NCBI GenBank assembly: GCA_018065085.1
Contig: JAGHUA010000003.1
Location: 1-64,000 of the forward strand
DNA from: Candidatus Liminaster caballi
Lineage (GTDB): Bacteria; Bacteroidota; Bacteroidia; Bacteroidales; UBA3663
Length of the DNA stretch: 64,000 bases
Reading direction: 5' to 3'
Below are positions 1-64,000 of this stretch, one piece after another (within the stretch, counting starts at the first letter, position 1; every line of letters starts with the position of its first letter). Under the pieces are notes generated by a model that was given only the letters and a program-made list of their open reading frames with translations, made no database searches and had not been told where the DNA came from. Both the position numbers and the translations under genes were made by a program.

Positions 1-3000
1 GGAGCGGCCCACGACACGACCTGGGCTGTTGGTGTGCCAGTGACCGGCACCGTAGCATGTGGAATATGCAGACGTGTCAGATGTCACAGATGAAGGCACC
101 ACGTCACAGTAGCGGCCATGCTTCAGGCGGGCGATGTTGTTGCCGGATGCTGATGTGAGACCCTGCACGACTCGCTCCGTATCGGTGTGCGGGTCGTAGA
201 TGTGCCACTTGCCATCGGTCGGGCCGATCTGGTTCTGGTATGCCTTCCACCACTCCTTGAACGTGGTGATGTTCACGCCCAGGTTGTCCATGATCTCATA
301 GACGCAGGCGATGAAGCCCTCCAGGCCGAACACCTTGTTCACGCCGGTGTCCTTGTTGTACTCAGTGTCGAGCGTTCCGAAGCTGTCACGCACGCCGCAG
401 GTATAGTCCGGACTGTTACCGAAGCCGTAGATGCGCTGATCGTCGCGGTTGCCATAGTAACAGCGTGATAGGATGGCCATCGTCTTCGACTCCTCGTATG
501 GGATGGAGCCGTAGCCACGGCCACGCATGTGGCAGAGGTTGAACAGATCCTTGTAGGTGTAGTTCATTGCCGAGATAGGTGCGGCTGTCGGGTTGCCCTC
601 TGAGTCGTATCGCCACTCTGATGACGTGGTAGATGTACCCGTACCTCTTCGAGTCTTACGTCCGGCGATTGAGCGCGCCTGTCCGAGATCGTCGAGGCTG
701 ACCGAGTAGATACCCACCAGGGCAGACTCATGCAGCACCCACCCCGGCTCGATTGCCTCGATGTCCGTGCTGTCCACCGCGAAGGCTTCCAGGTTGTCGA
801 AGCCCCTCATGCAGGTGAAGTAGAGCCAGCGGGCACCTGTCGGGATGTCGCGGAACACGTAGTCGCCGTTCTCGTTCTTGAAGTCGATGGGCGAGCCGGT
901 CGTGCCCGTGATGCTGAAGGCATGCACGCTCAGCACCTTGTTGTTCGCGTCGGTGAATACCGCGCCGTATGTCGCGTTGATCAGTCCGATGTATCGGGCC
1001 TGCTTGCATCCGAGCACGTCCAGACGGTACACTGCACACGATGCCAGCGTGCTGATGGCATCCTCAGGCATTGCTGCACCCACACGGCAGACGTTACAGT
1101 TCAAGCCCATGTAGTCGCGGTAGAGCAGCGTCGAGAGCTTGCCGCCTCTCTTGACCGTCCACGTTGCCTCAGGCTCGTCGTGGCCGTAAGACAGCAGGGT
1201 GTGCTTCTTCTGGTTCTTGAAGTCGTTCACGCCCTTATACCAGAAACGAGGCACGCGGATGAAGAAGTCATAGCCCACACCGAGAGCGTCGCCGTTGTCG
1301 CTTGACTCCACGTCGTCCGGCATGTAGCGGTAGTCCTTGGTCGATATAGGCTCCACCACCATCGTGCCCTTCGCGGCGTTGTATTTGCCGCGCACTGGCA
1401 GGCAGCGCTTGCGGAGTGCCAGGATGTAGCCGGACGGCTCGTAGTCCTTGCCCGTTCCGTAGCCCGTGCCGTTGTCGAGGTTGGTGATGTTGGCCGGGTC
1501 TGTCTCCAGATCACTCTCCACGTAGTCGGAGTAGAGCGCGTTCTTGACAGCGAGCTCAGGGAATGAGCGCTGCCATGAGTTGATCAGCTCCTCCTCAGTG
1601 TATGACAGCAGTCTGCACTTGCCGATGATGGCCGGTGTCGATTGCTGTGTCATCGTAGCGTCGAGACCTGCCAGCTTCATTCCTGCCAGCTTGGTCATGA
1701 TGTCCGCGTTCACTGTAGCGTTCACGCCTGTGACGCGCACGGTCTTGAGCTTCGAGCCGGATGCAGACGCGAGCGTTGTCAGCAGCTCCCAGCCGTTGAT
1801 CTGTGGGCAGTCCTCCACCACGAGCGTGTCGATGTTGGCCGCGTTCTGGAACGAAATGCCCGAGCGCGTGAGGTTTTGCAGGAAGCGCATCTGTAGGTTC
1901 TTGTAGGTCGATGGCAGTTGCAGGCGTGTGATCTTCGAGGCTTCGGCCAGCACCACGCGCTGAAGCTGTGAGTCGTTACCCAGCAGCGTGATCAGGCGCG
2001 GGCAGTAGGTGGCGTTCACCGTCGTGATGTAAGTGCGACGGATGTCCAGCTCCTCCAGGAACGGCATGTTTCCGAGGTCGAGCGTCGTCAGATAGCCCTC
2101 GTTGTGGTTGGTCGGCACGTATGACGCGCCACCGATCACGAACTTGCGCAGCAGCTTGAGCTGAGCGATGTCCCACGAGTAGGCCGATGGCGTTGCCTCG
2201 TGGATGTCCAGCTCCTCCAGCTTATCAGCACCGAAGATGTAGAGCTGAGTGCCCGAGCCGCTGTTGGTGGTGTAGGTCCTGAGCGTTGCAGTCTCACCAG
2301 CTTCGAGATATACGGAGTCGGTGGCCACGTTCGCGCGGTCCACGCCCACGCCGAAGTATCCGGCCTTCGCTGCCTTGATGTAGATCTTGATGTTGGTGCC
2401 GGTGACACGCATTGACATGACGCTGTTGAAGAGGTCGCCCGTCTGGTAGAAGCCATCACGGAAGAGGAAGCGGGTGCGGATGAACTCCTTCAGGCGCTGG
2501 ATGCTCAGTCCATGGAGCGCGTAGAGGTAGTTGACAGTCGAGGTCGCTGTCCTCACATACTTGCGCTCGCCGTCGAACGAGCTCACCAGCTTCGGCCACT
2601 TGCTCAGGCGGTCAGTCACCCAGTATTTCACCAGGCCATCGTAGCTGAACGGACGGATGCCGCCCGTCTCCACTGCACGCATGTCTGCCACTACCTTGGC
2701 CAGGCTGATGGTCTTTGATCCATAGTCGTCGAGCCAGTATTCGCCCGTCGGTCCTGCGTTGCCTATCTGTGAGAAGATCACGCTGTCGTGGCCCTGATAT
2801 ACGCCACCCTCGTCATCGTTCGGGTCGAGCAGGACGGGCACGGTCAGGCCGCAGTCGTTGTCTGATCCGAGAATTGTGTCACCGTCGTACAGATGCTGGA
2901 ACGATGCACGGATGAGGTTGTCCATATACATGTAGAACGAGATCATCATGTTCTTGCTTCGCTGATCCACGGCGGCGAGGTAATCGGTCACGGCCGCATA

Positions 3001-6000
3001 GCACAGAGTCGAGTGGACGTTTGCCTCCTTGTGAAGCTCACGCTGCCACTTGGCGAGGCGGTTGGCCTTGGTGCCAGGGACAGACTGTCCTCCGAGGTTG
3101 ATGGTGCCGTCTGCCTCCGTGAGGTGGTGATTGCAGTCCTGACAGAAGCGCAGCCACTTGTAGAGGTTGTACGGCAGTTTCTGTCCGCTCTCGTAGAGGT
3201 CGTTCAGATCATCATCGTCCGGGTATCGGCTCTCGAAGTATGCCAGCCAGGTCGGGGTGTCACCGCTGCCCAGCATATCGTCCACGCCGTTCACGCCCTG
3301 GAACCAGTCGAGCGCGTCATATTTCAGCAACTCGAAGCACTCCACGGGGTTGAGACAGTCGCCCTGTGCGGTCCACTGTCGCGTGGTCGTATTGAAGTAG
3401 AAGCGGCCGGTGGTATCGTCGAAGCCTGCACTCACGTAGTGATAGTAGTGGTAGTCGTGGCCATCGTCAGACGTTGCTGACGGGTTGCCGTCGTAGCGGT
3501 ACGTCTTTCCCAGGTCGAAGTCCTGCACGGCAGCGTTCATCTGAGCGAGTGTCTTGTCAGTCTCCACGAAGTCATCGACGGCTGGCACCTCATGGAAGGA
3601 GCCGCGCTTGTTGTCGCGGTAGAAGCGGACGTTCGGGCCGCAGAACTCGCTGAACATGTAAACCTTCGAGGCATCCATGGTCGCGTATTTCTCTGCCACA
3701 TACTGAGAGGCGCGGAGAGTGAGGAGTGACGACTTGTTCACCCCGTCCTCCTTCCTGGTCAGCACTACCTCCACGAAGTCGCCATAGCTGAGACAGCCCG
3801 AGTTGTAGCCGGACACGGCCTCAAAGCCGAAGACCTTGGCATCGCCCTTGTCCTCGTTCCAGTTGCCCTTGGCGTGGAAGTAGCCATAGGACGGACTCGT
3901 CGCATCCTCACTGAAGCGGTCGGTGCGGAAGAAGGCCACGGGAGTCGAACAGATCGACGTGTTGATGATGTTCGCCGGTTTCTTGGCATCGTTGGCCACC
4001 TGAGCCGGTGTCATGTAGTCATCGCCCAATGCACGCTGTAGCTCATTGAAGAGCTGGGTCATCGCGCCGTTGTTAGCGCCACCGCTCTCAGAGTAGTCCA
4101 CCTTGACCGTGATGATGTTCGTCGGCTGTGAGTTGTCGAGCACCTGCACCTTCTTCTTGGCAGCGTTGGCGGCGCAGGCGTTGTACTTGGCCAGCTCCTC
4201 GCCGCTGAACTCCTCCGGCTTGTGGATGAGCGTCACGGTGGCCGTCTTGAGCTTCATCTTCACGTTCTTGATTGGACGCTGTGATGATGTCGTACCCTGA
4301 TTGGTGACAGTTGCACCACGGGCCACGAAGTCCTGCCACGGACGATCCGGGAAGTAGGCATACACGTCGAGGATGGTGGCCGTCTTCTTGTCTCCGTTCA
4401 GCTGCTCGATATACTCAGGGTAGTGGCGCTTGAAGGTCTGGCCGTTCACCACGCTCTCAGAGTCATCCGTTGCCGCGTTCTTGCACAGTACGAAGTATGG
4501 CAGGCCGTTGTTGTAGAGAGCCGAAGCCTGGGGTCTGTTCATCGTCGTGTTCTCGCACGTCTGGGGAGCCATGACGCTGTTGAACTGATACTCCTCGATC
4601 ATGTCGTCCGTGTTGAACATCTTCAGCAGGTAGTTGTTGAACGCCTGCTCGAAGCCGTAGTACGTCTGCCATGCCTTGATGTTATAGAGATACAGGTCGC
4701 CCTCGCGTCCGTTGAACGTGATCTGAGTGGCGTGCATGTTGTTCTGGAAGTCGCCCGCGTCATAGTAGCAGGCACCGATCTCCTCGCCGTCGAAGAACAG
4801 CTTCACGATACCCTTGCCCGCCATTGACGAAATGCTCGAAGGCTCCACCACGAGGGCGATGTTGGTTGGCGTGCTGTCCTGGATGTCTGCCACGATGGTG
4901 TGTGACACCGTTGCACCGTTGTCGGTAGTGAAGACGAAGCTCTTGCCGTCGAGGTAGAAGCCCACGCCGTTCTGGATGCAGCTGATCAGACGGGTGGCAT
5001 CGTCTGCCACGTTCTTCTTCATGACGGTCATCTGGATGGCCATGCCGGTCGTCTCGATGTACTGGTCATTGAACGGAGAGTAGCGGAGCGTGCCGGTCAT
5101 GTCTTCAGCTACTCTGAGCGCCATGTTGCCCGGGTCGTTCTCTGTGCCGTAAGCCTCCGTTCCGAACGAGTCACGCACGAAGCCGTTGGTCGAGTAGTTG
5201 GAGCCGGACACGTCGAGGCGCACGCCGTTGTTGCTGATGGTGTGGTCTGCCTCCGCGTTCGAGCGGCTTGAGAAATCCATGTCGAATCGCAGCGAGGTGG
5301 TCACCTCCTCGATGTCCAGGAGTGAGCCGATGACGCGGAACACAGCCTTGCGTGAAGATACAGCTGCACATGTCACGTAGAAGCTCAGCGTCTCAGATCC
5401 ATCGAACTTGACACCCGTCACCTTGTGCTTGTAGGTATAGACCTGCGAGCGGTAGGCGATTGTCTGGCTCACCTGCTCATCGTTGAGCATGACAGTGGCG
5501 CGCGGGCTGTTGCTCTTCGGGTCATAGACCGCGAAGTTGATCTCCACCGTCTCGTAGAGTCTGGCTTCCGCGTCGGCCTTCTCGCTGTACCACTGCACGG
5601 CCACGACGGGGGTGTTGTTGCCCTCCTCGATGCACATGATCGTCGTGTAGAGGTAGTTGCCGACCACGCCTGAGGCCACATCTACACCATGCACGCGGAT
5701 AGGGTATGCGCCATGGCTGAGCGTCTTGCGGAGGCAGTCCTTCGGGTTGATGCTGATGCTGTGGCTGTAGGTATCGGTCACTATTGCCGTGCCGAGCACC
5801 TGCCACCTTCCGTCCAGGTAGATCTCCGTCGTTGCCTCGATGCCCTTGTCTGAGGCGTTGTTGGCGAACTTGTAGAGCGGGATGGTCTTCGCCGAGCCGC
5901 CCTTCTGCACGCTGGTGGCCTGCGTATATGAGAGCGTCTGCACCGAGGTACAGGTCACGTCCACGGCTGTCACGTTGATGTTGCGGCTGCCCGAGTTCTC

Positions 6001-7902
6001 GCTGTCATCGTATGCCACGAAGCGGAAGCGGCGCGTCTGAGCGGTCAGGAAGTAGGCCGACATGTCGAAAGTGAAGTCGTAGGTCTCGATGGACGGGCTG
6101 GATGCCTTGTTCATGGTCAGCGACTCAAGCAGCTGGGCCGTGTCGCGGTCGTAGATCTCCACGCGCTCGATGTTGTTCAGCAGCTCATCGTTGCCCGATG
6201 TGGTAGCCGAGCGGACGGAAGCCTCGAGCACGACTGAGCCACCCGCCGAAGCGTAGAGCGGCGAGTCCTTGAAGGCCATCGACACCACGGTGCCAGTGCC
6301 ACCGCCCGTGCCGGTACCGACGGGGAACTGAGCCTCGTCGCCGATTTGGTCGCCTGCCTCGTTCACGAGTGCGAGCTTCACCACGCCCTGAGTCTCTGTG
6401 TCCACCTTCACGCCCGTCGGGATGTGCTCGAAAGCACCGCCGGTGGACAATGCCTCCTTGCCGCCCTCCTTGGGCGCGTCCTCCGTCTTGACCTGCGAGT
6501 CGCTGCCGCCGAAGTCACGCCAGAGGCCGATGGTTCCGAAGTCTGCCACGTTGCCGCAGAACATCTTCGTCTCGCGCTTGTTCTCAGCCACCGAATAGGA
6601 AATAATGAGGCCCGTCTTGGCGTATGTCACGCCGCTGGTGCGCTGGAAGGCCTGGAGCGCCACGACAGCAGACTCCAGCGTGTAGAAGCTGCCAGCCGAA
6701 GGAGGGCCGACCGTCTCTTCCATGATGATATACGCCTGTGATCCGTTAGGCAGAGAGCCGAAGTCCTGCCAGTTGTCCGTGTTGAGCCAGTTGGTCTCCG
6801 TCACGCTCTTGCCCACGTACTGGTAGGTCTTCCACACCCCTGCACTGAGCTCGAAGGAAATGATCAGACCGGCTGCAGCCACGCCTGCCTTGTAGGTGGC
6901 ATGAAGTGCCGACAGCTTAGTGTTGAGCGCGTCACACAGCACGTAGTAGCCCACCACGGGCACCTCGTTCGTGACGTTGAAGATGCCAGCCTCTCCTGAT
7001 GCTGCACCGTACTCCGTCCAGTTGGCCGTGCGTCCTAACTCCTGAATGGTCGAGCCAGAGAACTGATACGACTCCCATCCGGTCACTCCCTTGAAGGTCA
7101 CGATGAGACCGTCATGCACCAGGTGCACGTAGGGGGAATTCTCCACGGCTGCCTTGGACATGAGAGTCTTGACCATGGTGGCCAGATCCTCCACGTCCTT
7201 CCATGCCTCGCCCTCCATGCGGAAGACGATCGACTGACGGGTCTTGATCTCCTGGTTGAGATATTCCATGATCGCGTCATCTGCCTCAGACAGCTCTCTG
7301 ATCTCATACTTGCGTTCGTTGTTCTCTTGACGGAGGTCTTCGATGTCAGTGGTGTGCTGACGCATTTCGTCATGCAGGGAGTCATCCCATTCTGACAGCC
7401 ATGTGTTGATCTTGCTCAGAGCGTCAGAAGCTCTGAAGCCCACCGTCGAGATCTCGCTGCTGAGCGAAGACAGGATGCTGTCCAGGTCCTCGCTGTCCTC
7501 GATGCCATCGAGGAACTTGACGATCTCGTTGAAGTTGTCGATGGCCTCGCTTGCAGAGTCACCGATGAGCGAGTTGAGCCGCGAAGCGAGAGCCGTCACG
7601 TCCGAATTGGTAGCAGTGAGCTGAGACTGTAGCCCGTTATTCATTGACAGCATAGCCTGAGCCTGCTGTCCCTTGTACTGCTGAAGCTCTGCTCCCAGCT
7701 GGGTGAGAAGGCTGTGAAGGCGGTCGTCCTCCTTCTCACGGGCGGTTGCCTCCTGCTGGATCTCTGCTGACGTGTTCACCTCGTTGATGCGCTGACGGAC
7801 GTACTCGAAGAGCTGAGCCACGAGGATGTTGGTGACCTCGCCTTCAGTCTCTGCCGCCTCGATCTGCGCGATAAGTGCCAGAATGTTCTGTTCTGTAGTC
7901 AT
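1..7902 (-). CDS. Giant phage tail fibre / receptor-binding protein, 3' end outside window
   Basis: This frame is open from the ATG at 7902 to the window edge: 2,634 codons and no stop, which is why the ORF track omits it. The N-terminus (about residues 1-230) is polar and helical, rich in Glu, Gln and Leu, and suits attachment or coiled coil. A LamG/concanavalin-like region lies near residues 870-1050. Leucine-rich-repeat-like strands lie near 1880-2020 (for example LEELDIRRTYITTV). The last 400 residues resemble FGE/C-type-lectin folds (YGFGNSPDYTCGVRDSFGTL, FKEWWKAY). The visible end is SPGRVVGRS, the start of the motif found in variable regions of Bacteroidetes DGR target proteins. Its position after the tape measure fits an adhesin. 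Domain names are by eye. Confidence 0.85.
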   Translation of the reverse strand, partial: MTTEQNILALIAQIEAAETEGEVTNILVAQLFEYVRQRINEVNTSAEIQQEATAREKEDDRLHSLLTQLGAELQQYKGQQAQAMLSMNNGLQSQLTATNSDVTALASRLNSLIGDSASEAIDNFNEIVKFLDGIEDSEDLDSILSSLSSEISTVGFRASDALSKINTWLSEWDDSLHDEMRQHTTDIEDLRQENNERKYEIRELSEADDAIMEYLNQEIKTRQSIVFRMEGEAWKDVEDLATMVKTLMSKAAVENSPYVHLVHDGLIVTFKGVTGWESYQFSGSTIQELGRTANWTEYGAASGEAGIFNVTNEVPVVGYYVLCDALNTKLSALHATYKAGVAAAGLIISFELSAGVWKTYQYVGKSVTETNWLNTDNWQDFGSLPNGSQAYIIMEETVGPPSAGSFYTLESAVVALQAFQRTSGVTYAKTGLIISYSVAENKRETKMFCGNVADFGTIGLWRDFGGSDSQVKTEDAPKEGGKEALSTGGAFEHIPTGVKVDTETQGVVKLALVNEAGDQIGDEAQFPVGTGTGGGTGTVVSMAFKDSPLYASAGGSVVLEASVRSATTSGNDELLNNIERVEIYDRDTAQLLESLTMNKASSPSIETYDFTFDMSAYFLTAQTRRFRFVAYDDSENSGSRNINVTAVDVTCTSVQTLSYTQATSVQKGGSAKTIPLYKFANNASDKGIEATTEIYLDGRWQVLGTAIVTDTYSHSISINPKDCLRKTLSHGAYPIRVHGVDVASGVVGNYLYTTIMCIEEGNNTPVVAVQWYSEKADAEARLYETVEINFAVYDPKSNSPRATVMLNDEQVSQTIAYRSQVYTYKHKVTGVKFDGSETLSFYVTCAAVSSRKAVFRVIGSLLDIEEVTTSLRFDMDFSSRSNAEADHTISNNGVRLDVSGSNYSTNGFVRDSFGTEAYGTENDPGNMALRVAEDMTGTLRYSPFNDQYIETTGMAIQMTVMKKNVADDATRLISCIQNGVGFYLDGKSFVFTTDNGATVSHTIVADIQDSTPTNIALVVEPSSISSMAGKGIVKLFFDGEEIGACYYDAGDFQNNMHATQITFNGREGDLYLYNIKAWQTYYGFEQAFNNYLLKMFNTDDMIEEYQFNSVMAPQTCENTTMNRPQASALYNNGLPYFVLCKNAATDDSESVVNGQTFKRHYPEYIEQLNGDKKTATILDVYAYFPDRPWQDFVARGATVTNQGTTSSQRPIKNVKMKLKTATVTLIHKPEEFSGEELAKYNACAANAAKKKVQVLDNSQPTNIITVKVDYSESGGANNGAMTQLFNELQRALGDDYMTPAQVANDAKKPANIINTSICSTPVAFFRTDRFSEDATSPSYGYFHAKGNWNEDKGDAKVFGFEAVSGYNSGCLSYGDFVEVVLTRKEDGVNKSSLLTLRASQYVAEKYATMDASKVYMFSEFCGPNVRFYRDNKRGSFHEVPAVDDFVETDKTLAQMNAAVQDFDLGKTYRYDGNPSATSDDGHDYHYYHYVSAGFDDTTGRFYFNTTTRQWTAQGDCLNPVECFELLKYDALDWFQGVNGVDDMLGSGDTPTWLAYFESRYPDDDDLNDLYESGQKLPYNLYKWLRFCQDCNHHLTEADGTINLGGQSVPGTKANRLAKWQRELHKEANVHSTLCYAAVTDYLAAVDQRSKNMMISFYMYMDNLIRASFQHLYDGDTILGSDNDCGLTVPVLLDPNDDEGGVYQGHDSVIFSQIGNAGPTGEYWLDDYGSKTISLAKVVADMRAVETGGIRPFSYDGLVKYWVTDRLSKWPKLVSSFDGERKYVRTATSTVNYLYALHGLSIQRLKEFIRTRFLFRDGFYQTGDLFNSVMSMRVTGTNIKIYIKAAKAGYFGVGVDRANVATDSVYLEAGETATLRTYTTNSGSGTQLYIFGADKLEELDIHEATPSAYSWDIAQLKLLRKFVIGGASYVPTNHNEGYLTTLDLGNMPFLEELDIRRTYITTVNATYCPRLITLLGNDSQLQRVVLAEASKITRLQLPSTYKNLQMRFLQNLTRSGISFQNAANIDTLVVEDCPQINGWELLTTLASASGSKLKTVRVTGVNATVNADIMTKLAGMKLAGLDATMTQQSTPAIIGKCRLLSYTEEELINSWQRSFPELAVKNALYSDYVESDLETDPANITNLDNGTGYGTGKDYEPSGYILALRKRCLPVRGKYNAAKGTMVVEPISTKDYRYMPDDVESSDNGDALGVGYDFFIRVPRFWYKGVNDFKNQKKHTLLSYGHDEPEATWTVKRGGKLSTLLYRDYMGLNCNVCRVGAAMPEDAISTLASCAVYRLDVLGCKQARYIGLINATYGAVFTDANNKVLSVHAFSITGTTGSPIDFKNENGDYVFRDIPTGARWLYFTCMRGFDNLEAFAVDSTDIEAIEPGWVLHESALVGIYSVSLDDLGQARSIAGRKTRRGTGTSTTSSEWRYDSEGNPTAAPISAMNYTYKDLFNLCHMRGRGYGSIPYEESKTMAILSRCYYGNRDDQRIYGFGNSPDYTCGVRDSFGTLDTEYNKDTGVNKVFGLEGFIACVYEIMDNLGVNITTFKEWWKAYQNQIGPTDGKWHIYDPHTDTERVVQGLTSASGNNIARLKHGRYCDVVPSSVTSDTSAYSTCYGAGHWHTNSPGRVVGRS

Positions 7903-7915
7903 GGGATAAAATGTA

Positions 7916-9112
7916 TTAGTTGAACTTATTGTTGAATTGATAGCTGAACAGGCGCGGACGTGTGAACCTGAGGTTCGCCGTTGTCATGCCGTTGCGGTCG
8001 TCGCCTTCCACTGCCTTGAACTTGACGGTGTAGGTCGTCGGCTCCTTCGATACGACGGGGTACTCCGTATTCTCCACCGATGGGATCACCTCGAAGTCCT
8101 CGCCACCTACAGACAGGAACACCTTGTCAGAGGTCAGCATGTCCTTCAGGAACTCGCGCTCAGCCGGTCGCTTGACACCCGTCGTGATGGTGAAGACGGG
8201 CACCGTCTGCTGTCTGATCCGCGCGTCGTAGTAGGAATCCGTCACGGGGTCGTATCTGAGGAAGCTGCTGCCCGTCTCTTCGTCATCCTCCACTGTCTCC
8301 TCCGAGCGCTTGGCCTCGCCCACCATTTCGATGCACTCCATGCAGCCGAACGAGTTGCGGAACGATACCAGGTAGCGCTCCTTGGCGGGCGCTGCTCGCT
8401 CTATCTGCACGATGGCCGCCAGATTTCCCTGGGGCAGACCTGAGTCCACACCCACATCCGTCCACACCTCGAAGACCGAGCCGAGCACGCCGAGCACGTC
8501 GTAGAAATAGGCGCGCACGGCTGCCATGTCTATCGCGTAGAACATGTTCGTGACACCTGGCAGCACCAGAGACTGGCCGCTGATCCGCTCGCGTATATGC
8601 AGCGAGTTGTCGTCGCACGGGTAGATACACCACAGCAGGCCCAGCTCACTCTCCCGCATGTTGATGCGGTACTCTGAAGAGCGGGCAGTCATGAAGAAGT
8701 TGCCATCCATGGCCATGAAGCGACGGGTGAAGATGTTCCACCCTTCCCTTGCACACTTGCGCCACACGCGCTTCGACACGCCACCGTTCCAGACGGTGAT
8801 GTTGTTTGACCATCGCACGCCCTTATCGTTCGTCACCACCACCGTGGCCAGGATGCGGTGATCCGTCTGCACTGGCTGGTGGATTAAGTCACCTGCCACC
8901 TCCCAGTCGCTGCTCTCTGTGAACAGGGGCTTGAAGATGTCCGAGATATTGACCGAGAAGTCGCCGTTGCCGTTGCCGGTGTACGCCGTGGCATTGCCCA
9001 CCATGACCTTGTACTCAGCGACGGAGCCGTCCGTCACGTTCAGCATGATGGGGTTGCCGCAGAAGAAGTGACTGCCCGCTCCTGGTTGTGATATGTTGCA
9101 CGTCATAGTCAT
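7916..9112 (-). CDS. Phage tail-associated protein, unknown
   Basis: 398 residues, between the 66-aa protein and the giant fibre. It starts in an ATGA overlap with the gene upstream, so the two are translationally coupled. The sequence is beta-rich with no signal peptide or membrane span and no catalytic motif I recognise. Segments such as TYTVKFKAVEGDDRNGM near the C-terminus look like Ig-like strands. Its place among tail-tip genes suggests a baseplate or tail-tip component. Function is inferred from context only. Confidence 0.75.
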   Translation of the reverse strand: MTMTCNISQPGAGSHFFCGNPIMLNVTDGSVAEYKVMVGNATAYTGNGNGDFSVNISDIFKPLFTESSDWEVAGDLIHQPVQTDHRILATVVVTNDKGVRWSNNITVWNGGVSKRVWRKCAREGWNIFTRRFMAMDGNFFMTARSSEYRINMRESELGLLWCIYPCDDNSLHIRERISGQSLVLPGVTNMFYAIDMAAVRAYFYDVLGVLGSVFEVWTDVGVDSGLPQGNLAAIVQIERAAPAKERYLVSFRNSFGCMECIEMVGEAKRSEETVEDDEETGSSFLRYDPVTDSYYDARIRQQTVPVFTITTGVKRPAEREFLKDMLTSDKVFLSVGGEDFEVIPSVENTEYPVVSKEPTTYTVKFKAVEGDDRNGMTTANLRFTRPRLFSYQFNNKFN

Positions 9113-9309
9113 CCGTAGATTGTAGAAACAGCCGGACCATCCACCGACACCGAAGCGTCGCGTCCAGAGAGCCAGCTGTCCCTCTCTGGTGATGGCGTTG
9201 TCAGGAACTCACGGAAGTCGGCGCGCGTTCCTATATGGTCACGTCGCCAGGCTGCATACAGCTCAGCCGCCTGACCGGTCTGAGGTGCGAGGTTTACGTT
9301 TTGCTTCAT
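9109..9309 (-). CDS. Small phage tail-region protein, unknown
   Basis: 66 residues (MKQNVNLAPQTGQAAELYAA...). It overlaps the next gene by four bases (ATGA). It is separated from the 719-aa gene by about 47 AT-rich bases containing no gene. It has no membrane segment or recognisable domain. A conserved position in the tail operon and the start-stop overlap support it as real. It may be a small linker or assembly factor, which is a guess. Confidence 0.65.
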   Translation of the reverse strand: MKQNVNLAPQTGQAAELYAAWRRDHIGTRADFREFLTTPSPERDSWLSGRDASVSVDGPAVSTIYG

Positions 9310-9356
9310 GGGGCAAAAATAGGGTTAAAAGTTGAAAAGATAAAAGACAAAAACAA

Positions 9357-11516
9357 TCAGGTCTCAGCGTGGAATGAAACATAAAAATCCACATGCAGCG
9401 TCTCGTTCCATTCGTCGTGCGTCCACTCGTTGTAGCATGACATGATCACGTCCACCGTGAACGGCACCTGGAGCGTGTCGTGATAGCTCGAAGGCGGTCG
9501 GATGGCATAGGCATCCGCATAGTCCGGCTCATGATCCAGCTGCTCGCTCGTACTGCGCACACAGCATCTTGTGCTTATCTCCCATTCCGTGATAGCGGAA
9601 GATATTGCGGCGTACATTTCCTGTTTCCAGTCGCCGTCGAACTCCCAGACGAGAGTCATGCCGCCGCTGATCACGGCCACGCGCTGCTCCTTCTTCAGGT
9701 CGTAGGGTGGCAGGAGCCTGAGCGTGCGGAGCGTCAGTTCCACGAGCGGAGCGCCGTCGGCTGACGGCATCGTGTGCGTGAACTGGTCCCAGATGCACAG
9801 CTGCCCGGATATCCCCACTACGTCGAGGAGGTTCACGCGGGACAGCTTCGAGAGTGCCAGCCGTGCCTTCGACTCGATCTTACGGTATGAGTGTCGGAGC
9901 ACCGCGTCGTATGCTGCCCAGAACTTGGCGAACAGACCGTCCGGGAACTGGTAGAGCATAGACAGGCCATGCTCCTCTTGGCCGAACGTCACCGGCTCGC
10001 CTGCTGACGTATATGGCAGTGAAGATCCGAACGGGTAGCTGTTGTCCGGCATCATGTAGGCGAAGCAGAAGGCCAGCGGGGTCTCGTTGTCCTTGCTGTC
10101 ATCCTCAGGATCCTCCACGCTGCTCTGTGATATGTAGGTAGTGCGATGCACATACCCGGCCAGGTACTGAGGGCAGAGCACGCCGTTCTGGGCGTAGTCC
10201 ATGGGCACGTATTCGTCGGGGCTCGTGATATCCTCACTGTCGCACCCGTCCGTCTGCATGTCCCACGAGAAAGCGCCCGAGCCCACGAACTGCCACAGCT
10301 GGTTCTCGTTGTCGAACTTGTAGAAGCGGCCCGTCGTGCGCTCGTAGTCAATAGCGCCGGTACCGTAGCCCGAGCCAGAGCGCACCACCGAGTAGGGGTC
10401 GCCGAAGTCCTTGATGAACTCCTCGTAGGTATCAGACACGGGAGCCGCGTCGGTGAATGAGGTGGACGATGACAGCTTCAGCTGCTTGGGTGTCTCGTAT
10501 GAGATCAGCGGAGGAGCCACCACGTCCTCCGTGATGTCGAAGGCCGGAGCCTGCGCGATGATGTCGCGCACCAGACGGATCTCAGCCGTGCGCGTGTCAC
10601 TGTTGCAGATGTACGTCGCGCCGAAGCGGCCCCAGAGGGCAGAGAGGAAATCGTCCACCGTGCACGTCGGCATCAGGTCGGCGTATTTCAGCACGCCCTT
10701 GCAGCAGCAGTCCGCCGCGTTGTTGAGCACCACGAGGCGCTTGAGCCGTGGGTCATCCTTGAAGGGGTTGCTCTTCAGCGTGAAGCCGTACTCCTCGAAT
10801 ATCAGCTCCACCACGCGCCACACATAGAGGAACGGCGTGACACCGTAGCCCTCCGGCAGGTTGATGTCCGTGGGTTCCCCGTTCATCAGCTGGCGCTCAC
10901 GGCGTGCCTGCGAGTAGATCAGGAACTCACGCTGCCATTGATTAGATATTGGCATTTCAGAGTCGAGACCAGGACGGCCTGTCCCTGAGTTGTAGAAGAT
11001 GCGGTTCAGATACAGCGGGTAGTACGTCTTCACCTTGTTGTCCTCCTTGCACTCGTTCGCCACGACTACCTGGAAGACGGCATAGTCAGCCGTAGTACCG
11101 TTGAGCACTCTCTGAAGGTGAGAGCAAAGGGCAGCGGCAGAAGAGAATGACACCACGGGGAGGTTGCCCAGCTTCTGGAGCTTCTTCGCCTTCCATGCGC
11201 TGAAAGCCTCGCTGTTGTCGAAGCCGATGTTGATGGTGAAGCCGTCGCGGGCGCTTGCGCTCACCAGGTTGATCTTGCCGCTGCGTAGGTATGCACCGTC
11301 CGAGAGCTGGCAAGCGTCACGCCCTGCCATGGGACTGTTGCCCACGTCGAGGCGGTGGGCATAGCCCAGCATGGCCGCGTTGCGCGGAGTGTATGGCAGC
11401 GTCACCGGCACCGTCTGCGAGCCTCTGTCGTTCATGACGGGCGACTGCTCATCTATCTGCACCGTGAAGCCCTTGGGGACATCCAAATATCCCGATGTTG
11501 TCCGTATCTTGAGCAT
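9357..11516 (-). CDS. Phage distal-tail / tail-tip protein, unknown family
   Basis: 719 residues, directly downstream of the tape measure (11 bases between them). That is where distal tail and tail-associated lysin or hub proteins lie in siphoviruses. The N-terminus (MLKIRTTSGYLDVPKGFTVQ) begins with a beta-rich segment. The body is mixed, with aromatic-rich stretches, and lacks lipobox, membrane span or an obvious peptidase motif. I read it as a structural hub-like protein from position and size. No specific family could be confirmed by eye. Confidence 0.8.
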   Translation of the reverse strand: MLKIRTTSGYLDVPKGFTVQIDEQSPVMNDRGSQTVPVTLPYTPRNAAMLGYAHRLDVGNSPMAGRDACQLSDGAYLRSGKINLVSASARDGFTINIGFDNSEAFSAWKAKKLQKLGNLPVVSFSSAAALCSHLQRVLNGTTADYAVFQVVVANECKEDNKVKTYYPLYLNRIFYNSGTGRPGLDSEMPISNQWQREFLIYSQARRERQLMNGEPTDINLPEGYGVTPFLYVWRVVELIFEEYGFTLKSNPFKDDPRLKRLVVLNNAADCCCKGVLKYADLMPTCTVDDFLSALWGRFGATYICNSDTRTAEIRLVRDIIAQAPAFDITEDVVAPPLISYETPKQLKLSSSTSFTDAAPVSDTYEEFIKDFGDPYSVVRSGSGYGTGAIDYERTTGRFYKFDNENQLWQFVGSGAFSWDMQTDGCDSEDITSPDEYVPMDYAQNGVLCPQYLAGYVHRTTYISQSSVEDPEDDSKDNETPLAFCFAYMMPDNSYPFGSSLPYTSAGEPVTFGQEEHGLSMLYQFPDGLFAKFWAAYDAVLRHSYRKIESKARLALSKLSRVNLLDVVGISGQLCIWDQFTHTMPSADGAPLVELTLRTLRLLPPYDLKKEQRVAVISGGMTLVWEFDGDWKQEMYAAISSAITEWEISTRCCVRSTSEQLDHEPDYADAYAIRPPSSYHDTLQVPFTVDVIMSCYNEWTHDEWNETLHVDFYVSFHAET

Positions 11517-11527
11517 ATTATTGGGTA

Positions 11528-14500
11528 TTAGCCGCGCGAGAAGTAGTCGCGGGCGTTGGTTATTGTCTGTTCAGCGCGTTCCAGATCCTGGTACACGATG
11601 TAGGCGCGGATGTTCCTGAGGCCGTCCACCGTCTGCTTGAGGTCCTTCACCGTAGCGGACAGCGAGGCGAAGCCATCAGACTGTGCCATGGGCGAAGTCG
11701 CTCCACCTTCGGCGAAGCCTTGGGTCTGAGCTGCGCCACCATGCAGGCGCTGCTGTCTGATAGCCTCTATCATTCCCACGGCATCCACCACCTCCGGCTT
11801 CTCCAGTTCCGGCTGTGCCACGACGTACTCGCCCTTATGCACTACACCGGCCACCTCGTATCGGCCACCCTCGCCAGTAGGTCCACCGTCCGAGAAGCCC
11901 ACGCTGCGCGTCGCCGTTGCCGCTGGCTTCGATGATCCACCGGCCGAGTGAGACAGTGACATGTTCTTGATCTTATCGCGTTCGGCCTTGGCCGATGCCA
12001 GCTGAGCGATGCCCGTCACGGTCAGGAGTCCTGCAGCAACCGCACCGGCTATAGGTCCGAGCTGTGAGAAGGCGGTCATGATGGCCACGGCCGTGTCGGC
12101 GATGATGGTCGAGCACTTGATGGCGAAGTTCACGTCCGCGTATTTTTTCTGGATCTCCAGCTGTGCGTTGGCTTTGTCCTCTTCGAGCTGGGCCGTGTCC
12201 TCGCCGTTGTTCTGAGCCTGTTGGATCAGCACGTCGTACTTGGCATCCGATGTTGCGATCTCTGCGTCTGCTATAGCCTGGAACATCGTCGAGGACAGTC
12301 CGCTGTAGTAGTCGTAGTATTTCTTCGCGTTCTTCATCTGGAGCTGGAGGCGAGCCTTCTGGAAGTCCTTCTCGCTCATCAGTCCGTCGCGGTGCATCTT
12401 CTGGAGCTTGGCCAGCTCGTTGTCGTAGGCAGCGGACCATGACTGAGAATACTCCGAGGTGATGCTGTAGATGTGCTGCTGGTAGTCATAGTCCAGCTGA
12501 CTGAGCTCCGCGTCGCGGTGTCGTTGCAGTTCATCAGTGGCGATGCCTGCCTCCGTTGCCACCTGTATCATGGCATCGTAGGCAATCCGCACCTGCTCCT
12601 TCTGCAATTCCAGGTTACGCTGTAGGTCTTCGAGGCTGACGGGGTTCGACACGAGCTCCTGCACCTTCTGGCTGACGGCAGCGATGGCACGGTAGTTCTC
12701 CATCTGAGCCTCGCGCACCTGGTCGCCAGCCTCACGGATGGCATCTGCGCGTTTCTGCTCCGACATGGTGGTGTCTTCCATCACCTTCTTCAGATACTCC
12801 TGGGCGATGGCCAGGCGTGCCTCCGTGTTGGCTTTGTCCTGTCCGAGCATGTAGGCATCAGCCTGCTCCTGCGTGATGCGCTGATCCAGGACAGCCTTCT
12901 CCATCTGGTCGGCCTGCGTCTGGTAGAACGACTGCTGTATCTTGAGCCGTCGGTCGCGGTATTCCTGGTACTTCTTCAGATCATCCTCTTCGGGTTTCTC
13001 CTTGACGGACTTCTCCGGCTTGGCGGTCGGGGTTGTTCCCTTGCGCGTCCGGATCTCAGCTTCCACGCTTGCGATCTTGCTGTTCACGCGCACCAGGTTG
13101 TCGCCCATGGCCGTCTCGCGTGCCTTCTTGAGGCGTTTGAGCTCATCCTGTAGCTCCTTGAGAGTGGCCAGCTGATAGTCCAGCTCCTCGTTGCCCTGCT
13201 GTGTCTCCGTGGTCACGGTGTTGCCAGCGTCGGCAGCTGCTGCTCCCATGTTCTCGATCTCCATGGTGACAGCCGAGTATTTTCCCTCCAGTTCGGCGAT
13301 GGCCGCGTTCGTACTGTTCAGCGCCTGCTCAGCCTGTTCCCTCTGATACTGTGCCGCTGAAGCATTGGCACGCTCCACACTGCCACCCACGGCAAGGTTG
13401 CGCGTTCCCGAGGTTCCCAGCTGTCTGTTCGCCTGTGACTGCGTGTATGAGAGGGCCATCTTCGCGGTGTGTTCCTTCTGCTTGGCCGTGTCATAGTTCT
13501 GCTGCTGCTGTTCCTGCTGCACGTAGAGTTCGGCCAGCTTCTTCTTGTATGCCTCTGCACGGGCTTCGCGTTTCAGCGCGTCGATGTGGCGGTTGATGAG
13601 CTGGATCGACTTCGAGGTGAGACGGCCCTGCTCGTTCAGTTCCAGGTTCGCCTGTCCCGTTGCCTTCTTCAGCTCTTCGAGGGCAGAGACACGGCGCTCC
13701 TCTGATGTGTTCACGTTGTCGAGCTCCTTCACGAGGCGCTTGATGTTGCCCTCCTCTGCGGCAGTTGCTTCGGTCACGTCGTGCTCCACGGCGTTCAGAG
13801 CCTTCTGCGTCTCTGTCAGTTTCTTCGTCTTATCGGCCAGCGTCACGAGTCCGGCCACGAGGGCAGCCACGGCAGCAGCTGCGAGTGTCCACGGGTTCGC
13901 CAGCATCTCGATCTTCATCAGACGGAGGGCGGCGGTGGCCTTCTTGACGTTGCCGGTGAACAGAGCCTGAGCGGCAGCGCCCAGCAGCTGGGCAGTCCTC
14001 AGAGCCTTGTGGCCCACGCTGGTGAGAGACAGCTGCACGTTGTACCTCTTCTGCCAGAGCTCTGCCATCTTGGTGTACGCCACCTGAGCCTTGAGCAATA
14101 CCAGGTACGAGCCCACGCCCGTGATGAGCGCCTTGACCAGAGTCACATGGCGGTCGGCCCAGTCTATGACGCGGCCTACCCATGCCACCACCTCCGTCAG
14201 TCCCTCCACGGCTGCACGCATGGCACCACGGCTCTCATAGAAGCGGAGGATGACACCCTCCCACGTCGATGAGAGGATGGCCATGGCCCCCTGCACGTTG
14301 TCGGCCATCTCCGCTGCCATTGCCTCGAATGCTCCCTCACAGTTGGTCACAGCGTCGCGCACCTGTATGAGCGAGTCGGTGCCCTGTAGGAACGAATTGA
14401 AGGCTGCCACGGATCTCTTGTCTGTCAGTTCGAGTGTCTTGGCCAGATCCACGCCGCGCGCGTTGAGCTCACGGAGGCCCTGCACAAGTTCGTCGAGGTT

Positions 14501-15607
14501 CGTCACGGGTCTGCCCAGTTCGGTGGCCAGCTTGCCGTTCGCGTCGGCGAGGTTCAGCAGGATGTTACGGGTGGCGGTGGCTGCACTGTTGGCCTCGAAG
14601 CCAGCATTGGCCAGAGCACCGAGCATGGCCGTGGTCTCCTCGATGGTGAAGCCGAAGGCGTTGGCCACCGGTCCCACTGTTGCCATTGCGTTGTTCAGAT
14701 AGTCGAACGAGAGCGCGGACTTGGTACAGCCCACGGCCATGGTCGAGAGCACGCGGCCACAGTCCTCTGCTTCGAGGCCGAAGATGCGGAGCGTGGCACC
14801 TGCCAGCGAGGCGGCGCTGCTCAGATCCGTGCCCACGGCGGTGGCGAAGGTGAGCACAGACGGGGTCATGGCCTTGATGCTCTCCTTTCCGAAGCCCAGC
14901 TTGGCCAGCTCTGTCTGCAAGCCCGTGACCTCAGATGCCGAGTATCGGGTGGCAGCACCCAGTCTCAGGGCCTCGTTGGTGAGGTCCTTGATGTGTGCCT
15001 TGGTCGTTCCGAGCACGGCGGCGAGGTTGCTGTTGGCCTTCTCGAAGTCCGCGATCACCTGCGGCAGCTTGCCTATTGCGCCCAGCAGGGTGCCGGTGAT
15101 GGCCAGTGCCATGCCGAGGAAGAAGCCGATGACGGCATCCTTCATCTTCACGAGGCCGCCCAGTGCCTTGCCGAGCACGCCCGTCTGCTGAGCCGTGGCG
15201 CGGTATGCCTCCGAGGTCTTCCGAAGCTCAGCCTCCAGTGCGCGGTATTTGTCCGGCTCCAGTGATCGGCTGGTATTCTTCAGCGCCTTGGTCAGCGTCT
15301 TCATGCGCTGCTCCAGTTGGGCAGCGGTCATGTCGCTGGTCTTCATGCGCTGTTGCAGGGCCTCCATCTTCTGACGATTGAGGTCCGTCTGCTTGCGGTT
15401 CTCCTTGAGGGCAGCGTCCAGGCGGCGGTACTCCTCCGTCTCCTTGCGTCCCTGAGCCACGAGGGTGGCCATGCTCTTGCGGAGCTGGTCCTGTTCCTTC
15501 TTGAGGTTCGCCGATGAGTCCTGAAGGTTGCGCATTTCCTTCTGCGCCTGCGTGCCGTTGATCTTGAGGCTCCACGCTATGACATCCGGCTGTAATTTCT
15601 TGGCCAT
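11528..15607 (-). CDS. Phage tail tape measure protein (TP901-type)
   Basis: 1,359 residues. The product sets tail length and is delivered with the DNA. Residues about 30-130 are coiled coil. From about 150 a hydrophobic stretch (GFFLGMALAITGTLLGAIG) precedes the conserved TP901 core with TGLQTELAKLGFGKESIKAM, DLSSAASLAGATLRIFG and SFDYLNNAMATVGPVANAFG. Further hydrophobic helices near 490-600 and long Gln/Glu/Lys-rich coiled coils from about 690 to 1180 follow. It is the longest tail gene apart from the fibre, and three bases from the 156-aa gene upstream. At roughly 1.5 Angstrom per residue a tail near 200 nm would be expected; this is a rule of thumb, not a measurement. Confidence 0.95.
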   Translation of the reverse strand: MAKKLQPDVIAWSLKINGTQAQKEMRNLQDSSANLKKEQDQLRKSMATLVAQGRKETEEYRRLDAALKENRKQTDLNRQKMEALQQRMKTSDMTAAQLEQRMKTLTKALKNTSRSLEPDKYRALEAELRKTSEAYRATAQQTGVLGKALGGLVKMKDAVIGFFLGMALAITGTLLGAIGKLPQVIADFEKANSNLAAVLGTTKAHIKDLTNEALRLGAATRYSASEVTGLQTELAKLGFGKESIKAMTPSVLTFATAVGTDLSSAASLAGATLRIFGLEAEDCGRVLSTMAVGCTKSALSFDYLNNAMATVGPVANAFGFTIEETTAMLGALANAGFEANSAATATRNILLNLADANGKLATELGRPVTNLDELVQGLRELNARGVDLAKTLELTDKRSVAAFNSFLQGTDSLIQVRDAVTNCEGAFEAMAAEMADNVQGAMAILSSTWEGVILRFYESRGAMRAAVEGLTEVVAWVGRVIDWADRHVTLVKALITGVGSYLVLLKAQVAYTKMAELWQKRYNVQLSLTSVGHKALRTAQLLGAAAQALFTGNVKKATAALRLMKIEMLANPWTLAAAAVAALVAGLVTLADKTKKLTETQKALNAVEHDVTEATAAEEGNIKRLVKELDNVNTSEERRVSALEELKKATGQANLELNEQGRLTSKSIQLINRHIDALKREARAEAYKKKLAELYVQQEQQQQNYDTAKQKEHTAKMALSYTQSQANRQLGTSGTRNLAVGGSVERANASAAQYQREQAEQALNSTNAAIAELEGKYSAVTMEIENMGAAAADAGNTVTTETQQGNEELDYQLATLKELQDELKRLKKARETAMGDNLVRVNSKIASVEAEIRTRKGTTPTAKPEKSVKEKPEEDDLKKYQEYRDRRLKIQQSFYQTQADQMEKAVLDQRITQEQADAYMLGQDKANTEARLAIAQEYLKKVMEDTTMSEQKRADAIREAGDQVREAQMENYRAIAAVSQKVQELVSNPVSLEDLQRNLELQKEQVRIAYDAMIQVATEAGIATDELQRHRDAELSQLDYDYQQHIYSITSEYSQSWSAAYDNELAKLQKMHRDGLMSEKDFQKARLQLQMKNAKKYYDYYSGLSSTMFQAIADAEIATSDAKYDVLIQQAQNNGEDTAQLEEDKANAQLEIQKKYADVNFAIKCSTIIADTAVAIMTAFSQLGPIAGAVAAGLLTVTGIAQLASAKAERDKIKNMSLSHSAGGSSKPAATATRSVGFSDGGPTGEGGRYEVAGVVHKGEYVVAQPELEKPEVVDAVGMIEAIRQQRLHGGAAQTQGFAEGGATSPMAQSDGFASLSATVKDLKQTVDGLRNIRAYIVYQDLERAEQTITNARDYFSRG

Positions 15608-15609
15608 GT

Positions 15610-16080
15610 TCAGATAGTTGTTGATATGTTGATGTATGACTGGTCAGCCACACGGGCGGCCATCTTCGGATCGAAGGCACGGCCCAGGCTGAGACGCATC
15701 TGGAAGGTGATCCACGAGCGGTACTTGTTCGAGAGGTCGCTGAATACCTCGTGATAGAGGATGCCCCAGATCGGCTGGTTGTAGATCTTCCAGTCTCCGT
15801 TGCGCTTCATATCACAGAAGCGCATCACGAGCGGCACCTGTGCCCAGAGCTCAGCGCCACCCGTCGCGGTGGTCGAGATCTGCGTCACCCTCTTCCTCAG
15901 TTCCGTCTCTATGCGCGACGCTTCGCCGCGTGCCCGTGCCTGGCTCCTCTGGCGCTGCGATGCTGACATCCTCCGCTGGGCAGCTATCTCCAGCTGTTTG
16001 TCGAAGATCTTCTTGATGCCGTACTCCAGCACGGAGTCCATGAAGCGCTGCACGTTGGTCTTGCTGCTGAAGTCTTCCAT
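15610..16080 (-). CDS. Phage protein upstream of tape measure, unknown
   Basis: 156 residues. The N-terminal half is strongly basic and helical (ASQRQRSQARARGEASR). The C-terminal half is richer in aromatics (WAQVPLVMRFCDMKRNGDWK). It sits just before the tape measure, where tail-assembly chaperones are encoded in many siphoviruses. I see no clear slippery site or -1 extension, so a chaperone role is only a possibility. A neck or tail-completion protein is the alternative. Confidence 0.7.
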   Translation of the reverse strand: MEDFSSKTNVQRFMDSVLEYGIKKIFDKQLEIAAQRRMSASQRQRSQARARGEASRIETELRKRVTQISTTATGGAELWAQVPLVMRFCDMKRNGDWKIYNQPIWGILYHEVFSDLSNKYRSWITFQMRLSLGRAFDPKMAARVADQSYINISTTI

Positions 16081-16099
16081 GTGTTACAGTGTTATGGTG

Positions 16100-16585
16100 T
16101 TACAGTCCCACGGTGTCGAAGCTCATGCCCAGGCTCCAGCCTGCGAGCGAGGAATAGACGCTCGTCTCCGGCATCGTCGTGAAGCTGGCGATGTCGAGGC
16201 GGTCCAGCATGTGGCAGCCTTCGGCCTTATCGTCTATCATCTGGCGCTTGATGGCCTCGATGATGGGCTGCGTCTCGATGCAGGTCTGCACGGCATCCTT
16301 CTTGCGCTGGGGGTCGCATTTGTCCAGGAGCACGAGCACGAGGAAGTTGCGCTCGGTCACTGCGTCCACGTTCTCGCTGTTGCTCTGAGCCGATGGCAGC
16401 AGCAGGCCCAGCACGGGCAGCTGCTCACGTTTCAGGCCCTGGTATTTCTTGCCAGCTTCGGCATCCACCGTATCGACGGTGAAGCCATGCAGCCCCTCGA
16501 TACGTCCGGCCACGCGGTTGCCTTCCGTGTCATCGTGATCTGCCAAATTGGTGAAATACTCGATTAAATCCCGTAAATTTACCAT
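16100..16585 (-). CDS. Phage neck/tail-completion-like protein, unknown
   Basis: 161 residues, soluble, beginning MVNLRDLIEYFTNLADHD. The C-terminal SSLAGWSLGMSFDTVGL resembles the end of tail-terminator proteins, but I cannot confirm this by eye. It lies between the 261-aa gene and the 156-aa gene and is preceded by about 130 non-coding bases that hold a candidate plus-strand RNA. It is probably a head-tail connector or tail-tube terminator, inferred from position. Confidence 0.7.
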   Translation of the reverse strand: MVNLRDLIEYFTNLADHDDTEGNRVAGRIEGLHGFTVDTVDAEAGKKYQGLKREQLPVLGLLLPSAQSNSENVDAVTERNFLVLVLLDKCDPQRKKDAVQTCIETQPIIEAIKRQMIDDKAEGCHMLDRLDIASFTTMPETSVYSSLAGWSLGMSFDTVGL

Positions 16586-16612
16586 GATAAAATCATTTTT
16601 ACGACCCCGGCT

Positions 16613-16712
16613 ATTGGCCGTGTCAGATTATTGTCGTATCTTTGCTGCGGTTATATTGATGGCACATTTGCCATCTCTTCTGAGACTGCCCGCTGTGAAG
16701 CTCGCGGTCTCT
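16613..16712 (+). ncRNA. Candidate plus-strand small RNA with its own promoter
   Basis: In a gap inside the leftward tail operon the plus strand shows ATTG-N20-TATCTTTG (16613-16644), close to the Bacteroidetes TTTG-N20-TAnnTTTG promoter. Downstream come a 7-bp perfect hairpin GATGGCA-CATT-TGCCATC and a second stem pairing GAGAC with GTCTC, ending near 16709. No credible ORF follows on this strand. The RNA would be antisense to the end of the 261-aa gene if it ran on. The second stem could instead serve the minus strand as a weak terminator. Confidence 0.35.
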
Positions 16713-16714
16713 TC

Positions 16715-17500
16715 TCATTTCTTGGGCTTCGTCTTCTTCTGATGTAGGTACTCGAACTTACACTTGTATAGGTATAGCATCACGTCCCAGAACGGCGAGC
16801 CGTCCACGTCTGCCTTCTTACCGAACGGGCCATCCTTGGCCACCTCCATCACCACGCCTGCCCATCCGGTGTGGTCATCGTACTGTGCGCGCCCGCCTGA
16901 AGACTTGAAGATGATCGTGAAGTCGATCTCCTTCCCTCCTATCGTCACCAGCTCCGTGGCTATCTGATGCCACACGGTCGAGAAATACGTTGCACAGTGC
17001 ACCACGAGGGGCACGGGCGGACGCACTGTCTCGGTGGGTGAGGAATAGAGCGCGCGGGTCAGCTCCTCCCATTCGCGGTTGGCCTCCTGCCCTGTCTCTG
17101 CATCGTTGGCTGCGGTGTAGTGGTCGAGGGCTTCGAGGAACTGGCCGAAGCTGATACCGTTGAACATGTCGCCCGGGCCCTTCCATCCATGGTACTCTGG
17201 CAGCAGGTTACGGCACGATGCCAGCGCCACGCGCGTGGCTCCGTTCTGGTCGGTGGTGAGGAAGTCGGCAGTCACCTGCAGCTGTCCTTCCATTTCGGAC
17301 CGCACCGGCTCGCGGTAGATGGTGTAGTCGGTCACGCCTGCCATCATGGAGAGGATGGCGCGGCGCAGATCCTCCTCGCTGATGATGCCACGGTCGTAGA
17401 GCATGGATGCGTTGAGCAGCTTGGCATACTGCACGGGCGTGAGCTCATCCACACACGAGGGCACCGTCCGCTGTCTTCCCTTGAAGCTGATCTGTACCAT
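16715..17500 (-). CDS. Phage structural/assembly protein, unknown
   Basis: 261 residues (MVQISFKGRQRTVPSCVDELTPVQYAKLL...). No membrane span. The C-terminus is very basic (YLHQKKTKPKK). It lies four bases after the 315-aa gene in the connector/tail stretch. The opening, a short beta unit followed by 'DELTPVQYAKLLNA', is the sort of sequence seen in tail-assembly or coat-associated proteins that I cannot name. Real by length, coding frame and operon position; function unknown. Confidence 0.75.
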   Translation of the reverse strand: MVQISFKGRQRTVPSCVDELTPVQYAKLLNASMLYDRGIISEEDLRRAILSMMAGVTDYTIYREPVRSEMEGQLQVTADFLTTDQNGATRVALASCRNLLPEYHGWKGPGDMFNGISFGQFLEALDHYTAANDAETGQEANREWEELTRALYSSPTETVRPPVPLVVHCATYFSTVWHQIATELVTIGGKEIDFTIIFKSSGGRAQYDDHTGWAGVVMEVAKDGPFGKKADVDGSPFWDVMLYLYKCKFEYLHQKKTKPKK

Positions 17501-17504
17501 GGTG

Positions 17505-18452
17505 TCAAAACGTCATGCCCGCCTTGGTTGCCGATGGCTCGGGCACGTAGCAGTCGGCAGCGGGCTCGCCTGATGCTTCCGCGTTGAGCTGTTGGATCTC
17601 GTTCGAGAGGAGGTTCAGGAACTCCTCCGCGTCGCGTCCCAGGTTCTGCGCCACTGAGAGTCGTGCCTGGTTCTCGGCCTTGGCACGGTCGCGCACCATG
17701 CCCTGCTGCTGCACCTGCACGATGCCGTCTGGCAGCACCTCTATAGGCAGGCGCTCCACGGCGCGCTTCATGGTCAGCAGGGCCAGAGGGCGCTGCACCA
17801 TGGGCAGCAGGTAGTCGGGCAGCTCCGTCGAGCCTTCGAGGAGCATCTTCATGCGTGCCCGTCCTATCACCGGCACGATGGCCACCTCCTGCACCTCGCT
17901 CATCATTGGGATCAGGACGAGGAAGAGGCGGTGCGAGCCGATGGTGTAGAACTCATCGAACTGTTGCAGCGAGCGGATCAGCAGGCGGTCGAGCAGTGCC
18001 TTCTTCTGTGATTTCTGCCACCATTCGGGGTTGGCAGTGTTGAGCGCTGAGAGCATCGCGTCGAGGGCAGAGTATGCCATGTTGCGGATGTTCTCCTCGT
18101 CCTTGAACTCCTGCACGGCGGTCATGCCGGTCTCGTTCTCGCCCAGATGCTTGGCGCGTCCGGCTGTGCCATGCTGCGCGTCGAGCGTCGGGATCACCTT
18201 GAGCCATGCAAACATGGCCACCGTCTGCTGTGCCAGTCTTACCACCTCGTGCATCTGATCAGACTCGGCCACGCCGCTCTGATAGCACTGGTCGATGGCA
18301 GCCACCACGTCAGCGCCTGCCATTGCCTCCACCTCGCGGATGGCCAGCGGCAGGATGGGCTCCCACTTGCTCCACTCCAGATCCTGGTCTATGAGGCCCA
18401 GCACCTGCACAATCTCCTCGGCTCCCTGGCCGTCACGGTTGAATAGTTTCAT
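17505..18452 (-). CDS. Conserved phage protein, possibly DUF6712-like
   Basis: 315 residues, mostly helical, Leu- and Gln-rich (VRLAQQTVAMFAWLKVIP, TMKRAVERLPIEVLPDGIVQ). Its N-terminus overlaps the PLD-like gene by 20 bases, typical of coupled phage genes. The general look recalls DUF6712 proteins of Bacteroidetes phages, sometimes considered connector proteins. That assignment is from memory and weak. No enzymatic motif is visible. A head-tail connector role is inferred from position three genes after terminase and beside the portal. Confidence 0.7.
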   Translation of the reverse strand: MKLFNRDGQGAEEIVQVLGLIDQDLEWSKWEPILPLAIREVEAMAGADVVAAIDQCYQSGVAESDQMHEVVRLAQQTVAMFAWLKVIPTLDAQHGTAGRAKHLGENETGMTAVQEFKDEENIRNMAYSALDAMLSALNTANPEWWQKSQKKALLDRLLIRSLQQFDEFYTIGSHRLFLVLIPMMSEVQEVAIVPVIGRARMKMLLEGSTELPDYLLPMVQRPLALLTMKRAVERLPIEVLPDGIVQVQQQGMVRDRAKAENQARLSVAQNLGRDAEEFLNLLSNEIQQLNAEASGEPAADCYVPEPSATKAGMTF

Positions 18453-19254
18453 CTTGTTGTCTTTTTAGTTTGTATGGCTCCCACTCGGGGAAGTCACGGT
18501 TGAAGGCATTGATGCCGTCATAATAGTCTTTATAGAAGGCGGCCAGCTCAGAGTCCACCGTCACGCAGAAGTTCTCGGTGCGCGGGTTGGTGTTCATGTT
18601 GGCGCTGCTCTCCACCACAAAGTCGAAGTTCTCGCCGAAGCCGACAATCACCTTCGAGTGATTACGGAATACAGCCACGCGCCCGCCATGGTCACGCACC
18701 ACCTGTTGCAGTTTGTCGTATATCACGGGGTAGGATGAGCGGAAGAACTCGCCCAGATACACGTCGAGGTGTCCGACGTATCCCTTCTGAAGCCATAGTT
18801 CCAGCTCAAGCACGTCTGTGTATGCCATGACCCACGTCGCTATCGTCACATGTTCGAGGCGCTGCTGCTTGACACCTGCACGGAGGAACGTCAGGCTGTC
18901 CACGTCGCCCCAGGTGATGCAGTGATATGCCGTGCCCTTCTCCCAGTGCCAGTCGAGCTCCTGTTCCAGAGCGAGCTCGGAGCCTACGCGACGGGCGAAC
19001 GCCTTGCCCTTGGTACGTGTGGCGCGCACATGCAGCTGCTGTTCCTGTCCCTTCTCGGGTCGGTCAGCCGTTCGGATCTTGTTCGGCTGTTCCGTGCGGA
19101 CGGCCTGGGCAGCTGCCTCGTCCTCGTCATCCCATTCGGGAGCCGTGTCAGACTGAGTGGCGGGTGTTGATGTAGGTGTGGCAGCACCTACATCGTGGGG
19201 AGTACCCACGGCCTCGGGTTCTGGCTTTGCCGGAGTAGAGAACAAACTACGCAT
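18433..19254 (-). CDS. Phospholipase D-fold (HKD-like) phage protein
   Basis: 273 residues. The first 75 are a Pro/Thr/Glu-rich low-complexity arm (TPTSTPATQSD, EWDDEDEAAAQ). The second half has a PLD-superfamily layout: VAVFRNHSKVIVGFGENF followed by FVVESSANMNTNPRTEN. The His and Lys of HxK and the distal Ser-Ala-Asn are present, but the usual Asp after HxK is replaced by Gly. There is only one such motif, so an active enzyme would need a dimer, as in Nuc-type nucleases. It overlaps the portal gene by eight bases, the slot often used for head-morphogenesis proteins. A nuclease or DNA-end-handling role in packaging is possible; a structural role is equally open. Confidence 0.65.
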   Translation of the reverse strand: MRSLFSTPAKPEPEAVGTPHDVGAATPTSTPATQSDTAPEWDDEDEAAAQAVRTEQPNKIRTADRPEKGQEQQLHVRATRTKGKAFARRVGSELALEQELDWHWEKGTAYHCITWGDVDSLTFLRAGVKQQRLEHVTIATWVMAYTDVLELELWLQKGYVGHLDVYLGEFFRSSYPVIYDKLQQVVRDHGGRVAVFRNHSKVIVGFGENFDFVVESSANMNTNPRTENFCVTVDSELAAFYKDYYDGINAFNRDFPEWEPYKLKRQQDETIQP

Positions 19255-20614
19255 TTGCCTTCAGTCTCTCAGCTGGTGACACATTCTGCTCAGCGTCCAC
19301 CACGGGGCGGTAGAAGCCCACGCGCGTGGCAGAGCCTGGGAAGTTGGCCGCGATGTATTCCTGGAGTGGCTGACAGATCACCATGTCGGGGATGGCTGTC
19401 TCGGTGGCCATGTGCACCTTGAGGCTGTACAGTTTCTCGCTACCGCTGCTCAGCTTGTTCTCCATGATCAGGTTGGCCAGCACGGGGTCGAGTCCGAAGC
19501 CGGAGGTGGCAGCGGCATCTGCCTTGTTGGCGATCTTGATCTGCGCGTCCACGTAGTCCTTGAGCTTCTTATCGACGGGGGTGACAGTCCACCCCACGAA
19601 AGAGTCAGCCTCCGCGTCGAACTCCTTGGAGGTATGCAGATACTTGCCCGCGTTCTCTGAGCCGGTGATATTGGCGGCGAACTTCTCCATGGCGGCCTGC
19701 TTGAAGTCTTCGAGCATCTTGGGCGAATACTCGCGGCCCTCCTTCACGCAGCGCGCCTTGATGCGCTCCTCGGCTTTGTCCCAGTAGCTTTGAGGGCTCT
19801 CGATATGCAGGCTGATGCTGCTGCTGTTGGCGTTGTAGTTCTTAAGGATCTCGGCGAGTCCACCGGCCAGCTCCAGCCACTCCCATGCGCCCATGAACTT
19901 GGGCACGGCGTAGTAGTCCTGCCCGAACGTGAAGTCCTTGTAGTAGGCCATGCTGACGGGGTGACGGAAGGGGTCGTTCGGGTCGAACAGCGGGTAGTTG
20001 TAGGTGTACCTGGTATTGTTGAACGGGAAGTTGCCCACCATCACGCCCGGCACGCGGTCCGATCCGTCGGCTGGGTAGAGCAGTCGCGCCTTGCGAGCGC
20101 TGACGAACTCCATCTTGGCCAGACGGCCAGCGCCGCCCACTCGGGGTGCACGGTTGCGGTAGATCTTGACGAAGAAGCCGCCCAGGTGGTTGTAGTCGCC
20201 TGCACACTGACGGACGAACTGCTTCCAGTTCTGCACGCCCGTCCATGAGCGGAGGTCAGCGCCCAGCAGGTCATCCTCCACCCACTTGCGCACGAACTTG
20301 TTGGCCACTGCATCCACCTCCTCCTGATAGAAGGCGGGACCCTGACCCCACTGTAGGCCCGTCACCTTGCTGATGATACCTTCACCCGCGTAGAACTTGC
20401 CCAGCAGGGCATCCACACGTTGCGGGAAGTCGTTGTGGAAGCCGTAGGGGATGATGGCCGTGCCGTTCACGAACAGCTTGCGGTCGGGCAGTCCGTGGCC
20501 TGACAGCATGAAGCTGCTCGGCTGCCAGCCCTTGCCCATGGTGAACGAGTAGAGCGAGCCCTGTCCGTTCTCTGGGTCGATGATGCCGATGTTACCGGCG
20601 CGTAAAATTTTCAT
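19247..20614 (-). CDS. Phage portal protein (probable)
   Basis: 455 residues. It follows terminase and the lysis genes. Portal-like features are the length, the N-terminal 'NGTAIIPYGFHNDFPQRVDA', a central helical stem (ISLHIESPQSYWDKAEERIK) and the C-terminal 'ATSGFGLDPVLANLIMENKL ... SSGSEKLYSL', similar to the region where portals carry their crown. It has no enzymatic motif. The 55 bases before its ATG hold two adjacent palindromes, listed separately. Assignment rests on composition and position, not on a decisive motif. Confidence 0.65.
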   Translation of the reverse strand: MKILRAGNIGIIDPENGQGSLYSFTMGKGWQPSSFMLSGHGLPDRKLFVNGTAIIPYGFHNDFPQRVDALLGKFYAGEGIISKVTGLQWGQGPAFYQEEVDAVANKFVRKWVEDDLLGADLRSWTGVQNWKQFVRQCAGDYNHLGGFFVKIYRNRAPRVGGAGRLAKMEFVSARKARLLYPADGSDRVPGVMVGNFPFNNTRYTYNYPLFDPNDPFRHPVSMAYYKDFTFGQDYYAVPKFMGAWEWLELAGGLAEILKNYNANSSSISLHIESPQSYWDKAEERIKARCVKEGREYSPKMLEDFKQAAMEKFAANITGSENAGKYLHTSKEFDAEADSFVGWTVTPVDKKLKDYVDAQIKIANKADAAATSGFGLDPVLANLIMENKLSSGSEKLYSLKVHMATETAIPDMVICQPLQEYIAANFPGSATRVGFYRPVVDAEQNVSPAERLKANA

Positions 20615-20628
20615 ATCAGTCTATATTG

Positions 20629-20664
20629 TTACACACTAAAGTGTGTAAAGTTCCACGTGAAACA
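20629..20664. promoter_or_regulatory. Two abutting palindromes, one parS-like, before portal gene
   Basis: 20629-20648 is a dyad with 9-bp arms (TTACACACT-AA-AGTGTGTAA). Directly next to it, 20649-20664 reads AGTTCCACGTGAAACA. On the other strand this is TGTTTCACGTGGAACT, which differs from the canonical ParB site TGTTTCACGTGAAACA at two of sixteen positions. Both lie in the leader of the portal gene. No parB-like gene is in the window. Possible roles are ParB (CTPase) binding, an operator, or a packaging signal. Confidence 0.45.
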
Positions 20665-20670
20665 TATAAA

Positions 20671-20964
20671 TCAGTCGAGCGTCAGTGCCTTGCCGTTGTA
20701 CTCCACGATGAGCACCTGCCAGCACGTTCGGTTCATGAGCTCGGGTTTGGTCTGGTCCAGATCAATAAAATGCAGCTTGTGGTCGGCGTGCTCCACACGC
20801 TCAGAGGTCGGAGACGGTCGGCACCTTGCACGCTGCACGATTACCAGGTCTCCACCCTGTCCGGTGTCGCGGTTGTACTTTCGGTACTTGATGCGGAACT
20901 CGCCCTCGGTTCCTGCGGTGGCCTTCATTTCGGCCACGGCCTTGTATAGGTTCATCGTTTCCAT
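20671..20964 (-). CDS. Small phage protein, unknown
   Basis: 97 residues (METMNLYKAVAEMKATAGTEG...), soluble, mixed alpha/beta, with RIKYRKYNRDTGQGGDLVIV looking like a beta hairpin. Its start overlaps the spanin-like gene's end by 13 bases. It is the last gene before the palindrome-bearing leader of the portal gene. No family recognised. Coding is supported by frame, overlap and even spacing. Confidence 0.65.
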   Translation of the reverse strand: METMNLYKAVAEMKATAGTEGEFRIKYRKYNRDTGQGGDLVIVQRARCRPSPTSERVEHADHKLHFIDLDQTKPELMNRTCWQVLIVEYNGKALTLD

Positions 20965-21494
20965 ATTGCACTAACTATTGATCGTGTAAGTTTGCACAGA
21001 GCCCCGAACGCTGCGCGAACGGCCTCCAGGAACGGCGTGCCACCGAAGATTGCGACGGCGAACAGCAGGAAGATGAAGCCAGCCATCTTGACCGCTCCTC
21101 CCTTGGTCTTTGTTTCCGTCGTTCGCTCCTGGTCATCCTCTTGGCTGAACGTCTCGGCATGACATCCTGTGACACCAGACTCCACGCGGGCGGCATGTTG
21201 CTGTTCTGATCCGGAGCCGGTCTGTCGGATGCGGCGGCTGAAGGTAACGAGTATAGGACGGCCTTCGGCGCTGTAGGTGATGCGCACTGTGGCACTGTCA
21301 TCAGATACCACGCTGCTGTCCCATTGGCGGGCCGTGGTGTCCATGGTTGCGACTGTCGAGCATTGCACGGTGTCAGCGGTAGTGACAGAGACAGCTCGAT
21401 GATGGTGGCTACGGCGCAGAGAGCTGCAAGAAGCAAGACAGCAAAGTACGGCCAGTAGTGCGAGGGGTGTGAGAAGGGTTTCATATCTTTTCAT
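20952..21494 (-). CDS. Unimolecular spanin-like lysis protein
   Basis: 180 residues from the ATG at 21494; the track's longer start adds ten unlikely residues. The N-terminus is a lipoprotein signal with lipobox LASC (LALLAVLCCLASCSS), so the mature protein should sit in the outer membrane. The middle is hydrophilic and Ser/Thr/Gln-rich. The C-terminus has a hydrophobic span (MAGFIFLLFAVAIFGG) and a basic end (IWKR). A lipobox plus C-terminal transmembrane helix in one small phage protein is the plan of u-spanins such as T1 gp11, which join outer and inner membranes at lysis. It overlaps the holin-like gene by 14 bases, which fits. Identification is by architecture only. Confidence 0.55.
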   Translation of the reverse strand: MKRYETLLTPLALLAVLCCLASCSSLRRSHHHRAVSVTTADTVQCSTVATMDTTARQWDSSVVSDDSATVRITYSAEGRPILVTFSRRIRQTGSGSEQQHAARVESGVTGCHAETFSQEDDQERTTETKTKGGAVKMAGFIFLLFAVAIFGGTPFLEAVRAAFGALCKLTRSIVSAIWKR

Positions 21495-21861
21495 TTTGGT
21501 CTGTTGGTTTCGGATCAGTTTCAAATTCGACGTGCTTGGTGCACGTCAGAGCGAGGGCGCACGCCATCGGAGATATGCGCGTGATCACGCCGCTCAGTTT
21601 GTCGATGCGCTGCTGCTGGGACCGCTGGTTGGTCTCCAGAGTGCGGACACGTTCGCCCATTTCCTTGTTGTCCTTCTTGAGCTCTTCGCGTGACTCCTGC
21701 ATGTCGCGGATGATGGTCTGATAGACCTCCTGCGTGGTCTTCGTCGCGTCGTTCTCGGCCTTCTTGCGCGTGAATTTCAGCGTGGCCAGCGACGCGATGG
21801 AGCCCACGAGTGAGCCCGAAGTCAGGGCGGTGACGATGATTGTGATCAGGTTCTCGTCCAT
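21481..21861 (-). CDS. Holin-like protein (one TM helix plus coiled coil)
   Basis: 126 residues from the ATG at 21861 (MDENLITIIVTALTSG). The track's start at 21879 would overlap the promoter -7 box, so I prefer the shorter form. A single N-terminal hydrophobic segment (ITIIVTALTSGSLVGSIASLA) is followed by a basic patch and a long coiled coil (QESREELKKDNKEMGERVRT). This layout is common among Bacteroidetes phage proteins beside lysis genes. A holin or membrane-anchored assembly factor fits. No endolysin gene was seen nearby. Confidence 0.55.
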   Translation of the reverse strand: MDENLITIIVTALTSGSLVGSIASLATLKFTRKKAENDATKTTQEVYQTIIRDMQESREELKKDNKEMGERVRTLETNQRSQQQRIDKLSGVITRISPMACALALTCTKHVEFETDPKPTDQNEKI

Positions 21862-21876
21862 GGCTTTAATTTTTTG

Positions 21877-21908
21877 CAAAGATAAATCATTTTTTTACTC
21901 TCAGAAAG
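21877..21908 (-). promoter_or_regulatory. Leftward promoter for lysis/portal/tail genes
   Basis: The minus strand carries TATCTTTG at 21884-21877, a perfect Bacteroidetes -7 box (TAnnTTTG). Upstream the -33 region is AT-rich but lacks a clean TTTG (TTTCTG is nearest). The predicted start point is about 8-10 bases before the ATG at 21861. It opens the gene series from the holin-like gene leftwards. Confidence 0.45.
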
Positions 21909-21935
21909 GACAGATTGCCCTGTATTTTAAATATA

Positions 21936-22030
21936 GATTTCGGCGTTTTTCGGCCTGTTTTCGGTCGAAAATCGGACGTTTTCGGCCATAAATTTCGACT
22001 TTTCGGGTCGTATTTTGGTCTATTCGGGCG
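21936..22030 (-). repeat. Helically phased CCGAAAA repeats (probable curved DNA)
   Basis: The 317 bases between terminase and the lysis genes hold no convincing gene. Read on the minus strand, CCGAAAA-like motifs recur at steps of 21, 21, 21, 11 and 10 bases, close to one or two helical turns. Extra A-tracts fall between several of them. Such phasing bends DNA or lines up protein sites on one face. It lies directly upstream of the candidate promoter at 21.88 kb. Confidence 0.5.
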
Positions 22031-22178
22031 TAATTGACTGATATTGTTTAAAATACGCGCGCGGATGTATAAAAAGCATCGAAGTGTCGGTTTGTGCAGA
22101 CCGAGCCGCTCAGAAGCGTTTCGGCAGTTGCCTCCCCTCGAAAGGGGTGAAATATGAGCCCGTCCTGTAACCTTGGGG

Positions 22179-23903
22179 CTACGTGTCACGCCCGTCCAGC
22201 CAGGCATCGACGGCTCCCTCAGAGGCTCCGCTGCCTGCCACGTTGCGACGGATGGCCTGGATCCAGTCCTTGCGCATAAGCAGGTATTTGAAAGCGTCGG
22301 AGAAGTTGGTCGAGAGCATGGGCAGCTTTCGGGCTTCCAGCTTCTCGCTCTTCTTGACCTTGCGCACCACCTTAGCGTCACCCACGTAGGTGATCTCAGC
22401 GCGTGCCAGCTCGATGCTGCTCACCATCTCCTTGCAGTCCACGGCATCCACCAGCAGGCGGGGTAGGGCGGGGTGGCCCTCCATGAGCATCTGCATGAAG
22501 TTGTACTCGGCGTTCTGCCTGAGGATGCCCTGCTTGCGCGACTCGAGCACGACGGACCAGCCCGTGCGGTGTCCGTCCGCGTCCTTCTCGATGGCGTTCT
22601 TGATCTCGCTGGCCAGGTCCTTCTGCTGCTTGTAGTAGTTGTTGCCCGCGCGGTCGTAGTAGAGGTGCAGCACCTTGCACTCGTGCGTCGAGAAGAAGAG
22701 GAGGAACTGATCGGCCAGCTGGCGGCAGGTGTGCGGCGGCAGCTCGTAGAAGTTGCGGTGGATGCGTATCAGATCGGCCCCGTCCATCTGAGCCACCACG
22801 AGGCTGAGCATGTTGCCGAAGTCCATGCCACCCTCCAGCGGTCGGCGTGCGTGCAGGTGCCTGAGCTGGCCACATGAGGTGGCGGGCTGTCCGTCCTCCG
22901 TGCCGTCGTAGTATTTGTGCTGCTCTCCCCAGAGGGAGTAGAAGCGCAGGTCACGCTTCAGGCCCGGACGCATACCGAAGACCGATTTCATGGCCTCGTG
23001 CATTTCCAGCGTGCCGTTCAGCAGTCGCTTGATATAATCGACGGTCAGGATCTGGATGTTTACCAGTGACGAGGCATTGAAGAAGAAGGTCTCGCCCTTC
23101 CTCATCTTATGCAGCGCGTAGTCGTAGTGAGCCACACGTTTCTCCAGTCGCTCGATGGCAGCGGGTGACGGGGTAGGCTTGCGGCGTGCCCTCTCCAGCT
23201 TGATCAGCGTCTCGTTCCGCTGGCTTGCCACCATGGCGATCTGCTCGATGCGCTCGGGGTTCATCTGGGCAGCGTAGCGGAAGAACCAGTCGTACTCGCC
23301 CTCGGTGATGTCCGGCATGTCGGTGGTGATGGTGATGCCCAGGAACAGCACACTGTGCCCGTAGGTCACGGCATCGCCGCGCAGTATAGGGAAGGCGCGG
23401 TTCACCTTCTGCTCCTTATCGTACTTTGCCTCGTCGAGGAAGAGGTGGATCACAGACTTGCCTGCCAGCAGTGACGGGTTGTCGAGCGAGCCCATGAAGA
23501 TGACGCACCCGTTGGGGAAGGTGTAGGCGTTGCGGTAGTCATCCACGATGACCGAACAGCGCCTGCGCCATGCCTCTGGCGGTCGGCGGCCCTTGATGTA
23601 GTCGATGCCCTCGGTCCATCCCAGCATCTGCCAGCCTTTCTGAACAGCTGGCATTACGTTGTCGGTCAGGTTGGCGTAGGTATTGCCCACGAAGGCGAAG
23701 GCACCGCCCGGCATTTCATACACGCACTCATACGAGCGGATGGCCTGTACCACGGTCGATTTGGCCAGACCACGGCCACCGATGATGACCATGACCGTGG
23801 TCATGATCCAGTCGGTCAGCACCTGTACGATGTGGCAGTAGTTAGCCTCCACGTCACTGTCCTGTTGCTGCTGTAGTATCTTCGCCGAAGTCTTTCTTGT
23901 CAT
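22179..23903 (-). CDS. Terminase large subunit
   Basis: 574 residues. It is the ATP-driven DNA-packaging motor and nuclease. The ATPase domain has Walker A VIIGGRGLAKST (about residues 40-51) and Walker B HLFLDEAKY (about 153-161). The nuclease part has GGMDFGN near residue 354, YYDRAGNN near 408 and FSDAFKYLLMR toward the C-terminus, giving the acidic residues of an RNase H-like fold. It overlaps the terminase-small-like gene by 50 bases. Length and motif order are normal for the family. Confidence 0.92.
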   Translation of the reverse strand: MTRKTSAKILQQQQDSDVEANYCHIVQVLTDWIMTTVMVIIGGRGLAKSTVVQAIRSYECVYEMPGGAFAFVGNTYANLTDNVMPAVQKGWQMLGWTEGIDYIKGRRPPEAWRRRCSVIVDDYRNAYTFPNGCVIFMGSLDNPSLLAGKSVIHLFLDEAKYDKEQKVNRAFPILRGDAVTYGHSVLFLGITITTDMPDITEGEYDWFFRYAAQMNPERIEQIAMVASQRNETLIKLERARRKPTPSPAAIERLEKRVAHYDYALHKMRKGETFFFNASSLVNIQILTVDYIKRLLNGTLEMHEAMKSVFGMRPGLKRDLRFYSLWGEQHKYYDGTEDGQPATSCGQLRHLHARRPLEGGMDFGNMLSLVVAQMDGADLIRIHRNFYELPPHTCRQLADQFLLFFSTHECKVLHLYYDRAGNNYYKQQKDLASEIKNAIEKDADGHRTGWSVVLESRKQGILRQNAEYNFMQMLMEGHPALPRLLVDAVDCKEMVSSIELARAEITYVGDAKVVRKVKKSEKLEARKLPMLSTNFSDAFKYLLMRKDWIQAIRRNVAGSGASEGAVDAWLDGRDT

Positions 23904-24585
23904 GGATCATTCGCTTTTTGAAGTTCATCTTCTTGAGTCCGGCATCCTCACGCCACCGCTCGCGCACCAGGTCGGGAGCCTCGGGGATGCTGTCGATGAT
24001 CTCCTCCAGTTCCTCGGTGTTGAGCTCTGGGAGTCCCAGATCGGTGGCCGTGGTGGTGTAGATGCGCACTGTAGGCTTGGCCAGTTCCTGGGCTGCCTCG
24101 CCGTCGGTGCCCTGAGCCACGCCGTCATATACGCCGCGCATTTTGGCCGCGCGCTCATACATACGTCCGGCAGCCTTGAGGTCGCCCATGTTCAGCGCCA
24201 CGTCGCCCAGCTTGTCCATACGCTCGGCGTAGAGGTTGGCCCATGCCTCCTTGGTCACGTTATCGACACCGTAGAAGAAGTTGATCGCGTCCTCGTAGAT
24301 GCGGCGTGCCGTCCAGTCGCTCACACCGTGTCCCTCCTTGAGGTAGCGGATGATGGCGGCCTTGGTGATGGGGTGGCCGGTAGGGGTTCGCGCCTTCATG
24401 CGGAAGCCGCGCACCATGAGCATCAGGTCGTAGTAGGCACGCTCCTCGGGGGTGAGTGCCTTGATGCTGCCCGTGCTCAGGATTTGGGTGATGGCCTGTG
24501 GATCCACGCGGTCGAAGTCGATGGTCGAGGCGCGCACCACGTTCTGATCCGGTGCCATGAGCTGTGTGTCGTCAGATTTCGTCAT
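23854..24585 (-). CDS. Terminase small subunit-like protein
   Basis: 243 residues, directly upstream of and overlapping the large terminase gene. The N-terminal half has helices that could form an HTH (AAIIRYLKEGHGVSDWTARRIYEDAINF). The C-terminal end is acidic then basic (LNTEELEEIIDSIPEAP, KKMNFKKRM). This suits a DNA-recognition subunit that binds the packaging site and the large subunit. Assigned from gene order plus the HTH-like region. Confidence 0.6.
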   Translation of the reverse strand: MTKSDDTQLMAPDQNVVRASTIDFDRVDPQAITQILSTGSIKALTPEERAYYDLMLMVRGFRMKARTPTGHPITKAAIIRYLKEGHGVSDWTARRIYEDAINFFYGVDNVTKEAWANLYAERMDKLGDVALNMGDLKAAGRMYERAAKMRGVYDGVAQGTDGEAAQELAKPTVRIYTTTATDLGLPELNTEELEEIIDSIPEAPDLVRERWREDAGLKKMNFKKRMIHDKKDFGEDTTAATGQ

Positions 24586-24910
24586 CGTCCATTGCTTCGA
24601 TTATACGGTCAAACTTATGGCGGCGCTGGATGGTCACCAGCTCCTTGATAGCGTCGATGTCGCCACTCTCGGCCAGCTCGTGCAGCTTCACCTCGGGCGC
24701 TGCCTGTGTGGTCAGCAGCCCCTCGCGTATCAGCTCGGCCACCTCCGTGCCCGGCTTTCCGGCCAGGCAGAGGAACTCCTCGGACTGACGGATGTCGAGC
24801 CCCAGGAGCGCTGGCATCTGGCTGTCGCGGTAGCCCAGTGCGGCCAGTCGGCGCACGTCCTGCTTCTGATTGTCGTCGAGTTGTAGGGTGTTCTGAAGAG
24901 CTTGTTCCAT
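24572..24910 (-). CDS. Small phage protein with HTH-like segment
   Basis: 112 residues. VRRLAALGYRDSQMPALLGLD looks like a helix-turn-helix of the type seen in small terminase or early regulatory proteins. The rest is helical and acidic at the end (IIEAMDDDEI). It overlaps the next gene by 14 bases. It may act with the 243-aa protein in packaging. No family confirmed. Confidence 0.6.
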   Translation of the reverse strand: MEQALQNTLQLDDNQKQDVRRLAALGYRDSQMPALLGLDIRQSEEFLCLAGKPGTEVAELIREGLLTTQAAPEVKLHELAESGDIDAIKELVTIQRRHKFDRIIEAMDDDEI

Positions 24911-24914
24911 CGTG

Positions 24915-25118
24915 TTATAGTGTTTTTAGTTCCTGCTTGAGCTCGCTGATCCGTGCCGTGAGCCGCTTGAGCTGATAGCCCGTCTCGCTACGGTCGCACG
25001 GATGGGAGCCCGGACGGAGTGATGACAGCAGGCGGTCCAGCTGCTGCTGAGCCGTGGTCAGTTCGTCGCTGACCGTCTGTCTATCTCGGCCTGTAGGGCC
25101 TCCTTGCGTGTGGTCCAT
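24915..25118 (-). CDS. Small coiled-coil phage protein
   Basis: 67 residues from the ATG at 25118 (MDHTQGGPTGRDRQTVSDEL...). The track's 189-aa version starts in a shadow of the gene upstream. The C-terminal 45 residues form likely coiled coil (DELTTAQQQLDRLLSSL, LTARISELKQELKTL). It overlaps the 257-aa gene by about 60 bases. Coding is plausible because the frame is open exactly through the short space between two phage genes. Confidence is moderate. Confidence 0.45.
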   Translation of the reverse strand: MDHTQGGPTGRDRQTVSDELTTAQQQLDRLLSSLRPGSHPCDRSETGYQLKRLTARISELKQELKTL

Positions 25119-25831
25119 TTCTCGTGTAGTTGTCGGCCAGCCTTGCAGCGGTCGGGGTCTTCCATCTTGGCGCGTGCCTTCGAGACGTTGGCGGTGGCGT
25201 TCTTGAGCTCCTTCAGCAGCTCTACGTCGGTCATGCCGGTGATCTGCTGCTGCTCCATCCAGACGCGCACCTTGGGATGCTGGCCCAGCAGCTGGCCGTT
25301 GTCGCGGTAGTGTTCCAGCTCGGCCATACACTCGCGGTCGGCCAGGAACTGCTCCACCACCTCGCGTGTGGTGTCCACGTCGGCGGTCGTGTCGGGCAGC
25401 TGGCGCAGACGGGCGTGGGCTTCGACGTAGCGCCCGTAGGCGGTGAACATGTCGGCCACGAGCACCTTGAGCACGTCGGGGCACTCCTCCTGGTTGAGGA
25501 ACGGGAAGCGCTCGCGGAAGCGTATCGTGCGCTGCTGTACCTCCTCCACCACGGGCAGCGGTGCCTGTGTCGTGACGGGAGCCTGAGCGATATCGCTGCT
25601 GACGGGCTTCGCCGTGCGCTTGGCATGGCGTGGCAGTGCCAGGAACTGCTCGGTGGTGAGTCCGGACAGTCGGCGCAGCTCCTCGATGACCGTGGGAGCG
25701 AACGACGGGTCAGCGGCTCGCCGCTGTACCTGGCGCAATAGCAGCACGTTACGGCTGTAGATCTGGACCAGGTGTACACCCTCGCTGTACGGTCGCGGGC
25801 CCTTCAGATATTCGATGATTGTCTTCTTCAT
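25058..25831 (-). CDS. Conserved phage protein, unknown (helical)
   Basis: 257 residues (MKKTIIEYLKGPRPYSEGVHLVQIYSRNVLLLRQ...). The N-terminus resembles short DNA-binding modules but has no named motif. A Pro/Thr-rich linker near residues 75-95 leads to a helical body (VVEQFLADRECMAELEHYRD). The C-terminus is charged (EKWTTRKEALQAEIDRRSATN). It lies between the capsid/tail-tube block, after a strong terminator, and the terminase genes. Its own promoter was not identified. Confidence 0.7.
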   Translation of the reverse strand: MKKTIIEYLKGPRPYSEGVHLVQIYSRNVLLLRQVQRRAADPSFAPTVIEELRRLSGLTTEQFLALPRHAKRTAKPVSSDIAQAPVTTQAPLPVVEEVQQRTIRFRERFPFLNQEECPDVLKVLVADMFTAYGRYVEAHARLRQLPDTTADVDTTREVVEQFLADRECMAELEHYRDNGQLLGQHPKVRVWMEQQQITGMTDVELLKELKNATANVSKARAKMEDPDRCKAGRQLHEKWTTRKEALQAEIDRRSATN

Positions 25832-25853
25832 TGTTACGGATCAGAATAAAATC

Positions 25854-25886
25854 GGCCGCAGCCCATAATCACTACGCGCTGCGGCC
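25854..25886 (-). terminator. Intrinsic terminator after head/tail-tube genes
   Basis: GGCCGCAG pairs with CTGCGGCC across a 17-base loop. Read leftwards the stem is followed by GATTTTATT. It sits just after the 177-aa gene and likely ends the head operon. Confidence 0.6.
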
Positions 25887-25930
25887 TCACTCTATGAAAA
25901 TAACTAACTCCCTGTCGTTGGTAGGTCAGG

Positions 25931-26464
25931 TCACTCAGCGCTCTCGCCCTCGATGGCAGGCATGGCACCCAGATAGATGCCGATGTCCTCGCCCTTCGAG
26001 GTCTGCTGGAAGGTGAACTGGTTCATGTTCGAGTCAGCAGAGCCGGAGTATGCCACCTGGAGGCGCATAGGGTTGCAAGGGGTGCCGAAGATGTCGGGTT
26101 TCTTGCCGTTGCAGTAGCGGAGGATGCAGATGCAGCGCTTGCCCAGCCAGTTGGCCTTGAACTTGCGGATCTCCTCCTCGTTGCCCGGATGCGAGCCCTG
26201 GATCTGAGGCTGGAAGCCTTCCTGATCGGGGTCGCCGTCACTGTTCGACTCGATGCTGTAGGTGCCCGGGGTCATGTAGATGGCCACGGCCTTCTTGCCT
26301 GAGCCCATGACCACGGCCTCGGTCACGTTCACGCCGTCAGCGTCACGCTCGGGGAAGGTGGCGATGTCCTCGCAGTCGATGACGATGAGCTCATCCTGTG
26401 GGTGAAGACCGGCACCAGGTGAGCCACCTGGGCGCTTCACGGATGCCTTAGTATAAGTTCCCAT
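25931..26464 (-). CDS. Probable major tail (tube) protein
   Basis: 177 residues, beta-rich, no membrane span (MGTYTKASVKRPGGSPGAGL...). The N-terminus is a flexible Gly/Pro arm. The C-terminal part (ANWLGKRCICILRYCNGKKP, TFQQTSKGEDIGIYLGAMP) resembles tail-tube sandwich proteins. It follows the capsid gene after a hairpin. Size and place suit a major tail protein, but a head-decoration protein is possible. Confidence 0.5.
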   Translation of the reverse strand: MGTYTKASVKRPGGSPGAGLHPQDELIVIDCEDIATFPERDADGVNVTEAVVMGSGKKAVAIYMTPGTYSIESNSDGDPDQEGFQPQIQGSHPGNEEEIRKFKANWLGKRCICILRYCNGKKPDIFGTPCNPMRLQVAYSGSADSNMNQFTFQQTSKGEDIGIYLGAMPAIEGESAE

Positions 26465-26495
26465 TTCGTTTACTTGTTTTAGATGTTAGTGAATA

Positions 26496-26527
26496 GGGGC
26501 ACGGCACGCGGTGTGGCACCGTGCCCC
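26496..26527 (-). terminator. Hairpin between capsid and tail-tube-like genes
   Basis: GGGGCACGG pairs perfectly with CCGTGCCCC around a 14-base loop, lying between the upstream capsid stop and the next gene's start in the leftward operon. It lacks a good U-tract, so it may be an attenuator or a processing/stability hairpin that sets the capsid to tail-protein ratio. Confidence 0.45.
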
Positions 26528-26532
26528 GTGTA

Positions 26533-28752
26533 TCATGCACGTGAGATCTCGGCGAACTTGCCGCCCTCGATGGCCACGAGCTTGATCATCTTGCCCTCAC
26601 TCAGGGTCATGGCAGCGGTCAGCGCGAAGTTGCCGCTGTTGGCGATGGTGGTGGCGTTGGTCGAGCCCTTGCCGTAGATGGTATAGACGGTACCCACTAC
26701 AGCGTCAGCCAGCGTGGTGAGCGCGGTGGCCTGGCTGTTGGTGCCCACTACGAAGGTGGTGCCGCCCTCTACGCTTGGCGCGGTGGCGTTGGCCTCGAAC
26801 TGGAGGGCAGCCGATGCGCTGTTGGCGCGCATGATCTCGATGAACTTGCCGTCGGCGCGCTTCATCAGCTTGATCATGTCGCCCTGGGCAGGGGTCCATG
26901 CAGCGGTGAGGAGCGAGAACACGCCGCTCTTGGCGATGGTCACGCCCTTCTCGGTCGAGCCGCACATGAGGGTGATGACCTTGCCCACCTCGGCATCAGC
27001 GATGTCGGTGATGGTGAGTGCGGTGGTGTTGGCCACGGTCTTGATGCTGGTGTGCTGGAGAGCCGATGGGTTCTGGTCAGGCTCGGCATCGACGAAGAAG
27101 GTGGCAGGCATGTCGATCTCGTTCACGAAGATCATCTGCTGGCCGTAGTCGGTGTTCTCCTTGGTGGTCTGCTTGCGGCCCACCATGATGGCAGCCAGGC
27201 CCTCCTTCCAGTTGCTCCACACCTTGAGCTTCCAGTCCTCCTGCTCCAGGTTGAAGTCGAGCATTTCGCCCTGCTTCTGGCAGAAGAGGCGGAAGTTGCC
27301 GTCCATGGTCCAGATGAGACGACGGTGAGCGTCGGCGTTGCGGACCACCTGGATCTTGACTGCTGGGTACTCAAGCACAGCGTCGAGGCCCTGCTTGCCG
27401 TTCTCGCCACCGGTGTAGCCGGTCATGAGGCCCTTGTTGGCAGCACGCCACTCGGCGTACCACGACACGAGGAGCGATGGCAGCATGAGCACGCACATGC
27501 CAGAGTCGCGGATCACGGCAGGGATCTGCTCGGTGCCCTTCTTGATCACGTCGCCGATGTTCTCGGGAGTGATCTCGCCCAGCTGGAATGGCTTGATCTG
27601 GTAGATGGTCTTGCCGGTGATGTAGTCCTGGTAGCCGTCCACACGCTTGCGGATGTACTCATAGAGGCCGTCGGCAGCGTTGATAGAGCGGCCTGGCTTG
27701 CCCTTGACTGGCTCCTTGCGCACGCCGTTCACGCGGCGCTGCTCCTGCTCGTTGTGCAGCTGCTTGACAGTCTCCTGAAGCAGGTACTCGATGAGGGAGA
27801 GCTTGATGGGGTTCGAGGCCTCGCGGTTCAGGTAGCCGATCCACGACTTTTCGAGCTTCTTGAGGCTCTTGAAGGTGTGGGCGAACATCACGTCGAACAT
27901 CTTGATGGTCTCAGGCTCGAACTCGTACTTGCCCTTGACAACATCCTGGAAGTCGCTCTCGTCAGAGTTGTCGGCCTGTGAGAACTCGCCCAGGAAGAGG
28001 TTCACGATGGTCTCCAGGTCCTGATAGCCTGCCTCCAGTGGCATGATGCTCTGGATGGATGGCAGCTGCATGAGGAACGACTGGAGGCGGTCCTGATAGC
28101 GGACGTTGTAGTATTCGCCCAGGTCGTCGCGGAGGGTCTTGAAATCCACGCTGCTGGCCTTAGGCAGTGACACCTCGTAGCCGTGCATGGCCATCATGGC
28201 AGCACGGGCGCGGCGGTTGTAGGCGCGGTCCATGGCGAAGCGCTGGCCTTCGAGGCCGAAGAGCTGCTGTTCGTTCTGGTAGTCGAGGCCCGGAGCGGTG
28301 GCACCGGCAGACTGTGCGCCAGCACCTGGATCCTGCTCTGCCACCTTGCCCAGCACGCGGATCTTCTCCTCAAGCGAGGCGATGAGCGCATCCTTGGCCT
28401 TGATAGCGTCGGCGGTCTGAGCTCCGGCAGCCTGAGCGGCCTTGAGCTCGTTGTTCTCGGCAGTAGCCTTGGCCAGGCGTGCGGTCATGGTCGAGAGCTG
28501 TGCCTTGAGCACCGCGTTGGCCATGTTGCCGTCCTCCTGAGCCTGAGCACCGGCACCGTCCTCGAAGTTGGCCTTGAGGGCAGCGCTGAAGTCGGCCATG
28601 AAGTCGTCAGAGAAGCCTGACTCCTTCAGCTTGGCCACCTGCTCGTCGATGAGGGTCTGATGGCCCTCTGCGTCCTTGCTCCACTCGGTGATGCCCAGGA
28701 TGGCCATCATGGCAGCGGCGAAGGACTTGAGTTCTGAAAATTTGAACTTCAT
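26533..28752 (-). CDS. Major capsid protein with fused scaffold and C-terminal repeat domains
   Basis: 739 residues, far longer than a bare capsid protein. Residues 1-150 look like a scaffold: acidic and Ala/Lys/Glu-rich coiled coil (LKAQLSTMTARLAKATAENN). Residues about 175-560 form the shell region (GYEVSLPKASSVDFKTLRDD, SIMPLEAGYQDLETIVNLFL). The last 170 residues contain two tandem repeats of about 70, each ending MIKL...GKF(I/A)EI(M/S)RA, like decoration or fibre heads. The scaffold would be removed by the S49 protease upstream. A hairpin follows the stop. Confidence 0.85.
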   Translation of the reverse strand: MKFKFSELKSFAAAMMAILGITEWSKDAEGHQTLIDEQVAKLKESGFSDDFMADFSAALKANFEDGAGAQAQEDGNMANAVLKAQLSTMTARLAKATAENNELKAAQAAGAQTADAIKAKDALIASLEEKIRVLGKVAEQDPGAGAQSAGATAPGLDYQNEQQLFGLEGQRFAMDRAYNRRARAAMMAMHGYEVSLPKASSVDFKTLRDDLGEYYNVRYQDRLQSFLMQLPSIQSIMPLEAGYQDLETIVNLFLGEFSQADNSDESDFQDVVKGKYEFEPETIKMFDVMFAHTFKSLKKLEKSWIGYLNREASNPIKLSLIEYLLQETVKQLHNEQEQRRVNGVRKEPVKGKPGRSINAADGLYEYIRKRVDGYQDYITGKTIYQIKPFQLGEITPENIGDVIKKGTEQIPAVIRDSGMCVLMLPSLLVSWYAEWRAANKGLMTGYTGGENGKQGLDAVLEYPAVKIQVVRNADAHRRLIWTMDGNFRLFCQKQGEMLDFNLEQEDWKLKVWSNWKEGLAAIMVGRKQTTKENTDYGQQMIFVNEIDMPATFFVDAEPDQNPSALQHTSIKTVANTTALTITDIADAEVGKVITLMCGSTEKGVTIAKSGVFSLLTAAWTPAQGDMIKLMKRADGKFIEIMRANSASAALQFEANATAPSVEGGTTFVVGTNSQATALTTLADAVVGTVYTIYGKGSTNATTIANSGNFALTAAMTLSEGKMIKLVAIEGGKFAEISRA

Positions 28753-28809
28753 TTTCTTCAGGTTTTAAAAGGTGAATAATATGGTGAGATATGCGTAATT
28801 TCTGATTGA

Positions 28810-29679
28810 TCACTGTCGGGTTCTGGCCACGACTGCCTGGGTGTAGCACCACATGACGGCATCCGTCAGTGTGCCGTACTGGTCGGCCAGCTGCTCGCGG
28901 ATGGCTTCGTCGCCGGTGTAGAGCTTTCCACGGAACACCTCCTTCTCCGCGTCGTATGCCACGCCGATGTGACGGGCGAGGTCGCGGGCGAAGATCTCGT
29001 GGAGCTTGGTGAGGTTCTGCTTCAGCGGTCCCTCGTCGTTGCGTTCGCGCACGGCGCGGTACTCCTGGTTCTTGAGGTCGGCGCTGTCCGGGTAGATGTC
29101 GCGCACGTCCACGCCCAGCTGCTTGAAGTAGGGTTGCTCGTCATAGTAGGTCAGCATTACGCCGCAGCTGCCCACTGAGCACATAGGCGAGGCCAGGAAG
29201 ATGCGCTGGGCAGCAGTGCCGAGCCAGAGGTGGGCGCTGGCCATCGTGTTGGCCACGAAGGTGGCGATGGGCTTGGGGCTCTCCTCTATCATACGCGCGG
29301 CCAGATCCACGTGAGTCACCATGCCGCCCGGGCCGTTGATCCAGAGCACCACGCCGCAGATGCGCGGGTTGTCGTAGCACTGCTGCAGGCGCTCTTCCAG
29401 ACGGAAGGTCTCCCAGCTGTAGAGCATCCCTTCGAGCGAGATCACGGCCACGCTGTCGGCTGGCAGGTTCATGTCATCCAGCTCGTACTTGCCGCAGACG
29501 TTGGGCATACCCTGCACGGGTGCCATGGCGTAGGCGGTGACGTGGTTGTTGTCCAGCATCTTCTGCACAGCCTCGATGTTGCCAGCCTTGAGGGCAGGCA
29601 GCACGGTGAGCAGGATGGCGTTGAAGTCAGCGCGCATGATGCTCCACCGTTCGGTCAGGATCTTGTTGATTTTGTCCAT
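28810..29679 (-). CDS. S49 (SppA/ClpP-fold) head maturation protease
   Basis: 289 residues from MDKINKIL at 29679; the track's start adds about 26 residues of leader translation. The core has VVLWINGPGGMVTHVDLA (oxyanion-hole glycines), then ATFVANTMASAHLWLGTAA with the expected nucleophile-region Ser, and VGSCGVMLTYYD. These are the order and spacing of S49 peptidases used by phages to process scaffold and capsid. It lies directly upstream of the scaffold-capsid fusion, its likely substrate. The usual catalytic Lys position is not clear by eye. Confidence 0.85.
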   Translation of the reverse strand: MDKINKILTERWSIMRADFNAILLTVLPALKAGNIEAVQKMLDNNHVTAYAMAPVQGMPNVCGKYELDDMNLPADSVAVISLEGMLYSWETFRLEERLQQCYDNPRICGVVLWINGPGGMVTHVDLAARMIEESPKPIATFVANTMASAHLWLGTAAQRIFLASPMCSVGSCGVMLTYYDEQPYFKQLGVDVRDIYPDSADLKNQEYRAVRERNDEGPLKQNLTKLHEIFARDLARHIGVAYDAEKEVFRGKLYTGDEAIREQLADQYGTLTDAVMWCYTQAVVARTRQ

Positions 29680-29751
29680 GGTGGGGTTGTGATTAAGATG
29701 TTTTTGATGTAAAAGCACGGCAAAGATGGCGCTTTTCGCGCACCCACGAAA

Positions 29752-29791
29752 ATACAAAAAGAGAGGGCTGCATCTTCACGACGCAGCCCCC
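29752..29791 (-). terminator. Intrinsic terminator between 139-aa gene and protease gene
   Basis: GGGCTGC pairs with GCAGCCC. Read leftwards the stem is followed by TCTCTTTTTGTATTTTC. The trailing element recurs after the methyltransferase terminator at 31.46 kb. Confidence 0.65.
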
Positions 29792-29831
29792 TCCGGCTAA
29801 ATATCTAACAGTGAGAAAGAGAAAATGTCGG

Positions 29832-30251
29832 TCAGTTCTGCCCACGCACGGGCAGGTCGAGCCACGGAGTGCGGCCCGTGAGGGTGCACTGTAGGGTGCC
29901 ACCCTTCTGCTGGTAGGTCAGGGCGAGCGGGTACAGAGGCGCGCCCGACACGCGCTGCACGCCCTTCTCGTCTTCGTATAGCGCCATGAGCCGCGACTTG
30001 GCCAGCAGTTCCAGCTGGCGCAGGGTCTGGGCTCCCTCGTTGCGGATCTCGAAGGTGTGGCGCTTCTCGGCCACGTCATCCTTCATCTGGTCGCTCAGCT
30101 TCAGCGTGCCCGGCACCATGGCCGTCAGCTCCACCTCCGCGCCTGGAGCCACGCGCAGCACGGCCTCCTGATGCAGCTCTGAGAATACCACCACACGCTC
30201 CACGTCCACCAGACGGAGGCAGTGCGGCACGGTCGTATAGTTGTGTGTCAT
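29832..30251 (-). CDS. Small phage protein upstream of head protease, unknown
   Basis: 139 residues, soluble, beta-rich at both ends with a helical middle (MKDDVAEKRHTFEIRNEGAQ, TLRQLELLAKSRLMALYEDE). It is followed by a strong terminator, so it may be a transcription unit of its own or with the 174-aa gene. No catalytic motif. It might be a head-associated protein, from position only. Confidence 0.65.
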   Translation of the reverse strand: MTHNYTTVPHCLRLVDVERVVVFSELHQEAVLRVAPGAEVELTAMVPGTLKLSDQMKDDVAEKRHTFEIRNEGAQTLRQLELLAKSRLMALYEDEKGVQRVSGAPLYPLALTYQQKGGTLQCTLTGRTPWLDLPVRGQN

Positions 30252-30377
30252 GTCGTAGTGTTGATAAGTTGTTGATAATTAACAGGCGGAATTGTGGCGG
30301 AACACTGTCGGAACGGTCTGAGCAGATAGCGGACAGAACGGCCACGAATTTCGTGCAGAAATGAATAAAAAAAACGC

Positions 30378-30902
30378 CTATTTTGTGCGTTTTGTGAGCG
30401 TTTGGCGTACATTACCCCGCTGTTGCTCATATTTACGGGTTTTTTTATAGTGTCGCCAGCGGTCGCGCCACCGGGTGTAGTGCTTTGCCACGGTGGCAGG
30501 TTCCACGGTGAGCTCGTGCACGTCGATGAAGTCCTCCACGCAGTCCTGGAACTGTAGGCCGTTGTGGCGGTAGGTCTCCCAGAAGTCGGCGAAGTCGGTG
30601 TAGAACTCGTCCTCCATCATGCGCTCGATGCCCGGATGGCGTGGACCGCCGCGCACCTTGCACTCGGGGATGTAGTTGTGCGTGCGCGGATCCTTGTGGA
30701 TGATCTTGCTCGACGGCACCACCAGCAGGAAGTTGCCGCGATCGACGGGCACGTCAGCCGGACGGCGGCGCAGCGCGGCGAGGATCTTCCAGCGCACGGG
30801 GGTCTGGTCACGCAGATGGCAGCACTGGGTCTCTTCGTCCCAGTACTTGCGGGTAAAGTATTCGGCCAGATGTGGCTTGACGGAGATCCTGGTTGTGATC
30901 AT
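30378..30902 (-). CDS. Phage protein, possibly DNA-binding, unknown
   Basis: 174 residues from MITTRISVKPHLAEYFTRKYW at 30902. The track's start at 31079 reads through the promoter and AT-rich leader. The C-terminus is very basic and Arg/Lys/Gln-rich (RWRDRWRHYKKTRKYEQQRG), suggesting nucleic-acid contact. It stands alone between the repeat-rich non-coding block and the late genes and has its own Bacteroidetes-type promoter. That place would suit a late-gene activator, which is speculation. The 126 bases after it carry a GTTGATAA direct repeat and no gene. Confidence 0.65.
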   Translation of the reverse strand: MITTRISVKPHLAEYFTRKYWDEETQCCHLRDQTPVRWKILAALRRRPADVPVDRGNFLLVVPSSKIIHKDPRTHNYIPECKVRGGPRHPGIERMMEDEFYTDFADFWETYRHNGLQFQDCVEDFIDVHELTVEPATVAKHYTRWRDRWRHYKKTRKYEQQRGNVRQTLTKRTK

Positions 30903-30929
30903 GCTATGCGCTCGCGTATTTATCGGGCG

Positions 30930-30963
30930 CAAAGATAGGCATTTTTTCGATAAGTTGTGCAAA
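30930..30963 (-). promoter_or_regulatory. Leftward promoter for the 174-aa gene
   Basis: TATCTTTG at 30937-30930 (minus strand) is a perfect -7 box, with TTTG at 30963-30960 as the -33 element and a spacing of 22, two longer than usual. The start point would be about 20 bases before the ATG at 30902. Confidence 0.5.
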
Positions 30964-31064
30964 ATCGGTGCAATTTGTGCAATAAAACCTCGCGAATAGT
31001 GGGCCATGACGCGGTTTTGCCACTCCCCGTGCAAATTTTCCGGTGTAATAAACGCCATTTTCGG

Positions 31065-31319
31065 TTGTAACTTTGTCACGGAGTTGTAACGGCACGAAAA
31101 TCAACCTTTTAAGCGCCAAAAATCGAAAATTTTGGATTTTTTTCGCTGTAACAAAGTAACACCCCGAGCCACCTCTGAGGGCCCTGGAGCGCCCTGCGCC
31201 CCCCTCTTTTCTTCTTTTTGTTATTCTCCTTTTCCTATTGTTATAAATAGATGTAACAAGATAAGTTACTGAAAAAGAAAGGCTTTGCGCCCCGTTTTCG
31301 TTCATGTTACAGAGTTACA
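31065..31319. repeat. Non-coding block with repeated TGTAAC/GTTACA motifs (possible origin)
   Basis: The 625 bases from 30903 to 31527 hold no supported gene; the listed ORFs use poor-composition sequence. Within it TGTAAC or its reverse GTTACA recurs about eight times: near 31065, 31084, 31147, 31156, 31252, 31264, 31305 and 31314. Two copies are paired as TGTAACaaaGTAACA and TGTTACagaGTTACA. Flanks are AT-rich, with a C-rich run at 31.2 kb. Clustered iteron-like motifs next to replication genes suggest a phage origin or regulator sites. Confidence 0.4.
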
Positions 31320-31460
31320 CCCATTTCGCAAATAATTTTGAAAAAAGGGGAGAGGGGAAGGGCGAGCGCGGCCGCTGAAGGGAGTGCAACCGGGGGTCGA
31401 AATAACGGAAGGCTACGATGATGGCACAAAGTTATGTTAAGTTGGAGATATGAGAAAATA

Positions 31461-31500
31461 CAAAAAGAAGGGCAGCCTGGCCTCTCGGTCAGACTACCCT
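31461..31500 (-). terminator. Intrinsic terminator after methyltransferase
   Basis: On the leftward RNA an 11-bp stem (AGGGUAGUCUG with CAGGCUGCCCU) is fully paired if two G-U wobbles are allowed. A TCTTTTTGTATTTTC tail follows. The wobbles exist only on this strand, which fixes the direction. Confidence 0.65.
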
Positions 31501-31527
31501 GGAATATATGGAGAATTTCACGTTGCT

Positions 31528-32535
31528 CTATTGCCGGAACAGAGAGGGCTCGCGCTGTAGCGCCCTGATGCGCTCGATGGCCAGCTGATGGCTCACTGGG
31601 TCCTTCTCTATTCCTATATACTTGCGCCCTGCCTCGATGGCAGCGGCGGCTGTCGTTCCTGATCCGATGAAAGGGTCCAGAACAGTGTCCCCTGGTCTGC
31701 TGCTCACATTGATGAGCCGGAAGATGATGTCCTCGGGCTTCTGACAGCAGTGGCTCTTCCTCTGGCTTGGCATGGACTTACGCCTCCAGATGTTGCAGTG
31801 ATACATGTCTGCGTTGTGCACCTCACGCAGCTGCTCGTACTCTTGGCGCTTCTGATCGAAGTCGTGCTTCAGCTCTGCGAAGGTCTTGCCGAAGCCCATG
31901 GGCAGATATACGGACTCCCAGACCTCCCGTGTCGGTATCTCGAACTGAGAGTTGCTGAAGTAGTGCCGGAGCATACCGTCGCCGCGTCCGGTCACACTGC
32001 AGTACCTCTGACGCACGTCCCGCTTGGTCAGATGCAGGCGGTCGAGCTCGCTCTGATACCATGCCTTCAGCTCGGCGTAGCTCTCTGGGTTGTCATTGAT
32101 CATTGAGGTGTCCGTCTTCGTCGGGTCGAGGAACTTGACGAAATGCGCACAGTATTCGGTCACGGTAAACCAGGAACGCAGGCCAGTGGCCTCTCCATTG
32201 ATCCATGACTTTTTGAAGAATGTGTCGCCTTTGTCCCAGATGCAGAAGGAGCGCAGCGTCATGCCCATCTCCTGCGCCATTGTCATGATCCGGCTAAACT
32301 GTCCCATTTCTCCATGGAAGACGTACATGACCCCGTTGGGCTTCAGAACACGCACACACTCGGCCAGCCATAGACGGCACCACTCCAGGTACTCGTCCTG
32401 AGTCTTCCAGTGGTCCCATGTCATGTCCTTGCCTATATTGTACGGCGGGTCGGTCAGCACGAGGTCGATGCTGTCGTCCTCGATGTCCTTGAGGATGTCC
32501 AGACAGTCGCCCAGCAGGATGGTGTTCGTCTGCAT
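31528..32535 (-). CDS. Orphan DNA methyltransferase (DPPY type)
   Basis: 335 residues. It transfers methyl groups from S-adenosylmethionine to DNA, most likely adenine N6. Motif IV is VLTDPPYNIG (about residues 28-37). The SAM-binding motif DPFIGSGTTAAAAIEAGRKY lies near residue 295, followed by IGIEKDP. Catalytic motif first and SAM motif last is the beta-class order. A long insert between them probably holds target recognition. No restriction gene is adjacent, so it probably protects phage DNA or regulates expression. A terminator follows. Confidence 0.9.
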   Translation of the reverse strand: MQTNTILLGDCLDILKDIEDDSIDLVLTDPPYNIGKDMTWDHWKTQDEYLEWCRLWLAECVRVLKPNGVMYVFHGEMGQFSRIMTMAQEMGMTLRSFCIWDKGDTFFKKSWINGEATGLRSWFTVTEYCAHFVKFLDPTKTDTSMINDNPESYAELKAWYQSELDRLHLTKRDVRQRYCSVTGRGDGMLRHYFSNSQFEIPTREVWESVYLPMGFGKTFAELKHDFDQKRQEYEQLREVHNADMYHCNIWRRKSMPSQRKSHCCQKPEDIIFRLINVSSRPGDTVLDPFIGSGTTAAAAIEAGRKYIGIEKDPVSHQLAIERIRALQREPSLFRQ

Positions 32536-32645
32536 GATGTCGTAGTTTTTACCGCGAAGATAGCCAGATTTTACAGATGCACAAAAGACGCTGACGATCC
32601 GACGGGCCGAAGCTCGCCGGATCCAGTCTCAGGTTCTTGGGGATG

Positions 32646-32789
32646 TCAGAGCCTTTCGCCTCCTTCGACTTTGAAGTCCCAGCCATAGACGGCGCACTCC
32701 TTCATCCTATTATACACATTGCCCAGTTTGTCGTAGCCCTTGATCTCTTGCTTTCCGTCGGGCTTGGTGATTGTGATGACGTACTGCAT
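32646..32789 (-). CDS. Tiny phage protein, unknown (not in ORF track)
   Basis: 47 residues (MQYVITITKPDGKQEIKGYDKLGNVYN...), one base after the OB-fold-like gene's stop, in the same direction. A beta-hairpin start and an aromatic end (CAVYGWDFKVEGGERL) look like a folded mini-domain. The spacing to the upstream stop supports coupling. The 110 bases between it and the methyltransferase start hold no other gene. Confidence 0.5.
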   Translation of the reverse strand: MQYVITITKPDGKQEIKGYDKLGNVYNRMKECAVYGWDFKVEGGERL

Positions 32790-32790
32790 A

Positions 32791-33258
32791 TCACTTCACC
32801 TTAGTCAGCCCTTCGAGCCGTGGGTTGTTATTCCAGAAGCCACGGGGGCAGCTGGCGCGGAAGGTCACGAGGACGGTGATGGTGGAGCCTACCATGACAC
32901 CCTGGTCACGCACCTGCTGGCACACGCCGTTGAGCGCGGTGAGGTAGAGCGAAGAGGTGACGACGGTGGGGTTGCCCTGTGCGTCGGTGAGCTGTTCGGG
33001 GAACTCCACGAGCATGTCCTGCTTGGTGTAGGCATCGCCACGGGCTGACACCTTGTTCTCGGGAGCACTGAGGGTCTTGACTAAACAATTTTCGATTAAC
33101 ATGATTTTTTTATTTTTAGGGGTTAGACGTTGTTCGATCTCGTACCACAGAACGGCCAGCAGGCCCACGGTCAACAGTGTGAAGGCATAGAGGGAGCCCA
33201 GAAACGTGCCGATGCACTCCTGGATGAAGTCACTGATCCTGTTCTGTAGTCTTTTCAT
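32791..33258 (-). CDS. Membrane-anchored OB-fold-like (DUF3127-like) protein
   Basis: 155 residues from MKRLQNRISDFIQ at 33258. Residues about 15-42 include a hydrophobic span (FLGSLYAFTLLTVGLLAVLW). From residue 53 a separate domain begins MLIENCLVKTLSAPENKVSA, then GDAYTKQDMLVEF and GSTITVLVTF, resembling DUF3127-type OB folds thought to bind single-stranded DNA. The second domain has its own ATG at 33102, after an A-rich stretch typical of a leader, so two products or a recent in-frame fusion are possible. Confidence 0.6.
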   Translation of the reverse strand: MKRLQNRISDFIQECIGTFLGSLYAFTLLTVGLLAVLWYEIEQRLTPKNKKIMLIENCLVKTLSAPENKVSARGDAYTKQDMLVEFPEQLTDAQGNPTVVTSSLYLTALNGVCQQVRDQGVMVGSTITVLVTFRASCPRGFWNNNPRLEGLTKVK

Positions 33259-33429
33259 ATTGATGTTATTAAAAAGCGGGGTTTTCTTTTTGCCCCCCCC
33301 GAAAAAAGTCATCCGGGATCCACCGGCATTGTTCCGCGTCCGGCCTGTGCCTTATTCCGACAAATGGCCCGTGCATCCATCCTTATGGGGTCCTAACGCT
33401 TTTCGTGCGCAGGCCAGGCGCGGCAGATT

Positions 33430-33867
33430 TTAGTCGTCACCGGCTTGAGCCTTCTCGAAGTCGATGTCGCGGTCATAGTTCTCGCGCGCCTGCTCCAGAT
33501 AGGTGTCGCACTGATTGGCCAGATCGACGCAGAGGAGTGAGGCCCAGTCGTTGTCCTCGATGGTCAGCGCCACGTCATTGTCGGAGGTGATGCAGATCTT
33601 GACGGGGCCGCGCATCGCGTCGAGCGCGCTGATGGTCTGCTCCAGGAACTCGATGTTCTTGTCCGCGTCGTACTTGAGGTTGTAGGCTCCGGCTGTCTCG
33701 TCCTTGACGGGGTTCCGGGCGTTGCGGTATTGGTCGAGGTGGTCGCGGATCTCGTCGAGACGGGTGGCCACGTCAGCGGTGTGGAAGTCCTGGCGAAGCT
33801 GCTGAGCCAGGTCATAGAGCTCGCTGATGACGTTCGAGCATAGGGTGTAGTCGTGCACGTATCTCAT
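33430..33867 (-). CDS. Small acidic phage protein, unknown
   Basis: 145 residues, helical and acidic (RLDEIRDHLDQYRNARNPVK; end DRDIDFEKAQAGDD). No named motif. It overlaps the 138-aa gene by four bases (ATGA), indicating coupling. It belongs to the early replication block between primase-helicase and the OB-fold-like protein. The 117 bases downstream of it hold no gene. Confidence 0.65.
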   Translation of the reverse strand: MRYVHDYTLCSNVISELYDLAQQLRQDFHTADVATRLDEIRDHLDQYRNARNPVKDETAGAYNLKYDADKNIEFLEQTISALDAMRGPVKICITSDNDVALTIEDNDWASLLCVDLANQCDTYLEQARENYDRDIDFEKAQAGDD

Positions 33868-34280
33868 GGCTGTCCTTTTAATAGATGTTCGTAGATATAC
33901 ATCTGATGATTGGCTCCGTTGACATACCCTGCATGATAGGCTTGTTTCAGACGGTCGCGCAAGTCTGCCATTGCGAAGTCTGTCAGGTCCACAGCCTTGG
34001 ATGTCTCGATGGCATAAGCCTCTGACTCCATAGCTGCACGTCTGCGTCCGAAGTAGTCATTGTCGTCATTGACAAACTCCTCGACGATGTTCTGCTTCAT
34101 CTGTTCGAGCATACCGATGGCCATCTTGATGTTGTCACGGTCGCCGTCGCTCATCTGGATGGCTGCACTCATGAGCACGTAGAGTACGCGGCCAGCGGCG
34201 GTGCACAGTTCGCTCGGGTCGCTGGACTTTGTCTTGAGGAAGTCCAGCATGTCCTCGTGTAGTTCTTTCTTCTTTGCCAT
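33864..34280 (-). CDS. Small helical phage protein, unknown
   Basis: 138 residues beginning MAKKKELHEDMLDFLKTKSS, all-helical in appearance (IKMAIGMLEQMKQNIVEEFV). It lies 31 bases after the primase-helicase stop and overlaps the next gene. No recognisable domain. Probably an accessory early protein. Confidence 0.65.
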   Translation of the reverse strand: MAKKKELHEDMLDFLKTKSSDPSELCTAAGRVLYVLMSAAIQMSDGDRDNIKMAIGMLEQMKQNIVEEFVNDDNDYFGRRRAAMESEAYAIETSKAVDLTDFAMADLRDRLKQAYHAGYVNGANHQMYIYEHLLKGQP

Positions 34281-34311
34281 AGTTAGATATTTATTTATTA
34301 AAATGTGGGTG

Positions 34312-36654
34312 TTACTTGAGCTGATCCATCGGCACCCATCCCTGTGTGGCGGTACTGTCGAACAGTTCCGGCTCCTTGGCCAGCGGGTCGGGGGCCTTGG
34401 TCGGGGTGGCGGTGGTTCCTGAGGCTGACGGGGTGTTGTCCTCCTCCTCGGTGATGCCCGTGGTGCGTCCCTTCGAGCGGAAATAGTCGCTCAGAGCCAC
34501 GGGGTCGCTCTGTAGGATGATGACCTCCACGGGGCCATCGTAGCCCGGCATACGGGCGTTGCGGAGCGTCTTGAACGGAGCGTCGGCGCTCGATTTCTTG
34601 TTGCAGCGGTCGCGTGGGTTGAGCTCCAGGTCGTAGAAGTTGGCGAAGTGCCTGAGCTTGGTCATGAAGGTCTGGCTGGCCATGTTCTCGCAGCCGCGCA
34701 CCAGCTTGACCTGCTCCTGTACGTCGGAGCGCACCACCTCCATATTGAGGTGCGGCGGGATGGCAGCCTGCTCGGGTGTGAGCCCATGGGCGGCGATACG
34801 CTCGCAGCCGAAGAAAAATTTCTTCGCCCAGTCGTGGAATGGCTTGCCCATCGCGTCGAGGTCGGCACGCTTCAGTATGTTGCGCATCGGTGGGGTGAAC
34901 TTGGAGCCGAACACCTCAGACAGCCGTAGATAGTCCTGTATGCAATAGACGGCGAAGTTGAAGTCGGCATTCCACTCGGCCTCACTGTACTCGTCATCAA
35001 AAAGCTCTTTGTCAAAATCGTCGTGAATGGTCCACGATGACTCGCCGGCCTCGGGGCGTGCACCGTGATAGTAGTCGCTCTGGATCTGAGGCAGCAGTCG
35101 CTCCATGGTGGACGGGCTGAAGTCCTGCATGACGTAGTTGGAGCTTAGCATGAACTTGGGAGTCTCGGCGGCTGAGAGCACCAGGGGGACGGAGTTCTTG
35201 CGCTCGATCTTCATTTCTCCGGTGATCTGTGAGTAGATGTTCTGGAGCTTGAAGTTCTGGCCGCAGTCGTCGAAGTAGCAGATGTCGGTGTCGCGTGTGA
35301 CGCGCTGCCACATGAACTGATTGCCGAAGAGGTTGTCCTGACGGCCATCGAACGGCTCCACCTTGCGGCCGCACATCTTGATGAAGTTGCAGCAGAAGGA
35401 TTTTCCCGATCGTCCGTTACACTTGCCCTCCTCGTCTATCTTGTTGTCGAGGAATATGAGCGCCACCGAACGGCTGGCCACCTTCTTGCGGAAGAGCATG
35501 TAGCCCGTGCCGAAGACCTTGGCCGTGTAGGTGTCGGCCTGTTCCTGGCGCTCCTGCTCGTTCAGGCGGTCGGACTGTAGGTCGAAGTGGTGGGCGTGGC
35601 GGTAGGCGCGCATGGCCTCACGTCCGGCAGCATCCAGCACCCCGTTCTCGTCCTCGAAGCTCATGACCATCTCCTTGCGCCAGCTCAGGCGGCTGGAGTT
35701 GATATAGACACCTTGCACGTTGCTGATAGGACGGTCGAAGCCCTCGGCATCCTTGACGTAGTTGATGGTCACGTCCACGCGCTTGTGTCCCTCCTCGTCC
35801 TCGATGATCTTGAGCTCGTGCGGACGGGGCAGCAGGTGGAAGTTGTGGTCGATGATCTTATCACTCCACACATAGTGGCCGTCGGGCTGCTTGTCGCGGC
35901 CACGCACCACGATGTTGTCCTTGCTGACCTCCACCACGCAGTTGCGGAAGAATAGCAGCTGCGTGCTATTGGTGCAGTCCACAAAGTTGAAGTCGCGGAT
36001 GTCGATGCCTTGCACGTCGGGGTCTTTCAGTCGGCGCACCTTGTTACGCACGGGCTTCGGGCAGGCGTTCTCGGGGTCCTGTGCCCAGCGGTTGATGAAG
36101 TTGAGCATGAGCTTGGTGGATGACTGAGACACCAGGTAGCCGTTCTGCTTGACCACGTTCGACGGGTCCACGGTCTGATCATCCAGCAGGTAGTAGCCGT
36201 GCAGACGCAGGAAGTAGTGCAGCTGCTCGGGGTCCATGTCGTACTTCATGCGCTTCTTCTCGTCCAGCGTCTCGGTCCAGAACTGAGCGGGCAGGGCTTT
36301 GTCCAACAGGTTCTCGAACCAGCTCTTCGTAGGGTGCAGCTCCATGGCATCGCGCAGATCCTTGCACGCCTTGCCTCGGTCGTTGATGCTGCTCATGTTG
36401 CCCCAGTAGAGCCACGCCGTGCGTATCTTTGGGTATTGCAGGGCCAGCTTCACGCCACGGGCGATACCCGTGCTGTCGATGTCGGGGATGGAGTACACGG
36501 TCTCGGCCTTCGTCTTGAGCTGTAGGTATTCCTTGACGGTCACGTCGTGGGTCTCGGAGTTAAACCACACGGGGTTCCATCCCAGCAGGGCACAGCACAG
36601 GCTGTCGCGCTCGCCGCAGCAGATGACCACGCCGGGCAGCAGGTCATCCTCGTG
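34312..36654 (-). CDS. Phage primase-helicase, C-terminal part after a frameshift
   Basis: About 780 residues in the frame that continues the primase after a one-base loss near 36654. The track's ORF reaches 36960, but its first 100 residues are a shadow of the N-terminal part. The TOPRIM domain opens it: GVVICCGERDSLCCALLGWN and, further on, YSIPDIDSTGIARGVKLAL with the acidic metal ligands. The helicase has Walker A NGRSGKSFCCNF (about residue 690 of the joined protein) and a Walker B-like ICYFDDCGQNF. The end is a Pro/Thr-rich tail. The intact product would be about 1,053 residues. Confidence 0.8.
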   Translation of the reverse strand, partial: HEDDLLPGVVICCGERDSLCCALLGWNPVWFNSETHDVTVKEYLQLKTKAETVYSIPDIDSTGIARGVKLALQYPKIRTAWLYWGNMSSINDRGKACKDLRDAMELHPTKSWFENLLDKALPAQFWTETLDEKKRMKYDMDPEQLHYFLRLHGYYLLDDQTVDPSNVVKQNGYLVSQSSTKLMLNFINRWAQDPENACPKPVRNKVRRLKDPDVQGIDIRDFNFVDCTNSTQLLFFRNCVVEVSKDNIVVRGRDKQPDGHYVWSDKIIDHNFHLLPRPHELKIIEDEEGHKRVDVTINYVKDAEGFDRPISNVQGVYINSSRLSWRKEMVMSFEDENGVLDAAGREAMRAYRHAHHFDLQSDRLNEQERQEQADTYTAKVFGTGYMLFRKKVASRSVALIFLDNKIDEEGKCNGRSGKSFCCNFIKMCGRKVEPFDGRQDNLFGNQFMWQRVTRDTDICYFDDCGQNFKLQNIYSQITGEMKIERKNSVPLVLSAAETPKFMLSSNYVMQDFSPSTMERLLPQIQSDYYHGARPEAGESSWTIHDDFDKELFDDEYSEAEWNADFNFAVYCIQDYLRLSEVFGSKFTPPMRNILKRADLDAMGKPFHDWAKKFFFGCERIAAHGLTPEQAAIPPHLNMEVVRSDVQEQVKLVRGCENMASQTFMTKLRHFANFYDLELNPRDRCNKKSSADAPFKTLRNARMPGYDGPVEVIILQSDPVALSDYFRSKGRTTGITEEEDNTPSASGTTATPTKAPDPLAKEPELFDSTATQGWVPMDQLK

Positions 36655-37472
36655 CCTTCGCCCTTGTTCTGGCGGTACTCCTTCAGAGCGCCCTCCAGCT
36701 CGTCCCATCCGTTGATGTAGCCCGTGTCGGTGCCACGGATGCCGGACGGGTAGTAGCAGAATTTCGGCTCGTCCTTCCACTTCTGCTCGCGCTTGCTCCA
36801 CCATCGGTCGGGACGGGCGCGGTAGATCTTCTTGAACATGGTGCCGTCGGCTGTCTTGCACTCGCGGAAGAATACCATGTACTGCTCGTCGCACTCGTGG
36901 GTGGTGGTGAAGCGGTGGCCGTTGTCGAGGGTCTTGCCGGTGTTGCTGATGCTCTTGCACGCATACCAGTGCAGCCTGGCCAGCGTGCGCTCACATGCCT
37001 CGGCACCATATACCTGGGACAGCGGACCGAAGAGGAAGCGGAGCTCGGCCTGGGTGAAGTGCTCGCGCACCTCCATGCGGTAGGTGTCGGGCTGCTCGTC
37101 GGGTGTGGCTTCGCGCACCTTCGCCGTCGAGGTGGTGGCGGTGTCGAGCATGGTGTAGTTCATGAAGGCACAGAGCTGCTTCAGGTTCTCGTAGTAGCGG
37201 TCGGTGGTGTCGGTCAGTCCCTTGTACTTGAGGAACGTCGCCCACCACGACGTGCCACGGTCAGCGCCGTGATCCTTGAAGCCCCACTCGCCGTTGTTGC
37301 CCTTGTAGAGGTAGCAGCTGGCGTTCTTGTCGTCGTAGTCGGGGTTCTTGAAGGGCTTCGAGTGACCGTTGTCCTGGCAGAACTTGATAGCGGCGGCATC
37401 CAGCCCGAAGATACGGGCGAGGATGTCGAGGCCGTTGTCTGACTGCTTCAGGATGTCCTCCTTCTTGATCAT
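36540..37472 (-). CDS. Phage primase-helicase, N-terminal part
   Basis: 310 residues in this frame, of which the first 273 or so are genuine; after KEYRQNKGEG the sequence turns into Ala/Ser/Cys-rich nonsense until the stop. It starts MIKKEDILKQSDNGLDILAR. Residues 30-80 (KPFKNPDYDDKNASCYLYKG, WGFKDHGADRGTSWWATFL) resemble the DNA-binding N-terminus of phage and plasmid primases. Restoring one C (GGCACGAG to GGCCACGAG) would join it to the TOPRIM and helicase part. Broken gene or sequencing error cannot be told apart here. Confidence 0.8.
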   Translation of the reverse strand: MIKKEDILKQSDNGLDILARIFGLDAAAIKFCQDNGHSKPFKNPDYDDKNASCYLYKGNNGEWGFKDHGADRGTSWWATFLKYKGLTDTTDRYYENLKQLCAFMNYTMLDTATTSTAKVREATPDEQPDTYRMEVREHFTQAELRFLFGPLSQVYGAEACERTLARLHWYACKSISNTGKTLDNGHRFTTTHECDEQYMVFFRECKTADGTMFKKIYRARPDRWWSKREQKWKDEPKFCYYPSGIRGTDTGYINGWDELEGALKEYRQNKGEGTRMTCCPAWSSAAASATACAVPCWDGTPCGLTPRPTT

Positions 37473-37487
37473 TGTGGTGTGACGGGG

Positions 37488-37946
37488 TTAAAAGGGTAAT
37501 AAATCGTCTTCGTAGAGTCCGTGGATGTCGCGCTTGAAGGTCTGGCTGGCCATGATCAGGTCGGTGTAGCCGAACGTGCGCAGGGTGTCCTCCTTGTTCT
37601 CGTCCTCGATGAGCACGGGGATGCCATAGACGTGGGCAGCGGCCCATTCCAGGCGGCAGCCCTTCGAGAACAGCCAGCCACGGCCCAGCAGGATGGCATC
37701 GGATTGCAGCAGCTGCTCGATGTCGCGCGCCATGTACTCCTCGTATTTCAGCTCGGGGTGATGCAGGCCGAAGTCCACGGGGTTGAACACCTCAAGCCGC
37801 TCGCCCGGACGGACGCCACGGCGCACGGTCAGCTCGATCGTCTCGTTGCGGTACTCCTTATGCAGCAGCTGCTCCAGGTTCTGCGAGCGCAGCAGGCTGT
37901 CGGCGGGGCTGTGTCCGCTCATTGGCAGGGAAATATATATCTTCAT
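37488..37946 (-). CDS. DUF4406 protein (deoxyribosyltransferase-like fold)
   Basis: 152 residues. MKIYISLPMSGHSPAD at the start and SDAILLGRGWLFSKGCRLEWAA near residue 90 are the signature of DUF4406, related in fold to nucleoside 2-deoxyribosyltransferases. Such phage proteins may act on nucleotides, but no activity is established for this group. It lies 15 bases before the primase start and is probably co-transcribed with it. Confidence 0.8.
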   Translation of the reverse strand: MKIYISLPMSGHSPADSLLRSQNLEQLLHKEYRNETIELTVRRGVRPGERLEVFNPVDFGLHHPELKYEEYMARDIEQLLQSDAILLGRGWLFSKGCRLEWAAAHVYGIPVLIEDENKEDTLRTFGYTDLIMASQTFKRDIHGLYEDDLLPF

Positions 37947-38012
37947 CGTTGTGTCGTTTTACGTGTTGTCATTGTTACATTGTGAGCATGATGTCGAGCG
38001 GTCGGCCTGGTC

Positions 38013-38180
38013 TTACGTGCGATGCCAGCCTGAGCGTATATCGTAAATTATTGCGGCCAAGACTCCGAACAGGGCGAGGACGAACATCATGAGGATGAAC
38101 AGGAAGACGCACGCCATGGCGCAGCCTTCTCGCTCGGGCTCATCCGTTATGTTGCCTCTTCGGGTGTCGATCTCTCGCAT
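38013..38180 (-). CDS. Small membrane protein (not in ORF track)
   Basis: 55 residues (MREIDTRRGNITDEPEREGC...), with one transmembrane helix (ACVFLFILMMFVLALFGVLA) and a short tail (YDIRSGWHRT). The start overlaps the 108-aa gene's end by 34 bases. A polar N-terminus, a single helix and a clean stop argue for coding. Function unknown; small phage membrane peptides often act in exclusion or lysis control, which is inference. Confidence 0.5.
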   Translation of the reverse strand: MREIDTRRGNITDEPEREGCAMACVFLFILMMFVLALFGVLAAIIYDIRSGWHRT

Positions 38181-38473
38181 TTCTTTACTCTCGTTTGCGG
38201 GCGGTAGTCAGGACGGACGGGCAGATGCCAGTCCACGTCCGCGACGCTGCCCAGGTACTCGTTCACCTTTCGCTCTCTCTCCCCTGATGGTCCTCCCTTA
38301 TAAATCGGCCAGTTGTAGCGCACAGTCTCAGGCTTGACGCAGATCTGCTCGGCGATGTCTTTGGCCACCTCCGGCCACATGTTGGCCAGCTGGTCGATGA
38401 TCTCTGAGCCATCTGGCAGCCGCTGGATCCATAGCAATCTTTCCTGGAGTGTCTTAAATCGGATTGAAATCAT
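38147..38473 (-). CDS. Small early phage protein, HTH-like, unknown
   Basis: 108 residues. MWPEVAKDIAEQICVKPETVRYNWPI looks like a helix-turn-helix in which 'AEQICVKPETVRYNW' would be the turn and recognition helix. The C-terminus is basic. It overlaps the 69-aa gene by four bases. A DNA-binding or early regulatory protein is plausible. Confidence 0.6.
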   Translation of the reverse strand: MISIRFKTLQERLLWIQRLPDGSEIIDQLANMWPEVAKDIAEQICVKPETVRYNWPIYKGGPSGERERKVNEYLGSVADVDWHLPVRPDYRPQTRVKKCERSTPEEAT

Positions 38474-38679
38474 AGATAAATCTTATAGCATTTATATTCG
38501 CTGATGACCTTGCTGTTTGACCAGTGGTGGGGCATCTTCTTGAGCAGTCGTGTCGGTCGTCCGCACACCATGATGACGATGTGACGGATGTGGAGGCGTT
38601 CGGCGGTGGCGATGGCCTCGTCTCTGGTGGTGCACCTCAGGTGCTCGCCTTCGGCTGTCCGCATGACGAACTCGATCAT
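38470..38679 (-). CDS. Small early phage protein, unknown
   Basis: 69 residues from MIEFVMRTAEGEHLRCTTRD; the track's start at 38736 adds 19 residues that lie in the arm of a long inverted repeat. Compact alpha/beta appearance (DEAIATAERLHIRHIVIMV). ATGA overlap with the next gene. No family recognised. Confidence 0.55.
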   Translation of the reverse strand: MIEFVMRTAEGEHLRCTTRDEAIATAERLHIRHIVIMVCGRPTRLLKKMPHHWSNSKVISEYKCYKIYL

Positions 38680-38719
38680 GATCCTGCTCTGAGGCCGTGA
38701 TGAGTCGAGGAAGGGAATG

Positions 38720-38798
38720 GGGGAGCCGGTCCCCAATGATTTGCTTACAAAGTTGCTTTCGATTTGTCATTTACAATTTATTAAATCTCCGGCTCCCC
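38720..38798. repeat. Long-range inverted repeat between early genes
   Basis: GGGGAGCCGG (38720-38729) is matched by CCGGCTCCCC (38789-38798) across about 59 bases. It lies between the 84-aa and 69-aa genes. It could fold in the leftward mRNA as a partial terminator or attenuator; no U-tract is seen. Confidence 0.4.
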
Positions 38799-38825
38799 GT
38801 TCCTCGGCTCTTACATCATAGGCTC

Positions 38826-39080
38826 TTACTTTTTAGGGGTTAGACAATAGGGGTTCTCTCTCAGGCTTTTCTTGTGCTCTCGCTCTTCTGCATATAGTAG
38901 CTTAAATAGGTCGGCAGTGGCTTTGTCCGGCTTGAAAACGCCGCAGCAGCCCATCTTCGGCACTCTTTTATGTAGTAGCGAGCAATACACCATATCATCG
39001 GACGGTACGCGCGTCGGGCGCTCCTTATGGCAGTATAGGCACCGGTGGTGCAGTAGTCGTTCGTGTTCATAGGCGTTCAT
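38826..39080 (-). CDS. Small zinc-ribbon-like phage protein
   Basis: 84 residues. HRCLYCHKERPTRV gives a CxxCH pair, and further Cys at VYCS and GCCGVFKPD could complete a zinc site. The end is basic (PYCLTPKK). It overlaps the two-helix membrane protein by 14 bases. No enzymatic motif; likely a small nucleic-acid or protein-binding factor. Confidence 0.6.
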   Translation of the reverse strand: MNAYEHERLLHHRCLYCHKERPTRVPSDDMVYCSLLHKRVPKMGCCGVFKPDKATADLFKLLYAEEREHKKSLRENPYCLTPKK

Positions 39081-39297
39081 CTTCTTTTCCCTCTTCGATA
39101 TATGGCTGGAGGTGCATGTATGCGAAGAGCGCGCTCATGCCTCCCAGCCCGGCCAGCAGAGGGCACAGGTCGTTGTTGTTGGTCTCTTCCAGGTCCATGC
39201 CGTAGAGACAGATCATTACACTCACGATGAGCCACGCAAAGATGGCCATCATCTTCAGATCACGAGAGCGCTGGCTCTCTTTGTTCACATTTGCCAT
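39067..39297 (-). CDS. Small two-helix membrane protein
   Basis: 76 residues with two hydrophobic stretches (MMAIFAWLIVSVMICLYGM and CPLLAGLGGMSALFAYMHL) joined by a short acidic loop. The N-terminus is basic. It lies in the early region, 50 bases after the 105-aa gene. A superinfection-exclusion role is conceivable for an early membrane protein but is not shown. Confidence 0.6.
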   Translation of the reverse strand: MANVNKESQRSRDLKMMAIFAWLIVSVMICLYGMDLEETNNNDLCPLLAGLGGMSALFAYMHLQPYIEEGKEDERL

Positions 39298-39347
39298 AAA
39301 AGTTTAATAAATTAAATCGTTGGTTATATTGATGGGCCCCTCAGGGC

Positions 39348-39665
39348 TTATTTCTCAAAGGTCTCGGTCACGTCCTGGGCGGGACCCTTGCTATAGTGGG
39401 GAGTGGTGATACCGTTGCCGTAGCGCGGTGTCTGGTCTTTCATGCCTTCGGGATGCTTGCACTTGACAGCTACCCGGGCGGGTTCTTTGGTGTCGTCGGT
39501 GAAGGTAGGCCCACGGAACGGGCAGATCGTCCGGCAGTAGGCATCGCCGCACATGACGCGGACGTTGTGGTTGATGCTCTCGTACCATTGCCCGTGCGGA
39601 CACTCGCGGTCGTAGCCTCCAGAGGTCTCGTCCTTCGTCACCTCATACAGATGATAGTCGGCCAT
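39348..39665 (-). CDS. Small Cys-rich early phage protein
   Basis: 105 residues. Cysteines in ECPHGQWYES, VMCGDAYCRTICPFRG and KCKHPEG suggest a metal-binding domain. It starts one base after the lectin-like gene's stop, so the two are coupled. Function unknown. Confidence 0.65.
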   Translation of the reverse strand: MADYHLYEVTKDETSGGYDRECPHGQWYESINHNVRVMCGDAYCRTICPFRGPTFTDDTKEPARVAVKCKHPEGMKDQTPRYGNGITTPHYSKGPAQDVTETFEK

Positions 39666-39666
39666 G

Positions 39667-40200
39667 TCATTCGGGGTTAGAGGTTACACTGTCCGGCTGT
39701 TCCTCGTTGCCCCAGCACTGAGCCACGTCTGGGTCGGTGAAGTAGAAGTCGGCGTAGATGTCCAGGAACTGCTCGCCCGCGTATTCGGCCAGCGCCTCAG
39801 TTTTGAAGGCAAGGCGCGCGCCGCCGTACGTGTTCGAGTACGATGACGCATTATTCGCGTTCGCACAAACGAGGCCGCCGCCCGCGTTCGCATTGTTGCT
39901 GGAGCGGCCCACGACACGCCCCAGTGGCTTCGCGTGTAGCTCAGGATGATCAGCGGCGAACTCTTCAGTGCAGACAAAGCACCAGGGGTAGTAGCGGCGC
40001 TCACCTGGATCGAAGGTTGGCACCCATCCCTCGTTCAGGGCTTCGGCAATCAGTCGGATCTTGAAAGCTGCCACCATATCAGAGGGCAGCAAGTGGGTGA
40101 TGGCATAGAACTCTCCCGGCTCCATCTTGACGGCCTTGAGCACGTCATCCATCGTCTTGATCTTCTCACAGATCTCAGGGAGTTTAGTTTTTTTTCTCAT
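39667..40200 (-). CDS. DGR-target-like small lectin-fold phage protein
   Basis: 177 residues from MRKKTKLPEICEKIKTMDDV at 40200; the track's start lies within the promoter leader. EALNEGWVPTFDPGERRYYPW and TEALAEYAGEQFLDIYADF match a small protein family I recall from Bacteroidetes phages. The centre reads GRVVGRSSNNANAGGGLVCA then NANNASSYSNTYGGARLAF: alternating Asn/Ala/Ser/Tyr/Gly as in variable regions of DGR C-type-lectin targets, with Asn written as AAC/AAT. The RVVGRS codons are identical to those at the end of the giant fibre. First gene of the leftward early operon. Confidence 0.75.
   Translation of the reverse strand: MRKKTKLPEICEKIKTMDDVLKAVKMEPGEFYAITHLLPSDMVAAFKIRLIAEALNEGWVPTFDPGERRYYPWCFVCTEEFAADHPELHAKPLGRVVGRSSNNANAGGGLVCANANNASSYSNTYGGARLAFKTEALAEYAGEQFLDIYADFYFTDPDVAQCWGNEEQPDSVTSNPE
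39820..39918 (-). repeat. DGR template/variable-repeat-like segment
   Basis: The last 18 bases (39901-39918) are identical to window positions 1-18 in the same strand and codon phase. The adjoining coding strand has repeated AAC/AAT and TAC codons (seven Asn and two Tyr among about 30 codons) between GC-rich GCG/GGC codons. Adenine-bearing codons at variable positions are the hallmark of DGR templates. The other copy lies mostly beyond the left edge, so pairing cannot be verified. Confidence 0.5.
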
Positions 40201-40238
40201 TTCTTTTGTTAGATAAAATAAATTGTTTATATTCGCAT

Positions 40239-40258
40239 CGTGCTGACGGGTTAGCACG
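40239..40258. promoter_or_regulatory. Candidate repressor operator (inverted repeat)
   Basis: CGTGCT-N8-AGCACG overlaps the predicted start point of the leftward early promoter, as expected for a lysogenic repressor operator. Further possible sites nearby are the direct repeat TCCGTAATT twice (40330-40350) and TTAGATAA at about 40209 and 40300. Confidence 0.5.
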
Positions 40259-40261
40259 GTG

Positions 40262-40293
40262 CAAATATAGGGACTATTAGAAGATACTGCAAA
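40262..40293 (-). promoter_or_regulatory. Leftward early promoter
   Basis: Minus-strand TTTG (40293-40290), 20 bases, then TATATTTG (40269-40262) is a perfect Bacteroidetes promoter. Start near 40255, about 55 bases before the first early gene. It faces the repressor gene. Confidence 0.7.
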
Positions 40294-40360
40294 TTTTATT
40301 AGATAATCCTTCGTATTTGGCCTGATTTATCCGTAATTATTCCGTAATTGATATACAAAC

Positions 40361-40807
40361 ATGGCAATAAAAGACAGAATACTCGAATTTATCGAAGCGT
40401 CTGGCCTTACCGTCCAGCAGTTCGAGCAAAAGAGCCATTTATCGAATGGCTACATCCGTATGGTGAAGTCGTCTATCGGCTCTGACAAATTAGAGAATAT
40501 TGTCCGCGCGTTCGATAATCTTTCAGCGGACTGGCTCCTCCGTGGAGAGGGCAGTATGTTGCGAGAAAGTGGCACGCAGACATTCCAAAACTCCAATTTG
40601 TCTGGAAATAAGCTCGGAAACTTTTCGAGCCTCCACGCGAACGACGCGCAGGGGCTCAAGATAATCAGCGATCAGCTCGATCGCAAGGATGACCAGATAA
40701 ACGAGCTCATCGCCCACGGACGTGAGCAGACGGCCCTCATGACGCAGATCCTGGCCCTCCGTCACTCTTCACAGTGTGACAGCAGCGTGCCAAATGACCC
40801 CAAATAA
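40361..40807 (+). CDS. Phage HTH repressor (cI-like)
   Basis: 148 residues, the only rightward phage gene. Residues 1-65 form a helix-turn-helix DNA-binding domain (ILEFIEASGLTVQQFEQKSH, LSNGYIRMVKSSIGSDKLEN, FDNLSADWLLRGEGSML), typical of XRE-family repressors in Bacteroidetes prophages. The rest is polar with a helical stretch (LKIISDQLDRKDDQINELIA) likely for oligomerisation. No LexA-type Ser-Lys protease domain, so induction is not by simple RecA cleavage. It is divergent from the early operon across a 160-base control region and followed by a strong terminator. Confidence 0.85.
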   Translation: MAIKDRILEFIEASGLTVQQFEQKSHLSNGYIRMVKSSIGSDKLENIVRAFDNLSADWLLRGEGSMLRESGTQTFQNSNLSGNKLGNFSSLHANDAQGLKIISDQLDRKDDQINELIAHGREQTALMTQILALRHSSQCDSSVPNDPK

Positions 40808-40886
40808 CAACAATCAAATCGTGCCCCCAGCACCTCCAGGGCAGTGGTGTCTTTCCACGCGGAAATCTCGTTCTCTCCGCCTGAAG

Positions 40887-40914
40887 GGCTTGCAAGTCAT
40901 TGCAAGCCTTTTTT
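40887..40914 (+). terminator. Intrinsic terminator after repressor
   Basis: GGCTTGCAA-GTCA-TTGCAAGCC followed by six T: a perfect 9-bp stem and U-tract, about 80 bases after the repressor stop. The region from here to 41169 has no supported gene; it contains the promoter listed next and probably the prophage/host junction. Confidence 0.9.
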
Positions 40915-41016
40915 GCTGTTCGCTCGGCATGAACAATATGAGATTTGTGTTGAATACGACACAAAATATGTGTTTTTGTGCGCCATTTTTCAAAAAAACA
41001 TTAAAATTCCCGATTT

Positions 41017-41049
41017 GTTTTGGCGGTGTGGCGTCGAATTGCTATCTTT
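41017..41049 (+). promoter_or_regulatory. Rightward promoter before the truncated host gene
   Basis: TTTG, 20 bases, TATCTTTG: perfect Bacteroidetes consensus. It is followed by an AT-rich leader (AATATATTTATAATATAC) of the kind found before genes for exported proteins. Confidence 0.7.
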
Positions 41050-41169
41050 GCGCCCAATCACAATGCGTGCGCGCGTTCAAAATATATTTATAATATACAA
41101 ACCCAATATAAACTGTGGCATTGCTCAAAAATTCAACCAACATCACGTCTCTTTGCATGATGCTACGAG

Positions 41170-41451
41170 ATGTGGCGTGTTCCTGCTGGTAGCGTCAATG
41201 CCGCAGGTGAGGTGGCTGATGAGGTAATCTTCCAGTTGCCGGTATATGAGGGTGCTTCGTCTGCTCCTGAGTATCGTGATTATGACAACGATACATGCGG
41301 CATCAACGAACGCTGGTATGTTGATGACTCTATCGAGGCGATTGATAATGCAGATCTCGATGGCACCATCTACGACCTCCAGGGCCGTCGCGTTGATAAG
41401 ATTATCCCAGGACACATCTATATCGTCAATGGCAAGAAGATGATTCTTTAA
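41170..41451 (+). pseudogene. C-terminal remnant of an exported host protein
   Basis: 93 residues without signal peptide. The end is a Bacteroidales C-terminal tail (IYDLQGRRVDKIIPGHIYIV). A stop lies 12 bases before the ATG, so the frame does not extend upstream. The promoter and leader at 41.02-41.15 kb look intact while the body of the protein is missing, so this is probably a gene gutted by deletion or by prophage insertion. The body might lie on the far side of the prophage. It could still be expressed as a short peptide. Confidence 0.55.
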
Positions 41452-41470
41452 GAATCCCAGGTGTGGGAAT

Positions 41471-41513
41471 AAAACTATGGCCAACCAGGCATCGCCTGAT
41501 TGGCCATAGTTTT
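41471..41513. terminator. Bidirectional terminator
   Basis: AAAACTATGGCCAA pairs with TTGGCCATAGTTTT, and inside it CAGGC with GCCTG, giving a near-perfect 20-bp stem with A and T runs on either side. It serves the remnant gene and the convergent deacetylase gene. Confidence 0.85.
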
Positions 41514-41533
41514 TATTATTGGGGGAGGTTATT

Positions 41534-41580
41534 GGTCTAATTGGCCCAATTGGCCTAATTAGCCCAATTAGCCTAATAGG
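41534..41580. repeat. 9-bp tandem repeats (AATTGGC/AATTAGC type)
   Basis: Five 9-base units in a row, CTAATTGGC, CCAATTGGC, CTAATTAGC, CCAATTAGC, CTAATAGGC, directly after the deacetylase stop. The same unit type, inverted, recurs at 46.39-46.48 kb. Confidence 0.7.
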
Positions 41581-41582
41581 CT

Positions 41583-42611
41583 TTAGTTGGCCTTAATTGT
41601 TACCTTTGTGCCGTTAGGCAGGGCGTTGATGAGGAGATAGCCGTCGAAGGCAGTGATGGCGAGAGGCTTGCCATCCTGAGTGGCTTGGTACCGGCCGTTG
41701 GCTGAGAATGAACCGTTGACACAGAATGTGAGAGGCTGGTCATAGAGATCGGCTGAGAGGGTGCGGAGGCTTGGAGTGAACGATGCTTCACCTCTGCCTG
41801 CGTGGATGTCGGTGATGACGGCATCTGCTGCCTCACGGGTGTAGGCAGCTACTTCTTCGAACGTGCCTACCCATACGCTGTCGCTGGCAGCTTTCACTTC
41901 GTCGAAGAATGAATAGAGTACCTGCGGCTCGTTCCACATGTCCCAACCGTATGTCGTGCCGTGGGTCATGGTTACGCCCCATCGTCCGTGGCTTATCACG
42001 TCGTGCAGCCAGAGAGTGAGCGAATCTGCAGTCTGATGGCTGAAGGCCTGACCGTGTGACGCCCAATAGGTGCGCGACCCGACACGTCCCTCCTCGCAGA
42101 TGGCAATGACCTCGTCGTTCATGGCGTTGTATGGATAGCAGAACGTGCGCGGCTTGCGTCCGGTGACAGACTCTATGACCGAGTCATTGTATGCCACTTC
42201 CCATCGCACTGAGTCGAGTGGGATGGCAGTGAGGTCTGGATGGTTCCATGCGTGATTGCTTATCTCGTGTCCGCGGTCGGCAAGTTCCTTTACCTGAGTC
42301 CATGTCATCCACGGATAGTCAGGCACATCGCTGTCCATATTGGCACCGATGATCCAGAATGTGCCGCGCATGTCACGATTCTCCAATTCGGGAGCAATGT
42401 CTGTGTAATGGCAGAGCATGCCATCATCGAACGTGAAGCTGATGGCCGATGCCTTGTCGTTGAGATATGGTGTCACTTCGACCGAAGAGATTTCGATGCC
42501 AGAGCAAGAGGAGAGGAGAAGACTGATGACGGCTCCTCCAACGGCCCATCCCAGCCTCCCACAAGGGGAGGCGTGGAATGTATTGATGGGTCGGGATATG
42601 ATATGGCTCAT
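41583..42611 (-). CDS. Polysaccharide deacetylase lipoprotein (NodB domain)
   Basis: 342 residues. A lipobox (LLLSSCSG, Cys near residue 36) marks a lipoprotein; a somewhat later start may be used. The NodB domain has ISFTFDDGMLCHYTDIAPEL (catalytic base and metal Asp), GHEISNHAWNHPDL (metal His pair) and FCYPYNAMN. These point to metal-dependent removal of acetyl groups from a glycan, which one is unknown. After residue 270 a small beta domain (ADLYDQPLTFCVNGSFSANG) may help substrate binding. It lies two bases from the membrane-protein gene, so they may be co-transcribed. Confidence 0.85.
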   Translation of the reverse strand: MSHIISRPINTFHASPCGRLGWAVGGAVISLLLSSCSGIEISSVEVTPYLNDKASAISFTFDDGMLCHYTDIAPELENRDMRGTFWIIGANMDSDVPDYPWMTWTQVKELADRGHEISNHAWNHPDLTAIPLDSVRWEVAYNDSVIESVTGRKPRTFCYPYNAMNDEVIAICEEGRVGSRTYWASHGQAFSHQTADSLTLWLHDVISHGRWGVTMTHGTTYGWDMWNEPQVLYSFFDEVKAASDSVWVGTFEEVAAYTREAADAVITDIHAGRGEASFTPSLRTLSADLYDQPLTFCVNGSFSANGRYQATQDGKPLAITAFDGYLLINALPNGTKVTIKAN

Positions 42612-42613
42612 AA

Positions 42614-43456
42614 TTAGAGATTTTCGGTTGTTGACTCGCTTGTTGTCGCTGCTGCGGTCTCGGTTACTGTCTCTGTCACAGTCTCAGTCACTGTTTCTTC
42701 CGAAGCCTTGTCACGTTCACCTGTGAGGTATGTGTAGGCAATGGCAGGAATGAGTGTGCCGAATGGCTGTGTGACAATGATGCCCACGCAGCAGAGCATA
42801 AAGCCCGCAGAAGCGATGAGTGAGGCAATGAGGTTGAGCAGGACGAGCATCCACATCTGTGGCTTGGTGATGCGGAATGACTGGCTGATCGACTCTACGC
42901 AGCCCAGTTCAGGATTGTCGAGCAACAGCTGGTTATAGAATCCGATACGTGTGCCATAGATCAATGCGAAGACAAGGAACGCAACATAGATTGCAATGCC
43001 GATGATGACAGCGAAGACTAATCCTATGTTGCCAGCAGACTTGCTCAAGCCTACGAGCATCAAGATAGTCGGCACAAGCACAACCATGAGAATGAGGAAG
43101 ACGAAGAACGACACAATAATACCTGCGCCTAAGGACTTGAAATATGTGCTGAGCGGGAGTTTCCAATAGTCGAAGGTGAATGATGTGAATGTGCCTCGCG
43201 CCATGCTGAGCATCATTCTGATGGCTCCAAGCTCAAGCCATAAATAGGCGAACATGAGTGGGATTATAGCGGCACAGTAAGCGATTATCAGTACTGCCTG
43301 TGTTTCTTTTGGTGCTAATTCAATAAGACGTGCGCACTGGAAGAAAAAAGAAAGAAACATCATGCACAGACCGACAACGATCAGTGCTGGCCAATTCTTC
43401 TTGAAGATTTCCCAACTCTGGGTCAGGATTTGTCCGATAGGGAGAGAGTTGTTCAT
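42614..43456 (-). CDS. Polytopic membrane protein with Thr/Glu repeat tail
   Basis: 280 residues. The first 25 (PIGQILTQSWEIFKKNWPAL) resemble DUF975-like membrane proteins. Five or six hydrophobic helices follow (ALIVVGLCMMFLSFFF, VSFFVFLILMVVLVP, GLVFAVIIGIAIYVAF, ASLIASAGFMLCCVGIIV). The C-terminus is a cytosolic low-complexity tail with ETVT repeated, then TTSESTTENL. Function unknown; it might handle membrane lipids or act as a scaffold. It sits between the deacetylase and aminopeptidase genes. Confidence 0.75.
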   Translation of the reverse strand: MNNSLPIGQILTQSWEIFKKNWPALIVVGLCMMFLSFFFQCARLIELAPKETQAVLIIAYCAAIIPLMFAYLWLELGAIRMMLSMARGTFTSFTFDYWKLPLSTYFKSLGAGIIVSFFVFLILMVVLVPTILMLVGLSKSAGNIGLVFAVIIGIAIYVAFLVFALIYGTRIGFYNQLLLDNPELGCVESISQSFRITKPQMWMLVLLNLIASLIASAGFMLCCVGIIVTQPFGTLIPAIAYTYLTGERDKASEETVTETVTETVTETAAATTSESTTENL

Positions 43457-43491
43457 ATTGGGTGGGTTAAGAGGTTAAAGGGTTAAGAGAG

Positions 43492-44862
43492 TTAGGATTT
43501 CATGCCGATGATCTCCTCAATACTGCCTGGCTTGCGGCGACCGATTCGCTGCGCACCGTCGGCAGTGATGAGCCAGTCTTCCTCGTTGCGCATGCCGCCG
43601 AAGTCCTTGTAGGCTTCAAGACGGTCATAGCAGATGAACTCCTTGAACTTGCCTGCTGCGCGCCACTGGTCGATGAGGTCTGGGATGAAGTAGATGCCCG
43701 GTTCGACAGTGAAGACAAAGCCTGGTTCGAGTTCGCGGCCAAGTCGCAATGAACGGAATCCGAAGCGAGGGTCTTTCTCGGCTCCGCGCGGATAACCGAC
43801 ATGTACTTCGCCATAGTTCTCCATGTCGTGCACGTCAAGACCCATCATGTGACCAAGTCCGTGAGGCATGAACATGGCTACGGCACCAGCTTCGGCTGCC
43901 TCCATCGGATCGCCTTTCATGAGGCCAAGACCTTTCAGACCGTCGGCAATGCTTGCCCATGCTGCCACATGGCACTCGCGGTAGGTGATGCCCGGACGGA
44001 TCATCTCTGTTGCACGCGTGTACGTATTATATAATATGTGATAGACTTCCTTCTGACGCTGTGTGTAGTCGGCGCCCACTGGCATGGTGGTGGTGCAGTC
44101 GCCGGCATAGTGCATATCGTTCTCTGCACCGGCATCGAGCAGGAGCAGGTCGCCATCGTGCAGTTCGTGGATGTATCCGTGGTTGTGGAGAGTCTCGCCG
44201 TGGCTTGTGGCGATGGTTGGGAACGAGAGATAGCTGCCTTCGCGCAGAGCCACCTCATTGATGGCTGCTGCAATCTGCTTCTCGGTCATGCGCGGACGTA
44301 CCATACGCATTGCCAGCTCGTGCATATCGACAGTGATGTTGATGGCTTCCTCAATCTCGACGAGTTCTTCGTCTGACTTATGGTTGCGCATGTCTGCCAG
44401 GGTGTAGATGAGCTGGAGCGATGGCTGGGCGGCAGTGCCGAGCAGTTCGCGCATCCACATGATGGTGTGACCGCGATATGGCGGAACGAAATGGATAGGC
44501 TGGTGCTTTGCCTGAGCCTCGCCCACATACTTGGCAAGGTCTGCCAACGGACGGGTCTCGGTCACACCCACCTCCAGAGCCTGTTCGGCCAATGTGGGCT
44601 GCTTGCCTGTCCAGATAATATCATCGATGGTGAGTTCGTCACCGAAGATGATGGTGCGCTGTGCATCGACATCGATGACTGCAGCCAGTCCCTCGCAGTC
44701 AAGTCCGAAGAGGTAGAGGAATGTACTGTCCTGACGGAACGGATAGTTATTGTCAGGATAATTCATGCTTGCGATGCCGTTGCCCAGAAAGAGCAGCAGG
44801 CCGCTGCCCATGGCCTCTGAGAGGCGGGCACGACGCTCGGTGTAGGTTTCTTTGCTAAACAT
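43492..44862 (-). CDS. pepP: Xaa-Pro aminopeptidase (M24B)
   Basis: 456 residues. It removes N-terminal residues before proline. N-terminal AMP_N domain about 1-170, then the pita-bread metallopeptidase. Metal ligands are visible: LLLDAGAENDMHYAGDCTTT (two Asp), PHGLGHMMGLDVHDM (His), FTVEPGIYF (Glu) and GGMRNEEDWLIT (Glu). Length fits family members of 430-470. Cytoplasmic. No clear promoter is seen upstream; the gap to the lipoprotein gene is about 50 bases. Confidence 0.92.
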   Translation of the reverse strand: MFSKETYTERRARLSEAMGSGLLLFLGNGIASMNYPDNNYPFRQDSTFLYLFGLDCEGLAAVIDVDAQRTIIFGDELTIDDIIWTGKQPTLAEQALEVGVTETRPLADLAKYVGEAQAKHQPIHFVPPYRGHTIMWMRELLGTAAQPSLQLIYTLADMRNHKSDEELVEIEEAINITVDMHELAMRMVRPRMTEKQIAAAINEVALREGSYLSFPTIATSHGETLHNHGYIHELHDGDLLLLDAGAENDMHYAGDCTTTMPVGADYTQRQKEVYHILYNTYTRATEMIRPGITYRECHVAAWASIADGLKGLGLMKGDPMEAAEAGAVAMFMPHGLGHMMGLDVHDMENYGEVHVGYPRGAEKDPRFGFRSLRLGRELEPGFVFTVEPGIYFIPDLIDQWRAAGKFKEFICYDRLEAYKDFGGMRNEEDWLITADGAQRIGRRKPGSIEEIIGMKS

Positions 44863-44911
44863 ATTATTTTTCTATTTTTATAGATTACTTTTCCGTATTG
44901 TCTTCAACCTG

Positions 44912-46360
44912 TCATTCCATTTCATAGCATCCGAGCGACGGACTGTCGGTTTTGCGCGGGTTGCCGTCGAGGTCGAGAGGAATGTGGATGTCCATGGTGT
45001 CGAGCGATGCGCCGTAATGAAGGGCAGGAGAGCCTTCAGAGAGATGGAAGTCGAAGGCGTAGTTCTGGCGATCGGTCAGAAGGAAGAGTGGGTCTTCATT
45101 CCAGAGTGTCGAGATGAAATCATCATCGTCATAGCCGTCGGCGCGGAGCAGGCAGTGGTTGAAGCGGTAGGTGAAGATGCTGTCGGCATAGACAGGCTGT
45201 CCCGTTTGGTCCTGGTCGATGACCACGCGGAAATAATCGGGACGCACATCAGGATTGAACCACGAACCCCAGACGATGGAGTTGGTGAAGGTGGCTCGAT
45301 GGAGAGGCGTGAGACGCACGGAAGCCGTGTCGATATTGCACATGTAAACAGCCTCACTGGTCACCTGCTTCGAGAAATTATAATTGGCCAATGTACAGTG
45401 CATGATGTCATGCCAGCCACCATAGAGGGCGAGCAGGGAACCGGCGGCATTTGCCAGTTCGCAGTTAAGAAGCTGCATCGAAGACATGCGGCATGTGATG
45501 AGGTTGCCGTCGGAATTGCGGATGCGGCAGCTGTTGAACACCACATTGGCCGAGTCGATGACGATGCCCTGACTCATGCCATGGATGTCGGTGTGGACAA
45601 ACTGGCAGTCCTTGGCCTGATCGGTGATGAAGAGCGAGCCCCATTGCGAGGGCAGGTCATCGTAGGCAAGGTTGGGGAACATATTGTCGGTGCGGTCGCC
45701 ACGGATGATGACGGGCGATGACTGCGTGCCGAGACACTGGAGAGTGCCGCGCACTATGATGTCGGCCTTGTCATGAAGGTAGAGCGTTACGCTGTCGGCC
45801 AAAATGAGGCTGATGCCTTCCGGCACCACAAGACTGTCGAACACCTGCACCTCAAGACCATGCGGCCACGTGGCGTCGGCATTGAGCACCTCGCCCTCAA
45901 GTTTCAGCACATCCTTGCTGTCGGCACAAAGCACCACGCTCTGCTGCTGACCATTGCAAGTGATGTCAATGAAGTCCTCATGATGGACAATGCCCTGACT
46001 GGTATGCGGGAAGGTGGCCTCGACAAAGACAAAGAGCGAGTCGCCACCGGCAATGCGCAGAAGGTCGGGGTTGGTGAACGAAGTGCCGCTCATTCCATCG
46101 ACATTCATGCGGAAACCGCTTCCGCCGTCACTTCGCAAGGCAATGCTGCTGAGTCTGATCTCACGGCTGTGGCGGTTGTAGAGATGCAGCTGATAGGTCT
46201 GACTGCTGTTGCCTGCAAGGATCGTGCCCAGACGAAGAGTGTCGAGCGACGGCGTAGGCTGAGCTCCCGCCGAGGTGTCGAGATCGTCAGAGCAAGACGC
46301 GATGCCCAAACAGAGCATTACGCCAATCAACAAGACAAATATGTGAAGGAGGGCTTTCAT
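44912..46360 (-). CDS. Lipoprotein with parallel beta-helix
   Basis: 482 residues from MKALLHIFVLLIGVML at 46360; the track's longer version runs through a 9-bp repeat. Signal peptide and lipobox IASCSDD. Residues 40-150 look Ig-like (SLDTLRLGTILAGNSSQTYQ). From about 190 short beta rungs typical of right-handed parallel beta-helices follow (CQFVHTDIHGMSQGIVIDSA, VVFNSCRIRNSDGNLITCRM). The end SPALHYGASLDT ... DLDGNPRKTDSPSLGCYE is the motif of choice-of-anchor/Por-type beta-helix proteins. Likely surface exposed; ligand unknown. Confidence 0.85.
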   Translation of the reverse strand: MKALLHIFVLLIGVMLCLGIASCSDDLDTSAGAQPTPSLDTLRLGTILAGNSSQTYQLHLYNRHSREIRLSSIALRSDGGSGFRMNVDGMSGTSFTNPDLLRIAGGDSLFVFVEATFPHTSQGIVHHEDFIDITCNGQQQSVVLCADSKDVLKLEGEVLNADATWPHGLEVQVFDSLVVPEGISLILADSVTLYLHDKADIIVRGTLQCLGTQSSPVIIRGDRTDNMFPNLAYDDLPSQWGSLFITDQAKDCQFVHTDIHGMSQGIVIDSANVVFNSCRIRNSDGNLITCRMSSMQLLNCELANAAGSLLALYGGWHDIMHCTLANYNFSKQVTSEAVYMCNIDTASVRLTPLHRATFTNSIVWGSWFNPDVRPDYFRVVIDQDQTGQPVYADSIFTYRFNHCLLRADGYDDDDFISTLWNEDPLFLLTDRQNYAFDFHLSEGSPALHYGASLDTMDIHIPLDLDGNPRKTDSPSLGCYEME

Positions 46361-46389
46361 AGAGGGAAAGGGTTTGGGGAGGCTTTTGT

Positions 46390-46478
46390 TGCCAATTAGG
46401 CCAATTAGGCCAATAGGGCTAATTAGGCTAATAGGACTAATTAGGCTAATAAGGCCAATAGGGCCAATAAGTCCAATA
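46390..46478. repeat. 9-bp tandem repeats (AATTAGGCC type)
   Basis: About nine consecutive 9-base units: CAATTAGGC twice, CAATAGGGC, TAATTAGGC, TAATAGGAC and variants, lying between two lipoprotein genes. Being three codons long, it reads as an open Ile-Gly-Leu repeat, which inflates the ORF track's upstream lipoprotein. Related to 41534-41580. Confidence 0.75.
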
Positions 46479-46988
46479 CTATGGTGTTGCCACGAGGATG
46501 TCACCGTTGCAGTGGGCGTGGTATTGGCGGAGGAGGTAGTTTTTCTTGTTGGCAGGGCCGCTGGTTGGGGTTGGCATTCCCCAGAACACATGACCGAACA
46601 CCGACCCGCACTTGTCGCATTGGGCATTGAAACCATCGACGGTCAGGCGATGAAGTTTCTCGGCAGGACTGCCTCCACGGCTGTAGCAATAAGGACAGGC
46701 AAGGTCGTAGGCATAGACCGACGACGAACTGAGATCATGACACAGCAGCAATCCGCCAGTGCCGACCTCATCGGTGGCCATCAGCTTCTGTTTGTCATAG
46801 ATGCGCACGTAACCGCCGGGGCTGTCGATGTGTGCCTGACCCGTGCCCTGACCCATGGCGAGGTTGATGGTGCCGATGTTGCACGAGTAATGGACTCTGC
46901 CGGCAGGCACGGGACTCTCGATGGTGCTGTCGTCGCACGACGTGAGCATCATGATCAATGCCAATACTGCGAGCAAGGACCACGCCAT
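46479..46988 (-). CDS. Lipoprotein with Rieske-like or zinc-ribbon Cys pairs
   Basis: 169 residues from MAWSLLAVLALIMMLTSCDD. Lipobox LTSC. The mature part has YDLACPYCYSRGGS and, 28 residues on, QCDKCGSVFGHVFWG: two CxxC-type pairs. The first pair lacks the His of a true Rieske CxH, so a zinc ribbon is more likely. Only the Cys spacing is seen; a redox or structural role is open. Located between argH and the beta-helix lipoprotein. Confidence 0.7.
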   Translation of the reverse strand: MAWSLLAVLALIMMLTSCDDSTIESPVPAGRVHYSCNIGTINLAMGQGTGQAHIDSPGGYVRIYDKQKLMATDEVGTGGLLLCHDLSSSSVYAYDLACPYCYSRGGSPAEKLHRLTVDGFNAQCDKCGSVFGHVFWGMPTPTSGPANKKNYLLRQYHAHCNGDILVATP

Positions 46989-47019
46989 GCCTCTTACAGT
47001 CGTTGCGAGCACAGACAGC

Positions 47020-48351
47020 TTATTCCACCAGACGGGCAACAGCATCATCGACCTTATTGAAATTGAAACCTTGCAGCACCTCGTCCATCAGCGCCGTGAT
47101 GCGGTCGTTGCAGAGGTTGCCTACCGAACCTTCGTGCGTGTGATGAACCTCCTTGACCGGAGTGAACTTGCCAGCCTCGATGTCGAGACCTACCTTCTTG
47201 TAGGCATCGCGGAATGGCATACCCTCGGTGGCAAGACGGTTGACCTCCTCGACCGAGAACATCAGGTCATAGCGTGAGTCATCGAGGATGTGGTCGTTGA
47301 CGGTGATGTGCTCCATCATCAGAGTCACCATGCGCAGGATGTCCTTCAGTTCGTCGAACGTAGGCAGGAACACCTCCTTGATGATCTGCAGGTCGCGGAA
47401 ATAGCCGCTTGGCAGGTTGTTGCATATCATCATGATCTCCTGTGGCACAGCCTGTATCTTGTTGCACTTGGCACGTGTCAGCTCGAAGACATCAGGGTTC
47501 TTCTTGTGTGGCATGATGCTCGAACCTGTGGTGAAGGCGTCGTGCAGCTTGATGAAACCGAAGTTCTGCGATGAGAACATACAGGCGTCGAATGCCAGCT
47601 TTGCCACGGTTGCAGCCACTCCTGCCAGAGCCTGACTCACGATGCGCTCGGTCTTGCCTCGTCCCATCTGGGCATAAACCACGTTGTATGCCATCGAGTC
47701 AAAGCCCAGCAGATCGGTGGTCATCTGTCGGCGGAGAGGGAACGATGAGCCGTAGCCCGCAGCCGAACCCAAAGGATTGCGGTTGGTGACCTTGTATGCC
47801 GACTGCAACACCATCAGGTCATCGACCAGCGACTCGGCATAAGCGCCGAACCAAAGTCCGAATGACGAAGGCATTGCCACCTGCAGATGGGTGTAGCCCG
47901 GCATGAGCACATCCTTGTATTTCTCGCTTTGGGCAATGAGCATGTCGAACAGAGCCTTGACCGACTTGGTGACCTCCTGCAGTTCGTGACGCATGTAGAG
48001 TTTCAGATCGACCAGCACCTGATCGTTGCGGCTGCGTCCGCTGTGTATCTTCTTGCCGATGTCGCCCAGACGGCGGGTGAGCAGCAGTTCGACCTGCGAG
48101 TGGACATCCTCAATGCCCTCCTCAATGACGAACCTGCCTTCCACGGCATCCTTGTAGATGAGTTTCATCTCGCCGAGCAGCACGCTGAGCTCCTCGCTGG
48201 TCAGAAGGCCGATTGACTGGAGCATGGTGATGTGTGCCATCGAGCCGAGCACGTCGAACGGAGCCAGGTAAAGGTCCATTTCGCGGTCGCGTCCGATGGT
48301 GTATTTCTCAATATCCTTATCGACCTGTACGGATTTTTCCCAAAGTTTCAT
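47020..48351 (-). CDS. argH: Argininosuccinate lyase
   Basis: 443 residues from MKLWEKSVQVDKDIEKYTIG at 48351. Splits argininosuccinate to arginine and fumarate, last step of arginine synthesis. The superfamily signature GSSIMPHKKNP is near residue 280. HSGRSRNDQV near residue 107 and TNRNPLGSAAGYGSSFPLRR are typical of the active-site regions. Cytoplasmic tetramer. No other arg gene is adjacent. The start is chosen because the track's extra 20 residues are Arg/His-rich and atypical. Confidence 0.97.
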   Translation of the reverse strand: MKLWEKSVQVDKDIEKYTIGRDREMDLYLAPFDVLGSMAHITMLQSIGLLTSEELSVLLGEMKLIYKDAVEGRFVIEEGIEDVHSQVELLLTRRLGDIGKKIHSGRSRNDQVLVDLKLYMRHELQEVTKSVKALFDMLIAQSEKYKDVLMPGYTHLQVAMPSSFGLWFGAYAESLVDDLMVLQSAYKVTNRNPLGSAAGYGSSFPLRRQMTTDLLGFDSMAYNVVYAQMGRGKTERIVSQALAGVAATVAKLAFDACMFSSQNFGFIKLHDAFTTGSSIMPHKKNPDVFELTRAKCNKIQAVPQEIMMICNNLPSGYFRDLQIIKEVFLPTFDELKDILRMVTLMMEHITVNDHILDDSRYDLMFSVEEVNRLATEGMPFRDAYKKVGLDIEAGKFTPVKEVHHTHEGSVGNLCNDRITALMDEVLQGFNFNKVDDAVARLVE

Positions 48352-48419
48352 CGCTTTGTCTGTTATGTGAGGAGCCAGGCAGCCATGTGTGTGGCGCCTG
48401 ACTCCGGTCATGATAATTG

Positions 48420-48878
48420 TTAGTATGGAATACGTGTGAGAGCCTCAGCAATCTGTTCTGCCACGCTCTCGAGCTTATTGCCTACCATCGGGCGGAGGAA
48501 GAACGGGATATCCACATCCACCGTGACCTTGATTTTGGTCTGATATGCAGCCTGTGGGAGCATCTGGATCCAGATGGTGAAGTCGATGGGCGAGTTGTCG
48601 GCGCTGTACTTGACGCACTTTGGCTCTTCACGCTCGATGATCTTGACGGCAGCAGGCATACCGTTGACGGTCAGGTGTGCCGAGTCGCGGTCGAAGTGGA
48701 CGTTGCTGATCTCGATCTTGCCCTGACCCTGCTCCTGCAGCTTGGCCTTGATGGTCTCCTTGAGTTCGGGCGGCATGTTGTCCTTCATCACCTGCAGCTG
48801 GCTGAGGTCGCTCAGGCGGTTATAGACATTCTGCTGGAGGGCATTGACCTCCTTGACTTTGCTTTCGTATCTTGCCAT
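48420..48878 (-). CDS. SRPBCC-like protein
   Basis: 152 residues. N-terminal MARYESKVKEVNALQQNVYN and the following helices and strands (FDRDSAHLTVNGMPAAVKII, DFTIWIQMLPQAAYQTKIKV) suit a START/SRPBCC helix-grip pocket. Such proteins bind small hydrophobic molecules. It lies between pyrE (42 bases upstream) and argH and is likely co-transcribed with pyrE. Ligand unknown. Confidence 0.75.
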   Translation of the reverse strand: MARYESKVKEVNALQQNVYNRLSDLSQLQVMKDNMPPELKETIKAKLQEQGQGKIEISNVHFDRDSAHLTVNGMPAAVKIIEREEPKCVKYSADNSPIDFTIWIQMLPQAAYQTKIKVTVDVDIPFFLRPMVGNKLESVAEQIAEALTRIPY

Positions 48879-48920
48879 TATGTGATGTGATCTAATGGTT
48901 GTGTATGACTGACGGGCGGC

Positions 48921-49562
48921 TTACTTGTCCTGCTTCCACTCGCTTGGGTTGCTGCGCCATTCCTTCAGCACCTCGATGTCCTCGGCCTTGATGTAGTCGA
49001 GTTCGGCTGCCTCGGCGGTGAGCTCGGTGTAGTTCGAGAGGGTGTGGAGAGTCACGCCAGCCTCCTCGAATGCCTTCTGAGCCTGTGGGAACTGGTATGT
49101 GAAGATAGCCACCATGCCGAGCACGTTGACCTTGGCGTCGCGCAGTGCGGCAACGGCCTTGAGCGATGACATACCGGTCGAGATAAGATCCTCAACAACC
49201 ACTACGTTCCAGCCTTCCTGGATCTGACCCTCGATGAGATTGCCCATGCCGTGGTCCTTAGGAGCTGAGCGTACGTAGCAGAATGGCACGCCGAGAGCAT
49301 CGGCTACGAGTGCGCCCTGGGCGATGGCGCCTGTGGCAACACCTGCGATGGCATCAATCTTGCCGCCGTACAGACGCTGGATGGCGCTGACCAATCCGGT
49401 CTTGATGATGGTGCGCACCTCTGGATATGCCAGAGTCTTGCGGTTGTCGCAATAGATTGGTGACTTCCATCCGCTTGCCCATGTGAATGGGTTGTTTGGC
49501 TGCAGTTTTACGGCCTTGATGGCGAGGAGTTTCTCGGCTACGAGACGATCTACGGTTTTCAT
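48921..49562 (-). CDS. pyrE: Orotate phosphoribosyltransferase
   Basis: 213 residues from MKTVDRLVAEKLLAIKAVKL at 49562; the track's start lies in the promoter region. Makes OMP from orotate and PRPP in pyrimidine synthesis. The PRPP motif VVVVEDLISTGMSS is near residue 121. RSAPKDHGMGNLIEG forms the flexible loop with the catalytic Lys. Standard length. Preceded by a Bacteroidetes promoter. Confidence 0.96.
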   Translation of the reverse strand: MKTVDRLVAEKLLAIKAVKLQPNNPFTWASGWKSPIYCDNRKTLAYPEVRTIIKTGLVSAIQRLYGGKIDAIAGVATGAIAQGALVADALGVPFCYVRSAPKDHGMGNLIEGQIQEGWNVVVVEDLISTGMSSLKAVAALRDAKVNVLGMVAIFTYQFPQAQKAFEEAGVTLHTLSNYTELTAEAAELDYIKAEDIEVLKEWRSNPSEWKQDK

Positions 49563-49630
49563 TGTGCTTATGATGTTATTTTTGTTAATATGTTCTTTTG
49601 TCCTCTTTGCTGATGCATTACATCTGCGCG

Positions 49631-49662
49631 CAAAGATATACATTTTAAATAATATATAGAAA
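49631..49662 (-). promoter_or_regulatory. pyrE promoter
   Basis: TATCTTTG at 49638-49631 on the minus strand. The -33 element reads TTTC instead of TTTG at the right distance. The start point is about 60 bases before the pyrE ATG. Confidence 0.6.
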
Positions 49663-49697
49663 ACTTTGCCGTTTTTTTTGTCTTTTTGATACAAAAA

Positions 49698-49731
49698 AGC
49701 TGGAGCTGCGACCGAAGTTGCAACTCCAGCT
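49698..49731 (-). terminator. Terminator after htpG
   Basis: AGCTGGAG pairs with CTCCAGCT, with further inner pairs. On the leftward transcript a TTTTTT run follows. Confidence 0.8.
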
Positions 49732-49753
49732 GTGGTTATTTCATGCAGTTTGC

Positions 49754-51820
49754 TTAGAGAAGTTCCTGCGAACGCTTGATGAACTTGGCCAAAGCCTCGC
49801 CGCGAAGCATGCCGCCTTCGAGCAGGGCGAGGTCAATGAGCTGGCGCAGGGTCACGTCTGTCACGGCGTACTTGCCAACGGCTTCCTTCTCCTTGGCCTT
49901 GAGTCCCTCTACGTCCTTGCGCAGAGAGTCGAGCAGCGAGTCCTTGTCCTGTGGGAATTCGCCTGCCTTGGCCTTGTACTTCTCTTCCTCCAGCGGCTTG
50001 ATCTGAGCCTCCTTGTCGCTGATCTCAGTGGCGAGAGGCGAGAGCTCGGCGTTGAGGGCCGACTTGGCAGCGTCGAAGATCTTCTTGACTGTCGGAGCCT
50101 CGGTATTGACGATGAGCGTGTATTGGTCAGGCATCTGGCCATAGAAGCTCATACCGCCGCCCTGCAGGTGGTTCATCTCCTTCATGCGGCGCATCCACTC
50201 GTTCTGTGACACCATGACGGGCTTGTCGTTCTCCTCCATTGCCTGGAAATCGACAGTCCATTCCACCTTCTTGCCGTCAGCACCGCAGGTGTCCGGAATC
50301 TGGCTCTGGAACAGGGTGTTGTTGGCACGGCGTTCGCCCTCGCTGAATTCCACCTTCTTCTGGTCGGCCTTCTTGATGAGGTTGTTCAATGTGTCGGCGT
50401 CGATGCGGCTGAAGTGGCATTTCTCCTGCTTCTGCTCCTGCTGGTTCATCCATGGAGTGTCGAGCTGTCCGCCTGTCTCGATGACGTCATATCCCTTCTG
50501 GCGTGCAGCCTCGATATAAGAGTACTGAGCCACCTTGTCGTCGGTGTAGAGATAGCAGAGCTGACCGTCCTTGTCTGTCTGGTTGCCCTCGACGAGCTTG
50601 CGGTATTCCTCGGCGGTGTAGTAGTTGCCCTCGGTGTTCTTGATCAATGCAAAGTTGATGGCCTTGTCATAGAACTTATCTTCGCTCAGCATGCCATACT
50701 GGATGAAGATCTTGAGGTCGTCCCACTTCTCCTCATACTTCTGGCGGTCCTCGTTGAAGATCTCCAGCAGGCGGTCAGCCACCTTCTTGGTGATGTAGCC
50801 CGAGATCTTCTTGACGTTCTGATCTGACTGGAGGTACGAACGGCTTACGTTCAATGGGATATCCGGTGAGTCGATGACACCGTGGAGCAGCATCATGAAC
50901 TCAGGAACGACGCCCTCCACCTGGTCGGTGACAAACACCTGGTTGCAGTAGAGCTGGATGCGGTCGCGACGGAACTCGTTGTTCTCGATCTTAGGGAAGT
51001 AGAGCACGCCGGTGAGGTTGAACGGATAGTCCACGTTGAGGTGGATCCAGAACAGCGGATCCGGAGCCATAGGGTAGAGGTCATGATAGAAGTTCAGATA
51101 GTCCTCGTCCTTGAGGTCGGATGGCTGGCGTGTCCAGAGAGGGCTTACCTCGTTGATCTGGTTGTCCTCGTCGGTGTCAACCTCCTTGCCGTCCTTCCAC
51201 TCGGTCTTCTTGCCGAACACCACAGGCACAGGCAGGTACTTGCAGTACTTCTTGAGCAGGCCCTCAATGGTCGATTTGAGCGAGAAGTTAGCCTTGTTCT
51301 CGTCGTCGAGCCAGAGGATGATGTCCGTACCGTTCTCTGTGCGCTCGGCATCATCCATTGTGAACTCGGTGTTGCCCTCGCAGCTCCAGCGTGTGGCAGG
51401 AGCGTCCTTATATGACTTTGACACGATCTCCACCTTCTTTGCCACCATGAAGGCCGAGTAGAAACCGAGGCCGAAGTGACCGATGATCGATGCGCCGTCG
51501 TTCTTGTACTTCTCAAGGAACTCGGTTGCGCCCGAGAAGGCAATCTGGTTGATGTATTTGTCGATCTCCTCGGCTGTCATGCCGATGCCGTTGTCGCTCA
51601 CGGTCAGTGTGCCTGCCTCCGGGTCGATGCTGACGCTCACCTTGAGGCCGTCTGTGCTGCCCTGATATTCGCCGGCGCGTGCCAGAGTCTTGAGCTTCTG
51701 TGTGGCGTCAACTGCATTGCTGACCAGCTCGCGGAGGAAGATCTCGTGGTCGCTGTAGAGGAACTTCTTGATTACCGGAAAGATGTTTTCCGATGTTACA
51801 TTGATTGAACCTGTTTTCAT
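49754..51820 (-). CDS. htpG: HSP90-family chaperone HtpG
   Basis: 688 residues. ATP-dependent chaperone, cytoplasmic dimer. N-terminal GHKL ATPase: FLRELVSNAVDATQKL (Asn for Mg), VSDNGIGM and GHFGLGFYSAFMVAKK. Middle domain with the catalytic Arg region (DSPDIPLNVSRSYLQSD). C-terminal dimerisation part. Slightly longer than E. coli HtpG (624), as usual for Bacteroidetes. A terminator follows. The 392-base gap upstream, shared with trmB, is AT-rich and holds no gene. Confidence 0.97.
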   Translation of the reverse strand: MKTGSINVTSENIFPVIKKFLYSDHEIFLRELVSNAVDATQKLKTLARAGEYQGSTDGLKVSVSIDPEAGTLTVSDNGIGMTAEEIDKYINQIAFSGATEFLEKYKNDGASIIGHFGLGFYSAFMVAKKVEIVSKSYKDAPATRWSCEGNTEFTMDDAERTENGTDIILWLDDENKANFSLKSTIEGLLKKYCKYLPVPVVFGKKTEWKDGKEVDTDEDNQINEVSPLWTRQPSDLKDEDYLNFYHDLYPMAPDPLFWIHLNVDYPFNLTGVLYFPKIENNEFRRDRIQLYCNQVFVTDQVEGVVPEFMMLLHGVIDSPDIPLNVSRSYLQSDQNVKKISGYITKKVADRLLEIFNEDRQKYEEKWDDLKIFIQYGMLSEDKFYDKAINFALIKNTEGNYYTAEEYRKLVEGNQTDKDGQLCYLYTDDKVAQYSYIEAARQKGYDVIETGGQLDTPWMNQQEQKQEKCHFSRIDADTLNNLIKKADQKKVEFSEGERRANNTLFQSQIPDTCGADGKKVEWTVDFQAMEENDKPVMVSQNEWMRRMKEMNHLQGGGMSFYGQMPDQYTLIVNTEAPTVKKIFDAAKSALNAELSPLATEISDKEAQIKPLEEEKYKAKAGEFPQDKDSLLDSLRKDVEGLKAKEKEAVGKYAVTDVTLRQLIDLALLEGGMLRGEALAKFIKRSQELL

Positions 51821-52041
51821 GTCTTTCTTTTATTTATATGTTTATCGATAATTTTTGTGTTCAGATGTGCTGCGGCAGTGTTTTGCCGTGCGCACACCCA
51901 GTCATGCAACAAATTTCATGCCAACATTTGTGCCCGTGACAAATTGGCATTGGTTGTGACAATATTGTAGCATTGTAATGTAAACGAATGTTAAAAATTA
52001 GTTATTGCAATGGATTGCGCATAATATTTCTTTAAATAAAA

Positions 52042-52073
52042 TTTGGCAATTAGGCAAAAATGGCTTACCTTTG
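52042..52073 (+). promoter_or_regulatory. Promoter of the trmB-mrp-ansA operon
   Basis: TTTG, 20 bases, TACCTTTG: perfect consensus. The leader then carries ACCTTAAA three times (52078, 52105, 52128) before the trmB ATG at 52213, possible regulator sites or coincidence. Confidence 0.75.
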
Positions 52074-52212
52074 CACCACCTTAAATACATAACCATAACA
52101 CGATACCTTAAAGTAAACATTTGGGTTACCTTAAATCTAATACCATGTAAACATAAGTTATCAAAATCATTTCAAGGCATGAGAATGTCGCACGATAAAT
52201 GACAATCATTAC

Positions 52213-52992
52213 ATGGGAAAGAAGAATAAACTGATGAAATTCGACGACATGGCAGGTTACGCCAATGTCTTCCAATATTGTTTCGAAGAGTTGCAGGACG
52301 GTGGGTTTCCCCTCCGTGGTCAGTGGCATAGCCAGTACTTCCACAACGACAATCCGATAGTCATCGAACTGGGTTGCGGCAAGGGCGAATACACCGTTGG
52401 CCTTGCCCAGCGCTATCCCGACAAGAACTTCATAGGTTTCGACATCAAGGGCGCACGTATGTGGACGGGTGCTACGCAGGCCTTGGACGAAGGTCTCAGC
52501 AACGTGGCTTTTGTCCGCACCCGCATTGAGCTCATCACGCATTTCTTTGCGCCTGGCGAGGTGAGCGAGATCTGGATTACGTTTGCCGACCCTCAGATGA
52601 AGAAAGTCAACAAGCGTCTCACCTGCTCTCTGTTCATGCAGCGCTATCTTCAGATACTTGCTCCTGCCGGCGTCGTTCACCTCAAGACCGACTCGAACTT
52701 CCTCTTCACCTACACCGAGGAGATGGCACGTGTCAACGCTCTGCCGGTGCTCACTTCCACGCGCGATCTATATAAAGATAATGACTTTGCGTCGGCCGAG
52801 ATTGTCGAGGCGCTCCGAGGCATACGCACCTACTACGAAAGTCAGTGGCTGGCACGCGGCATCGACATCAAGTATCTCGCCTTCCGTCCCGAATCTCGCG
52901 ACCAATGGATCGAACCTGAGGTTGAGATCGAACTCGACTCATACCGTTCGTTCGGACGCGATAAGAGAAGTGCGTTGAATATGCACGTATAG
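52213..52992 (+). CDS. trmB: tRNA (guanine-N7-)-methyltransferase
   Basis: 259 residues. Methylates G46 of tRNA with SAM. Motif I IELGCGKGEYTVGLAQRYPD; post-I FIGFDIKGARMW; the family motif ITFADPQMKKVNKRL in place of the usual PDPW.K..H; and HLKTDSNFLFTYT. The Bacteroidetes form is a little longer than E. coli TrmB. The 111 bases to mrp hold a C/G-rich hairpin (CCCCTCC-GCAA-GGGAGGGG) and no gene. Confidence 0.92.
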   Translation: MGKKNKLMKFDDMAGYANVFQYCFEELQDGGFPLRGQWHSQYFHNDNPIVIELGCGKGEYTVGLAQRYPDKNFIGFDIKGARMWTGATQALDEGLSNVAFVRTRIELITHFFAPGEVSEIWITFADPQMKKVNKRLTCSLFMQRYLQILAPAGVVHLKTDSNFLFTYTEEMARVNALPVLTSTRDLYKDNDFASAEIVEALRGIRTYYESQWLARGIDIKYLAFRPESRDQWIEPEVEIELDSYRSFGRDKRSALNMHV

Positions 52993-53103
52993 ACAGACCC
53001 TCCCCCAGCCCCTCCGCAAGGGAGGGGAGTGAATAGCTCAGTTGGGACGAGTAAGAATCCATACAATCCGTTGAATCCGTGTTCAAAATAGAAATAATAA
53101 AAT

Positions 53104-54216
53104 ATGGCACTATATCCAAAACTCATAACCGATGCCCTGACACAGGTAATCTACCCGGGCACAAAGAAGAATGTCATCGAGAGTGAGATGCTCGCAGGCG
53201 ATGTCCGCATCGATGGCGAGAAAGTAAGCTTCACCCTCGTGTTCGACAAGGAGAGCGACCCGTTCATGAAATCGGTGGTCAAGGCTGCCGAGGCTAACAT
53301 CAAGTATGCATGCCAGCAGGTGGGCGAACCGGTCGAGGTCGAGATTCACACCAGTGCCCGACAGGCTCCGCGCCCTGAACCCGACAAGTTCCTGCCAGGC
53401 GTAAAGAACGTCATCGCCGTTGCCTCGGGCAAGGGAGGCGTGGGCAAGAGCACCGTGTCGGCCAATCTCGCCGTCGGACTTGCCATGCTCGGCTATAAGG
53501 TGGGCTTGCTCGATGCCGATGTGTTCGGCCCTTCCATGCCAAAGATGTTCCAGCTCGAAGGTTTCCAGCCATACGCCGAGCACATTGACGGACGCGACCT
53601 CCTCGTGCCTGCCGAACAGTATGGCGTCAAGATCCTGAGCGTCGGATTCTTTGTCGATCCTAACAATGCCACCATCTGGCGCGGCAGCATGGCGTCGAGT
53701 GCCATCAAGCAGTTTATCGGCGACGCCAACTGGGGCGAGCTCGACTTCCTGCTCATCGACATGCCACCGGGCACCAGCGACATCCACCTCACCATCGTCC
53801 AGAACCTCTCGCTCACAGGCGCCGTGGTTGTCTCAACGCCTCAGCAGGTGGCGCTCGCCGACGCTCGCAAGGGCATCGACATGTTCCTCAACGAGAAGAT
53901 CAACGTGCCTGTGCTCGGCTTGGTCGAGAACATGGCATGGTTCACCCCGGCCGAACTTCCTCAGAACCGCTACTACCTCTTCGGGCGTGAGGGCGTCAAG
54001 CAACTGGCCGAGGAGATGAACGTGCCTCTGCTCGCACAGATTCCTGTCGTTCAAGGCATTTGCGAGAGTGGCGACCAGGGTTCGCCTATCGTGCTCAACT
54101 ATGATTCGATGGTCGGACAGTCGTTCCTCAGCCTTGCCCAGGCCGTCGTAACCCAAACTAACCTACGCAATGCAAACCAGCCCCGTACACAACGTGTTCG
54201 CACTGACGCCAAGTAA
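53104..54216 (+). CDS. mrp: Mrp/ApbC iron-sulfur carrier ATPase
   Basis: 370 residues. Carries and transfers Fe-S clusters. N-terminal DUF59 (MIP18-like) about 1-90. P-loop IAVASGKGGVGKSTVSANLA near residue 99 (deviant Walker A) and DADVFGPSMPKMF. The C-terminal part has FLLIDMPPGTSDIHLTIVQN. The usual CxxC cluster site is not evident, as in part of the family. Overlaps ansA by 47 bases, so the two are translationally linked. Confidence 0.93.
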   Translation: MALYPKLITDALTQVIYPGTKKNVIESEMLAGDVRIDGEKVSFTLVFDKESDPFMKSVVKAAEANIKYACQQVGEPVEVEIHTSARQAPRPEPDKFLPGVKNVIAVASGKGGVGKSTVSANLAVGLAMLGYKVGLLDADVFGPSMPKMFQLEGFQPYAEHIDGRDLLVPAEQYGVKILSVGFFVDPNNATIWRGSMASSAIKQFIGDANWGELDFLLIDMPPGTSDIHLTIVQNLSLTGAVVVSTPQQVALADARKGIDMFLNEKINVPVLGLVENMAWFTPAELPQNRYYLFGREGVKQLAEEMNVPLLAQIPVVQGICESGDQGSPIVLNYDSMVGQSFLSLAQAVVTQTNLRNANQPRTQRVRTDAK

Positions 54217-55252
54217 GGCTCCGACCCTTCCGCGAGTGCTGCTCATCTATACCGGTGGAACCATCGGCATGGTGCGCAACCCCCAGACGGGCGTTCACGA
54301 GCCGCTCAACTTCGAGCATCTTGTCAGCCATGTGCCCGAGCTTTCGCAGATCAAGGTTGCCGTCTCGACCATCCAGTTCGAGCAGCCTATTGACTCGTCG
54401 AACATGACGCCGCATCATTGGGCAATGATTGCCCGCATCATAGTCGAAAACTATGAGAAGTACGACGGCTTTGTCGTGCTCCACGGCACCGACACCATGG
54501 CCTACACAGCCTCTGCGCTCAGCTACATGCTCGACAATCTGCAGAAACCTGTCATCCTGACCGGCTCTCAGCTGCCCATCGGTGTGTTGCGTACCGATGG
54601 CAAGGAAAACCTCATCACCGCCATCGAGATGGCTGCCGATCACGACCGCATCGGACAGCCGATGGTGCCTGAGGTGTGCGTCTATTTCCAGTCGAAACTC
54701 CTGCGCGGCAACCGTTCGAAGAAGCTCAGCGCCGAGGAGTTCAATGCTTTCCGTTCGCCCAACTATCCTGCGCTTGCCGAAATCGGCGTGCACATCACCT
54801 ACGCCCATCATCACATCAACTATCCGCGCGAACATAACACTCCGTTGCGTCCGCGCTACAGTTTCTGCACCGACGTGGTGATGCTCAAGCTCTTCCCTGG
54901 CATCTCGCAGATGATGGTCCATTCCGTGCTTGCCATCCCAAGCCTCCGAGGTGTGGTGCTTGAGACTTTCGGCGCTGGCAATGCCATGACCGAATCATGG
55001 TTCCTCGATGAGATTGCTTCCGCAGTGCGCCGGGGTGTGGTGGTGATCAATGTGACGCAATGCATCGACGGCATGGTTGAGATGAGCACTTACGATACGG
55101 GCAACCGGCTCAACAAAGCTGGCGTGATAAGCGCCGGCGACATGACCACGGAGGCCACCATCACCAAACTCATGTTCCTGCTCGGTCAGGGACAGTCGCA
55201 GGAGGAGGTCGGAAAGAACATGCTCACTTCCATCGCCGGCGAGATTGACTGA
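54170..55252 (+). CDS. ansA: L-asparaginase (type I, cytoplasmic)
   Basis: 360 residues. Hydrolyses asparagine to aspartate and ammonia. Catalytic Thr motifs are VLLIYTGGTIGM near the N-terminus and VVLHGTDTMAYTASALSYML near residue 105, followed by KPVILTGSQLPI. No signal peptide, so cytoplasmic. The ATG lies within the last codons of mrp. After the stop begins the 42-bp array. Confidence 0.93.
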   Translation: MQTSPVHNVFALTPSKAPTLPRVLLIYTGGTIGMVRNPQTGVHEPLNFEHLVSHVPELSQIKVAVSTIQFEQPIDSSNMTPHHWAMIARIIVENYEKYDGFVVLHGTDTMAYTASALSYMLDNLQKPVILTGSQLPIGVLRTDGKENLITAIEMAADHDRIGQPMVPEVCVYFQSKLLRGNRSKKLSAEEFNAFRSPNYPALAEIGVHITYAHHHINYPREHNTPLRPRYSFCTDVVMLKLFPGISQMMVHSVLAIPSLRGVVLETFGAGNAMTESWFLDEIASAVRRGVVVINVTQCIDGMVEMSTYDTGNRLNKAGVISAGDMTTEATITKLMFLLGQGQSQEEVGKNMLTSIAGEID

Positions 55253-55269
55253 AAAACTGTTTTTGGTTA

Positions 55270-55720
55270 GTACTAAGACTTGGGAGCTAACAAAAAAAAG
55301 TTTGGCGGTTAGACTTAAGAGTTGGGAAGTCGTCAGAACATTGTTCCGAGGATTTGCCAAGACTTGGGAAGTCGCCAGAACATTGTTCTGAGCATTTCCT
55401 AAAACCTTGGAAGTCGTCAGAACATTGTTCTCAGCATTTCCAGGAACCTGGAAGTCGTCAGAACATTGTTCCCAGCATTTCCAGAAAGCTGGAAATCCAA
55501 AACAAACTTTCGGCAGCATTTCCTAAGAGTTGGGAAGTCCAAATGAAACTTTTGTCAGCATTTCCTAAGAGTTGGGAAGTCCAAACAAAACTTTTGTTAG
55601 CATTTCCTAAGAGTTGGGAAGTCCAAACAAAACTTTTGTTAGCATTTCCTAAGACCTGGGAAGTCCAAATGAAACTTTTGTTAGCATTTCCTAAGACCTG
55701 GGAAGTCCAAATGAAAGTTT
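55270..55720. repeat. 42-bp tandem repeat array with internal dyads
   Basis: About ten units of 41-42 bases in two families. Family A has AGAACATTGTTCT; family B has AACAAAACTTTTGTT at the same place. Both are near-perfect palindromes although the bases differ. A second dyad, TTTCC...GGAA, lies at every unit border, in two cases extended (TTCCAGG-AA-CCTGGAA; ATTTCCAG-AAAG-CTGGAAAT). A 14-residue repeat ORF (55354-55797) is a by-product of the unit length. No spacer variation, so not a CRISPR. Confidence 0.9.
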
Positions 55721-55747
55721 TTCATGCTGTACGGTTAAAACAATTAA

Positions 55748-55847
55748 TGAACTGTAATTCGTGGATAATTCATGGCAATTCGTGTTCAAAATATTAAATA
55801 TTGCCTGCGGCGCAACATAAATTTACCATTGTCCACGAATCAGTTCA
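55748..55847. repeat. Long inverted repeat downstream of the array
   Basis: TGAACTGTAATTCGTGGA (55748-55765) matches the reverse of TCCACGAATCAGTTCA (55832-55847) with a 2-base bulge. About 66 bases lie between. It may be a folded RNA end or a small mobile-element remnant. The remaining bases up to 56021 are AT-rich with no gene. Confidence 0.6.
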
Positions 55848-56021
55848 TAAATTATTTCATCCCTACAGGTCGAAAGGTTTTCCCGATATTTCTGTCCTTT
55901 CGGCAAGCCCTTTCTTTATTTAAATATGCGTAGTATTAGCATAGAAAAGTTAGAAAAACGGCATGTTTTTATAGGTCTTCGTGCCTGTTTGTTATCTTTT
56001 TGTTACTTTTTCGGCCCTTTA

Positions 56022-56053
56022 TTTGTTGATATAATAAATTTTTACTAACTTTG
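56022..56053 (+). promoter_or_regulatory. Promoter of the secreted Big2 protein gene
   Basis: TTTG, 20 bases, TAACTTTG: perfect consensus. The start is about 40 bases before the ATG at 56101, with an AT-rich leader. Confidence 0.75.
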
Positions 56054-56100
56054 CGCACGTTTTTAGAAATCTATATTCATAACAAATAAATATTTATCTC

Positions 56101-58065
56101 ATGAAAAAACTATTATTAACTTTGCTCGTTGCTGTGATGAGTATTACGGCGTGGGCGCAAGATCCAGATTGGAGTGTGACTTCTTTCAGTGGTTCAATTT
56201 CCTCCAATTCAACAACTATCAACGAAGCCACATGGACATTGTCAGACATGACTACGGGTGCTGGTACTCCTGCATGGACTGTCAGCAGCAGCAAATGGAA
56301 GTTTGGAAGTAGTAAGACTGTCTTCTGGAGTGAATACACACTCTCAACAAATAAGTTTAATTCTTACAACATCACTAAAGTACAAGTTGGTTGCTATGAT
56401 AATGGTGGTACTGAAAGTTCCGTTACAGTTAAACAAGGCTCTATAACCATCGGTTCTGCGACTGTATCGACAACAACTACATCAAACGTTGAGACATTGA
56501 ACGAAGCCCAAGGAGAGGGTGGTGCCTTACAGATTACCTTTACTTCAACCAAGCAAGCTTCTTATATCACATCTATCAAAGTGTGGTACACTTTAGGTGG
56601 TGATGCAGTTCATGTGGAGAGTGTCACTCTAGATCAGCACAACCTCGTTGTCATGGAATCAAAGTCTGCTACTCTTACTGCCACTGTTGCTCCTGTTAAT
56701 GCAACAAATCAGAATGTAGCCTGGAGTTCAAGCAACACAGATGTTGCTACTGTTGATGGAGGTGTTGTAAAAGGTAAAAGCGAAGGCACCGCAACGATTA
56801 CAGTAACCACTTCCGATGGAAGTTTTACTGACCAATGTTTAGTAACCGTTACACCAAAGGAAGCACCAGCCGGTTCAGTTTTTTATGAGTCGTTCGACCA
56901 ATTGGAAGGTTCTGGTGGTAATGATGATGTTTGGTCAGGTATATCTGGAACATATGCATGGGAAACAGAAGTTTGCGATAACGAAGGTTGGACTACAGAG
57001 GGTACAATGAACAAGGGTGCTCAGTGTGCTTCTATTCGCAAAGGTACTTCTGGAGGCAAGAACATAGCTTCCGGCCTTACAACTCCTGCTATCGGTGTTG
57101 CTGGTAATGGTAATATCACATTCAACGCACAGTCTTGGGGTACTGATACTGGTGACTTCTATGTCGACATTGTTGGCGGCGGCACGTTCTTGCCAGCATC
57201 AGGTGTCACTCTTTCAAACAGCAACAAAACCGCAAAGGTGACATTAACTAAGAAGAGCGAGTGGGGCGATTATGATCTCTCATTCATTGGTCTTACTGCA
57301 AATAGCAAGTTCCGTTTCTACATGGCAGCAGGCAAGCGTGGATTCCTTGACGAAGTTGCAATTTTCGTAACACCATCTAATGAAGGCACCCTTGACTTCG
57401 CAGCAGAAGATGGAGCCGGTTCTGGCGATTATTATGCAACATTCAGCAGCACTCGCAATGTTGTTATGCCAGCAACGCCAGATGCTAACACTGTGATTGC
57501 AGTATATGCGCTTGCTGCTGATGGTTCTGGATTGTCATTCGTTGACTTCGATGTCGATTTTGACAACACTGATTCAAATGGTGATATCATCATTCCTGCA
57601 AATACTGGTGTTCTGGTTTATGCAATTACAACTAATCCGTCTGCGCCATCTGTAACTTACAGTTATACAGAGGAGACAGGTTCAGGTTATGACCCAGAGT
57701 TCAACCTCCTTCGTCCTGCTTCAGTTGCTATGGAGGGTGACTTTAAGTTCTACAAGCTGGCTTACGATGACTACACCAATAAGACTGGTCTTGGCTTCTA
57801 CTGGGGCGCAGCAGATGGCGCAGCATTCACAGCTAAGGCTGGCGGTGCTTATCTCGCAGTTCCTACTTCAAGTTCAGCAAGCCTGATGCGTGGCTTCAGC
57901 TTCGACGACATCAACGGATCGGAGACTGCCATCGAGGAAGTTGCCATCGAGAGCGTAGAGCAGACCACATCGGCATACAGCCTCACAGGTCAGCGCGTAG
58001 AGAAGGTGATGAACAATGGTCTCTACATCGTGGGTGGCGAGGTTAAGTACATGCGTGTTAAGTAA
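56101..58065 (+). CDS. Secreted protein with Big2 domain and C-terminal tail motif
   Basis: 654 residues. Signal peptide MKKLLLTLLVAVMSITAWAQ, cleaved after AQ. Residues about 25-170 are a beta domain. A Big2 (Ig-like) domain spans about 177-255 (VESVTLDQHNLVVMESKSAT, VAWSSSNTDVATVDGGVVKG). A jelly-roll-like region follows (about 260-440). The end TTSAYSLTGQRVEKVMNNGL then YIVGG matches the C-terminal tail of Bacteroidales exported proteins. Base composition is AT-richer than that of neighbouring genes. Likely surface or secreted; no catalytic residue identified. Confidence 0.85.
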   Translation: MKKLLLTLLVAVMSITAWAQDPDWSVTSFSGSISSNSTTINEATWTLSDMTTGAGTPAWTVSSSKWKFGSSKTVFWSEYTLSTNKFNSYNITKVQVGCYDNGGTESSVTVKQGSITIGSATVSTTTTSNVETLNEAQGEGGALQITFTSTKQASYITSIKVWYTLGGDAVHVESVTLDQHNLVVMESKSATLTATVAPVNATNQNVAWSSSNTDVATVDGGVVKGKSEGTATITVTTSDGSFTDQCLVTVTPKEAPAGSVFYESFDQLEGSGGNDDVWSGISGTYAWETEVCDNEGWTTEGTMNKGAQCASIRKGTSGGKNIASGLTTPAIGVAGNGNITFNAQSWGTDTGDFYVDIVGGGTFLPASGVTLSNSNKTAKVTLTKKSEWGDYDLSFIGLTANSKFRFYMAAGKRGFLDEVAIFVTPSNEGTLDFAAEDGAGSGDYYATFSSTRNVVMPATPDANTVIAVYALAADGSGLSFVDFDVDFDNTDSNGDIIIPANTGVLVYAITTNPSAPSVTYSYTEETGSGYDPEFNLLRPASVAMEGDFKFYKLAYDDYTNKTGLGFYWGAADGAAFTAKAGGAYLAVPTSSSASLMRGFSFDDINGSETAIEEVAIESVEQTTSAYSLTGQRVEKVMNNGLYIVGGEVKYMRVK

Positions 58066-58098
58066 TAAGAGAAGTAACTTTATAATTGAAAACGAAAT

Positions 58099-58266
58099 AT
58101 GAAAAAGTATGTTGCGCCAACCATCAACGTGGTGGAACTTGAGGTAGAAGGCCTTATCGCACTTTCCGGTGGCGGTAAGCACGATAGCCTTCCAGGCAAT
58201 GATAACCCAGGTAACAACTTCGCTCCATCACAGCGTGGCGGTGACTGGGCTGATTACGAACAGTAA
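58099..58266 (+). CDS. Short peptide of the Prevotella 'MKKYxxPxxxVxEL' type (not in ORF track)
   Basis: 55 residues: MKKYVAPTINVVELEVEGLI, then ALSGGGKHDSLPGND and a Gly/Asn/Asp/Gln-rich tail ending DWADYEQ. I recall many such short genes in Prevotella-like genomes, with a conserved Lys/Tyr/Pro...Val.Glu-Leu start, a small hydrophobic turn and a variable polar end. It lies 33 bases after the secreted protein gene and six before birA, in one orientation. The layout (conserved leader, variable tail) is like a precursor peptide, but no processing enzyme is adjacent. Function unknown. Confidence 0.65.
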   Translation: MKKYVAPTINVVELEVEGLIALSGGGKHDSLPGNDNPGNNFAPSQRGGDWADYEQ

Positions 58267-58272
58267 TCTTGC

Positions 58273-59043
58273 ATGACTAAAATACATTTGGACGAAATCC
58301 AATCGACCAACACATGGCTGCTCGAAGCACTTGCTGACGGGCAGCCTTTGGTCGATAGAACCGTGGTGTGGACCAAGCGCCAGACCGCAGGGCGCGGACA
58401 GGTGGGCAACACATGGGAAGCCGAGCCGGACAAGAACATCTCGTTCTCGGTGTTGCTTAGACCCTCGTTCCTGCATCCTCGCGAACAGTTTGTGATCAGC
58501 GAACTGACCGCGCTCTCGGTATGCGAGACCGTGGCATTGATGACACCCAAGCCTGTCAAGATCAAGTGGCCCAACGATATTTATGTGGGCGATGACAAAC
58601 TTGCCGGCATATTGATAGAGAACAGCCTGCAGGGAATGACCATCTGCCACAGCGTCATCGGTGTGGGCATCAACGTCAATCAGGAACGATGGGTGGGCAA
58701 TGCGCCTAACCCGACGTCGCTCAAACTGGTGCTGGGCGAGGAACTTGACCCAGAGGAGGTGCTCGACATGGTGACACAGCGCATCGGCATGTATTACCGC
58801 ATGCTGGAGCAGGACAAGGAGAAGGCCACTGCCGAGATACACAACTGGTTCTGCCAGCGCCTGTATCGCAGCAACGGATTTCATCCATACGTAGATGCAC
58901 AGACGGGCGAGAGCTTTGAGGCAAGGCTGCAGGGAGTGGACCATACGGGTCATCTGCACCTGTTGCCAGCCGATGGCGGAGAGAGAGCATATGGATTTAA
59001 GGAAGTGCGGTTTGTGCTTCCTTGCGGAGTGACAAAAGAATAA
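58273..59043 (+). CDS. birA: Biotin-[acetyl-CoA-carboxylase] ligase
   Basis: 256 residues. Attaches biotin to carrier proteins. TKRQTAGRGQVGNTW is the biotinyl-AMP loop (GRGxxG), and PVKIKWPNDIYVGDDKLAGI is the central motif with the catalytic Lys. IGVGINVNQ follows. No N-terminal HTH, so an enzyme only and not a repressor. Its stop overlaps the tadA start (TAATG). Confidence 0.93.
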   Translation: MTKIHLDEIQSTNTWLLEALADGQPLVDRTVVWTKRQTAGRGQVGNTWEAEPDKNISFSVLLRPSFLHPREQFVISELTALSVCETVALMTPKPVKIKWPNDIYVGDDKLAGILIENSLQGMTICHSVIGVGINVNQERWVGNAPNPTSLKLVLGEELDPEEVLDMVTQRIGMYYRMLEQDKEKATAEIHNWFCQRLYRSNGFHPYVDAQTGESFEARLQGVDHTGHLHLLPADGGERAYGFKEVRFVLPCGVTKE

Positions 59044-59492
59044 TGGCCGTGGAAGAGAACATCGACGAGAAATACATGCGCGAGGCATTGAAGGAAGCCC
59101 GCTATGCCGCCGCTGAGGGCGAGATCCCGATCGGCGCCGTGGTGGTATGCCGTGACCGCATCATCGCGCGTGGTCACAATCTCACCGAGACCCTTCACGA
59201 TGTGACAGCACACGCCGAGATGCAGGCCATCACGGCTGCAGCAGAGTCATTGGGCGGCAAATACCTGCAGGAATGTACTCTCTACGTCACCCTTGAACCC
59301 TGCGTGATGTGTGCCGGAGCCTTGGGATGGAGCCAGGTGTCGCGCATAGTCTATGGCGCAGATGATCCGCGTCGCGGATATAAGCTCTATGCTCCGCGAG
59401 CCCTTCATCCACGCACGAAGGTGTCGTCAGGTGTGCTTGCCGACGAGTGCCTGAGGTTGGTTACAGATTTCTTTGCTGAACGCAGGCGGTGA
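59043..59492 (+). CDS. tadA: tRNA-specific adenosine deaminase
   Basis: 149 residues from MAVEENIDEKYMREALKEAR at 59043, in TAATG overlap with birA. Converts wobble A34 of tRNA-Arg to inosine. Zinc and catalytic motifs: HAEMQAI (His and Glu) and LEPCVMCAGAL (PCxxC). Standard length. Its 3' end overlaps the convergent GSCFA gene by 32 bases. Confidence 0.93.
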   Translation: MAVEENIDEKYMREALKEARYAAAEGEIPIGAVVVCRDRIIARGHNLTETLHDVTAHAEMQAITAAAESLGGKYLQECTLYVTLEPCVMCAGALGWSQVSRIVYGADDPRRGYKLYAPRALHPRTKVSSGVLADECLRLVTDFFAERRR

Positions 59493-60408
59493 GTCCTGCT
59501 GAATGGAGTAGCTGATCGCGCCGAGCCAGTGTCTGGGCAACGAAAGCCCTGTGCTGCGGCGAGTCGGGATCGGACGGACGGTGGTCGAGAGCCTTGCGTA
59601 TTGACGTGGCCTCGGCCACATATTGTTTCATGGCGGCAGAGAAACAGCAGTCGGTGACAAGCTGACGGACCATCTCAACGCCGAGCTGCGACGGATGCAC
59701 CAGATCGTCGGCATAGAAACGGTAGTCGCGCAGGTCATCGATCAGAAGTTCGTAGGCAGGCAGATATTCCACCTGCGAAGGGAAAAGCTGCTGCAGACGG
59801 TCGATGGCAAGTAACAGGGTGGCCTTGCTCAACTGATTGGCATGCAGTCCGTCGCGCACGTGACGTATCGGGCTGACCGTAAAGACCCAATGTCTGTCGC
59901 TAATGAGAGGCGAAAAACAGCCGACAATCTCATCGACCGAAAGCATACGCCGCGTGAACTCGGAGGCAGGGAACTTATGGCAGTTGGCAACAACGTGTGA
60001 GTCGCGTTCATAGACCCAGGCTGTGCCGAGCGTTACCACCACATGACGAGCAGCCGAAAGGGCATCAGCCGCCTTAGTCTCGCAGTCGACGATGCGTGCC
60101 GTCATCTCAGCCTCGTCGTTCATCGAGAACGAACCGTGATGATCGAAGCTGTGGAAAAGACCGTCGCGCAGATGCAGTTCTGGCCTGTAGCCATCGGCAT
60201 GGAACGAGGCTGCGCGGCTGAGACTCATGGCGATGCTGGCAGGATTGAACAGCACGCCCCACGGATTGCACGTCACGGGCAGCCACATGTCCTTGAGCCA
60301 TGAGCCTATATGGTCGGTGAAGCAGGAGCCGATGAGAAACAGACTGTCGCCCGGAGCAATCTGCTGCTTCAGGCTTTGTCGTTCCACTTCGGTGCGTAGC
60401 TTGATCAT
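59461..60408 (-). CDS. GSCFA domain protein
   Basis: 315 residues. LFLIGSCFTDHIGSWL near the start carries the GSCF motif naming the family, and VTLGTAWVYERDSHVVANCH and DLVHPSQLG look like further SGNH-like blocks. The family is common in Bacteroidetes, related to SGNH hydrolases, and of unknown substrate. No signal peptide. It overlaps tadA tail to tail and follows phoH by 23 bases, so a phoH-GSCFA unit is likely. Confidence 0.88.
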   Translation of the reverse strand: MIKLRTEVERQSLKQQIAPGDSLFLIGSCFTDHIGSWLKDMWLPVTCNPWGVLFNPASIAMSLSRAASFHADGYRPELHLRDGLFHSFDHHGSFSMNDEAEMTARIVDCETKAADALSAARHVVVTLGTAWVYERDSHVVANCHKFPASEFTRRMLSVDEIVGCFSPLISDRHWVFTVSPIRHVRDGLHANQLSKATLLLAIDRLQQLFPSQVEYLPAYELLIDDLRDYRFYADDLVHPSQLGVEMVRQLVTDCCFSAAMKQYVAEATSIRKALDHRPSDPDSPQHRAFVAQTLARRDQLLHSAGLTACVQQRNL

Positions 60409-60431
60409 AACGGGTCAATACGGGGATTGTG

Positions 60432-61397
60432 TCAGTCGGTAACAACGTGCATCTTCTTGCGTTCCTCATCATAGCGATCGTAGGCATCCACGATGCGCTG
60501 CACGAGACGGTGACGCACGATGTCGCGCTTGTCGAACTCGATGGTGGCGATGCCCGGAATGCCCTTCAGGATGCGCTGAGCCTGCATAAGTCCGGAAGTG
60601 ACATTGTGCGGGAGGTCGATCTGGCTCATGTCGCCAGTCACGATCATGCGGGCACCGAGACCCAGACGCGTGAGGAACATCTTGATCTGTGGCGCGGTGG
60701 TGTTCTGCGCCTCGTCGAGGATGATGATGGCATCGCTCAGCGTACGGCCGCGCATGTATGCCAAAGGAGCAATCTGAATGACATTGGTTTCGAGCAGTTC
60801 CTTGAGCTTGGCAGCAGGAATCATGTCCTCCAGGGCATCGTAGAGCGGCTGCAGGTATGGGTCGAGCTTGTCCTTCATCTCGCCAGGCAGGAATCCGAGC
60901 TTCTCGCCAGCCTCGACGGCCGGACGCGAGAGGATGATCTTGCGGATCTCCTTGTTCTTCAGCGCACGCACGGCGAGGGCAATCGCCACGTAGGTCTTAC
61001 CCGAACCGGCAGGACCGAGGGCAAAGCACAGATCGTTCTTCTGGAAGGCATCGACAAGGGCTTTCTGGTTGGCTGTGCGTGCGGTGATGGGTTTGCCGTT
61101 GACGCCATAGATGATGAGCGAGTCCTGCTTGTGTTCCACAGGGCCCTCGCCGTTCCAGAAGTCCAGGATGACCTCCTCGTTGAGTTTGTTATAGTCGTTG
61201 CAGTAGCGTACGAGCTTATCGACGAAAGCCTCAAACATCTCGATGTCCTGCTCGTCGCCATAGACCTTGATGGCACGTCCGCGGGCGGCAAAGCGCAGCT
61301 TGGGGTAGAGTGTCTTGAGCAACAGGATATTGCTGTTGTTCACTCCGTAGAAGATTACAGGGTCGGCCTGTTCGAGGAGAATTACTTTTTCGATCAT
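60432..61397 (-). CDS. phoH: PhoH-family ATPase
   Basis: 321 residues. Walker A ALGPAGSGKTYVAIALAVRA near residue 125. Walker B DAIIILDEAQNTT near residue 220. IILSRPAVEAGEKLGFLPG and VTGDMSQIDLP are PhoH signatures. An RNA-binding-like N-terminal region lies before them. Thought to act as an RNA helicase-like ATPase in RNA maintenance. Cytoplasmic. Eighteen bases separate it from the GH127 gene. Confidence 0.93.
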   Translation of the reverse strand: MIEKVILLEQADPVIFYGVNNSNILLLKTLYPKLRFAARGRAIKVYGDEQDIEMFEAFVDKLVRYCNDYNKLNEEVILDFWNGEGPVEHKQDSLIIYGVNGKPITARTANQKALVDAFQKNDLCFALGPAGSGKTYVAIALAVRALKNKEIRKIILSRPAVEAGEKLGFLPGEMKDKLDPYLQPLYDALEDMIPAAKLKELLETNVIQIAPLAYMRGRTLSDAIIILDEAQNTTAPQIKMFLTRLGLGARMIVTGDMSQIDLPHNVTSGLMQAQRILKGIPGIATIEFDKRDIVRHRLVQRIVDAYDRYDEERKKMHVVTD

Positions 61398-61415
61398 TTA
61401 TGGTTGGAGTGATAT

Positions 61416-63428
61416 TTATTGTCCTAATCTGAACTGTACGGGCAGCCATACGTCCATGCCGCCTTTCTGTCCGCGATGATCCCATGCATAATAAGGGATG
61501 AGAGTGAGGCGTGCGTCCTTGACGGCGACGCGTCCGTCAGCGCCTGTGCTGATGGTCTGAGCCTCGGTGGTGAGGGCGATGACACGGGCAGAGTAGCGGG
61601 TGTCGGCAGGAACCTCAATCAGATAGTCAGGCACCTCGGAGAAGACTGGCTTGCGGTTGAGGATGTATGAACTGATCTCGTGCTCGTTGTCTGCCCACTC
61701 GGCACAATAGACCAGCGGTCCGCGTTCCACGGCGATGCGTCCGCGGTCGGCATAGACTTCATAGCGAGCCTCAACGACGCGCGGCTGCATGTCGAAGTGC
61801 AGTTCCACACGGTCGCCCTTCTTCCAGTTGCGGTCGATGACGAAATAGCCGTCCCTGAGTTCGCTGTCCACGCTCTCGCCATTGACCTTGACGCTGTATG
61901 CGAGCTGTTTGCCATCGGCGTATGAATAGAGGTCGCTCGGCACAACCTGATCGCGTACCCATCCAGGGATGCGCAGGCAGAGCGAGAACCTGCCCTTGCC
62001 TTTCTCGACGGTTAGAGCCACATCGCCGTTATACGGATAGAGAGTCTGCTGAGCAAGGGTCACCTTCTGACGGCCTACGGTAAGTGTGGCACGGTTGCCC
62101 ATATAGAGGTTGACAAAGAGGCTGTTGTCCCTGACGGCATAGATATAACCTGGCAGGGAAGGGATGAAGCGGCAGACATTGCTCGGACAGCAGGCACAGC
62201 CGAACCAAGGCTGGCGTGCATAGTTGGCATCGGAGGCAGTGGAGAGCGGGTTAGGGTAGAAGAATGCGCCGCCGTCCATCGAGATGCCGGAGATCAGCGC
62301 GTTGTAGAGAGTGCGTTCGAGCACGTCATAGTATTTGCTCTCGCCATGCAGGAGGAACAGTCGGTAGTTGGTATAGACATTGGCAATCTGAGCACAGGTC
62401 TCGCAATAGGCACTGGCATTCGGCAACTCATAGTTATCGCCGAAAGCCTCGCTGCCATGACGTGCGCCAACACCGCCGGTGACGTAGAACTTGCGGGTCA
62501 CGATATTGTCCCAGATGCGGTCGATGGCGTTGATGTAGGCCGTATCGCCGGTCAGCGCAGCCACATCGGCCATGCCGCTGTACATATATCCGGCACGCAC
62601 GGCATGACCTACGGCCTCGTCCTGTTCGATGACAGGCTTGTGCGCCTGACTGTAGGCATCCTTGCGCGAAGTCTTGCCGCGATAGTCGAGGAAATATTTT
62701 GCCTGATCGAGATAGCGGCGGTCGCCAGTGACAAGATAGAGCTTGACAAGACCCATCTCGGCAATCTGATGACCAGGCACCACAAGGGTCTGACCTTCGC
62801 CTGTGCCAATCTCACGGATCACGCAGTCGGCATAGCGGATGGCGATGTCGAGGAAATTGCGTTTGCCCGTGGCTGTATAGTGTGCACAGGCTGCCTCGAG
62901 CATGTGTCCGAGATTATAGAACTCGTGGCTGCCAGCCTCAACGGCCTCCCATCGCTTGCTGCCTGCCCACGAATGAGGGTGGGAGGGATTCATGGTGCGT
63001 GGGGTATAGAGATAGCCGTCGGGTTCCTGAGCCTTGGCAACGATTTCGAGCACGCTGTCGATATAAGCTACGAGATGACGGTCAGGATAGGTCTGCAGGA
63101 GATATGACGCACCCTCGATGGTCTTATAGACATCGGTATCGTCGAACGGGAAACCGCCGGGGATAATCTCGTGAGTGTCCTCGCCAGCCAACTGACGGGC
63201 TGCAACCTCGAAGTTGGTATATCGGCCCGACTCCTCGCACTTGCTGAATGCGAGTGGGATGGTCACCTCCTTGCTGGCCTGCAGACGGGGACTCCAGAAG
63301 GCGTCATTGACCGTGACGGAAGTGAAGGGAACAGGTGTGATCGGATATCCGGAGGCGTTGCCGGTAACCTGGGCATCGGCTATGCCGAACATAGCGGCAA
63401 GAGACAGGGCAATGAGTGTCGGTTTCAT
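61416..63428 (-). CDS. GH127 glycoside hydrolase (beta-L-arabinofuranosidase-like)
   Basis: 670 residues from MKPTLIALSLAAMFGIADAQ at 63428, a signal peptide cleaved after AQ. The track's 782-aa version reads upstream DNA. In GH127 enzymes the zinc site and nucleophile are Cys and Glu; here YCETCAQI and FGCACCPSN supply the ExC and CC residues. DGYLYTPRTMNPSHP and VPGHQIAEMGLVKLYLVTGD are typical of the (alpha/alpha)6 barrel. The C-terminal part is beta-rich. Likely periplasmic, cleaving arabinofuranosyl from plant glycans. It is isolated here, not in a SusC/D locus. Confidence 0.9.
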   Translation of the reverse strand: MKPTLIALSLAAMFGIADAQVTGNASGYPITPVPFTSVTVNDAFWSPRLQASKEVTIPLAFSKCEESGRYTNFEVAARQLAGEDTHEIIPGGFPFDDTDVYKTIEGASYLLQTYPDRHLVAYIDSVLEIVAKAQEPDGYLYTPRTMNPSHPHSWAGSKRWEAVEAGSHEFYNLGHMLEAACAHYTATGKRNFLDIAIRYADCVIREIGTGEGQTLVVPGHQIAEMGLVKLYLVTGDRRYLDQAKYFLDYRGKTSRKDAYSQAHKPVIEQDEAVGHAVRAGYMYSGMADVAALTGDTAYINAIDRIWDNIVTRKFYVTGGVGARHGSEAFGDNYELPNASAYCETCAQIANVYTNYRLFLLHGESKYYDVLERTLYNALISGISMDGGAFFYPNPLSTASDANYARQPWFGCACCPSNVCRFIPSLPGYIYAVRDNSLFVNLYMGNRATLTVGRQKVTLAQQTLYPYNGDVALTVEKGKGRFSLCLRIPGWVRDQVVPSDLYSYADGKQLAYSVKVNGESVDSELRDGYFVIDRNWKKGDRVELHFDMQPRVVEARYEVYADRGRIAVERGPLVYCAEWADNEHEISSYILNRKPVFSEVPDYLIEVPADTRYSARVIALTTEAQTISTGADGRVAVKDARLTLIPYYAWDHRGQKGGMDVWLPVQFRLGQ

Positions 63429-63475
63429 GTGCGTGATGGTGTTTTTATTGGTTGACAGGTGACGGAAAAACCGTG

Positions 63476-63507
63476 CAAATATATACATATTATTTAAAAT
63501 GAGCAAA
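63476..63507 (-). promoter_or_regulatory. GH127 gene promoter
   Basis: Minus-strand TTTG (63507-63504), 20 bases, TATATTTG (63483-63476): perfect consensus, about 50 bases before the ATG, in the 177-base gap shared with the divergent PorT-like gene. Confidence 0.75.
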
Positions 63508-63605
63508 GTGGCGATGCGAAAAATGACAAAAAGCCTCGCCAATATGCAATAATGGCACGAAAATGACGTTATTTCTTTGGAATATTCAGCAAAACAGAAG
63601 GTAAT

Positions 63606-64000
63606 ATGTTGAGGAAAATACTCGTATTTCTTGCCATTGTCATGGTGTCCCTGCCGCTTGTCGCACAGCGTCAGGGTGTCAAGAATATTCCCTATATCGA
63701 CCAGCGCAGGGTGCATTACGGATTCCTGTTGGGCGTGAATCTTAGTGACGTGACGATGATGCACTCGGGCGCGAACACATGGACGGCTGAATGTCCGTCA
63801 GTCAATCCTGCGTTCTGTGTGGGACTGATGGGCGATGTGGCTTTGACCGAACACCTCAATGTGAGATGCACTCCGACACTCTATTTCATGTCGCGCGACG
63901 TGAAGTTCATCGACCAGTCAACGCTCGACACCCGTACGCAGACGCTCAAGAACAACTACCTCGAACTGCCCATAAGCCTCAAAGTGGCAACTCACCGCAT
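63606..64000 (+). CDS. PorT-like outer-membrane barrel protein, 3' end outside window
   Basis: 131 residues visible. Signal peptide MLRKILVFLAIVMVSLPLVA. After it VHYGFLLGVNLSDVTMM, CVGLMGDVALTEHLNVRCTP and LELPISLKVATH are the strands of PorT-family outer-membrane barrels of Bacteroidetes, some of which serve type IX secretion. It is open at the edge, so it is absent from the ORF track. Divergent from GH127. Confidence 0.8.
   Translation, partial: MLRKILVFLAIVMVSLPLVAQRQGVKNIPYIDQRRVHYGFLLGVNLSDVTMMHSGANTWTAECPSVNPAFCVGLMGDVALTEHLNVRCTPTLYFMSRDVKFIDQSTLDTRTQTLKNNYLELPISLKVATHR

Follow-up and report, generated by a model that had tools for sequence, protein, structure and literature searches.

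A temperate Bacteroidales phage, integrated in this genome as a prophage, very probably carries a DGR in which a single template (TR) serves two targets, one (VR1) at the C-terminal end of the tail protein and the other (VR2) within a small early protein. The gene of this small protein, the remote one of the two targets, is drawn from a widespread family and lies ~40 kb away from the TR. The window, meaning the whole stretch of 64,000 nucleotides that was analyzed, is C56:1-64000, where C56 is a contig of 138,042 bp in a genome of 2.94 Mb in 90 contigs (G000). Because the window starts this contig, its base 1 is a true contig end. A preliminary description had read the window as containing a DGR with one VR in the tail gene and another in the small gene, and this reading is supported by the evidence below.

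The DGR cassette and the contig break

The 18-mer at window positions 1–18 is repeated at 39901–39918 on the same strand (repeat family D12), and both copies translate on the minus strand as RVVGRS in identical codon phase, as first described. In the small early gene, RVVGRS runs on into RVVGRSSNNANAGGGLVCANANNASSYSNTYGGARLAF. When the VR2 region was searched against its own genome, two matches were obtained on contig C21, one covering its first 19 bases and the other positions 203–316. The template and reverse transcriptase (RT) that had been expected beyond the left edge of the window are thus located, with the RT <2 kb away, inside the limit of about 10 kb allowed for it. The avd gene expected alongside them, an accessory that many but not all DGRs have, was not recognized, being absent from the Pfam matches of the C21 genes adjoining the RT. 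The features of the two contigs are as follows.

C56, 1–40880, minus strand: prophage part in the window, early region on the right and tail gene on the left, recognized from the att repeat, host genes, and synteny with BT-TP2
C56, 1–7902, minus strand: giant tail protein gene (phrog_14959, 1926 bits), cut at the C-terminal VR1 by the contig end
C56, 1–21, minus strand: 5' constant part of VR1, with no template adenines
C56, 39667–40200, minus strand: small early gene, 177 aa, second DGR target (phrog_11581)
C56, 39808–39921, minus strand: VR2, 114 bp, with 8 mismatches to the TR, all at TR adenines
C56, 40361–40807, plus strand: divergent CI-like repressor gene adjoining the small early gene (phrog_8 / phrog_4 transcriptional regulators)
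C56, 40864–40880, no strand assigned: putative core of the attachment site, AATCTCGTTCTCTCCGC, with a second copy next to the integrase on C21
C21, 203–316: TR, 114 bp, 27 adenines
C21, 507–1838: RT gene (RVT_1, E 6.5e-10; phrog_1423, E 8e-80), about 190 bp after the TR
C21, 1843–2304: DUF4376 gene
C21, 2301–2786: amidase gene
C21, 3934–5124, minus strand: tyrosine integrase gene

The remainder of the prophage occupies C21:1-5270 and comprises the VR1 end, TR, RT, DUF4376, amidase, and integrase. A 17-bp repeat, GCGGAGAGAACGAGATT, is found at C56:40864-40880 and C21:5254-5270, and host genes resume from window position 41583 and from C21:7517 (polysaccharide deacetylase and aminopeptidase P; glutamate dehydrogenase). 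Since the att repeat and the resumed host genes bound both sides, the prophage is ~46.2 kb long. A Mu-like or hankyphage identity was our first idea and was dropped; no transposase domain was found among the genes tested, and a tyrosine integrase and an att repeat are present. A near-perfect 20-bp inverted repeat lies just beyond the prophage end (window 41471–41513), and the host part of the contig contains an array of 42-nt direct repeats (window 55283–55763).

The giant tail protein gene is indeed truncated at the shared motif, as C56 starts inside its C-terminal VR1. C21 begins with the final 16 bases of the tail VR, which are followed by FFGSIENESALGD and a stop; the end of the tail gene on this contig is GARLAFFGSIENESALGD-stop. 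Measured along the TR, C56 reaches offset 20 and C21 begins at offset 98, and the TR adenines range from offset 21 to offset 97. This interval, the ~77-bp core of VR1, is unassembled, and only the constant ends of VR1 are present. By itself, a shared flank of 18 bp is not long enough to break a contig. We infer that VR1 alleles diverge at precisely the point where the assembler halted and, as the break coincides with the outermost template adenines, that the sampled population is polymorphic for VR1, which agrees with the original proposal that a hypervariable VR accounts for the contig end. A lectin fold in the tail protein is plausible. Polymorphic VRs would break contigs at the outermost template adenines, and such systems would thereby be hidden from annotation.

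The RT of this prophage has an intact reading frame and the catalytic motif YCDN; YCDD is found in same-genus and other relatives. Because YCDN replaces YCDD, the activity of this RT is in doubt: this copy may be impaired, or the base behind YCDN may belong to a minority variant or stem from the assembly. The assignment of the cassette to a DGR stands, as it rests on features other than the YxDD motif, and past DGR action on VR2 is not in doubt despite YCDN.

The small early gene and VR2

VR2 was aligned with the TR over 114 bp containing 27 TR adenines, and 8/8 mismatches fall at adenines (p 4e-6), the bias that the preliminary description had anticipated. VR1, VR2, and the TR have in common a GC-rich constant 3' end, CGGCGCGCGCCTTGCC, which would correspond to an IMH-like 3' end of the VR.

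All 63 aligned members of the small-protein family match phrog_11581, a family without known function. When these 63 members were compared with Pfam, no family matched more than one of them, and each such match was weak. Two AlphaFold models of the small protein give pLDDT values below 50 for the VR; Foldseek searches with the models returned no solved relative, only uncharacterized phage proteins, and no credible match turned up when the family profile was searched against PDB sequences. The gene adjoins the repressor gene in this prophage and HTH genes in BT-TP2. In many relatives, its neighbors resemble proteins that we take to be RecT, an SbcC-like ATPase, a metal-dependent hydrolase, a DnaD-like protein, and a DnaC-like protein, and the annotation of phage Versailles gives the same neighbor order (RecT, SbcC-like, hydrolase, replisome organizer, DnaC-like). 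The usual site of the small gene is among early recombination/replication genes. The Versailles copy itself (L178:5182-5763) is annotated as a tail protein though it lies between recombination and replication genes.

Recurrence and comparison with known systems

Relatives of the small protein are encoded on 260 stretches in IMG/VR. Among 44 IMG/VR small-gene records, RVT_1 detected an RT in 28 and a PHROG RT profile did so in 2 others; the remaining 14 had no RT even with phrog_1423 and may be fragments, RT loss being possible as well. Six of six further phage records tested contain an RT. In 28 viral records taken as pairs, a set that includes some close relatives, the mismatches located at TR adenines number 391/403 for VR2 and 392/400 for the second VR/VR1. 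Both VRs are in matching codon phase in 27 records; in these, TR adenines occupy codon positions 1–2 in 685/712 cases, and only 3/408 adenine-bearing codons are able to become stops. In one of the 28 paired records (G441), the second VR is in a paralogous small gene, in the fashion of marine phages, instead of the tail gene, and in another (G401) the best template match is poorer, with just 12/19 mismatches at A. The small gene lies about 9 to 76 kb from the RT in remote-type records.

A phrog_11581 match was found in 13/393 Bacteroidales genomes, several of which have, on a single contig, the small gene, tail VR, and TR separated by tens of kb, with adenine-biased mismatches. One Bacteroidales contig (G314:C3) carries two small-protein genes (55630–56190 and 112263–112853), with the tail VR and TR near 99.7–100 kb. 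In Muricauda and other marine Flavobacteriia, the TR and RT come immediately after two small genes in tandem. Mismatches at TR adenines number 15/15 in crAss-like cr56_1 and 15/16 in Versailles. The short small-protein homologues of cr56_1 (L185:1522-1929) and cr60_1 (L186:1504-1911) differ from one another mainly in the VR.

Diversification is clear, from sequence comparison, in the LoVE-type relatives. Six loci of LoVEphage, BI-TP1, and PV4-TP1 are 96.7–100% identical over 1 kb, and 23/23 variable VR2 positions are at TR adenines, of which the TR has 26 (Fisher p 8e-28). Induction yielded BI-TP1 from one host species and PV4-TP1 from another.

BT-TP2 (PQ571279.1) has the same gene order as the prophage described here: VR1 at the end of the giant tail gene, TR, RT, DUF4376, integrase, HTH genes, and a small gene with VR2. 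All of its mismatches fall at TR adenines (VR1, 11/11; VR2, 10/10). It differs in its RT motif, YCDD, and in that the ends of the record fall inside its small gene, the VR2 gene, which is unannotated for that reason. The record (L030), deposited as a "complete genome," has a 141-bp terminal overlap.

Quimbyvirus has two VRs, and the gene that holds the second is non-structural and has methyltransferases and a tRNA ligase nearby (Benler 2021, PMC8008677), and the authors who described Quimbyvirus and LoVEphage read the second target as part of a defense-related island and as a C-type lectin (PMC8008677, PMC8525569). These phages are like ours in having one TR, a VR in the tail region, and a second remote VR in a non-structural gene. 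However, they are about 71 kb with an RT split over frames, whereas the present phage is a 46-kb integrase prophage with an unsplit RT and a small gene beside the repressor. Both LoVEphage and Quimbyvirus match a B. dorei CP011531.1 prophage at about 95%. The second VR of LoVEphage is in a member of the small-protein family, located near methyltransferase and RtcB genes, and this VR2 matches the LoVEphage TR. From the shared prophage match and the gene neighbors, we infer that the second target of Quimbyvirus (ORF80/84) belongs to the same family; one phrog_11581-family member has thus very probably been reported already, as that target.

Other systems share fewer of these features. The crAss-like DGRs (PMC7290462, PMC11054128, PMC12386605) have the target gene-VR-TR-RT order seen here, without avd; the searched passages of these papers give tail-fiber or receptor-binding proteins as targets and mention no small early one. 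Buchavirus cr56_1 resembles the present phage in carrying a remote VR in a small-protein homologue. Hankyphage is likewise a temperate Bacteroides phage with a DGR on a tail protein and a similar VR, but it is transposable, the tail VR is the sole one mentioned in the searched passages of its reports, and no match to the small gene was found in it (PMC6199706, PMC12135933). The Bacuni phage DGR also has two targets, one remote from the RT, but both are fimbrial-tip-like and avd is present (PMC8143477). Tentaclin cassettes contain both targets within the cassette, both with lectin domains (PMC10743442), whereas here the second target is ~40 kb off the TR. Remote targets were, by its own statement, beyond the detection of the Roux 2021 global DGR survey (PMC8144416).

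Possible function of the second target

The anatomy of the system, its adenine specificity, and the recurrence of the target pair in many phages are directly observed. Mutagenic homing is known from phage BPP-1, and homing to two targets is established for DGRs. If the same mechanism operates here, the RT would make errors at adenines as it copies the transcript of the TR, and the mutagenized cDNA would replace VR1 at the tail protein C-terminus and, remotely, VR2. For the small protein, we give roughly even odds to its being an early-made cytoplasmic binder whose variable surface recognizes a strain-variable host factor (a defense or replication/recombination protein). An intracellular partner is favored because the gene is early and distant from the structural genes. 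Each progeny phage would therefore test a new variant inside the next host, and the role of the small protein inside the host would parallel that of the tail tip outside.

It is unlikely, but conceivable, that the small protein is instead an accessory receptor binder of the virion or cell surface, a mini lectin alongside the tail, with both VRs serving adsorption. Its VR is homologous to tail VRs, residues 71–136 match the end of the tail-protein profile phrog_5302, and the Versailles annotation as a tail protein points the same way. However, the similarity to tail profiles consists mostly of the VR, and the gene is found in early regions among regulators or recombination/replication genes, distant from structural genes.

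We consider it improbable that the small protein acts in immunity or self-recognition by pairing with the phage's own tail variant, for example in sibling-phage exclusion or recognition. Where the same TR adenine is mutated in both VRs, the base is shared at 0.50 within a phage versus 0.417 between phages (1.6% of 500 shuffles), but this link between VR1 and VR2 is weak, and the common TR context may account for it. In every phage, VR1 and VR2 also have many differences, and in marine relatives only small paralogues beside the RT are targeted.

Still less probable is that VR2 is a by-product of a DGR that hits any VR copy, with no gain to the small gene. The scaffold outside the VR is conserved across very different phages, both targets retain the reading frame and a template designed to avoid stops, and members of the family repeatedly accompany a DGR in crAss-like, LoVE-type, BT-TP2-type, and marine phages, even if remote sites with TR homology can be acted upon by DGRs. 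Finally, a chance match or assembly artefact in a genome lacking a DGR, suggested by nothing beyond the initially short length of the 18-bp repeat, is refuted by the presence of the TR and RT in this genome and because VR2 matches the TR over 114 bp with all mismatches at template adenines. When viral contigs were searched for exact copies of the 18-mer, a single contig was returned, and it is unrelated.

An early-made cytoplasmic binder is our best guess for the small protein, and because the target pairing recurs in many relatives, these phages appear to randomize an internal protein together with the cell-binding tip. Phage DGR studies focus on tail tips, and a single non-structural target, that of Quimbyvirus, was described by Benler 2021 (PMC8008677). 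This kind of target is already known; what is new is its wide spread and the member identified here. Our data indicate that the second target is one conserved family that accompanies DGRs in many gut and marine Bacteroidota phages and chromosomal prophages, mostly in early regions. Therefore, the question of why a phage would mutate a non-tail protein becomes testable, and the inducible phages BI-TP1 and PV4-TP1 and the isolate BT-TP2 exist for such work. We tentatively suggest, at somewhat less than even odds, that in Bacteroidota phages, including some crAss-like ones, a conserved early family is routinely randomized by DGRs and would supply a renewed intracellular binder against strain-variable host defense or replication proteins.
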